Source of the DNA: a virus
DNA: 28,052 nt
IMG/VR virus record: IMGVR_UViG_3300013126_000188
Span: 1 to 28,052 of that record
Direction: 5' to 3' (one strand)
The notes under the pieces were generated by a model. It was not told the origin of the DNA. It did not search any database and saw nothing but the letters and a program-made list of their open reading frames with translations. Both the position numbers and the translations under genes were made by a program. Positions 1 through 28,052 of this stretch are shown in pieces. Position 1 is the first letter of the stretch, and every line of letters begins with the position of its first letter.

Positions 1-147
1 TTATATAGAGACCTATATTCAAATTATAATATTGAAGAACATAAATTTTCATATGTTCAAAATTTTAAGGGGAATGCAATCAAAGATGGAAAAGTAAGTC
101 ACTTATACATTTCAAATAAAACAAAAAAATCAATTATTAATTTTTAA
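1..147 (+). CDS. C-terminal end of an unidentified protein (partial)
   Basis: The first frame is open from the window edge to a TAA at 145-147 and gives the last 48 residues of a protein, rich in Lys, Asn, Ser and Tyr. No family motif can be recognised in so short a piece. The stop is 16 bases before the ATG of the next gene, and the ribosome binding site of that gene (aggaaa) starts three bases after it, so the two are probably read from one transcript. The very AT-rich codon use resembles that of the next gene rather than the morphogenesis genes, so both may have arrived together. Confidence 0.5.
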   Translation, partial: LYRDLYSNYNIEEHKFSYVQNFKGNAIKDGKVSHLYISNKTKKSIINF

Positions 148-163
148 CACAGGAAATACCTAT

Positions 164-688
164 ATGAATTTAAAAATTGCAAAAATATTTTTAGCAACAA
201 TTTTATTGGTCAATTCATTTAATGTTAACGCAGAATTAGAAAATGATGACCCACTTATAATTTGTCATTCTTTATCGTCTCAAGGATTGTTTCCTGGAAA
301 ATGGCGGAAGGATGAACTTGGATATTTATGTGTAACTCCATATAAAGATATTGTATCCTCATTACTTTATACACCAGGATTACCCAATAATATTGCACTT
401 TACGCAACAGGTTCTGAGAATAAAGTGAATGAAGTAAAATTAGTAATTAATATCAATGATTCTACAAGTGCACATAATGCACATCTAGAATTATTAAAAG
501 ATGCGGAAATTTTATTTCATCATTTATATTTACCATCAAAACCCGCTCAATATTTATCCAGTGAAATTAAAAATAGTATCATTAATGGCAATCCTGGAAA
601 TTTTTTAGTAAGAAAAATATCTATTCAAATTATAAAAGATATTTGGCCAACAGGAAAGGGCTACGAAATACAAGTCATATTTAAATAA
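164..688 (+). CDS. Exported protein with Sec signal peptide, unknown function
   Basis: The 174-residue product starts with a clear Sec signal peptide: MNLKIAK, a hydrophobic stretch to about residue 20, then a VNA cleavage site near residue 23. The mature part of about 150 residues is mixed alpha/beta in appearance with two Cys (in IICHS and YLCVT) that could form a disulfide in the periplasm. I do not recognise the family. The gene is preceded by aggaaatacctat. Its first 20 or so bases and leader almost duplicate those of the next gene, which suggests that this gene was inserted in front of that one with a copied start region. The gene is notably AT-rich. A periplasmic or superinfection-related role is only a guess. 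Confidence 0.75.
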   Translation: MNLKIAKIFLATILLVNSFNVNAELENDDPLIICHSLSSQGLFPGKWRKDELGYLCVTPYKDIVSSLLYTPGLPNNIALYATGSENKVNEVKLVININDSTSAHNAHLELLKDAEILFHHLYLPSKPAQYLSSEIKNSIINGNPGNFLVRKISIQIIKDIWPTGKGYEIQVIFK

Positions 689-720
689 TTTTATTAAACC
701 CAACAGAAGGAAATACCTAT

Positions 721-996
721 ATGAACCTAAAAACTGCAAAAGCATTAAGAAAAGATGCCAAAACTTTAGCTACTTTATCTGAAGTTACTTTAACGCGAGC
801 TCTAGTTGAAAACGAAGGTCGTCGTAAGTATCGTTTTGAACTATTGAAAGATATTGACGGTGGTCCAATTTTCGATAGTGAAACCGGTCGTCCGAAGTAT
901 AATGCTACATTTGTAGCTTATGGACAGATGACCAACGAACCAATGTCAGTTCGTGGTATCTATCGTTCAATGAAACGAAACTTTAGAAGTAACTAA
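721..996 (+). CDS. Small basic phage protein, unknown function
   Basis: The product has 91 residues and is rich in Lys and Arg at both ends (MNLKTAKALRKDAK at the start, RGIYRSMKRNFRSN at the end), with a central segment that reads like a short beta region. No signal peptide or membrane segment is visible. The pattern of a tyrosine-containing RGIYR motif near the C terminus looks like small conserved phage proteins, but I cannot name a function. The start is fixed by agaaggaaa about 8 bases upstream. The gene ends tail to tail with the minus-strand HNH gene, overlapping it by 4 bases. Confidence 0.75.
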   Translation: MNLKTAKALRKDAKTLATLSEVTLTRALVENEGRRKYRFELLKDIDGGPIFDSETGRPKYNATFVAYGQMTNEPMSVRGIYRSMKRNFRSN

Positions 997-1751
997 GAAT
1001 TAGCATACTTTCCCTGACGAGTTTCTCTCCTATAAATTATGCCTACTGCAGACTTTGTAAGAGAGTAACCTAACTCATCGAGCATATCTTTGATTTCTGG
1101 GAAAGTTTTGTTATATGTTTCTCGTTGGTCAATAACAAACTTCCTAAGTTCAGGTGGAAGTTTGTTTTGATTTTCTGCTCCTCTAGCTTTCCATTCACAA
1201 TTTTCTTTATTTTTTCCGCTTTGGAATAACCTATTACGTTCTCCTAATTCTCTAAGATGTGGATATTCTTCTTTGGTTCTTCCTGACAATTTTGCTGCCA
1301 TTGATGCCATGAATTCACAATTTTCTTTCGTAAGACCTTTACGTTTTTCAGATGCTGCTAATCGACCGGCGTCATTAGTTTTATTTCGCGATTTCATATC
1401 ATCACTTATTTTTCTTTTGAGCCATCCATAAATTTTATTTCCAACTCTCGCCATATTGCTATCATGGTTCATTCTTATAATTGCATTTGATAATCGCCAA
1501 TTATTAGGAAATATCTTTACCAATAATTGATGAGCTACAAAATGTTCTTCAGGTGTTAGAAGTGTCATGTTACTTTTATCAAAACTACCACCCATACATT
1601 TAGGAAGTATATGATGTGCTTCAGTATAGAAGTCTAAAGCTTCTTTTTTTGTTCCTCGTGATTGACCTCGTTCACATAACAATTTGTAATGTTTTAGGTA
1701 CTTTTGTTGATTGGGTGTAAGATTTGGGGTTTGATAAATACAATCAGTCAA
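993..1751 (-). CDS. HNH homing endonuclease with NUMOD-like repeats
   Basis: The 252-residue product carries an HNH nuclease core near residues 45-75: AHHILPKCMGG, an Asn-containing turn (KSNMTLLT) and PEEHFVAHQLL, the arrangement typical of T4-type free-standing HNH homing endonucleases. Residues 110-190 contain short repeats of the LSGRTKEE type, which resemble NUMOD3 DNA-binding modules, and the C terminus looks like a helix-turn-helix (about 205-245). The start is a TTG preceded by GGAG with 7-base spacing on the minus strand. A late promoter motif (1820-1827) and a 14-bp hairpin (1783-1816) lie upstream. The enzyme would nick or cut phage DNA and spread its own gene. A paralogue lies at 24127-24879. 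Confidence 0.85.
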   Translation of the reverse strand: MTDCIYQTPNLTPNQQKYLKHYKLLCERGQSRGTKKEALDFYTEAHHILPKCMGGSFDKSNMTLLTPEEHFVAHQLLVKIFPNNWRLSNAIIRMNHDSNMARVGNKIYGWLKRKISDDMKSRNKTNDAGRLAASEKRKGLTKENCEFMASMAAKLSGRTKEEYPHLRELGERNRLFQSGKNKENCEWKARGAENQNKLPPELRKFVIDQRETYNKTFPEIKDMLDELGYSLTKSAVGIIYRRETRQGKYANS

Positions 1752-1782
1752 GTTATATCTCCAGGAAGTATGATTTGATTAG

Positions 1783-1816
1783 AAGGAAAGCAACTAGTGA
1801 GATAGTTGCTTTCCTT
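1783..1816 (-). terminator. 14-bp perfect hairpin after the chaperone pair / 5' of the HNH gene
   Basis: Arms 1783-1796 and 1803-1816 are perfectly complementary with a 6-base loop. On the minus strand the hairpin follows the end of the small chaperone gene by 13 bases, so it may stop or process that transcript, although no long U run follows. It also lies in the leader of the HNH gene, partly upstream of the likely start of late transcripts. Confidence 0.5.
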
Positions 1817-1819
1817 TGT

Positions 1820-1827
1820 TATTTATA
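1820..1827 (-). promoter_or_regulatory. T4-type late promoter (TATAAATA)
   Basis: The minus strand reads TATAAATA, an exact match to the T4 late promoter element recognised by the gp55 sigma factor. It lies about 70 bases before the TTG start of the HNH gene and just downstream of the small chaperone gene, so it would give the endonuclease its own late transcript. Confidence 0.55.
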
Positions 1828-1829
1828 AG

Positions 1830-2054
1830 TTAGTAAACGGGATTGTGTTTCTTTGCTTCCTGCTCCAATCGTTTATTGATAAAGTCGGAAGCAATGTCTC
1901 GCTCACCCGCTGTCATCTGCAGTACTGTGTGATATGTCCATGCTCCTCTTGAGTACCATGAAAGTTCCAAACAACTCTGTATGATTGATTTTATTTCTGC
2001 TCCGAGCTGAGTAATTAGAGCTTGACTTCGCTCTAGTTCCCCTGAACGGAGCAT
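1830..2054 (-). CDS. Small second part of tail/baseplate chaperone pair (gp51-position; frameshift extension)
   Basis: This 74-residue frame begins at an ATG that overlaps the stop of the gp26-like gene (TAATG). No Shine-Dalgarno sequence precedes it; the upstream bases are a pyrimidine tract. It is exactly in the -1 frame of the gp26-like gene and is entered directly from the slippery heptamer at 2060-2066, so its main product is probably the C-terminal part of a 336-residue fusion; coupled restart at the ATG is the alternative. The sequence is mostly helical in look (SGELERSQALITQLGAE). In T4, gene 51 lies next to gene 26 and both act in baseplate hub assembly; T4 gp51 is much longer, so homology is not shown here. 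Confidence 0.8.
   Translation of the reverse strand: MLRSGELERSQALITQLGAEIKSIIQSCLELSWYSRGAWTYHTVLQMTAGERDIASDFINKRLEQEAKKHNPVY
1999..2052 (-). other. Nested hairpin downstream of the slippery site
   Basis: On the minus strand GCTCCG (2052-2047) pairs with CGGAGC (2004-1999), and inside it TAGAGC (2035-2030) pairs with GCTCTA (2021-2016). The outer stem starts 7 bases after the heptamer, inside the 5-9 base window usual for stimulators of -1 frameshifting. Confidence 0.5.
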
Positions 2055-2839
2055 TAAGAGAAAAAAGATATAGGATTGAGAGGCAGTTCTACATCAAATT
2101 TTTCACCGCAATCACGACATGTCAAAGTAGAAGTCAAGTCTAATCCCCATTCATTGATATCATCAAGATATCCTGCTATTCGTTCAACATGATTTGCCCC
2201 AGCAAATCTTATCCATTCACTTATCAAATCTTTATCTTCAATTCCGTCGATACTCTGAATAACACTCATTAGGTTCATGAAGATATTGTTTTGAATATCT
2301 TGAACCGATAGTTTATCCTTTCCTTCATTTGCTTGTAATACATCAATGATTTTGTTGTATCTTGCAGGTTGAAGTTTTACTACTTGTCCATTTTCTAACT
2401 TGACACTAAACTGTTTTTCAATAATAGTTGGGTCAAGATATCGCATATTCGATAATACTTGTTCTAAGTCGATTGTATAGATGTGTTGTTTGCCGTGTTC
2501 GCATCGATGATTTGCGGTAATATCATAGCTTGGTCCATATGTCACTAATCTCAAGAATAACATAATAGCATCAACATCTTTACCGAATAGTTCAGTAGGT
2601 TTATTGATACCTTGAATACAATTCGAAAAGACGGGGTCTAATGCTTTACCTGTGAATAACATATCAGGATTTTTGAGAACTACTTCATCAAAAGCATTCA
2701 TTGGCTGAATGTGCAATTCTCCAGCAGAAACAGAACTATCAAGTTCATCATTTGAATATAGAAGACCTCTTGATGGTAATTGAAGAACACGACCAGGAAG
2801 TTTTAGTTTTGCAAGAAGGGGATTATGTTCATTTATCAT
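2054..2839 (-). CDS. gp26: gp26-like baseplate hub / tail assembly chaperone
   Basis: The 261-residue product resembles the T4 gp26 family of baseplate hub assembly proteins. Visible signs are the N-terminal LPSRGLLY motif, the central HRCEHG segment and a C-terminal CRDCGEKFDVELPLNP zinc-ribbon-like end followed by SFF. T4 gp26 has 208 residues, so this version is longer. The gene lies head to head with the tape-measure-like gene and ends with a -1 frameshift signal into a small downstream frame. This layout (chaperone, frameshift extension, tape measure beside it) is the one used by tail assembly chaperones of the lambda G/GT type. A TATAAATA late promoter lies about 55 bases upstream. The product would act in the cytoplasm during tail assembly. 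Confidence 0.8.
   Translation of the reverse strand: MINEHNPLLAKLKLPGRVLQLPSRGLLYSNDELDSSVSAGELHIQPMNAFDEVVLKNPDMLFTGKALDPVFSNCIQGINKPTELFGKDVDAIMLFLRLVTYGPSYDITANHRCEHGKQHIYTIDLEQVLSNMRYLDPTIIEKQFSVKLENGQVVKLQPARYNKIIDVLQANEGKDKLSVQDIQNNIFMNLMSVIQSIDGIEDKDLISEWIRFAGANHVERIAGYLDDINEWGLDLTSTLTCRDCGEKFDVELPLNPISFFS
2060..2066 (-). promoter_or_regulatory. -1 ribosomal frameshift heptamer T TTT TTC
   Basis: In the frame of the gp26-like gene the codons read TCT TTT TTC TCT TAA. The heptamer T TTT TTC fits X XXY YYZ. A -1 slip leads to CTC TTA ATG, that is straight into the 74-residue frame, just before the zero-frame stop at 2056-2054. Confidence 0.75.
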
Positions 2840-2891
2840 GTGAGAATATTGCCTTATATGGTGTTATGATTATACAATAAATACTATAACT

Positions 2892-2912
2892 CTATTTATA
2901 CTTTATAAATAG
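2892..2912. promoter_or_regulatory. Two divergent late promoters forming one palindrome
   Basis: CTATTTATA (2892-2900) and TATAAATAG (2904-2912) are perfect reverse complements around a 3-base centre. Each arm holds an exact late promoter element: TATAAATA on the minus strand (2893-2900) for the chaperone gene and on the plus strand (2904-2911) for the tape-measure gene. Confidence 0.7.
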
Positions 2913-2950
2913 TCACACTTATTCATAGCTTCTAAAAGAGAATACTTAAT

Positions 2951-5900
2951 ATGTCTGGTTCTAGTTCTAATACACCATCTGACGCGATATTACGTCAACG
3001 AACACTTGATACTCTCAATAGGATAGAAAGTGCGTTACGAAATGGTAGTAACATGTCAGCCAGCTCTGGTGATAGAGGTAGCACTCAACGAGGTAGTGGT
3101 GCCGGAAGTGGAACTAACAATACTGCTACTACTCAAAATGATGCTCAACAAGCACGTCGTGATGCTCTTCAAAATCGCTCAATTCAAGAGTTGGAAGATA
3201 CTCTTTCGAACCTGATAACTTCTATTGAGAGTCTAAAGAATAGTGTTGAAGGTGGGGAACAAGCGTTATCAGATGACCAAAAGCAATTGCTTCAACAACA
3301 ACGAGAAGAAGCTCAAGCAGCTCGTGAAATCATTCTTGAAGCTAAACGTGGAGAGTTAGAACAGTCTGAAATTGTTCAAAATAGTTCAAGAAACTTAGGT
3401 CGTGCTTTAGCTGGTCTGACTGAACCATTGCGTACAAGTTGGAATGCATTTGAAGATTACAACTTGAGTATGAACCGTTCAATTTCGGCTCAATCATCAA
3501 TGTTAGCCGGAATGGTTGAGGGTGCTAATCTTCAAAATACTGCTTATGATAAGTATATCACAAAGTTACTAGACGCAAGTGAAACTTTGTCAAGTTTTAC
3601 AAATCTAGGACGAGAACTCAATTCGTCTCGTGAATTATCAGAAGCAATTCAGGAGCTCACCGAAGATGGTAAAGTTTTTGAAGCTCTATTACGAGAACAC
3701 GGCGACCAAACAGCAGAATACATTGAAACTCTGTATCAATTACGAGAGGCTGGTAGTGAGTTAGCGGAACATCAGCAAGAAGTTCTTAGAGTTGCTGTGA
3801 AAAATCGTATGATAGACGAACATGGCCGTGCCCAAAATGCTGAAGCTATGCGAGAACATACTAACCAAATCAAAGCAGACATGATACGAATGCAAGAGAT
3901 TGCAGTTCAACATGTTGCTATTGCCAAACTTACGCAATCTTTCCATGACAGGTTTGGCAAATACACTAGTGCGTTGTTTGGAGATAAGGGACCGTTTGGT
4001 ATGATTATCTTAGGTTTGACCATATTAGGTAATAGCATCACTAAAGTATATGACCAGTTTGTAAAGGCAGCTGACATTGGTATGTTGGGTTCTAGCCAGC
4101 TGCTTGGTAGCTTTGCACGTCTTCAACAAACATCTGTTAAGTTAGGTATAAGTTTTGACGAAACTGCAAAGATCTTTCAAGAAAACCGTCGAATGGCCTA
4201 TAGTGTAGGAGACAATGTAGGAGATTTTGCCGATGCTTTAGATGAAGGTCAGAAAAGTCTAATCCTGTTAGGTATGGGCAATGAAGAAGCAGCCAAGTCT
4301 GCAGTCGATTTTGCTAAGAACGCTACTAAAGCAGGTATCGACATTACAAGTAACGATAAAGTCAAGAAAGCAATGAAAGCTCAAACTGAAGCATATGGTC
4401 GATTGAAAGTATTGACCGGTGCTTCTGCATCTGAGTTCAAAGCTTTGAATGACGAACTGTTTGATGCTCAAGCAATTCAGCAACAAATGAACGGTCTAAG
4501 TCAGGATGAACGAACAATAAGAATGGAAGCAATGTTCAAACTACGTGAAGACTTTGTCAAGTTGGGTCTTAGTGCTCAATCAGCTAATAAAGCTCTTGTA
4601 TCAATTCAAGACTTAGGTAAAGAAAAGTTAGCAGACCGATTTACTCAAGCAGCAAAGTTTCAACAGTTAGCAGGTGTTCTTGGTATGAAGAATGCAGTTC
4701 AACTTGGTCAAATAGTTCGTAAGGGTGACAGAGCAACAGTTGATGAGAAGGAGATGCTAATGAAGTCAGCTGTTGAAATGCAGAAACGAGCAGATGAAAG
4801 AAGACGTGGAAGTTATGGTGATGAAAACTTGATACAAGCTCTTGAAGGTGGATTGACTGGACCGTTAGCTGCATTGATGGACCAAGGTCGAGAAGCATCT
4901 AAAACGACTGATGCTTTAGGTAAGTTTGTTCAGAGTACATTTGGTAAGCAAACAGTTGATGGTGATATTAAGATACCACCTTGGGCCGCAACATTGATTG
5001 ACATCGGCCATAGCATTTCAACTGTGTTAAGTAACCCGATTGTCCAAGCATTGGGCGGTATAGGTTTAGCTGTATGGGGATGGTTGAAATTTGCAAAACC
5101 TTTAGGCAATACCATTACAAGTATGAGAGATAGTCTACTTGATATTGTTAGAAATACCGCCGCCAATGATCAAACAACTGCACAAGGAAGAGCTGCAAGT
5201 AGAAGACGAGACGAAACTCAACGTAGAAGAAGAGGAGTAAGAAACCCGTCAGGAAATCGTGCAAGCCCTGCACCTAATGGTTCTTCAAGATTAGGTGGAA
5301 GATGGGGAAGAATTGGAATGGGTGGGGCAGGTGGAGTACTTGCGGGATTGGCAACGGATGCTATCATGGACCATCAAACTGATCCTAATACTGGCGAAAT
5401 GTCAACCGGTGGTAAATGGGCTTCAGTGCTCGGAAGTGCTCTTTCAGGTGCTTCTTTAGGAATGATGACCGGAAACCCATTGGGTATAGCAGCCGGGGCA
5501 GTTGGTGGTGGTCTTCTTGGAGCGTGGAATGCATTTAGAGACAGTTCTTCATCAGGTGCTTCATCATCTTCAGGTGTAGCAAGTGCTCATCCATCATCTG
5601 GAACTAGTCCTTCGTCAATTTATAGCTCTTATCCGTCTGGAACTAATCCTCCGTCAATCTATAGTCCTCAACCGAGTGCAACTACATCATCTAAAGTAAC
5701 TCCTATTGGAAGTTCTACATCCGGGACATCTAGTTCTAGTAGTTCAAATGAAGCGGATGCTCCAGTCATTAGACTATCAAAAGACACAATCACTAAACTT
5801 GGAAACTACTTGACTACTTTGAACGACACACAAACTAAGTCACTAAATATAGAACAAGACCAGCTTGATATGCTTGCTGCATTAGTCACAGCAAGTGATG

Positions 5901-5989
5901 AAGCATATAAGAACGCTAAGTCTCTCAAACCGATACCAGGTCATTCGTCCTTGTTTGGTAGAGGTGGTCGTTATGAATACATCAACTAA
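2951..5989 (+). CDS. Tape-measure-like tail protein
   Basis: The 1012-residue product has the make-up of a tail tape measure protein. Residues 1-90 are Ser/Asn/Gln-rich, residues about 70-330 are long helical coiled-coil sequence, and hydrophobic segments follow near 350 (GMIILGLTILGNSI), near 695 (ALGGIGLAVWGWL) and near 790-865, where Gly/Ala-rich stretches could insert in a membrane. A Ser/Pro/Gly-rich linker (about 870-935) precedes a short C-terminal domain. It is longer than T4 gp29 (590 residues); at the usual 1.5 angstrom per residue it would suit a tail of roughly 150 nm. It starts 40 bases after a late promoter, with aaaagagaatactt before the ATG, faces the chaperone pair and is followed by the portal gene after 20 bases. 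The family call rests on architecture and neighbours, not on a motif. Confidence 0.75.
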   Translation: MSGSSSNTPSDAILRQRTLDTLNRIESALRNGSNMSASSGDRGSTQRGSGAGSGTNNTATTQNDAQQARRDALQNRSIQELEDTLSNLITSIESLKNSVEGGEQALSDDQKQLLQQQREEAQAAREIILEAKRGELEQSEIVQNSSRNLGRALAGLTEPLRTSWNAFEDYNLSMNRSISAQSSMLAGMVEGANLQNTAYDKYITKLLDASETLSSFTNLGRELNSSRELSEAIQELTEDGKVFEALLREHGDQTAEYIETLYQLREAGSELAEHQQEVLRVAVKNRMIDEHGRAQNAEAMREHTNQIKADMIRMQEIAVQHVAIAKLTQSFHDRFGKYTSALFGDKGPFGMIILGLTILGNSITKVYDQFVKAADIGMLGSSQLLGSFARLQQTSVKLGISFDETAKIFQENRRMAYSVGDNVGDFADALDEGQKSLILLGMGNEEAAKSAVDFAKNATKAGIDITSNDKVKKAMKAQTEAYGRLKVLTGASASEFKALNDELFDAQAIQQQMNGLSQDERTIRMEAMFKLREDFVKLGLSAQSANKALVSIQDLGKEKLADRFTQAAKFQQLAGVLGMKNAVQLGQIVRKGDRATVDEKEMLMKSAVEMQKRADERRRGSYGDENLIQALEGGLTGPLAALMDQGREASKTTDALGKFVQSTFGKQTVDGDIKIPPWAATLIDIGHSISTVLSNPIVQALGGIGLAVWGWLKFAKPLGNTITSMRDSLLDIVRNTAANDQTTAQGRAASRRRDETQRRRRGVRNPSGNRASPAPNGSSRLGGRWGRIGMGGAGGVLAGLATDAIMDHQTDPNTGEMSTGGKWASVLGSALSGASLGMMTGNPLGIAAGAVGGGLLGAWNAFRDSSSSGASSSSGVASAHPSSGTSPSSIYSSYPSGTNPPSIYSPQPSATTSSKVTPIGSSTSGTSSSSSSNEADAPVIRLSKDTITKLGNYLTTLNDTQTKSLNIEQDQLDMLAALVTASDEAYKNAKSLKPIPGHSSLFGRGGRYEYIN

Positions 5990-6009
5990 TACACACGGAG
6001 ATATACTAA

Positions 6010-7731
6010 ATGGCAACTTTACAAAGTTACTTCAGAATAATCACACCTGTGTCAAGTCAAAAGCAATATACCCAATTGCATGGTGACTCGACCAACATGA
6101 ATGGTCCAAACGGGTTATCAAATGCAACATCATCAGTTGCATTTCTTACTCAGGTGATGAAAGGTGCTGGAACACGGCTACAACGCTACATTCAATATGA
6201 TAGCATGGACAACGACATTGACATTTCTCGTGCATTAGACATCATTGCTGAAGAGATATCAAATGATGATGAAACGACAAACCTTCCTTTTGAGATTGAG
6301 TACCAGACTGAAGATGACCAAGAAGTGTCAGAGAATACTGTTACAACTATTCGAGCGGCTCTAAGACATTGGTCAAAACTTCAAGACTTTAGCAATCGTA
6401 TCTTTCGTATTGGTCGCATTATGTCAAAGTATGGAGACTGCTTCTTTAGGAAAACCTCTGACGCCAAAAAGTGGGAATATCTTGATCCGTCTAAAGTCTT
6501 AGGTATCTACCTAAATGATGAAGGTGACCGAGTTGCATATCAACTGAAAGGAGATGGGGGTGGAATGGTTGGTTATGCCGGCAAGATAACAGATGTAGAA
6601 GTTGTTCCTGCAGAAGGTATCATACACTTTACGTTATCTGATGAAATGGGAGAAAGTGCTCCATTTGGTGAGAGTGTTCTACAACCTATCTTCAGAACAT
6701 TCAAACAACTTCAAATGCTTGAAGACTCTGTCATTATCTACCGTCTTGTTAGAGCTCCAGAGAGACGAGTGTTCTATGTTGATGTTGGGAACATGCCGTC
6801 ACAACGTATCAAGCAGTATCTTGAAAACATTAAGAATGAGATACGTCAGAAGAGAATGCCAAATACGACTAACAATCAAGACGTTATCGATGGAACCTAC
6901 AATCCTAACTCTATCTCTGAAGATTACTACTTCCCAGTGACTACCTCAGGCCGTTCATCTCGTGTTGAAGTATTACCAGGTGGTGAGAACCTTGGAGAGT
7001 TGAATGAGCTTAAGTACTTCAGAGAGAAACTCTACAAAGGTCTTCGTGTTCCGACTTCTTACTTAGGTGGTGCAGATAATCAACCACAACAATACAATGA
7101 CGGGAAGATGGGTGTTGCACTTCTTGACGAACTTCGATTTGCTAACTACATCCGTCGATTACAGAACAAGATTGAGTATGTTATGGATGAACAGTTCAAA
7201 ATTTACTTGAAAACTATTGGTATCAATGTTGAAGATTGGTTGTTCTTACTTAGATTACCTGAACCACAAAACTTTGGTATCTATCGACAAAATGCTCTTG
7301 ATACTGACCTTATCAATGCATTCAAGTCTATTGAGGATGTGAAGCAATTATCAATGAGATGGAAAATGAAACGTTATTTAGGATTGACTGAAGATGATAT
7401 GCAAATGAATGAGAAAATGCTCAAACAAGAACTTGAGATTGATGAGAATTGTAATGTGTCTGATTTACGTCAAATCTATGATCCTGTTCAAATGGAAGCA
7501 AGACAAGCTGCTAAAATCAAACCTGCTCATATTGAAAAAGATGATCTACCTGCAGGAGGTGGAGGTGGTGATGAACTCGGTGGTGGATTAGATATGGGTG
7601 GTGGAGCAGAACCGCCTCCTGGTGATGATTTGAGCGGAGGATTAGGTGGTGATCTTGGTGGAGGATTAGGAGGAGGACCAACTGATATGGGTGGAGGTCC
7701 TGGAGGTGGCATGGATAACTTAGGATTATAA
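6010..7731 (+). CDS. gp20: Portal vertex protein (gp20-like)
   Basis: The 573-residue product looks like the T4 gp20 portal family. Supporting segments are the early DIDISRALDIIAEEIS helix, the RIMSKYGDCFF region, VYRLVRAPERRVFYVDVGN-type core (near residues 240-265) and the YFREKLYKGLRVPTSYLGG motif near residue 340, all typical of T4-like portals. T4 gp20 has 524 residues; the extra length here is a C-terminal tail of about 60 residues made of Gly with Asp, Pro and Met, probably disordered. Twelve copies would form the DNA channel at one capsid vertex and start prohead assembly. The ATG follows cacacggagatatacta. Just after the stop lies a long imperfect hairpin that separates it from the protease gene. 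Confidence 0.92.
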   Translation: MATLQSYFRIITPVSSQKQYTQLHGDSTNMNGPNGLSNATSSVAFLTQVMKGAGTRLQRYIQYDSMDNDIDISRALDIIAEEISNDDETTNLPFEIEYQTEDDQEVSENTVTTIRAALRHWSKLQDFSNRIFRIGRIMSKYGDCFFRKTSDAKKWEYLDPSKVLGIYLNDEGDRVAYQLKGDGGGMVGYAGKITDVEVVPAEGIIHFTLSDEMGESAPFGESVLQPIFRTFKQLQMLEDSVIIYRLVRAPERRVFYVDVGNMPSQRIKQYLENIKNEIRQKRMPNTTNNQDVIDGTYNPNSISEDYYFPVTTSGRSSRVEVLPGGENLGELNELKYFREKLYKGLRVPTSYLGGADNQPQQYNDGKMGVALLDELRFANYIRRLQNKIEYVMDEQFKIYLKTIGINVEDWLFLLRLPEPQNFGIYRQNALDTDLINAFKSIEDVKQLSMRWKMKRYLGLTEDDMQMNEKMLKQELEIDENCNVSDLRQIYDPVQMEARQAAKIKPAHIEKDDLPAGGGGGDELGGGLDMGGGAEPPPGDDLSGGLGGDLGGGLGGGPTDMGGGPGGGMDNLGL

Positions 7732-7736
7732 ACTTT

Positions 7737-7773
7737 ATTGATTTTAGGAATAATTCCTAAATAGAAAATCAAT
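7737..7773 (+). repeat. Inverted repeat between portal and protease genes
   Basis: Inner arms 7743-7751 and 7753-7761 are perfect (9 bp, one-base centre). Outer arms 7737-7745 and 7765-7773 also match perfectly and can replace part of the inner pairing. No U run follows, so it may be a processing or translation-control hairpin rather than a terminator. The right side holds CCTAAATAG, a weak relative of the late promoter element. Confidence 0.5.
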
Positions 7774-7804
7774 GAAACAAACATATACACATGGAGAAAC
7801 TAAT

Positions 7805-8428
7805 ATGACATCACAATTTTTATGTGAAACCTTAGCACCTGAAGAAGCTAATCTTATTGAAAGTATTGATGATGGGAAGAACTATTATCTTTCTGGTATC
7901 ATGATGCAATCCGAATGTACTAATGGCAATGGACGTATCTATCAATTGACTGAAATGCAAAAAGTTGTAGAAGAAGCATCAAGAAAGATAGCTTCAGGTC
8001 AATTGATCATGGGAGAGTTGCAACATCCAGACAATATCAAAATCAATCTTGAAAAAGTATCTCATGCAATTACTGAAATGAGAATGGACGGAAACAATGT
8101 AGTTGGGAAAATGAAACTTCTAAACACTCCAACAGGAAACATTGCAAAAGCAATCATGGAAGGTGGAGTTAGACTTGGAGTTAGCTCACGTGGAACAGGT
8201 TCGGTTGGAACTGATGGTCGTGTAAGTGGATTTAGCTTTGTCACAGTCGATATTGTTGATAACCCATCTGCTCCAGATGCTCGTCCAAATCTTGTTCGTG
8301 AAGCTCAAGAGAATACCAAAATCGTTACACTTGCTGAGATTGTTGTTGAAGACAAGAGTGCTCAAAAGTATCTCGAAAAAGAAGTCAAAAAATTCTTGCT
8401 ATCAATCATTACTTCTAAAGCAAAATAA
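7805..8428 (+). CDS. gp21: Prohead core protease (gp21-like)
   Basis: The ATG at 7805 has ggag 8 bases upstream and gives 207 residues, close to T4 gp21 (212); an in-frame ATG at 7772 lacks such a site. Family motifs are in order: NGNGRIY near residue 40, GELQHP (catalytic His) near 70, LGVSSRGTGSV (catalytic Ser) near 125-135 and DIVDNPSAPDA near 150. The fold is the serine protease of the T4 prohead (herpesvirus assemblin-like) type. It would cut scaffold, capsid and targeted internal proteins after L-x-E or I-x-E type sites and then digest itself. The stop overlaps the next ATG (TAATG), so translation of the two is probably coupled. Confidence 0.92.
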   Translation: MTSQFLCETLAPEEANLIESIDDGKNYYLSGIMMQSECTNGNGRIYQLTEMQKVVEEASRKIASGQLIMGELQHPDNIKINLEKVSHAITEMRMDGNNVVGKMKLLNTPTGNIAKAIMEGGVRLGVSSRGTGSVGTDGRVSGFSFVTVDIVDNPSAPDARPNLVREAQENTKIVTLAEIVVEDKSAQKYLEKEVKKFLLSIITSKAK

Positions 8429-9009
8429 TGAAACTTCAAGAACTTTTCTCACAAAAAGCAACACTTACTGAAGCATCGTCTGGATACGCAACACCAGACG
8501 ATGTGTTATTACTTTTTGTTCAAAAGCAATTAGTAGGTAAAGAGTTAGCTCGAGTGTCAATGACAGACCCGTCTTCAGCAATAGTCGTTCAGGAAGTGGC
8601 AAAGCATTCACTTGCAGATGATAATACTTATTTGATAAAGTATAATAAACATAACGAATGGCATCCATTGAACGAACATAAGGAGTATAAAGAAGCTTTT
8701 GTCAAGAAAATCGCAAAGTGGATATCAAAGGGCACTAAAGTTTTATTTGAGTCGCCAGTGTGGCAAAAAACAGGATTGCTTGGATTGAACATTGATGTAA
8801 AAGCTCCATATGATGATAAGTTTGCTGGCGGATTACTTTCTCATGTCAAAGAAGGACTTCCGGTTATCATTGGACCTAAAGCAAATAATCCACTGAAACA
8901 AGCTGCATCGATAATCAATAATAACTACATTTTGAAAAACAGAAAAGATGTTCTTGCATGTCAAGAAGAACTGATTGATAATAGTCTAAAAGATTTTGCA
9001 GAACTATAA
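8428..9009 (+). CDS. Putative capsid-targeted internal protein
   Basis: The 193-residue product has no recognised domain. It begins MKLQELFSQKATLTEASS, which resembles T4 capsid-targeting leaders: about 15 residues ending in L-T-E, a fitting gp21 cleavage site before Ala16. The rest is a mixed, mildly basic globular sequence with hydrophobic patches (TGLLGLNIDV, GLPVIIGP). The start codon overlaps the stop of the protease gene, so the protein is made together with the protease that would trim it. In T4 this region encodes small core proteins. An internal capsid role is inferred from the leader and position only. Confidence 0.8.
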   Translation: MKLQELFSQKATLTEASSGYATPDDVLLLFVQKQLVGKELARVSMTDPSSAIVVQEVAKHSLADDNTYLIKYNKHNEWHPLNEHKEYKEAFVKKIAKWISKGTKVLFESPVWQKTGLLGLNIDVKAPYDDKFAGGLLSHVKEGLPVIIGPKANNPLKQAASIINNNYILKNRKDVLACQEELIDNSLKDFAEL

Positions 9010-9024
9010 GAAGGAAATAAACTC

Positions 9025-9064
9025 ATGAAAACACCACAACAACTATTTGAAATTGCTGGCATCA

Positions 9065-9072
<8 letters not shown>
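9025..9072 (+). pseudogene. 15-codon leader frame, 5' copy of the gene at 9396
   Basis: A good ribosome binding site (agaaggaaa) leads to an ATG and 15 codons, MKTPQQLFEIAGINV, then TAA. The first 13 residues equal those of the gene at 9396, and the DNA around both starts is nearly identical. The frame breaks at GTA TAA; skipping one base here would join it to the frame at 9065. It may be a frameshifted remnant of one gene with 9065-9331, or a coupling leader. Confidence 0.5.
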
Positions 9073-9379
<307 letters not shown>

Positions 9380-9395
9380 AAAAGGAAATAAACTT

Positions 9396-9713
9396 ATGAA
9401 AACACCACAACAATTATTTGAAATCGCTGGTATCAAAAATATTGATAATGCAATGAAAATTTTGAATGAAGAAGATTTTAGTATAATACTTCAAAAAATT
9501 GAAAAATGGATGCCTGACGATGTATCTATTCAGGATGATTATTATGACCTAATCAATAGTAAACAAAAATCATCGACAGATATTGATGATTTAGCTGCTT
9601 TATTTTATAGGGAAGCAGATGAAGAAGTAATGAAGAAATATGGTTTTAGAGGTAATTGGAAAGCATTAGCTCAATATGCTATTCAACATAGTTCAAATCA
9701 ATATAGTAAATAG
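9396..9713 (+). CDS. Putative capsid-targeted small protein
   Basis: The 105-residue acidic product begins MKTPQQLFEIAGIKN, a leader like those on other proteins of this window, with a possible gp21-type site L-N-E further on (near residue 25). The body is helical in look and rich in Asp/Glu (WMPDDVSIQDDYYDL, DIDDLAALFYREADEE). No known domain is seen. The gene is the second of two neighbouring copies of the same start region; only this copy keeps the frame open. It sits between the protease and the scaffold gene, where T4-like phages carry prohead core genes, which supports but does not prove a head role. Confidence 0.75.
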   Translation: MKTPQQLFEIAGIKNIDNAMKILNEEDFSIILQKIEKWMPDDVSIQDDYYDLINSKQKSSTDIDDLAALFYREADEEVMKKYGFRGNWKALAQYAIQHSSNQYSK

Positions 9714-9746
9714 ATTTTTATAAACTAATATGTAGGAGATACACAT

Positions 9747-9926
9747 ATGTCAGAAACAAAAGATGCTATTCGTTCAATGGTACAAAATCTTATCAAAGAT
9801 AATACTACTCAAGCTGAAGTAGATTTACATCCAGTATTTACAACTAAGATGAAAGAAATAGCAGGTATTCAATCAAATGTAGATAATGAACCTGTTTCTA
9901 ATGAACCTGAAGAAGAAACAGAATAG
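9747..9926 (+). CDS. Small acidic protein, possible prohead core component
   Basis: This 59-residue frame (MSETKDAIRSMVQNLIKDN at the start) is preceded by taggagatacacat and sits directly before the scaffold gene. The N-terminal half is amphipathic helix, the middle has MKEIAGIQ, and the tail is strongly acidic (NEPEEETE). In T4 the genes near 21 and 22 encode small acidic core proteins (gp67, gp68) that are degraded to internal peptides. Size, charge and position fit that role; sequence homology cannot be judged here. Confidence 0.7.
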   Translation: MSETKDAIRSMVQNLIKDNTTQAEVDLHPVFTTKMKEIAGIQSNVDNEPVSNEPEEETE

Positions 9927-9951
9927 AAAATACAAGTTTATAGGTATTTGC

Positions 9952-9959
9952 CATAAATA
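9952..9959 (+). promoter_or_regulatory. Late-promoter-like element (CATAAATA)
   Basis: CATAAATA differs from the T4 late consensus only in the first base and recurs at 20509, 27617 and, on the minus strand, 21978. Here it is 60 bases before the scaffold start. A short hairpin (ACCCT 9968-9972 with AGGGT 9979-9983, then TTT) lies in the leader between them. Confidence 0.4.
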
Positions 9960-10018
9960 AACTTAGCACCCTTGAATTAGGGTTTTAGATAATCAATATA
10001 TCTTTGGAGGTTAAATCT

Positions 10019-10918
10019 ATGGATGAAATTTTACAAAAACTTTTAGAAACAGACCTACTTAGCGAAGACACAAAAACTGAAATCTCAGAAGCATGGGCTG
10101 AAGCTGTTGAAGCTAAGCGTACAGAAATCAGAGAAGAAGTAGCTTTGGAAGTTCGTGCTGAGTTAGCTGAACAATTTGTTGTTGCTCGTGAAGCATTAGT
10201 TGATAAGGTTGATGCATTTGTTTCTGAACAACTAAAACAATCTTACATCGAATTGAAAAGCGATATTGAACGTTTCCGCGATTTGGAAGCTGAATATGCT
10301 GGTAAATTAGTTGAAGAAAAGAAAAGATTAGCAGAAGAAGTTGAGTCTGAAATCGAGTCTTTAGTTGATAAATTGGACTCTTTCTTGGAAGTTCGTCTTT
10401 CAGAAGAGTTGGAAGAAATGAAAGAAGATTTAGAAGTTGTCAAACAAAATGATTTCGGTAAACGTGTATTCGAAGCATTCGTAAATGAATATGCAAAATC
10501 ATATGTAGATGAAACTTCTATTCAATCACAATTAAGTATTGCAGAAAGTAAATTAGCAGATGCTGAAAAACGTATGCAAGAAGTTGAAACAGAAAAAGCA
10601 CAGTTAGTTCGTGAAGCAAAAATGCAAGAAGTTTTGAGACCTCTTTCTGGTTCAAAACGTGAGCAAATGAGTTTCGTGTTACAAAATGTTGAAACCGAAA
10701 AACTTGAAGAAGCTTATGGTTACTTCATTGGTCGTATTTTGAAAGAAGACGTAGCACCAACTAAACCGAAAGGCAAAGTCATCAATGAAGATAAAACTTT
10801 AGATGAAGCTGTCATTCTTGCAACTGGTGATGATGAACAACCTGTGATTTCTGAACAAAAGCAAAAATCTAATGCTGACTTAGAATTCTTAAAAAGAATT
10901 GCCGGCATAACATCTTAA
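10019..10918 (+). CDS. gp22: Prohead scaffold / core protein (gp22-like)
   Basis: The ATG at 10019 is 8 bases after a perfect GGAGG; an upstream TTG at 10004 would put the ribosome site inside the gene, so the shorter form of 299 residues is chosen. The protein is almost entirely charged helix, with Glu, Lys and Ala dominating and few aromatic residues, as in scaffold cores. Many L-x-E and I-x-E triplets could be cut by the prohead protease. T4 gp22 has 269 residues. Position between the small acidic gene and the major capsid gene matches the T4 order 21-22-23. It would fill the prohead as an assembly core and be digested before DNA packaging. Confidence 0.88.
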   Translation: MDEILQKLLETDLLSEDTKTEISEAWAEAVEAKRTEIREEVALEVRAELAEQFVVAREALVDKVDAFVSEQLKQSYIELKSDIERFRDLEAEYAGKLVEEKKRLAEEVESEIESLVDKLDSFLEVRLSEELEEMKEDLEVVKQNDFGKRVFEAFVNEYAKSYVDETSIQSQLSIAESKLADAEKRMQEVETEKAQLVREAKMQEVLRPLSGSKREQMSFVLQNVETEKLEEAYGYFIGRILKEDVAPTKPKGKVINEDKTLDEAVILATGDDEQPVISEQKQKSNADLEFLKRIAGITS

Positions 10919-10955
10919 AATAAAATCTTAATAAATCTGAATAGGAGTTAACTAT

Positions 10956-12179
10956 ATGGAACTTTTTGAAAATTGGTCACAAACTAAAGAAGCTTTACTA
11001 ACTGAATTGCCAGCTCATAAGAAAGCTTACATGGGCCGTATTATGGAAAACACCAAACTACAGTTGATGGAAACTGCAGCTGATGGTGTTAACGCTGCCG
11101 GTGCAATCGGTAACTTCCAAAAAATCATTATCCCGATGATCCGTCGTATCATCCCTGGCACTATTGCTACTGAACTTGTTGGTATCCAACCAATGTCTGG
11201 ACCAGTATCTTTAGCTTACTCATTACGCTTCTTGTTCTCAAACAGCACTGACGTTCCTGCTGCTGGTGTTGGTCCTGAAGACATCATCGGTACAGAAACC
11301 GGTTTGGTTGGTGCTACTGAGGTATTCGGTAACAACAGCAAAACAAAACGTTGGTATTCTGGTGCAATCGGTGCGGGTAACTTAGCTCTTGGTACTGCAG
11401 CTCTTACTGCTGACTTCGAAGCTTATGGCGGACGTCAATTGCAATTAGAAGTATTGAAACAAACTGTTACTGCTGGCTCACGTAAATTACAAGCTAAATG
11501 GACAGTTGAAGCAATGCAAGATCTTTCTGCACAACACGGTCTTGACCTTGAAGCAGAAATCACAGCAGCTCTTTCTGCTGAAATCGTGTCTGAGATTGAC
11601 AACGAAATCATCAACGATTTGATCGCTCTTGCTGGTACTGTTGAAACTTTCGACATGAACGGTACTTTTACTGGTGTTCCTAACTATGTTGGTGACCATC
11701 ATGCAGTTCTTGGTACTTTGATCAATAAAGTAGCAAACGAGATTGCTCGTAAAACTCGTCGTAATGCTGCTAACTGGATTGTTGTATCTCCAATCGTTGC
11801 ATCAGTATTACAATCTGCTGCTAAATCAGTATTTGCTCCTGCAGTTGCTGGTTCTTTCGAAGGTCCAAACAACACTAAATTGATTGGTACTTTAAACGGT
11901 TCAATCAAAGTTTATACTTACATCTATCATGACACCGGTGCTGAACCAATCTTAGTTGGTTACAAAGGTGGAAATGGTGAAATGGACACTGGCTATTTCT
12001 ACTGCCCATACGTTCCATTGATGAGTTCAAACGTATTGTTTGACCCTGCAACATATAATCCACAAGTAAGCCTGATGACTAGATATGGTAAAGCTACTTT
12101 TACTGATACTGCTACTTCGTTGGGCAATTCGGCGGATTATTATGGACGAGTAAATGTTGCAAATCTTTCATTCGTCTAA
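10956..12179 (+). CDS. gp23: Major capsid protein (gp23-like)
   Basis: The 407-residue product matches the HK97-fold T4 gp23 family. The segment GAIGNFQKIIIPMIRRIIPG followed by ATELVGIQPMSGP is the conserved region found just after the processing site in T4 gp23. An L-M-E triplet at residues 37-39 is the likely prohead protease site, so about 39 residues would be removed on maturation. T4 gp23 has 521 residues, so this is a compact version. Codons are more GC-rich and uniform than in neighbours, as expected for the most expressed structural gene. The ATG follows taggagttaactat, and a strong terminator ends the transcript 28 bases after the stop. It would form the hexamers of the icosahedral shell. 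Confidence 0.95.
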   Translation: MELFENWSQTKEALLTELPAHKKAYMGRIMENTKLQLMETAADGVNAAGAIGNFQKIIIPMIRRIIPGTIATELVGIQPMSGPVSLAYSLRFLFSNSTDVPAAGVGPEDIIGTETGLVGATEVFGNNSKTKRWYSGAIGAGNLALGTAALTADFEAYGGRQLQLEVLKQTVTAGSRKLQAKWTVEAMQDLSAQHGLDLEAEITAALSAEIVSEIDNEIINDLIALAGTVETFDMNGTFTGVPNYVGDHHAVLGTLINKVANEIARKTRRNAANWIVVSPIVASVLQSAAKSVFAPAVAGSFEGPNNTKLIGTLNGSIKVYTYIYHDTGAEPILVGYKGGNGEMDTGYFYCPYVPLMSSNVLFDPATYNPQVSLMTRYGKATFTDTATSLGNSADYYGRVNVANLSFV

Positions 12180-12206
12180 TTAGTAATTAGAAAACACGGA
12201 AGTAAT

Positions 12207-12232
12207 AAAAACCCGCTGAAAGGCGGGTTTTT
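12207..12232 (+). terminator. Intrinsic terminator after the capsid gene
   Basis: CCCGC (12212-12216) pairs with GCGGG (12223-12227) around TGAAAG; the stem is extended by AAAAA before and TTTTT after, giving the classic GC stem plus U run. Confidence 0.92.
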
Positions 12233-12283
12233 AGTCTTATTCATTTACGAAATTGTGATATAATATACTTTATTTGAACTTAT
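12233..12283 (+). repeat. 51-bp direct repeat, copy 1, with extended -10 promoter
   Basis: This copy differs at one base from 13283-13333. It contains TGATATAAT (12256-12264), a perfect extended -10 element, and ends six bases before the ATG of the endonuclease gene at 12289. Confidence 0.9.
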
Positions 12284-12288
12284 GTTAT

Positions 12289-13308
12289 ATGCCACTTATT
12301 TGTCCAATTTGTCAAAAAGAATATCAAAAGCTAGATGCTCATCATATAAATCGACACGGTTTATCTAAACAGGAATATTTTGAAAAATATGGTGAAGATG
12401 CTCCCTTTGGATATTCTGAAGAACTTAGACAGAAAAAATCAGGAGAAAATCATCCGCTTTTTGGGATTGGACATTCAGAAGAAACTAAGAAGAAACTTTC
12501 AGCTTCAACTAAAAAGATGTGGGAAGAAACAGGTGGAACTGAAGCTCAACGAAGTGCTATAGGTAAATATTCACATCATGTAGCTGAAGAAGGAAATCAT
12601 TTCAATAAAGGAATAAAACGAACCGAAGAAGAAATTGAAATCATAAAAGAAAAATCAAAGCAGACATCTCTACTCCGTTATGGAGTAGAAAATCCAATGT
12701 TGTGTAAAGAATTACAAGAAAAACGAAAGCAAACTAATCTTGACCGGTATGGAGTTGAATATGTTTCGCAATCACCAGAAATAAGAAGTAAAATTATTGA
12801 CACTAATTTAGAAAGATATGGTGTAGAGAATATTTCTCAGTGTCAGGATGTCAAAGATAGAGTTCAAATATCATATAAAGAAACTTGTTTAGAAAAATAT
12901 GGGGTAGAACATGTTATGCAAGACCCTGAGATGTTTCAAAAAATTTCTTTATCTACTTTCAAAAAGAAACTATACGTATTCCCATCGGGTAAAGAAGTAA
13001 AAGTAATGGGATATGAAAACTTCATTATTGATTACTTATTGTTTATCGGTTATAATGAAAATGAAATTGAAGTAGAACATAACTTATCGATTCCATATGA
13101 ATTTGAAAATAAAACTAAAATGTATCATCCTGATATTTTTATTCCAAAAGATAATTTGATTATTGAAGTCAAATCAACTTATACTGTGACATGTGACATA
13201 GAAAAGAATAAAGCTAAAGCTCTTGGGACAATCAATGCAGGCTATAACTTTAGACTTTTAGTATGGGATGATATAGAAAAGAAGTCTTATTCATTTATGA
13301 AATTGTGA
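12289..13308 (+). CDS. Homing endonuclease with zinc finger, repeats and PD-(D/E)XK-like nuclease end
   Basis: From the ATG at 12289 the product has 339 residues. An N-terminal C-x2-C...H-x3/4-H finger (CPICQKEYQKLDAHHINRH) is followed by a NUMOD3-like segment near residues 60-75 (GENHPLFGIGHSEETKKKLS). Next come repeats built on RYGVEN (near 135, 155, 175 and 200), as in several phage homing endonucleases. The C-terminal part has YHPDIFIP then LIIEVKS (near 285-300), the P-D...E-x-K signature of Vsr-like and EDxHD homing nucleases. No Shine-Dalgarno site is visible before the ATG; an in-frame TTG at 12274 is less likely. The gene is framed by the two 51-bp repeats, and its last codons lie in the second copy. 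Confidence 0.82.
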   Translation: MPLICPICQKEYQKLDAHHINRHGLSKQEYFEKYGEDAPFGYSEELRQKKSGENHPLFGIGHSEETKKKLSASTKKMWEETGGTEAQRSAIGKYSHHVAEEGNHFNKGIKRTEEEIEIIKEKSKQTSLLRYGVENPMLCKELQEKRKQTNLDRYGVEYVSQSPEIRSKIIDTNLERYGVENISQCQDVKDRVQISYKETCLEKYGVEHVMQDPEMFQKISLSTFKKKLYVFPSGKEVKVMGYENFIIDYLLFIGYNENEIEVEHNLSIPYEFENKTKMYHPDIFIPKDNLIIEVKSTYTVTCDIEKNKAKALGTINAGYNFRLLVWDDIEKKSYSFMKL

Positions 13309-13333
13309 TATAATATACTTTATTTGAACTTAT
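13283..13333 (+). repeat. 51-bp direct repeat, copy 2, with extended -10 promoter
   Basis: This copy codes for the last residues of the preceding endonuclease and at the same time carries TGATATAAT (13306-13314) just before the HNH gene at 13340. One base differs from copy 1. Confidence 0.9.
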
Positions 13334-13339
13334 ATTGAT

Positions 13340-14074
13340 ATGAGAAGAAAAGTTTACTGTATTACTTGTGGTAAAGAAAGAAACTATAAATGTAAGCCGG
13401 GGCAATGTCAAGATTGCAGAACAAAAGAAAATCGTATTTCTAAACGTCAATCAGAAAAAGAATATCTTGAAAGTGTTGGTTATAAAGTTATTCTACCCGA
13501 TCCTATTCTAAATCACCACTTAAAACCAGTCTATAATTTGGTAAGAACAGAATGTGGACATGAATATACAGCAACTTATGGTAATATACGAAAACAAATC
13601 ATAATGACTGGTATTACGCCATGTAGCATATGTGGTGTAGAAACAAAACGTCAAAAGATTATTGATAGAAATAAACAAGGATGTCCAGAAAAAGCTAAAG
13701 AAGCATTTGCACGTTATAATGCGATACGATCTCAGGAAGCTCTAGAACGATATCAATCAAAAGAATATCTTGATTTCATAGAATATACTAAATATGTTCG
13801 TTTTTTATCAGACAAAACTTTTTGCGAACATTACTATGAAATCAATCCACATAATCTAAAAAGAGGAAAAGATTATCATTTAGATCATATTGTTCCAATT
13901 CATTACTGCTTTCATAATGGTATTTTAGCAGAACAATGTGCGTCTAAAGAAAACCTTCAATTACTTAGCACAATTGATAATAGGGAAAAACACCATAAGC
14001 TTACTGAAGAAAGTCTTCAGCTTCTAAAAGTCTGGGAACATAACGGTTTACATTTGAACGGTCTTATGTTATAA
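13340..14074 (+). CDS. HNH endonuclease with Cys-pair zinc sites
   Basis: The 244-residue product has N-terminal Cys pairs (CITCGKE and CQDCRTKE near residues 7-25), another CSICG near 96, and a typical HNH core near 178-225: YHLDHIVPI, an ENLQLLS segment and NREKHHKL. This points to a zinc-stabilised homing endonuclease that cuts or nicks DNA. No Shine-Dalgarno sequence precedes the ATG, and the promoter in the 51-bp repeat would give a leader of only about 20 bases. The end of the gene carries the promoter of the next gene (14047-14075). Cell role: mobile gene, probably spreading next to the capsid gene. Confidence 0.85.
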   Translation: MRRKVYCITCGKERNYKCKPGQCQDCRTKENRISKRQSEKEYLESVGYKVILPDPILNHHLKPVYNLVRTECGHEYTATYGNIRKQIIMTGITPCSICGVETKRQKIIDRNKQGCPEKAKEAFARYNAIRSQEALERYQSKEYLDFIEYTKYVRFLSDKTFCEHYYEINPHNLKRGKDYHLDHIVPIHYCFHNGILAEQCASKENLQLLSTIDNREKHHKLTEESLQLLKVWEHNGLHLNGLML

Positions 14075-14075
14075 T
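14047..14075 (+). promoter_or_regulatory. Early-type promoter TTTACA-N17-TATAAT
   Basis: -35 TTTACA at 14047-14052, 17-base spacer, perfect -10 TATAAT at 14070-14075. It overlaps the stop of the HNH gene and would drive the gene at 14109. Confidence 0.75.
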
Positions 14076-14108
14076 GTATAAAAATATCAATCATTATCAA
14101 AAGCATAT

Positions 14109-15194
14109 ATGACAAAAAAGTACAGTTCTATCATAAAGTTTGCTCCTGAACATGAACCAAGACCTTTGCCTTTCGTAATTTCTGATAAAGACTTTGGTCA
14201 AGAACGACCTGATACCCATTCTAATATATGGGAAGATGTTTCACAATTGTTATCTGATAATGGTGTAAAGTTTGAACGAATTATCAATGATGAAACTGGA
14301 GATAAAGATTATCTGAAAGTACTTCCTGAAGGAAAACAAGAAGTTCATATTTACCCACTTCCTCGTGCCTATCCATACCGTCAAGGTTATTACTCTGATA
14401 AAGGTGGAAATTTTGATAAGAGATACTTTTGCGACACTAGTATTGAAAATGAAAAGAAAAACATTAGAACCATTTGGATAAAACCTTGGGAGTGGGTAAA
14501 AGGTTCAAGAATGCGAAATGTTTTGAGTTCTATTATTTTGAATGCATGTGGTATAACGGGTATCAATTTCAATGCAAGGAATACTGAAGTAAGAGAAGTG
14601 CCATCTGACGAGCTAAGACCTTTCTTAGAGAAGAACAGTTTTTATGGATATCGAGCCGCTTCACTAAGTTTAGGTTTATATTTGACTAAAGAATGGGATG
14701 GGTATCCTGTTGGAACACTTTTGATGGTATACACAGTTGGCTACCCATTTTTTGGAGCTAAGAATGGTAAATATGATGCTGAAATCATTCGAGCAGCAAC
14801 TTTGATTGGAACTAATGTTAGAGGAGGTGCTTCAAAGTTATTCAAACATTTTGTTGACAACTATCCATACCTAACAGTAGGAAAAGGAACACCTAAAGAA
14901 AGAAAAGTGGAATGGAGTAAGTGTGCTTATTATTGCGAATTTGATCACACGAACGGCAATTCATTGCCTCACCTAGGCTTTGACTTCATTGAATACTCTG
15001 GACCTGGTTTTGTCAATGTTGATATGGAAACGGGTGAATGGTCGCACCGCCAGCCGATGAAACATAAAGAAGTCATGCAGAAGATAAAAGATGGAACAAT
15101 GTACTCTGTCTTCAATGCAGGTGTCAAAACATTCATTTATTACAAGAACAAAGAAAATATCATAAAAGATAACTCAGACTTTACTCACGAATAA
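14109..15194 (+). CDS. Hef-like homing endonuclease accessory / GNAT-like domain protein
   Basis: The 361-residue product matches, from about residue 150 on, the C-terminal domain I know from phage Hef-type endonucleases and related stand-alone proteins. Matching stretches are NARNTEVREVPSDE then FLEKNSFYGYRAASLSLGLY, the strand-rich VGTLLMVYTVGYPF, EIIRAATLIGTNVRGGASKL and FKHFVDNYPY, and the late LGFDFIEYSGPGF. The fold reads like a GNAT-type acyltransferase, but activity is unproven. The first 150 residues look different and contain YPLPRAYPYRQGYYSDK; no nuclease motif is obvious. It follows two homing endonuclease genes and has its own promoter. A hairpin (15175-15183 with 15192-15200) overlaps the end of the gene. 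Confidence 0.7.
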   Translation: MTKKYSSIIKFAPEHEPRPLPFVISDKDFGQERPDTHSNIWEDVSQLLSDNGVKFERIINDETGDKDYLKVLPEGKQEVHIYPLPRAYPYRQGYYSDKGGNFDKRYFCDTSIENEKKNIRTIWIKPWEWVKGSRMRNVLSSIILNACGITGINFNARNTEVREVPSDELRPFLEKNSFYGYRAASLSLGLYLTKEWDGYPVGTLLMVYTVGYPFFGAKNGKYDAEIIRAATLIGTNVRGGASKLFKHFVDNYPYLTVGKGTPKERKVEWSKCAYYCEFDHTNGNSLPHLGFDFIEYSGPGFVNVDMETGEWSHRQPMKHKEVMQKIKDGTMYSVFNAGVKTFIYYKNKENIIKDNSDFTHE

Positions 15195-15200
15195 AGTCTG
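15175..15200 (+). repeat. 9-bp hairpin at the end of the Hef-like gene
   Basis: CAGACTTTA (15175-15183) pairs with TAAAGTCTG (15192-15200) across an 8-base loop that includes the stop region. It may act as a weak transcript end; no U run follows. Confidence 0.4.
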
Positions 15201-15211
15201 CATAAAAACCA

Positions 15212-15240
15212 TTTACATCTTCTAAAATTTAGGTTATAAT
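15212..15240 (+). promoter_or_regulatory. Early-type promoter TTTACA-N17-TATAAT before the tRNA pair
   Basis: -35 TTTACA at 15212-15217, 17-base spacer, TATAAT at 15235-15240, 20 bases before the first tRNA-like gene. Confidence 0.8.
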
Positions 15241-15246
15241 TAGTTC

Positions 15247-15254
15247 TATAAATA
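15247..15254 (+). promoter_or_regulatory. T4-type late promoter (TATAAATA)
   Basis: Exact TATAAATA between the early-type promoter and the first tRNA-like gene. If used, transcripts would start within the tRNA, so it may be fortuitous. Confidence 0.35.
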
Positions 15255-15259
15255 TCAAT

Positions 15260-15334
15260 GCGGTTGTAGTGTAAAGGAACACACTAAGGGTCCACCTTAG
15301 AGATGATAGCTTCGAAGCTATTCAACCTGCTCCA
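15260..15334 (+). tRNA. tRNA-Gly-like (anticodon UCC), non-canonical
   Basis: The 75-base unit has GCGGTTG at the 5' end and CAACC-T-GC plus T-CCA at the 3' end: seven acceptor pairs form if one T is bulged. The D stem is GTGT/ACAC, the anticodon stem CTAAG/CTTAG with loop GGTCCAC, which puts TCC at the anticodon position. The T arm ATAGC/GCTAT has a 6-base loop TTCGAA. Position 33 is G instead of the nearly universal U. The GCGG...TCCA frame is usual for tRNA-Gly. It may be a working but odd tRNA or a decaying one. Confidence 0.65.
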
Positions 15335-15338
15335 TAAT

Positions 15339-15410
15339 GCGGTCTTAATGTAATGGTAGCATCTAACCCCCAAGTTAGTGTCTTGGTTCGATTCCAAGAG
15401 GCCTGCTCCA
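15339..15410 (+). tRNA. tRNA-Gly-like (anticodon CCC?), non-canonical
   Basis: The 72-base unit lies four bases after the first. Its ends GCGGTCT and AGGCC-T-GC-T-CCA pair if a T is bulged at the same place as in the first. D arm ATGT/GCAT with AATGGTA loop and T arm CTTGG/CCAAG with TTCGATT are normal. The anticodon stem CTAAC/GTTAG closes a loop of only 6 bases, CCCCAA; if U33 is the missing base the anticodon is CCC (Gly). Confidence 0.6.
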
Positions 15411-15414
15411 AACT

Positions 15415-16179
15415 CTAATAATCAACAATATGTTGATGTAGCTTTTTGAGGAACCTTTGCCAAATCTGCTTGTCTTGCCTGTCTTCTGAACTCCCGAAGT
15501 GTGTCCAGTACTTAGTGATAGATGAACCTACGGTATCTTGTTTAGAAGTCTCGTTCTTCAACGAAACGATTGAATGCAAAATCTTGTTCTTATCATTGCT
15601 AAATCGGTTCATTAGCATTTCTGATGTATTGACAGCTAATGCTTCAATTTCTGACGGGTTGCTAAGATAAGATTTCATCATTACTTTCCCGTCAGTATCA
15701 TGTTGGTAGTTTGAACGATTGATGTTTTTGCCTTTAGGAGTTCTTTGATTTTGAACTGCATGGGTTAGTTCATGAAGTATGATAGAGATGGCTAAAGTAA
15801 TAAACTTATCTCGCTTAGCATCTCCAAAGTAGGTTGCTTTATTGACTAAGTCAAATGGAATGAAGAACTCTAACTCGCCATACCCTGCTGCAAAAGAACC
15901 AATTTTTGCATGCCCACTGTTGAAGTAAGCTTCTTTTGCTCCTTGAATGACAACAGTCTTTACACCATACTCCTTTAGTTCTCGTGCAATTTTGCGTTCA
16001 AGTTTTTTGATTGCTTGTATGCTTTCACCCATTTGCTCCAAGTTGTTATAATGTTCGTCAAAGATTTCAAGCTTTCCTGATAGCTTGACAAGTTCTAAGC
16101 GAATGATTTTGTTCAACTTTGCTCGTATATCAGTAAGGTCTATCTTTTCGTGTAGTATAAAGAGTTCAGAAATTTTCAT
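15415..16179 (-). CDS. Zinc metalloprotease-like protein with capsid-targeting-type leader
   Basis: The 254-residue product has a clear zincin motif HELTHAVQ near residue 140 (two His and the catalytic Glu), then YQHDTDGKVMMKSYLSNP and a SEIEALA motif near residue 178 whose Glu could be the third zinc ligand. This order recalls the ImmA/IrrE- and SprT-like compact peptidases. The N terminus, MKISELFILHEK, matches the MK..(E/D/Q)LF leaders of other proteins here, with L-H-E as a possible prohead protease site. The protein could therefore be packed in the capsid and delivered to the cell, but this is inference. It is read against its neighbours and ends 4 bases from the tRNA pair. Confidence 0.75.
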   Translation of the reverse strand: MKISELFILHEKIDLTDIRAKLNKIIRLELVKLSGKLEIFDEHYNNLEQMGESIQAIKKLERKIARELKEYGVKTVVIQGAKEAYFNSGHAKIGSFAAGYGELEFFIPFDLVNKATYFGDAKRDKFITLAISIILHELTHAVQNQRTPKGKNINRSNYQHDTDGKVMMKSYLSNPSEIEALAVNTSEMLMNRFSNDKNKILHSIVSLKNETSKQDTVGSSITKYWTHFGSSEDRQDKQIWQRFLKKLHQHIVDY

Positions 16180-16215
16180 GTTTAGAATTTGTGAAGTGAG
16201 TAACAGATTTATCTA

Positions 16216-16244
16216 TTTACATTACATGCACTTCAGATTACAAT
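16216..16244 (+). promoter_or_regulatory. Early-type promoter CTATTTACA-N17-TACAAT
   Basis: -35 TTTACA at 16216-16221 preceded by CTA, 17-base spacer, -10 TACAAT at 16239-16244, 34 bases before the ATG at 16279. It opens the small-gene operon that follows. Confidence 0.75.
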
Positions 16245-16278
16245 AGTTCCATCAACTAAAGAGAGAGGACCAACTACG

Positions 16279-16458
16279 ATGAACAGCCTAACTGAACTGA
16301 GAGACCTGATTTTGAAAAGTTCTACTTTTCGTGTATTTGGTTTCAATGGTATGTTTATGACAACCATTCATGGTGAATGGGGTATGGCTGGTGATGAGTA
16401 TCGTTTGAACCGTAAGGTCATTTCTCGCAAAGAAGTCAAGTCATTACTCGGATTATAA
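16279..16458 (+). CDS. 59-residue hypothetical protein
   Basis: The frame starts MNSLTELRDLILKSSTFRVF and ends with KVISRKEVKSLLGL. A ribosome site (gagagagga) lies 8 bases upstream, and a promoter of the CTATTTACA type is 34 bases away. The middle (GFNGMFMTTIHGEWGMAG) is Gly- and Met-rich and reads like a small beta unit flanked by helices. No family is recognised. It is the first gene of a run in which the next start follows the stop without a gap (TAA then ATG). Confidence 0.75.
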   Translation: MNSLTELRDLILKSSTFRVFGFNGMFMTTIHGEWGMAGDEYRLNRKVISRKEVKSLLGL

Positions 16459-16734
16459 ATGAAATCAAATTCATATAGTAAATTTATCCAAAAAGCAACA
16501 TCTATTGAAAAGTCTTATGGACACGGTGCTTTTGGTGAGGGTGAAGTTTATAATAATGTCGTTGTTGATTATGATAAATTGATTGATTTGGTGTATCATG
16601 AATGTTTAGAAATAGTCAATGAAAATCTGCGAGAACTAAGATTGGATAATGACAATAAAGCTCCTGCTGAACTTATTCGTAGTACTTTACTAAAAGTAAA
16701 AGGTGACATTATTAAGAGGATTGAAATAAAATGA
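16459..16734 (+). CDS. 91-residue hypothetical protein
   Basis: The ATG directly follows the stop of the gene before it and its own stop overlaps the next start (ATGA), so it belongs to a coupled operon. The protein has a Ser/Lys-rich start, a GHGAFGEGEVYNN segment and then long helices (DYDKLIDLVYHECLEIVNEN). No signal peptide or membrane segment is seen. It may be related in layout to the next gene (both have a short aromatic Gly/Phe segment, then helices), but this is not strong enough to claim paralogy. Confidence 0.75.
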   Translation: MKSNSYSKFIQKATSIEKSYGHGAFGEGEVYNNVVVDYDKLIDLVYHECLEIVNENLRELRLDNDNKAPAELIRSTLLKVKGDIIKRIEIK

Positions 16735-16988
16735 TAAGAAACAATTACAGAGATGCACTAAAACTTCAAGAAGTAGAACAACAATTCGGATTTGATGCTT
16801 TTGATGACAAAGAAATCGCAACATCTCTCAATTATGAAGCTAAAGATATGTCATTCATTGAAGTGTTTGATGCTTTGAATGCTGAAATCGAAAAGTTGGG
16901 AACTCCAAAAACTAAAGATCAGTTGAAAGCTAAACAAACTTTATTGTTGGCTAAAGCTAATTTGATCAAAAACTTCAAAGATAGGTAG
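16731..16988 (+). CDS. 85-residue hypothetical protein
   Basis: The start overlaps the stop of the previous gene by four bases. The product is helical, with FGFDAFDDKEIATSL near residue 20 and a Lys-rich second half (TKDQLKAKQTLLLAKANLIK). No domain is recognised. A ribosome site for the next frame (aaggag) lies just after its stop. Confidence 0.7.
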   Translation: MIRNNYRDALKLQEVEQQFGFDAFDDKEIATSLNYEAKDMSFIEVFDALNAEIEKLGTPKTKDQLKAKQTLLLAKANLIKNFKDR

Positions 16989-16996
16989 TAAGGAGT

Positions 16997-17155
16997 GTGT
17001 GGTATGTTTATCGAAAACATGTATATTCAAAAAGTTTATCGTACGAATTAGTTGCGAAGTATCGATTTAGGCAGCTTGCTTTTTTGCGAGCATATTTTGG
17101 TCTAACGAAGTTTTACAATACACTAATAGCTTATAAAGATGAACACTCCTATTGA
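16997..17155 (+). CDS. Small protein, paralogue of the one at 17684 (GTG start)
   Basis: From a GTG at 16997 this frame gives 52 residues. Over 28 positions it aligns without gaps to the protein at 17684-17860: W-x-V, later a shared Ser, then LV-x-(K/R)-YRFR-x2-A. This match is the reason to call it, since the start is weak: aaggag ends only one base before the GTG. A competing 15-codon frame (ATG at 17004) uses the ribosome site better but has no similarity. The copy may have lost its N terminus. The end overlaps the next gene by 17 bases. Confidence 0.45.
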   Translation: MWYVYRKHVYSKSLSYELVAKYRFRQLAFLRAYFGLTKFYNTLIAYKDEHSY

Positions 17156-17348
17156 TGAAACTAGAAAAGTACTATTTGGATATATGATACTCAATAAGTT
17201 AGGAAATGATGCAGTTCATCATGTTGAACGTGACATATCTAAACTTTCGTTATGGGAAGAACGAGGTTATAAAGCTATACCAGTTTATGTGACATTGAAA
17301 GATGCTTTTGCTGCTGGAATGACATTACGAAAAGAAGATAAGGAGTAA
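17139..17348 (+). CDS. 69-residue hypothetical protein
   Basis: The product (MNTPIDETRKVLFGYMILNK at the start) is a small soluble protein with one likely helix at each end and a VTLKDAFAAGMTLRKEDKE tail. The ATG lies inside the end of the previous small frame and has no strong ribosome site, so coupled translation is likely. The stop is six bases before the next ATG, with aaggag between or across them. Function unknown. Confidence 0.65.
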   Translation: MNTPIDETRKVLFGYMILNKLGNDAVHHVERDISKLSLWEERGYKAIPVYVTLKDAFAAGMTLRKEDKE

Positions 17349-17354
17349 GTTCAA

Positions 17355-17687
17355 ATGATCAAAATTGTTTATGATCCAAAAGAAGGTCAAGTAGTTTCTG
17401 ATGCAAACATTGAAGATTTTTACAATGTCTATCTTACTCAAGTTCACAGAAACCAAATGAAAGTGACTGTAGGTTCTGAAACAATGGTAATGCGTTTTCG
17501 TCTTGGTGTTGCGTTAGGAGAACTTCCTGCTGATAAAGTAGAGTTCTGGTTTGAAGATAAGCAAATTGATATGACTTCTTTTGGGAGCTTCAATGGTATG
17601 CCTCCACAAGGATATTGCGATTATACTAATAACTATGTTCGCGAATTTTCCAAAAAACGTAGAGCCAATTTTGAGGTAGTCAAATGA
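17355..17687 (+). CDS. 110-residue hypothetical protein
   Basis: The ATG follows aaggagtaagttcaa. The sequence suggests a beta-rich domain (KIVYDPKEGQVVSDANIE, MKVTVGSETMVMRFRLGVAL) and a basic C terminus (REFSKKRRANFEVVK). No catalytic motif is visible. Its stop overlaps the ATG of the next gene (ATGA), so the two are coupled. Confidence 0.75.
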   Translation: MIKIVYDPKEGQVVSDANIEDFYNVYLTQVHRNQMKVTVGSETMVMRFRLGVALGELPADKVEFWFEDKQIDMTSFGSFNGMPPQGYCDYTNNYVREFSKKRRANFEVVK

Positions 17688-17860
17688 AACAAGTGCTGAA
17701 GTTCAATTCACATTGGACAGTTATCAAAAAGCCTCATAACAATCGTTATAGTTCAACATTATTGGTTGGTCGTTATCGATTTAGACTGGTTGCAATGTTT
17801 ATGTTGTTATGTCATTTGGATGATAAACATAGCTTTTCAATTGAACATTCAGATTTCTAG
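17684..17860 (+). CDS. 58-residue protein with YRFR motif
   Basis: The start overlaps the stop of the previous gene. The protein carries W-T-V near residue 11, LVGRYRFRLVAMFMLL in the middle and a His/Asp-rich tail (CHLDDKHSFSIEHSDF). It shares an ungapped core with the frame at 16997. The hydrophobic stretch after YRFR is too short for a sure membrane segment. Function unknown. Confidence 0.65.
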   Translation: MKQVLKFNSHWTVIKKPHNNRYSSTLLVGRYRFRLVAMFMLLCHLDDKHSFSIEHSDF

Positions 17861-17874
17861 GATATCTTCTACAA

Positions 17875-18048
17875 ATGTCCAAACTTGATCCTAATAATTG
17901 CTGTGTAATGTTTGATGAATGTTTATTTTGGGCTTTGGTTTATGATATCATTGCTCATCCATTGATTGCACTTACACTTTATAAAAGTCAAACTGCAATA
18001 GACTTTCATAATTGGACATCACACAAAGCTTGGAAAAGAAATCTATAA
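17875..18048 (+). CDS. 57-residue hydrophobic small protein
   Basis: The frame (MSKLDPNNCCVMFDECLFWA at the start) has a hydrophobic middle, WALVYDIIAHPLIALTLY, that could be a single membrane helix or a buried helix, and a basic Trp-containing tail. The H-P-(L/I)-x-A feature reminds me of small hydrophobic proteins in other large phages, without a known job. Its stop lies inside the late promoter of the next gene. Confidence 0.6.
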   Translation: MSKLDPNNCCVMFDECLFWALVYDIIAHPLIALTLYKSQTAIDFHNWTSHKAWKRNL

Positions 18049-18051
18049 ATA
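18044..18051 (+). promoter_or_regulatory. T4-type late promoter (TATAAATA)
   Basis: Exact TATAAATA, flanked by CTATAAATAG and a small inverted repeat (AATCTA / TAGATT), 54 bases before the ATG of the vWA gene. Confidence 0.65.
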
Positions 18052-18104
18052 GATTTGTAGTTTATTTTATTTTTAATTTTACACACATTTGAGGTTTATA
18101 CTTT

Positions 18105-19196
18105 ATGGATACTTTAACACAACAATACAAAACTCATGTTCTAATTTCTTTAGATCATTCTGCATCAATGAGCGGCATTGCAAAACAAGCTGCTCGTGAT
18201 TACAATTCGCAGATTTCTGCAATCAAAGACAACGCTATTGCTCTTTCGCAAAATGTTATCGTTTCACTTGTCAATTGTGGGTATGGTAATACTCGTGAAG
18301 TTCGTGTTGAATTCACTAATGCTTCAGTCACCGCTCTTGCTCCAATCGCAGAAAATTCTTATGAAGCAAATGGTTGCGGTACTCCACTCTACGACAGTAT
18401 CGGAAAATTGATTGATATTGCGAAAGCTTCACCAGATTACAATGATCCCAATACTTCTTTCTTGGTTCTGATTGTGACTGACGGTGAAGAAAACAGTTCA
18501 AGATATTGGAACGCTAAAAAGTTGGCAAACGAAATCAGAGCTTTACAAAACACTGACCGCTTTACTTTTACCTTCAGAACTCCACGTGGTTATGGTAAAC
18601 AAATCATTCGTGCTCTAGGTCTTTTTGATGGCAATGTTCAGGAATGGGAAACAACTGCTAGAGGTATGGAGCAATCAACTATTGCTACTACTTCTGCATT
18701 AAGTTCTTACTTTACTGCAAGGGCTGAAGGTAAAACCGCCACTCGTTCTTTCTATGCCGACTTACATAATGTGTCAAAAGAAGAAATCAAAGCTCAGCTT
18801 GTCGATATTTCTTCTCAGGTCACTTCTTGGATGGTTCAAACTGAAGCTGAAGGTTCAAGCATCCGTGAATTCGTTGAACATAAACTTGGCGATAAAATGT
18901 TGAAAGGTGCTGCATTCTACAAACTTGTTAGTGGTAAAAAGAATGCTGATAAAGTCCAAGAAAACAAAGTCATCATGATTAGGGATAAAGATACTAAGGT
19001 GGTCTATTCAGGTCAGGCTGCTCGTGACATGTTAGGATTACCAAAATACGGTGTTGCTAAATTGAGACCCGGTGATTTAGGTGCATGGGAAGTATTCATT
19101 CAATCAACAAGTGTCAATCGCGTATTGCCAGTTGGAACTGAAGTACTTTACTGGAGCCAAATGGGAAGAAGCTTCAAAGAGGGTAAGTCTGCATGA
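18105..19196 (+). CDS. von Willebrand factor A (vWA) domain protein
   Basis: The 363-residue product starts with a vWA domain: the metal site D-x-S-x-S is D17, S19 and S21 (SLDHSASMSG), a Thr ligand is likely in GCGTPLYDSI near residue 90, and VTDGEENSS near 125 gives the third loop. The domain ends near residue 200. A helical linker (FYADLHNVSKEEIKAQLVDI) leads to a C-terminal domain of about 130 residues with VMIRDKDTKVVYSGQAARDML. vWA domains bind partner proteins through a metal ion; the partner is unknown. The stop overlaps the next start (ATGA), so the partner may be the 207-residue protein that follows. A late promoter precedes it, which would fit a virion or late assembly role. Confidence 0.85.
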   Translation: MDTLTQQYKTHVLISLDHSASMSGIAKQAARDYNSQISAIKDNAIALSQNVIVSLVNCGYGNTREVRVEFTNASVTALAPIAENSYEANGCGTPLYDSIGKLIDIAKASPDYNDPNTSFLVLIVTDGEENSSRYWNAKKLANEIRALQNTDRFTFTFRTPRGYGKQIIRALGLFDGNVQEWETTARGMEQSTIATTSALSSYFTARAEGKTATRSFYADLHNVSKEEIKAQLVDISSQVTSWMVQTEAEGSSIREFVEHKLGDKMLKGAAFYKLVSGKKNADKVQENKVIMIRDKDTKVVYSGQAARDMLGLPKYGVAKLRPGDLGAWEVFIQSTSVNRVLPVGTEVLYWSQMGRSFKEGKSA

Positions 19197-19816
19197 AACT
19201 AAAGGATCTATTTGCTAATATAGATCCTGATTTACAAGATTTGTCTAGAATGGGAATACGACCAATCTATAATGGTCGTATTCCCGAACGAGAGAAATAC
19301 GTTTATCCTCCAGTGTGGGATGAATTCATTCTAAATGAAATGTCATTTCCTATTACCTGGGAACGAATTTCTTCAACTGGACTAAATGGATTTTTTACTT
19401 CAAATGAATTTGAATATGTTATTCATTTTGAGTTATTTACTTATCAAGTAAATGATAAAACGCTAAACTGTGTGAATGTTAGTTTTGAAGTAAAAGTTGA
19501 TGGGCAATATACAACAAACATCACTCCTTCAAACCAACCAAATCAAGTTATTGGAACTATTCAAAATGCTCTTAGTGAAAAAATTATCTATTTTGATGTA
19601 GATGTAATTGTGTTTATTGCAGTTGATAACATTTCATCAAGAATGAAACTTTATGGAAGAATGGCTGATAAGTTTGCTAAAAAGTTTGGAAATGTTTATA
19701 GGGATATAAAATTATCTAGAGGTGTTGCTATTGCAATAATTGCAAAACATATACCTGAATTAGAACAGAAAGAAATATATGATTTAGTTATTGATGCAGG
19801 TCGAGATAAACCATAA
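19193..19816 (+). CDS. Hypothetical protein, co-translated with the vWA protein
   Basis: The 207-residue product begins MKLKDLFANIDPDL, another MK..(E/D/Q)LF leader, though no perfect L-x-E site follows within 20 residues. The middle looks beta-rich (FEYVIHFELFTYQVNDK, VNVSFEVKVDGQY) and the C-terminal part helical (SRMKLYGRMADKFAKKFG). No family is recognised. The first 95 bases carry two perfect inverted repeats (19203-19228 and 19252-19285). The gene overlaps the vWA gene by four bases; binding to the vWA protein is a reasonable but untested idea. Confidence 0.75.
   Translation: MKLKDLFANIDPDLQDLSRMGIRPIYNGRIPEREKYVYPPVWDEFILNEMSFPITWERISSTGLNGFFTSNEFEYVIHFELFTYQVNDKTLNCVNVSFEVKVDGQYTTNITPSNQPNQVIGTIQNALSEKIIYFDVDVIVFIAVDNISSRMKLYGRMADKFAKKFGNVYRDIKLSRGVAIAIIAKHIPELEQKEIYDLVIDAGRDKP
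19203..19285 (+). repeat. Two perfect hairpins in the 5' coding part of the gene at 19193
   Basis: AGGATCTAT (19203-19211) pairs with ATAGATCCT (19220-19228), loop 8. GGGAATACGACCA (19252-19264) pairs with TGGTCGTATTCCC (19273-19285), loop 8. Both are perfect and lie within codons 4-31. Confidence 0.85.
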
Positions 19817-19830
19817 CACTATAAAACAAT

Positions 19831-20094
19831 ATGAAACTTACTACCCTAAATCAACTTTCAGATGCTATTCTAAAAGAAGCTAAACTTTATGATGATAGTG
19901 CTAATATTTTTGCAACAATGTATACTGATACTGATGATAAGCAATTTCAGTATCAGTATAAAACGAAAATAGAATGTGCAAAGGCTATTAGAAACACCCA
20001 TTCTTTAGTTTGTCAATATTTGCATTATCTTGAGTCTCTTATTCCAGAAAAAGAAATTGAAATTCTAAATAGAATAGAAGCTGATAAGATATGA
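19831..20094 (+). CDS. 87-residue hypothetical protein
   Basis: The product is helical. It starts MKLTTLNQLSDAILKEAKLY, in which I-L-K-E could serve as a prohead protease site, so a capsid-targeting role is possible but weaker than for the LF-type leaders. The rest (KTKIECAKAIRNTHSLVCQY, LESLIPEKEIEILNRIE) resembles a small helical bundle with two Cys. Its stop overlaps the next ATG. Confidence 0.7.
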   Translation: MKLTTLNQLSDAILKEAKLYDDSANIFATMYTDTDDKQFQYQYKTKIECAKAIRNTHSLVCQYLHYLESLIPEKEIEILNRIEADKI

Positions 20095-20504
20095 CATCAA
20101 GAAGACTATCATGGGAAATAAGTGAAGACGGAAACTTTGTTGAAGTCTTCGTTTATAACCAGACTTTACAAAAGTATGAACCAACTCTAATGAAGATTTC
20201 AGTACATGAAATCAAGCAAGCATCTGATAGTAAAAAGCTCCAACAACAATTATTACTTCCTAAAAGGAGAGCTCCTATGCCATCGCATCACAAATCAAAT
20301 TTGAGACTTTCTGCAACAGAAGCTAGAGCATTTGCTGAATGGTTTCTAGAACATGCTGAAGAATGCCCAGCTATCAAAGAACACTCCGAAACTTTTTCAA
20401 ACTTGCATTTTATGACAAGTCATTCAAGTGGTATTGGTCAAACTATTGTTGTAGAATGCACATGCGGAGTAAGCCACAATATAACCGATGTAAGTTCTTG
20501 GTAG
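20091..20504 (+). CDS. 137-residue hypothetical protein
   Basis: The product overlaps the previous gene by four bases. The first half has a beta hairpin look (LSWEISEDGNFVEVFVYNQ); the second half has a helix (SATEARAFAEWFLEHAEECP) and a VVECTCGVSH element with two close Cys that might bind a metal. A strong aaaggagagc with an in-frame ATG at 20278 suggests that a second, shorter product of about 75 residues (MPSHHKSNLRLSATEARAF) could start inside. Function unknown. Confidence 0.7.
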   Translation: MTSRRLSWEISEDGNFVEVFVYNQTLQKYEPTLMKISVHEIKQASDSKKLQQQLLLPKRRAPMPSHHKSNLRLSATEARAFAEWFLEHAEECPAIKEHSETFSNLHFMTSHSSGIGQTIVVECTCGVSHNITDVSSW

Positions 20505-20508
20505 CAAA

Positions 20509-20516
20509 CATAAATA
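20509..20516 (+). promoter_or_regulatory. Late-promoter-like element (CATAAATA)
   Basis: CATAAATA, 37 bases before the ATG at 20553, with a clear ribosome site (atggagataga) in between. Confidence 0.4.
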
Positions 20517-20552
20517 ATAAAAACAAATACACACATACATGGAGATAGATAT

Positions 20553-20852
20553 ATGAACACTCTACACTTACCCCAACATGATATAGACCTTGACTTAGAC
20601 TTTGTTGATAACAACATTATCATTAGGCTTGATATGTCTAATCCTACCAAGTTTTATTTTGAAGACGAATATGACATTGATGTAATTTCACGAGTGAGTG
20701 AGGAGTCCAACGTATCAATCAGTCAAATCATCTTGAAAGGTTTGTTCCATGAACTTCAAGAACTTGGCAAAGTAATAAGCTACGAAAACGAAACTTATGT
20801 CAAGCAACAAATTGAAAATTTTTGTGAGTGTTGTGCATTAGTACCCGATTGA
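20553..20852 (+). CDS. 99-residue acidic hypothetical protein
   Basis: The acidic product starts with alternating Asp/Leu (DIDLDLDFVDNNIIIRLDM) and then has a segment that resembles a short helix-turn-helix or ribbon-helix-helix (DVISRVSEESNVSISQIILK), followed by a helix and a Cys-rich end (FCECCALV). A DNA-binding role is possible from that middle segment but not sure. The gene has its own late-type element and a good ribosome site. Confidence 0.75.
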   Translation: MNTLHLPQHDIDLDLDFVDNNIIIRLDMSNPTKFYFEDEYDIDVISRVSEESNVSISQIILKGLFHELQELGKVISYENETYVKQQIENFCECCALVPD

Positions 20853-20868
20853 GTGAAGGAGAGTGCTA

Positions 20869-20897
20869 TTTACATCAAGCTTCATCTATAGTATAAT
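20869..20897 (+). promoter_or_regulatory. Early-type promoter CTATTTACA-N17-TATAAT
   Basis: -35 TTTACA at 20869-20874 preceded by CTA, 17-base spacer, perfect TATAAT at 20892-20897, 52 bases before the ATG at 20950. Confidence 0.8.
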
Positions 20898-20949
20898 TAG
20901 TCTTGTAGTAAAAACTTTATGTGTATAAACTTATAAAGAGGATGATGAT

Positions 20950-21201
20950 ATGAGTACAAAACCTGATTATACCGACAATGCTTTCTTTTCGATGGACTTT
21001 ATCAATCGACTTGTAAAAGTTCCTTCTCTATATGAAGCAAAAGAATTAGCTATGAATGAAATCAAAGCCAAACCTAATGCACGACCTGCAAATGTGACTA
21101 AAGCTACTGCTATTGTTATGAAGGCAACTTCTCTGAACTCGTTAGCAATCGCTTGTTCTAATTTTCTTCTTTCACATGATGGGTTGAAAGTTATTCGCTG
21201 A
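20950..21201 (+). CDS. 83-residue hypothetical protein
   Basis: The product has an acidic start (MSTKPDYTDNAFFSMDFINR), a Lys/Ala-rich centre and a hydrophobic helix near the end (NSLAIACSNFLLSHDG). It has its own early-type promoter and aaagaggatgatgat before the ATG. The end overlaps the minus-strand nuclease gene by 11 bases in tail-to-tail order. Function unknown. Confidence 0.75.
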   Translation: MSTKPDYTDNAFFSMDFINRLVKVPSLYEAKELAMNEIKAKPNARPANVTKATAIVMKATSLNSLAIACSNFLLSHDGLKVIR

Positions 21202-21940
21202 GTAGTTGCAACATTTTAGTTTGTTCCTTTTTATCCTTTACATTAGATAAAAACTTAAGTCCTGTCTCTTGTTCTACATCGGCTAACTTCACAATCTTTT
21301 TAGGTAGTAAGTTAGCCGATATTTTTTCGTTTGGAATAATAAAAGTCCAACTTTCTTTTGTCTTTATATCAAAGATAATCTTATACATGGCTCGTGGAAC
21401 TGGGATAGCATTTTGTCCTATAGTTTTTCCACCCGACTTCTGAAGTATAGGTCCAGTGAATATCAATACTTCACCTCTGGCTTTTGCCATTTCTTTTGCA
21501 TAACGTTCCAGCACTTTCCATATCCCACGATTGTTGTTAGGCTGTTGCGGCATCATATTTGATAAGTAGAAACTTTCAACCATTCCTTGCATTGTATGCA
21601 TATCACCAGCAGGAACTATATGACCTCGGTCTTTATGAGAATTGACATAATCACTGAGTTCTGCTCGAGTACCTCTCTTCAAGTCAGGGTCAGCTTTGAA
21701 CAAACTCAATCTCTGTTCAGTATCAGAAGCTTCCACCTCAGTCAATCTTTCTCCAGCCCAAAGAGAAAGTTTATGTTTGGTTGAATAACCAAGTTCAAAT
21801 TCTGTTCGACATAATGGCACAAGTTCAACATTTGTTTTTGGTTCAAATGCCCTATCAATTTCGGGACATGCATTTACATTGAATGAAAGTGTTAGAACAA
21901 CCGAAGTGACTAGTGATAGTTTTTTGAAAGGTATTATCAT
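21191..21940 (-). CDS. Exported DNA/RNA non-specific endonuclease (DRGH family)
   Basis: The 249-residue product has a Sec signal peptide (basic start MIIPFKK, hydrophobic core, NVNA cleavage near residue 24) and then the DRGH nuclease domain. KDRGHIVPAGDM near residue 108 holds the catalytic His, and the downstream SFYLSNMMPQQP and NNNRGIWKVLE supply the magnesium-binding Asn, as in Serratia nuclease and NucA relatives. The enzyme would cut DNA and RNA in the periplasm or outside the cell. It might destroy the DNA of competing phages, feed on host-derived DNA or thin out released DNA; none is shown. The promoter region is rich in inverted repeats. The signal peptide end (SFNVNA) equals that of the exported protein at 164. 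Confidence 0.88.
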   Translation of the reverse strand: MIIPFKKLSLVTSVVLTLSFNVNACPEIDRAFEPKTNVELVPLCRTEFELGYSTKHKLSLWAGERLTEVEASDTEQRLSLFKADPDLKRGTRAELSDYVNSHKDRGHIVPAGDMHTMQGMVESFYLSNMMPQQPNNNRGIWKVLERYAKEMAKARGEVLIFTGPILQKSGGKTIGQNAIPVPRAMYKIIFDIKTKESWTFIIPNEKISANLLPKKIVKLADVEQETGLKFLSNVKDKKEQTKMLQLLSE

Positions 21941-21950
21941 ATGTTTTTGA

Positions 21951-22036
21951 GTGACTGATTTATGATTTATTATACTCTATTTATGTTTTGATGAAAATCA
22001 TCATTTTTCATCAAAAATTCTCGGCTAATCAGTCAC
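21951..22036. repeat. Nested inverted repeats over the nuclease promoter
   Basis: Outer arms GTGACTGATT (21951-21960) and AATCAGTCAC (22027-22036) enclose inner arms TTTTGATGAAAA (21986-21997) and TTTTCATCAAAA (22005-22016). Both pairs are perfect. The nuclease promoter lies between the outer arms. Confidence 0.85.
21969..21997 (-). promoter_or_regulatory. Putative nuclease promoter (TTTTCA-N17-TATAAT) with CATAAATA inside
   Basis: On the minus strand the -35-like TTTTCA (21997-21992), a 17-base spacer and a perfect TATAAT (21974-21969) lie about 30 bases before the ATG. The late-like CATAAATA (21985-21978) sits in the spacer. Confidence 0.5.
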
Positions 22037-22338
22037 GGAAAAATGATGATTTGAAAAACAGTAATAAAATCAATAACTTAGAACAAGAATGAATAATAAA
22101 AACAGTAATAAAATCAACTACTTAGAAAAAGGCTAACTACAAAGTGAAGACGAAAACCTATGAGATTTATCTTACATATGAATGAAATAAACAAGGGGGA
22201 GAGAGGGAGAAACTGAATAATATATATACCCTTAGTCTGTCAGTTTTTCGAGTAATAAAATCAACTGCTTAGACACATCATATTTCCATTATATAGTCTG
22301 TCAGTTTTTCTTACTAGAGTTCTGACTGTCAATGTCTA
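22037..22338. other. Gene-free repeat-rich region
   Basis: No convincing gene is seen; only frames under 20 codons occur. The stretch holds three copies of AGTAATAAAATCAACTACTT-type repeats (22060-22082, 22104-22126, 22251-22273), two copies of TAGTCTGTCAGTTTTTC (22233-22249, 22294-22310) and a purine-rich tract (about 22190-22212). It could be an origin-like, operator or small-RNA region. Confidence 0.6.
22060..22273 (+). repeat. Three 23-bp direct repeats
   Basis: Copies at 22060-22082, 22104-22126 and 22251-22273 share AGTAATAAAATCAA and CTTAGA with two or three variable bases between. The third directly follows a TAGTCTGTCAGTTTTTC repeat. Confidence 0.85.
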
Positions 22339-22374
22339 TTTACAAAGTCTCTTGACTAGATTACATTATAAATA
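22339..22374 (+). promoter_or_regulatory. Early-type promoter CTATTTACA-N17-TACATT joined to a late promoter TATAAATA
   Basis: -35 TTTACA at 22339-22344, 17-base spacer, -10 TACATT at 22362-22367. An exact late element TATAAATA (22367-22374) shares its first base with the end of the -10. The gene at 22402 could thus be read both early and late. Confidence 0.7.
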
Positions 22375-22401
22375 TCCATAAATCAAAAAGAGAGAACTCT
22401 A

Positions 22402-22671
22402 ATGACTACACCTATTGTTGACCGTAGAACAATGCTAAAGAACTTTCTGAAAGACAATAAGGTTGAAGTGACTTTCAGAAAAGTAAATGGCGAAACACGA
22501 GTAATGAATTGTACTTTATGCGAAGATTTCATTCCTGGCAAATTAGACAATAACATTGGTATAAAACCTCCACCTAAAATCAATGACAATGTTTTAGCAG
22601 TGTATGACCTTGACAAAAACTCATGGCGTTCTTTTCGAATTGATAGCATAATCGAAACTAAATTACTATAA
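22402..22671 (+). CDS. 89-residue hypothetical protein
   Basis: The ATG follows aaaaagagagaactcta. The product looks like a small beta-barrel-type domain: basic start (VDRRTMLKNFLKDNKVEVTF), RKVNGETRVMNCTLCEDFIP and a VLAVYDLDKNSWRSFRIDSI end. The last part is similar in style to the WYL/phage 'SH3-like' fragments in which a mostly beta domain ends with a W-R-S/T-F-R-x-D motif, often seen in small phage proteins that include the words 'DUF2693/WYL-like'; this is only a resemblance. The next gene follows after 10 bases with aaaggaaaa between. Confidence 0.75.
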   Translation: MTTPIVDRRTMLKNFLKDNKVEVTFRKVNGETRVMNCTLCEDFIPGKLDNNIGIKPPPKINDNVLAVYDLDKNSWRSFRIDSIIETKLL

Positions 22672-22681
22672 AGGAAAACAT

Positions 22682-23083
22682 ATGAACAGGAAACTTTTTA
22701 CTCTATCTCTCGTTGGCGGATTAGCTCTAATGATGAGCACCGGATGTAGTCGTATTACTTTTGATGGACTTCAGTACGATAGGTTCGTCACTATCTATGA
22801 GGTGGCTTCTGACTTACAGACTAAGTGTGCAGACCCATCAGCAATTCGTAAAGACACTCAATCAATTAAGCAGTATGTTCAACACATGGCAACATATGCG
22901 GAGTTTAGGTCTAACAGCCCTGAAATACAACGTTCATCTAAAGCATTGTTAGACATGGTTAGAGAATTCAGCGATAAGTATACAGAAGGTTCTACTCCTC
23001 CAAGTGTTCCGTACTGTACAGAGAAAATGAACAACATAGCAAGCGGTGCCAAGCTCATCGCGTCTACTTTAGGAGCTCAATAA
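22682..23083 (+). CDS. Putative lipoprotein
   Basis: The 133-residue product has a short basic start, a hydrophobic core and STGC at residues 19-22, a slightly relaxed lipobox with Cys22 as the lipid anchor. The mature part of about 110 residues is helical with three further Cys (TKCADP, PYCTEK). It would sit in the periplasm, on the inner or outer membrane. Superinfection exclusion and spanin-like lysis are possible roles, but no proline-rich spanin sequence or partner is seen. The ATG follows aaaggaaaacat, and the next gene starts one base after the stop. Confidence 0.8.
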   Translation: MNRKLFTLSLVGGLALMMSTGCSRITFDGLQYDRFVTIYEVASDLQTKCADPSAIRKDTQSIKQYVQHMATYAEFRSNSPEIQRSSKALLDMVREFSDKYTEGSTPPSVPYCTEKMNNIASGAKLIASTLGAQ

Positions 23084-23084
23084 C

Positions 23085-23330
23085 ATGGAACTAAACGACT
23101 TTTTACTATCACCTGTACCAGTTGTCAAAGACTTAGCTGAAAGAAGCCAACGTATTATTCAACTACATGAAAACAAAGAAATTTCCACAACTGAATACAT
23201 TGAACTATTGAACGACTTGACTGACCTGAAAAACATCAACGAAGACATGGTAGAGTTGCAAGCAGTCAAAGAATTTTGGGACCTTATGGACCTATTGAAG
23301 AACTTGAAATTTTTAGCAACAATAATCTGA
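23085..23330 (+). CDS. 81-residue helical hypothetical protein
   Basis: The product is almost all helix and acidic (VKDLAERSQRIIQLHENKE, YIELLNDLTDLKNINEDM). The DLAERSQRIIQL and EISTTEYIELLNDL pattern resembles small phage proteins with a short oligomerising coiled coil. The start lies just after the stop of the lipoprotein gene, so they are co-transcribed and maybe coupled. No function is recognised. Confidence 0.75.
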   Translation: MELNDFLLSPVPVVKDLAERSQRIIQLHENKEISTTEYIELLNDLTDLKNINEDMVELQAVKEFWDLMDLLKNLKFLATII

Positions 23331-23347
23331 TAACCACTTCACATTTT

Positions 23348-23388
23348 ATATCATAGAGACTATTTACATCTATAAGTCTCTATGATAT
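23348..23388. repeat. 14-bp perfect inverted repeat enclosing a promoter -35
   Basis: ATATCATAGAGACT (23348-23361) and AGTCTCTATGATAT (23375-23388) are perfect reverse complements. The TTTACA element lies in the 13-base loop and the right arm runs into the -10. Confidence 0.9.
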
Positions 23389-23391
23389 TAT
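23363..23391 (+). promoter_or_regulatory. Early-type promoter CTATTTACA-N17-TATTAT within an inverted repeat
   Basis: -35 TTTACA at 23363-23368, 17-base spacer, -10 TATTAT at 23386-23391, 33 bases before the ATG at 23425. The surrounding 14-bp repeat looks like an operator. Confidence 0.75.
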
Positions 23392-23424
23392 AGCATTATA
23401 CAAATTGATGAATGGAAAACGAAG

Positions 23425-23697
23425 ATGGGCATAACATTGAGTAGAGAGAGTTTTTTGCATATTCTTGCACAAGATGCATTGTCACGTGGATTACCTGAAG
23501 CATTGTATCTCAATCATGTTGATGGTAAAGTTCGAGAAGCTAACATCAAAGACAGGTCTTTTGATGTCTTCTTCAAAGTTATCTGGGCTCTAAAGCAAGA
23601 AGCTAATCGAATGTTGATCAATGCTATTGATCAACAAGATGAGTTCTATGTAACTATGGCTCGTTCAAATCTGAAAATTTTGGAAGCCATCATATAA
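23425..23697 (+). CDS. 90-residue hypothetical protein
   Basis: The product starts MGITLSRESFLHILAQDALS and is mostly helical (FKVIWALKQEANRMLINAID). The coding DNA contains an 11-bp inverted repeat (23612-23622 with 23626-23636) across MLINAIDQQ. It has its own promoter with an operator-like repeat. The stop is inside a late promoter (TATAAATA, 23693-23700) that serves the next gene. Function unknown. Confidence 0.75.
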   Translation: MGITLSRESFLHILAQDALSRGLPEALYLNHVDGKVREANIKDRSFDVFFKVIWALKQEANRMLINAIDQQDEFYVTMARSNLKILEAII

Positions 23698-23700
23698 ATA
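23693..23700 (+). promoter_or_regulatory. T4-type late promoter (TATAAATA)
   Basis: Exact TATAAATA overlapping the stop of the previous gene, 31 bases before the ATG of the glycine-zipper lipoprotein. Confidence 0.6.
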
Positions 23701-23730
23701 AACTTTTTACTAAGAAATGGAAATGAAACA

Positions 23731-24123
23731 ATGAAACAAAATGTTTTGCTAATATCAGTAGCAATCATTGCTACTTTATCAGGTTGTGCTCAAACTACTG
23801 GTTATAGACCAGTAATTGATCCTTATGGCGATCCGAATGCGGCTTATATTGGACAAGATGATGCACAGTGCAAACAATTAGCTAGTGATAACTCTGGTGC
23901 CACTAAAGATGCTGCTACTAATGGTGTTGCTGGAGCTTTACTTGGTGGTGCTGCAGGTGCAGTAGGTGGTGCATTCTTGGGTAATCCGGGTATGGGTGCT
24001 GCAATTGGTGCTTCGACGGGTGCTTTGGGTGGCGTAGCAAAAGGTGCTATTGAAGGCGATGAAACATATAAACGTATCTATCGCAACTGTCTTAGACAGC
24101 GTGGCCACCGTGTTTTAGATTGA
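23731..24123 (+). CDS. Glycine-zipper lipoprotein
   Basis: The 130-residue product has a perfect lipobox LSGC with Cys19 as anchor. After a YRPVIDPYGDPNAAYIGQDD segment follows a Gly/Ala-rich double zipper (GALLGGAAGAVGGAFLG and GMGAAIGASTGALGG, residues about 65-105), then a Cys-containing basic end (YRNCLRQRGHRVLD). Such proteins are common in outer membranes of Gram-negative bacteria (SlyB/17-kDa-antigen-like glycine zippers) and unusual in phages, so the gene may be taken from a host. It could change the envelope during infection, for example against superinfection. A late promoter precedes it, and the HNH gene follows after three bases. Confidence 0.85.
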   Translation: MKQNVLLISVAIIATLSGCAQTTGYRPVIDPYGDPNAAYIGQDDAQCKQLASDNSGATKDAATNGVAGALLGGAAGAVGGAFLGNPGMGAAIGASTGALGGVAKGAIEGDETYKRIYRNCLRQRGHRVLD

Positions 24124-24126
24124 GAA

Positions 24127-24879
24127 ATGAATTATCAAAAAATATATAATCAAATAATTGAAAGAGCTCTACATAGAGCTCTTTCAAAGAAAGAGGCTAA
24201 TCTTATATTAGGTTATTCGGAAGCACATCATATTTTACCTAAATGCTTGGGTGGAACTAATGAAAAAACTAATATAGCTCATCTTTCTGCCCGAGAACAT
24301 TTTATAGCTCATATTTTATTGACAAAAATATATCCTAATAGTGGACACTTGATTTTAGCATGTCATCGATTATTACACGATAAACAGGGAGATAAGCTAA
24401 ATGGAAAAAAATATGAAATCTTAAAAAAGAAAATAAATTGCTATCAAAAAACACAAAATAAATATACAAATCAAAAAATATTAGAAGTTTCTAAAAAGTA
24501 TACGGGACAAACAAAAGAAACATCGCCCAGAGTAGCAAAAATGGCTCAAACTCTATCCGGACGAAATAAAAAAAATAATCAAGGCATATTAGAAATGTCT
24601 AAAAAATTATCAGGACGATCAAAAGAAACACATGAATATATTGCTAATCATTCAAGGATAATGACCGGTCGAACTAAAGAAACACATCCAAGTGTGGCAA
24701 GAATGGCTGAGAAATTGACAAAAATTTCTAAAGAGCATACAAAATTATTAGTAGAAAAAAGATTATCGGGGGTCCCAGGAATAGAAATATATAACTGGTT
24801 AGTGAACGAATTAGATTATAATGTTCATTATTCAATAGTATCAAAAATATTCAATAGAGAAAAACATTTATATTCTTAG
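24127..24879 (+). CDS. HNH homing endonuclease with NUMOD-like repeats (paralogue of 993-1751)
   Basis: The 250-residue product carries the HNH core near residues 35-70: EAHHILPKCLGG, NEKTNIAHLS and AREHFIAHILL. From about residue 130 to 210 there are repeats of the (L/M)-(S/T)-G-R-(T/S/N)-K-E-T-H pattern, NUMOD3-like DNA-contact modules, and then a helix-turn-helix-like end. It is very AT-rich and matches the minus-strand gene at 993-1751 in layout. A perfect 13-bp hairpin with a 4-base loop (24158-24187) lies in codons 11-21. The gene starts three bases after the lipoprotein stop. Confidence 0.88.
   Translation: MNYQKIYNQIIERALHRALSKKEANLILGYSEAHHILPKCLGGTNEKTNIAHLSAREHFIAHILLTKIYPNSGHLILACHRLLHDKQGDKLNGKKYEILKKKINCYQKTQNKYTNQKILEVSKKYTGQTKETSPRVAKMAQTLSGRNKKNNQGILEMSKKLSGRSKETHEYIANHSRIMTGRTKETHPSVARMAEKLTKISKEHTKLLVEKRLSGVPGIEIYNWLVNELDYNVHYSIVSKIFNREKHLYS
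24158..24187 (+). repeat. 13-bp perfect hairpin in the start of the HNH gene
   Basis: TTGAAAGAGCTCT (24158-24170) pairs with AGAGCTCTTTCAA (24175-24187) around acat. It lies about 30 bases after the start codon. Confidence 0.9.
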
Positions 24880-24891
24880 AAAGAGAACTAT

Positions 24892-25155
24892 ATGAAAGAT
24901 ATAGATTTTGAAAAATTTGAATTATCAAGCTTAGATACTTCTAAGCTAACAGAAGACCATATCATAGCAGTTGGGATTGACCCTAAAAATTTGCCATCTA
25001 ATAAAGCAAAGGAGTATGCTGAAGCTGTAGCTGAAGTAGCTAAGAAAGCTTTTCATCCAGCAAAAACTGTCATTTATCAACAAGGTTCAATAGTATTCAA
25101 AGTTATCAACAAAGGTGAAATAGAAGATGAACAAATCATTACTGCAACAAATTAG
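24892..25155 (+). CDS. 87-residue hypothetical protein
   Basis: The acidic product (FEKFELSSLDTSKLTEDHI) has a helix rich in Ala and Glu (AKEYAEAVAEVAKKAFHPA) and ends in a strand-like VIYQQGSIVFKVINKGE. The ATG follows aaagagaactat. Its last 29 bases overlap the next gene in another frame, an arrangement that couples the two. Function unknown. Confidence 0.7.
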   Translation: MKDIDFEKFELSSLDTSKLTEDHIIAVGIDPKNLPSNKAKEYAEAVAEVAKKAFHPAKTVIYQQGSIVFKVINKGEIEDEQIITATN

Positions 25156-25576
25156 AGACAGGTCACTTCAAGCTCGTAAAGACAAAACTCCTGAAGCAAC
25201 CTTCTTGGTTACGTTATTGGGTGAAGCTTCTCGTCCTGGTAAAGACAAGGGCAACCGTGAAAGCACTGATGAAGAAGTCTTACAGGTTCTGAAAAAGTTT
25301 CGAGCAGGTGCAGTTGAAATGCTTGATGTTTTTCAACGAGTTGAAGACGTAGATAAGATCATAGTGACTAAACGTGAGATTAGCATTTTGGATGAATATC
25401 TTCCACAACTGATGTCTGATTATGAACTTGAAAACATCATCGCTAAGTTCGTTGTTGATGCTGATAAGCCACCAAGTATGGGTACAATCATGGCTTTCTT
25501 GAAAGCCAATTATGCTGGTCAATACGATGGTAAGTCTGCTTCTACGTTTGCAAAAACTGCTTTGGAGGAACTATGA
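25127..25576 (+). CDS. YqeY/GatB-C-terminal-like protein
   Basis: The 149-residue product resembles the YqeY family, which is related to the tRNA-binding tail of the amidotransferase subunit GatB. Matching features are the N-terminal R-x-R-x2-Q-ARKDK helix, a RESTDEEVLQVLKKF region, KREISILDEYLPQLMSDYEL and a late MGTIMAFLKANYAGQYDGKS motif (YqeY has MGxVM...LK...G..DG). Family length is about 150 residues, so it is full length. The biochemical role of YqeY is not settled; it is thought to touch tRNA or Glu/Gln-tRNA metabolism. The gene lies upstream of the composite tRNA-like locus. The stop overlaps the next ATG. Confidence 0.8.
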   Translation: MNKSLLQQIRDRSLQARKDKTPEATFLVTLLGEASRPGKDKGNRESTDEEVLQVLKKFRAGAVEMLDVFQRVEDVDKIIVTKREISILDEYLPQLMSDYELENIIAKFVVDADKPPSMGTIMAFLKANYAGQYDGKSASTFAKTALEEL

Positions 25577-25842
25577 ATAAAGATTGGTTTTTAGTACTTG
25601 GGTTTATTAGTGGAGTATTGATAGGTGTGTTTGCTTTGAATGTTATTAAGAAGAATAATGCTGCATCATCTTCTCAAAAAACTGAACAAGTAGTTGAACA
25701 GACACCCGCAATAAAAGATCAACTTCCAGAACAAATTGAACTCTTATGTATCAAAGACAAACTTTTTGTTCGTGATCATTTTGGAGATGGCAGTTTAGTT
25801 CAAGTTGCGGCAGGTGGTTCAAACTCTACATCATGTGATTGA
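25573..25842 (+). CDS. Small single-pass membrane protein
   Basis: The 89-residue product has one N-terminal membrane helix (WFLVLGFISGVLIGVFALNV, residues 5-24), a Lys-rich turn and a periplasm- or cytoplasm-facing tail with two Cys (ELLCIKDKLF, NSTSCD). The start overlaps the stop of the YqeY-like gene by four bases. The small size and position next to another membrane protein recall lysis or exclusion modules, but no clear family is seen. Confidence 0.7.
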   Translation: MNKDWFLVLGFISGVLIGVFALNVIKKNNAASSSQKTEQVVEQTPAIKDQLPEQIELLCIKDKLFVRDHFGDGSLVQVAAGGSNSTSCD

Positions 25843-25845
25843 TAT

Positions 25846-26049
25846 ATGAAACTTTATGTGAGATGGTTACTTATCGGAATGCTACTTATGGTACTTATAG
25901 TACCAATGTTGAAGTATGCCGATAAATCTCGCCAAACATCTGAAAATGTGATACAATGTATTGGTTCAGTAACTTTCTCACAAGACTTTATTGAAGCCTG
26001 GTGGCCATATGAAAGTGAAAATCTTGAACGTATAAGATGTAATGATTGA
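25846..26049 (+). CDS. Small membrane-anchored protein
   Basis: The 67-residue product starts with a hydrophobic anchor (WLLIGMLLMVLIVPML, residues 6-21), followed by a short soluble part with two Cys (VIQCIGS, RIRCND) that might form a disulfide outside the cytoplasm. It starts three bases after the previous membrane gene. Its stop and last codon lie inside the acceptor sequence of the composite tRNA-like locus. Confidence 0.65.
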   Translation: MKLYVRWLLIGMLLMVLIVPMLKYADKSRQTSENVIQCIGSVTFSQDFIEAWWPYESENLERIRCND

Positions 26050-26170
26050 ATAGCTTAATAGGCAAAGTGCTCCACCTTGGGTAGAGGATGGGTTCGATTC
26101 CCATCATATAAGTGGACGACTCGTAAATCCGCATGGAGAGATGAAGGTTCGAACCCTTCTTCAATCATCC
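26044..26170 (+). tRNA. Composite tRNA-like locus with two T arms
   Basis: A perfect 7-bp acceptor, GATTGAA (26044-26050) with TTCAATC (26160-26166), encloses 127 bases instead of about 75-85. After the 5' acceptor come TA and a D-arm-like GCTTAATAGGCAAAGT. Then follow a segment with a Pro-like loop CTTGGGT and a complete T arm (GATGGG TTCGATT CCCATC), and next a second anticodon-like arm (GTGGA/TCCGC, loop with extra bases) and a second T arm (GAAGG TTCGAAC CCTTC). It reads like the 5' part of one tRNA and the 3' part of another, or a long-variable-arm tRNA with a 40-50 base insertion. No 3' CCA is encoded. Confidence 0.45.
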
Positions 26171-26211
26171 CCCTTTTTTTGAACGTGTAACATACTAAAA
26201 GAGTATAAAAA

Positions 26212-26385
26212 ATGTCAATAAACCTTCAAAGTAATCCGGATGTTCTAATCGCAGACTTAGTCGAACTTGCACGACATTATGGTTGGCATGGTGACTTTAT
26301 TGAAGTTGAAGAGTTTGTACGATGGTCAATTGATAGACTTGGTAAAGATGGGAATGATTACGAATTGGAGCCATATGATGACTAA
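26212..26385 (+). CDS. 57-residue acidic hypothetical protein
   Basis: The frame starts MSINLQSNPDVLIADLVELA and ends NDYELEPYDD. It is acidic and helical with RHYGWHGDFIEVEEFVRWSI in the middle. A purine-rich agagtataaaaa precedes the ATG. The end overlaps the next start. No function is recognised. Confidence 0.6.
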   Translation: MSINLQSNPDVLIADLVELARHYGWHGDFIEVEEFVRWSIDRLGKDGNDYELEPYDD

Positions 26386-26776
26386 TCTTATTTCCAATAT
26401 GGAAGATGAACTGTATTCATTTTCAACATCACCAGATGCAGATAACTCTAAGTGGATGATGTGTGATTTATTGAAAAATAAAACTCATTTACCCTTTATC
26501 ATATTTGCACTAACAAAAGATTGTGTATCAGACGATAATGGCCCAAGACTTCGATTTGCTATTCATGAAGGTAATGTGGTTCATACAAGTACAGAACTAA
26601 AGTCTGTCTTTTTTGGTCAAACGTATTCAAAAACTTTGCATGAAATCAATCCTATTGATAAAATGAAGCTATTTGAGTTTATCGATAAAAATCGACAAGC
26701 TTTATTAGACTTTTGGAACGTCAAAATCAACCGAGCAGATTTCGAAGAAAGGATTGTTCCTTGGGATGATAAATAG
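26378..26776 (+). CDS. 132-residue hypothetical protein
   Basis: Two neighbouring ATGs are possible; 26378 is preferred since ggag lies 7 bases upstream, while 26375 leaves only 4. The acidic product (MTNLISNMEDELYSFSTSPD) has a hydrophobic strand pair (THLPFIIFALTKDCV, LRFAIHEGNVVHT) and a helical end (KMKLFEFIDKNRQALLDFW). It overlaps the 57-residue gene by eight bases. No domain is recognised. Confidence 0.7.
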   Translation: MTNLISNMEDELYSFSTSPDADNSKWMMCDLLKNKTHLPFIIFALTKDCVSDDNGPRLRFAIHEGNVVHTSTELKSVFFGQTYSKTLHEINPIDKMKLFEFIDKNRQALLDFWNVKINRADFEERIVPWDDK

Positions 26777-26818
26777 TATAATGCTTCCATCTTTCCCATT
26801 TACTGGAGATTATACATC

Positions 26819-27127
26819 ATGAAGAAACTTATCCTTTCGTTAGCTTTATTACTGACATCGTTGTCAGTAAGAGCTTATGATGATTACTACTATGAAACCC
26901 GTCCTATTGCACCAGCACAAGGATTTAGCTTTGCAGTTCCGGGATTTTCTATGAGCCTATCGTCACCCTCTTATTATGTTGCTCCACCAGTTTATGTTGC
27001 TCCACCTCCACGAGTGTATTATGTAGAACCACCAGTGAGAAGATACTGGACAAGACCTACTTCTTCTTACTATTACAGAAATGGTCACAATCATCATCAC
27101 AATAGAAGACATCATGATCACGATTAG
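26819..27127 (+). CDS. Exported Tyr/Pro- and His-rich protein
   Basis: The 102-residue product has a Sec signal peptide (MKKLILSLALLLTSLSVRA, cleavage after about residue 19). The mature part is made of Tyr, Pro and Val in repeats such as YYVAPPVYVAPPPRVYYV, and the last 15 residues are His/Asn/Arg-rich (NGHNHHHNRRHHDHD). The His tail could bind metal ions; the Pro/Tyr part is likely extended and resembles small exported proteins of Gram-negative bacteria. Function unknown; it may be a host-derived envelope factor. The ATG follows tactggagattatacatc. Confidence 0.78.
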   Translation: MKKLILSLALLLTSLSVRAYDDYYYETRPIAPAQGFSFAVPGFSMSLSSPSYYVAPPVYVAPPPRVYYVEPPVRRYWTRPTSSYYYRNGHNHHHNRRHHDHD

Positions 27128-27302
27128 CCTAGACCGTTTTATCATATTCGGACTTCTCCTGATTATCTTTATGTTAGCAGCAAAAATTGACATTGACTAT
27201 TTACATTCGTCTTCGACTAGTTTACAATGTCAACCATCGATAACTAATCAAAGATTAGAAGAAAATAATGAAATTTTTGCTACATCGTCAACACTTACAT
27301 GA
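27114..27302 (+). CDS. Small membrane protein overlapping the His-rich gene
   Basis: From the ATG at 27114 the frame gives 62 residues with a strong N-terminal membrane helix (FIIFGLLLIIFMLAAKI, residues 9-25) and a polar tail (LEENNEIFATSSTLT). It overlaps the last 14 bases of the His-rich gene. agaaga lies 6 bases upstream. A longer frame from 27081 would start inside the His codons and is less likely. The promoter at 27200-27228 lies within this gene. The hydrophobic helix supports it being real, but an accidental frame is possible. Confidence 0.5.
   Translation: MITISLDRFIIFGLLLIIFMLAAKIDIDYLHSSSTSLQCQPSITNQRLEENNEIFATSSTLT
27200..27228 (+). promoter_or_regulatory. Early-type promoter CTATTTACA-N17-TACAAT
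   Basis: -35 TTTACA at 27200-27205 preceded by CTA, 17-base spacer, -10 TACAAT at 27223-27228. It would drive the membrane protein at 27319 and perhaps tRNA-Met. Confidence 0.7.
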
Positions 27303-27318
27303 TACGAGGAAATAGAAG

Positions 27319-27513
27319 ATGAAAAAAATTATTGGAACCCTGTTAGTATTATTTTTTGCTATCTTTTTGTTTTACCTGTTCAATTATGAACAGGCAAAAA
27401 ATCAACACGAATTCAGACAAAACTGCGAAGCCTTAGGTGGTATTATTACTGATGATGAATATGGTAATCAAATTTGCATTCGTCGTAAAATAGAAATCGA
27501 ACAAGTATCGTAA
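27319..27513 (+). CDS. Small membrane-anchored Cys-pair protein
   Basis: The 64-residue product has a membrane helix (IIGTLLVLFFAIFLFYLF, residues 4-21) and a short outer part with a Cys pair in the pattern C-E-A-L-G-G-I-(I/T)-x-D-x5-G-x3-C, common in small phage and bacterial exported peptides in which the two Cys probably form a disulfide. gaggaaatagaag precedes the ATG. A role in the periplasm is likely; the function is unknown. Confidence 0.72.
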   Translation: MKKIIGTLLVLFFAIFLFYLFNYEQAKNQHEFRQNCEALGGIITDDEYGNQICIRRKIEIEQVS

Positions 27514-27525
27514 CCTAATACATAT

Positions 27526-27600
27526 GGGCCTGTAGCTGGAAGGTTCAAGCGGACCGCTCATAACGGTTTGATGTAGGTTCGATTCCTACCTGGCCCACCA
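27526..27600 (+). tRNA. tRNA-Met (CAU)
   Basis: All arms are present: acceptor GGGCCTG/CTGGCCC with one T-T mismatch, D arm GCT/AGC, anticodon arm GACCG CTCATAA CGGTT with anticodon CAT, T arm GTAGG TTCGATT CCTAC, discriminator A and an encoded CCA. U33 is present. It could be elongator Met or an Ile-tRNA with a modified C34. Confidence 0.93.
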
Positions 27601-27616
27601 TTTTTATAGTTATCTC

Positions 27617-27624
27617 CATAAATA
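27617..27624 (+). promoter_or_regulatory. Late-promoter-like element (CATAAATA)
   Basis: CATAAATA, 35 bases before the ATG at 27659, with ataaggagataac as ribosome site in between. Confidence 0.4.
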
Positions 27625-27658
27625 ATGTTATATTCAAACATTATAAGGAGATAACGAT

Positions 27659-27943
27659 ATGTCAGAAGAAAACAAAGAACCTGTCAAACCTGCTCAATTG
27701 GATACATTGGGCATTCTAGACGATGGCAAAATTGATATGCAAGATGCAAAGAGGATCATTCGGTCGAAAACTGTGTGGGTCAATCTTTTAGCGTTTGTAG
27801 CATTCTTCTTGCAGAGCAAGTATGGATATGTCATGGACGAGGGTATGCAAGCGCAAATCCTAACTGTCATCAACATCGGACTTCGCTACATCACTTCTTC
27901 TCCAATCGTTTGGAATAGTGGTCCAAAATCTGAGACGAAGTAA
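27659..27943 (+). CDS. Holin-like small membrane protein
   Basis: The 94-residue product has an acidic N-terminal part, then KTVWVNLLAFVAFFLQSKYG (membrane helix near residues 38-53) and a second amphipathic stretch (ILTVINIGLRYITSSPIVW). The K-(T/S)-x-W-V-N-L start of the helix and the V-N-I-x-L-R-(Y/F)-I-T-x2-P-I end are seen in many small phage proteins annotated as holins or structural membrane proteins. If it is a holin it would time lysis, but no endolysin is visible nearby. It has a strong ribosome site (aaggag) and a late-type element upstream. Confidence 0.7.
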   Translation: MSEENKEPVKPAQLDTLGILDDGKIDMQDAKRIIRSKTVWVNLLAFVAFFLQSKYGYVMDEGMQAQILTVINIGLRYITSSPIVWNSGPKSETK

Positions 27944-27946
27944 TAA

Positions 27947-28052
27947 ATGCATTATCAAATAAAGCATAAGACAGAAATATCTGAACGAAGATATACTTTG
28001 TCTTATGCTAAAGATCATCCTTATTCAATTTCATCAATTGACGATTGTCGAA
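27947..28052 (+). CDS. Start of an unidentified protein (partial)
   Basis: From the ATG at 27947, just after the holin-like gene, the frame stays open to the window edge: 35 residues, MHYQIKHKTEISERRYTLSY and onward. No ribosome site is evident except coupling to the gene before. The coding DNA carries an 11-bp inverted repeat (27963-27973 with 27999-28009). It resembles no family that can be named from this piece. Confidence 0.45.
   Translation, partial: MHYQIKHKTEISERRYTLSYAKDHPYSISSIDDCR
27963..28009 (+). repeat. 11-bp perfect inverted repeat near the window end
   Basis: AGCATAAGACA (27963-27973) pairs with TGTCTTATGCT (27999-28009), with a smaller ATATC/GATAT pair inside the loop. Confidence 0.8.

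Follow-up and report, generated by a model that had tools for sequence, protein, structure and literature searches.

A single T4-type tail assembly chaperone gene on the minus strand of the viral record IMGVR_UViG_3300013126_000188 very probably gives rise to two protein forms through -1 ribosomal frameshifting, as judged from its sequence and from those of its relatives. The stretch analysed, positions 1 to 28,052 of that record (28,052 nt, hereafter the window), contains head and tail genes of T4-like type, with family matches to portal, prohead protease and major capsid. We propose that most ribosomes would terminate at 2054 to yield a 261-residue short form (gp26, G-like), and that a fraction would pause on T TTT TTC before a stem-loop and slip one base back, both Phe-tRNAs re-pairing as TTT TTT. 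The slipped ribosomes would then read a gp51-type extension, resulting in a 336-residue long form (GT-like). In tail assembly the tape measure protein would carry a coat of both forms, and the extension would recruit the tail tube. The inferred parts of this scheme are slippage and how efficient it is, binding of the tape measure, and which gene encodes the latter. The features concerned are the following.

2054..2839, minus strand: gp26-like short form of the putative tail assembly chaperone, 261 aa, 0 frame (Pfam and PHROG matches; AlphaFold model)
2060..2066, minus strand: slippery heptamer T_TTT_TTC (sequence; same place in relatives)
2054..2056, minus strand: 0-frame TAA stop that ends the short form and shares bases with the small ORF's ATG, as TAATG (sequence)
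1830..2060, minus strand: -1 frame extension, 76 aa plus stop, putative gp51-type C-terminal segment of the long form (open frame, dN/dS, shared motif)
1830-2054, minus strand: small ORF alone, 74 aa, with its start at the overlapping TAATG (sequence)
1998..2053, minus strand: stem-loop downstream of the heptamer (folding z scores; outer stem unchanged in an 89%-identical relative)
1782..1817, no strand assigned: terminator-like 15-bp hairpin just past the end of the -1 frame (consensus match only; 1 found, 0.8 expected)
2951..5989, plus strand: candidate tape measure gene, 1012 aa, head-to-head with the chaperone gene (position, orientation, composition)

Two homing/HNH endonuclease genes also lie in the window (993-1751, minus strand; 14109-15194, plus strand), the former starting about 80 bases past the end of the chaperone's -1 frame. 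Further along, 26044-26167 (plus strand) is a tRNA by Rfam (51.9 bits) whose anticodon-stem halves stand about 58 nt apart; within this insert lies another T-arm-like sequence, GGTTCGATTCCC, which gives the locus the look of two nested or fused tRNAs. ARAGORN made no call for this tRNA, and no DNA similar to it was found in phages.

A slippery heptamer followed by a stem-loop

The minus-strand junction reads ...CCT ATA TCT TTT TTC TCT TAA TGC, with TCT TTT TTC TCT TAA forming the end of the gp26-like gene. T_TTT_TTC (2066-2060) fits the X_XXY_YYZ register and the 0-frame TAA (2056-2054) follows one codon later; in the -1 frame, reading from the heptamer proceeds as CTC TTA ATG ... and stays open until the stop at 1832-1830. 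The window thereby shows what characterises a programmed -1 frameshift, an in-frame X_XXY_YYZ heptamer with a -1 frame open beyond the stop, and the fusion would comprise 260+2+74 = 336 aa. An earlier sequence-only reading of the window had pointed out this heptamer at the end of the gp26-like gene, the stop-free 336-residue fusion via CTC TTA ATG and the lack of a Shine-Dalgarno site in front of the small frame. The first two were confirmed on the minus strand, and we likewise found no Shine-Dalgarno sequence before the ATG of the small ORF. Among the 5522 codons of the window's other CDSs, in-frame T_TTT_TTN occurs twice, both times as TTTTTTA and both times outside the last codons of the gene. 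Considered apart from its conservation the heptamer is suggestive; since relatives conserve its site, its frame and the structure, the signal lies far beyond chance, and for this reason a chance heptamer is ruled out.

The stem-loop consists of a 7-bp outer stem (2053-2047 paired with 2004-1998), a middle stem (2042-2040 with 2011-2009) and an inner stem (2035-2030 with 2021-2016), with a minimum free energy of -24.9 kcal/mol and z = -3.7 over 82 nt or -4.8 over 65 nt. Its 6-nt spacer from the heptamer falls within the 5-9 nt at which a stimulatory structure is looked for, making the stem-loop a candidate stimulator. Both stems named in the sequence-only reading are present, the outer one having 7 bp, not 6, and the spacer 6 nt, not seven. 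Over the 65 nt past the heptamer the mean z is -1.9 in 24 jumbo lineages and -2.3 in 11 marine lineages; nine control windows gave z from -0.9 to +0.4, so that unusually strong folding is seen only just after the heptamer. Between the window and L011, a relative that is 89% identical with dS above 1, the outer stem is identical and the inner pairs are rearranged into another stable form; these two distinct sequences constitute the window's own lineage and set the scope for covariation within it.

Covariation is seen in marine loci with T_TTT_TTA, where a hairpin begins 5 nt past the heptamer and its pairs co-vary at synonymous sites. One such pair joins the third bases of a Leu codon and an Asp/Glu codon and is AU in 11, CG in 10, GC in 2 and UA in 2 of 36. 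Two-sided changes in the hairpin amount to 24 cells versus 12.1 in shuffles, counts which are inflated by sequence kinship, and slid controls are far lower than the hairpin counts. Related marine T_TTT_TTC loci lack the hairpin and show no such covariation (0/17). Loci with the compact co-varying hairpin, located just after the heptamer, are among L143-L283 (e.g. L204, L207 and L252). Stimulator function could be tested on the co-varying hairpins of the marine T_TTT_TTA lineage.

The chaperone family and the neighbouring gene

The short form matches Pfam PF12322 (T4_baseplate; E=1.9e-10, 41.2 bits against a cut-off of 24.5) and phrog_150 (E=8.5e-10), the two families by which T4-type tail assembly chaperones are recognised. 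These two families are also matched by T4 gp26 and by T4 gp51, which show weak mutual similarity, gp51 being made up of a gp26-like part and a C-terminal extension. The C-terminus of T4 gp51 and the -1 extension of cyanophage S-CAM8 both match phrog_634 ('baseplate hub assembly catalyst'). In the window, the phrog_150 match of the fusion extends 26 residues beyond the junction, and the extension is tied to gp51 by a short motif (jumbo versus cyanophage extension, E=0.009). Because the families are common to all, gp51 equals the short form plus an extension and the phrog_634 matches agree, the short product would be the equivalent of gp26 and the frameshift product that of gp51, with two divergent genes in T4 and one in these phages. 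The small frame appears to be equivalent to the cyanophage 'gp51' (phrog_634) and, in T4, to the C-terminal extension that gp51 carries. The sequence-only reading, which spoke of a T4-like gp26/gp51 pair, was right about the family; the small frame would be the gp51 extension only, and the fusion gp51. The small ORF alone was rejected as a homologue of T4 gp51, which equates to the whole fusion.

With the short form modelled by AlphaFold (pLDDT 77.6), the top VIA-align row in the PDB is the HK97 tail assembly chaperone 2ob9_B, a weak match (Z 4.9, 84 residues) that, taken alone, says little and fits the chaperone reading. A Foldseek search of the model against the PDB gave nothing significant and sequence searches of the PDB found no relatives; in BFVD the model strongly matches models of T4-like baseplate hub proteins.

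The 1012-aa gene head-to-head with the chaperone occupies the place and orientation of tape-measure-like virion proteins in jumbo relatives. Its counterpart in BF matches tape measure profiles (E about 1e-6), the one in RaK2 bears a tape-measure note, and the protein itself is Cys-free and rich in Gly, Ala and Ser. When it was searched for tape-measure homology there was no significant match. The sequence-only reading had taken this gene for the tape measure: position and composition fit and no tape-measure homologue is detectable, so that the assignment is plausible and, by analogy with the relatives, probable.

Conservation, selection and rival explanations

Relatives of the gp26-like protein were gathered by tblastn and IMG/VR scans, the profile scans being based on sub-alignments (a profile from alignment A5 matched no viral contigs). 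They comprise jumbo T4-like phages (RAS14, XacN1, Phosso, PA5oct, XaC1, Atu_ph07, BF, SCTP-2, 121Q, RaK2 and Vibrio 2.275) as well as cyanophages and others; clustering at 80% identity, with locus L095 (broken gp26) left out, gave 59 non-redundant relatives. The jumbo relatives, at 22-29% protein identity to the window's gp26-like protein, encode the terminal Phe-Phe as T_TTT_TTC or T_TTT_TTT and keep the -1 frame open for 70-80 codons. In line with the alignment that the sequence-only reading had called for, heptamer, position and frame are kept in 53/59, with T_TTT_TTN at the same place and the -1 frame open for 52-80 codons (48 TTTTTTC, 2 TTTTTTT, 2 TTTTTTA and 1 TTTTTTG). Two added scans brought in further marine loci, with T_TTT_TTN in 136/136 scorable and the -1 frame open for at least 45 codons in all but three; having come via cyanophage-type queries, these 136 widen the marine sample and leave the jumbo sample as it was. 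Heptamer and frame are thus evolutionarily conserved, as expected of a -1 frameshift site.

It is the nucleotides that are held. Across the heptamer lineages the first Phe is always TTT and the codon before the pair is of nine kinds (AGT, TCT, GCT, CAT, GAT, AAT, TAT, GGT and CGT), always with T last, in a tally whose lineages were selected as heptamer carriers, the fair figure being 53/59. Other Phe-Phe pairs within the same genes take the form T_TTT_TTY in only 3/38. The window and L011 encode the Ser before the pair by different codons, TCT and AGT, both ending in T. Many marine loci have replaced the second Phe by Leu (TTA or TTG) and still carry T_TTT_TTA/G, which argues that nucleotides and not amino acids are retained. 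Beyond the junction, purifying selection acts on the -1 frame: between the window and L011 its dN/dS is 0.049 (dS 1.1), with 1.3 and 6.5 for the other two frames.

These data bear on three other explanations. The junction of the frames falls exactly on a homopolymer run, a common error site, as it would if one continuous gene had been split by an indel through sequencing error or decay. The same frame relation recurs in independent contigs and in cultured phage genomes from many laboratories, and the -1 frame is under purifying selection; the independent relatives refute this explanation, to which we assign practically no probability.

Alternatively, two separate proteins could be made, the 74-aa ORF being translated by termination-reinitiation at TAATG and the heptamer being incidental. 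The window does have this overlap with the small ORF's own ATG, Cygsa01 shows the same TAATG overlap without the heptamer, and annotators generally give the small gene its own entry. Most relatives, however, lack an ATG close to the junction: many of the jumbo ones come to their first ATG only 12-56 codons into the extension, and that of PA5oct contains zero ATG, GTG or TTG. With the start codon absent or so far inside, the extension could hardly be made in these phages other than by frameshifting. The absent Shine-Dalgarno site, the maintenance of the heptamer at both synonymous and amino-acid-changing sites and the natural fusion of the two parts in T4 gp51 also speak against separate proteins, which we consider very unlikely. 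Somewhat less improbable, yet still unlikely, is that the window's lineage makes some reinitiated 74-aa protein in addition to the frameshift fusion: an ATG stands 1-2 codons past the junction in the window, L011 and a few jumbo relatives, but the ATG is not conserved between lineages and the heptamer is. The -1 frameshift and G/GT-type chaperone reading, first put forward from the sequence alone, is supported by the conserved signal, by the selection that acts on the -1 frame and by the structure.

The case that had been named as speaking against frameshifting, loss of the heptamer with both frames kept, does occur, mainly together with a +1/-2 shifted frame or the TAATG overlap. Among the 59 relatives there are six exceptions (Cygsa01, LIS04, Mel-JY01, L136, L008 and S-SCSM1). 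Cygsa01 (L022, 2800-2815) has lost the heptamer (SIFT, stop) and kept the TAATG overlap, and in its lineage the downstream gene may be reinitiated. In LIS04 (L023), Mel-JY01 (L024), L136 and L008 the gp51-type extension is in the +1/-2 frame, not the -1; in Mel-JY01 and L136, the end of gp26 has a run of seven T and then GG, which could serve as a +1 or -2 slip site. S-SCSM1 (L020, ~3180-3230), whose small downstream gene is annotated 'baseplate hub assembly catalyst', keeps the heptamer, with the -1 frame blocked after 4 codons and the gp51-like frame in +1/-2, reflecting either an indel or loss of frameshifting.

Known systems and evolution

Xu, Hendrix and Duda reportedly described lambda gpG/gpGT and the wider frameshifted TAC family in 2004. 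The lambda heptamer is G_GGA_AAG whereas that of the window is T_TTT_TTC, and the window's candidate tape measure gene lies head-to-head and not downstream. Closer in kind are the cyanophage gp26 and small gp51 (Kyanoviridae, e.g. S-CAM8), which share the T_TTT_TTC heptamer and the -1 extension; their proteins are shorter (236 + ~62 aa), and many cyanophage-type lineages differ from the window in combining T_TTT_TTA with a compact hairpin.

Tail assembly chaperones of T4-like phages (gp26/gp51) were treated by Vladimirov, Gautam and Davidson (2022, Virology 566:9-15), as cited in PRFect (PMC10885494) and the Adele paper (PMC12846349). According to the citing passages of these two papers, the TAC-N genes of T4-like phages are known to contain poly-T slippery sequences, and in some of these phages short and long gene copies replace frameshifting. 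The window's genes belong to the same family, with a gp26-like short form, a gp51-like long form and a poly-T -1 signal of the cited type; T4 differs in having two divergent paralogous genes without heptamer or frameshift, as opposed to one gene with T_TTT_TTC and a stem-loop. As far as these citations go, the idea of a frameshifted chaperone for T4-like phages as a group is not new, and since such chaperones and poly-T signals are already cited, the window represents a well-supported further case of a known system. In a limited literature search we found no description of the breadth among jumbo phages, the downstream structure, the co-varying marine hairpin or the frame-changed lineages.

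We see about an even chance that -1 frameshifting is ancestral for gp26/gp51 across T4-like phages, that T4 and its nearest kin duplicated the gene, that a few lineages moved the extension to +1/-2, and that heptamer and hairpin co-evolve, T_TTT_TTA keeping the co-varying hairpin that T_TTT_TTC of the same group goes without. An essential T4-like tail gene pair would usually be one recoded gene, which current annotation renders as a 'baseplate hub' gene and an orphan small ORF. The natural series of frameshift, duplication and +1/-2 variants could be used to measure why the ratio of short to long form matters.
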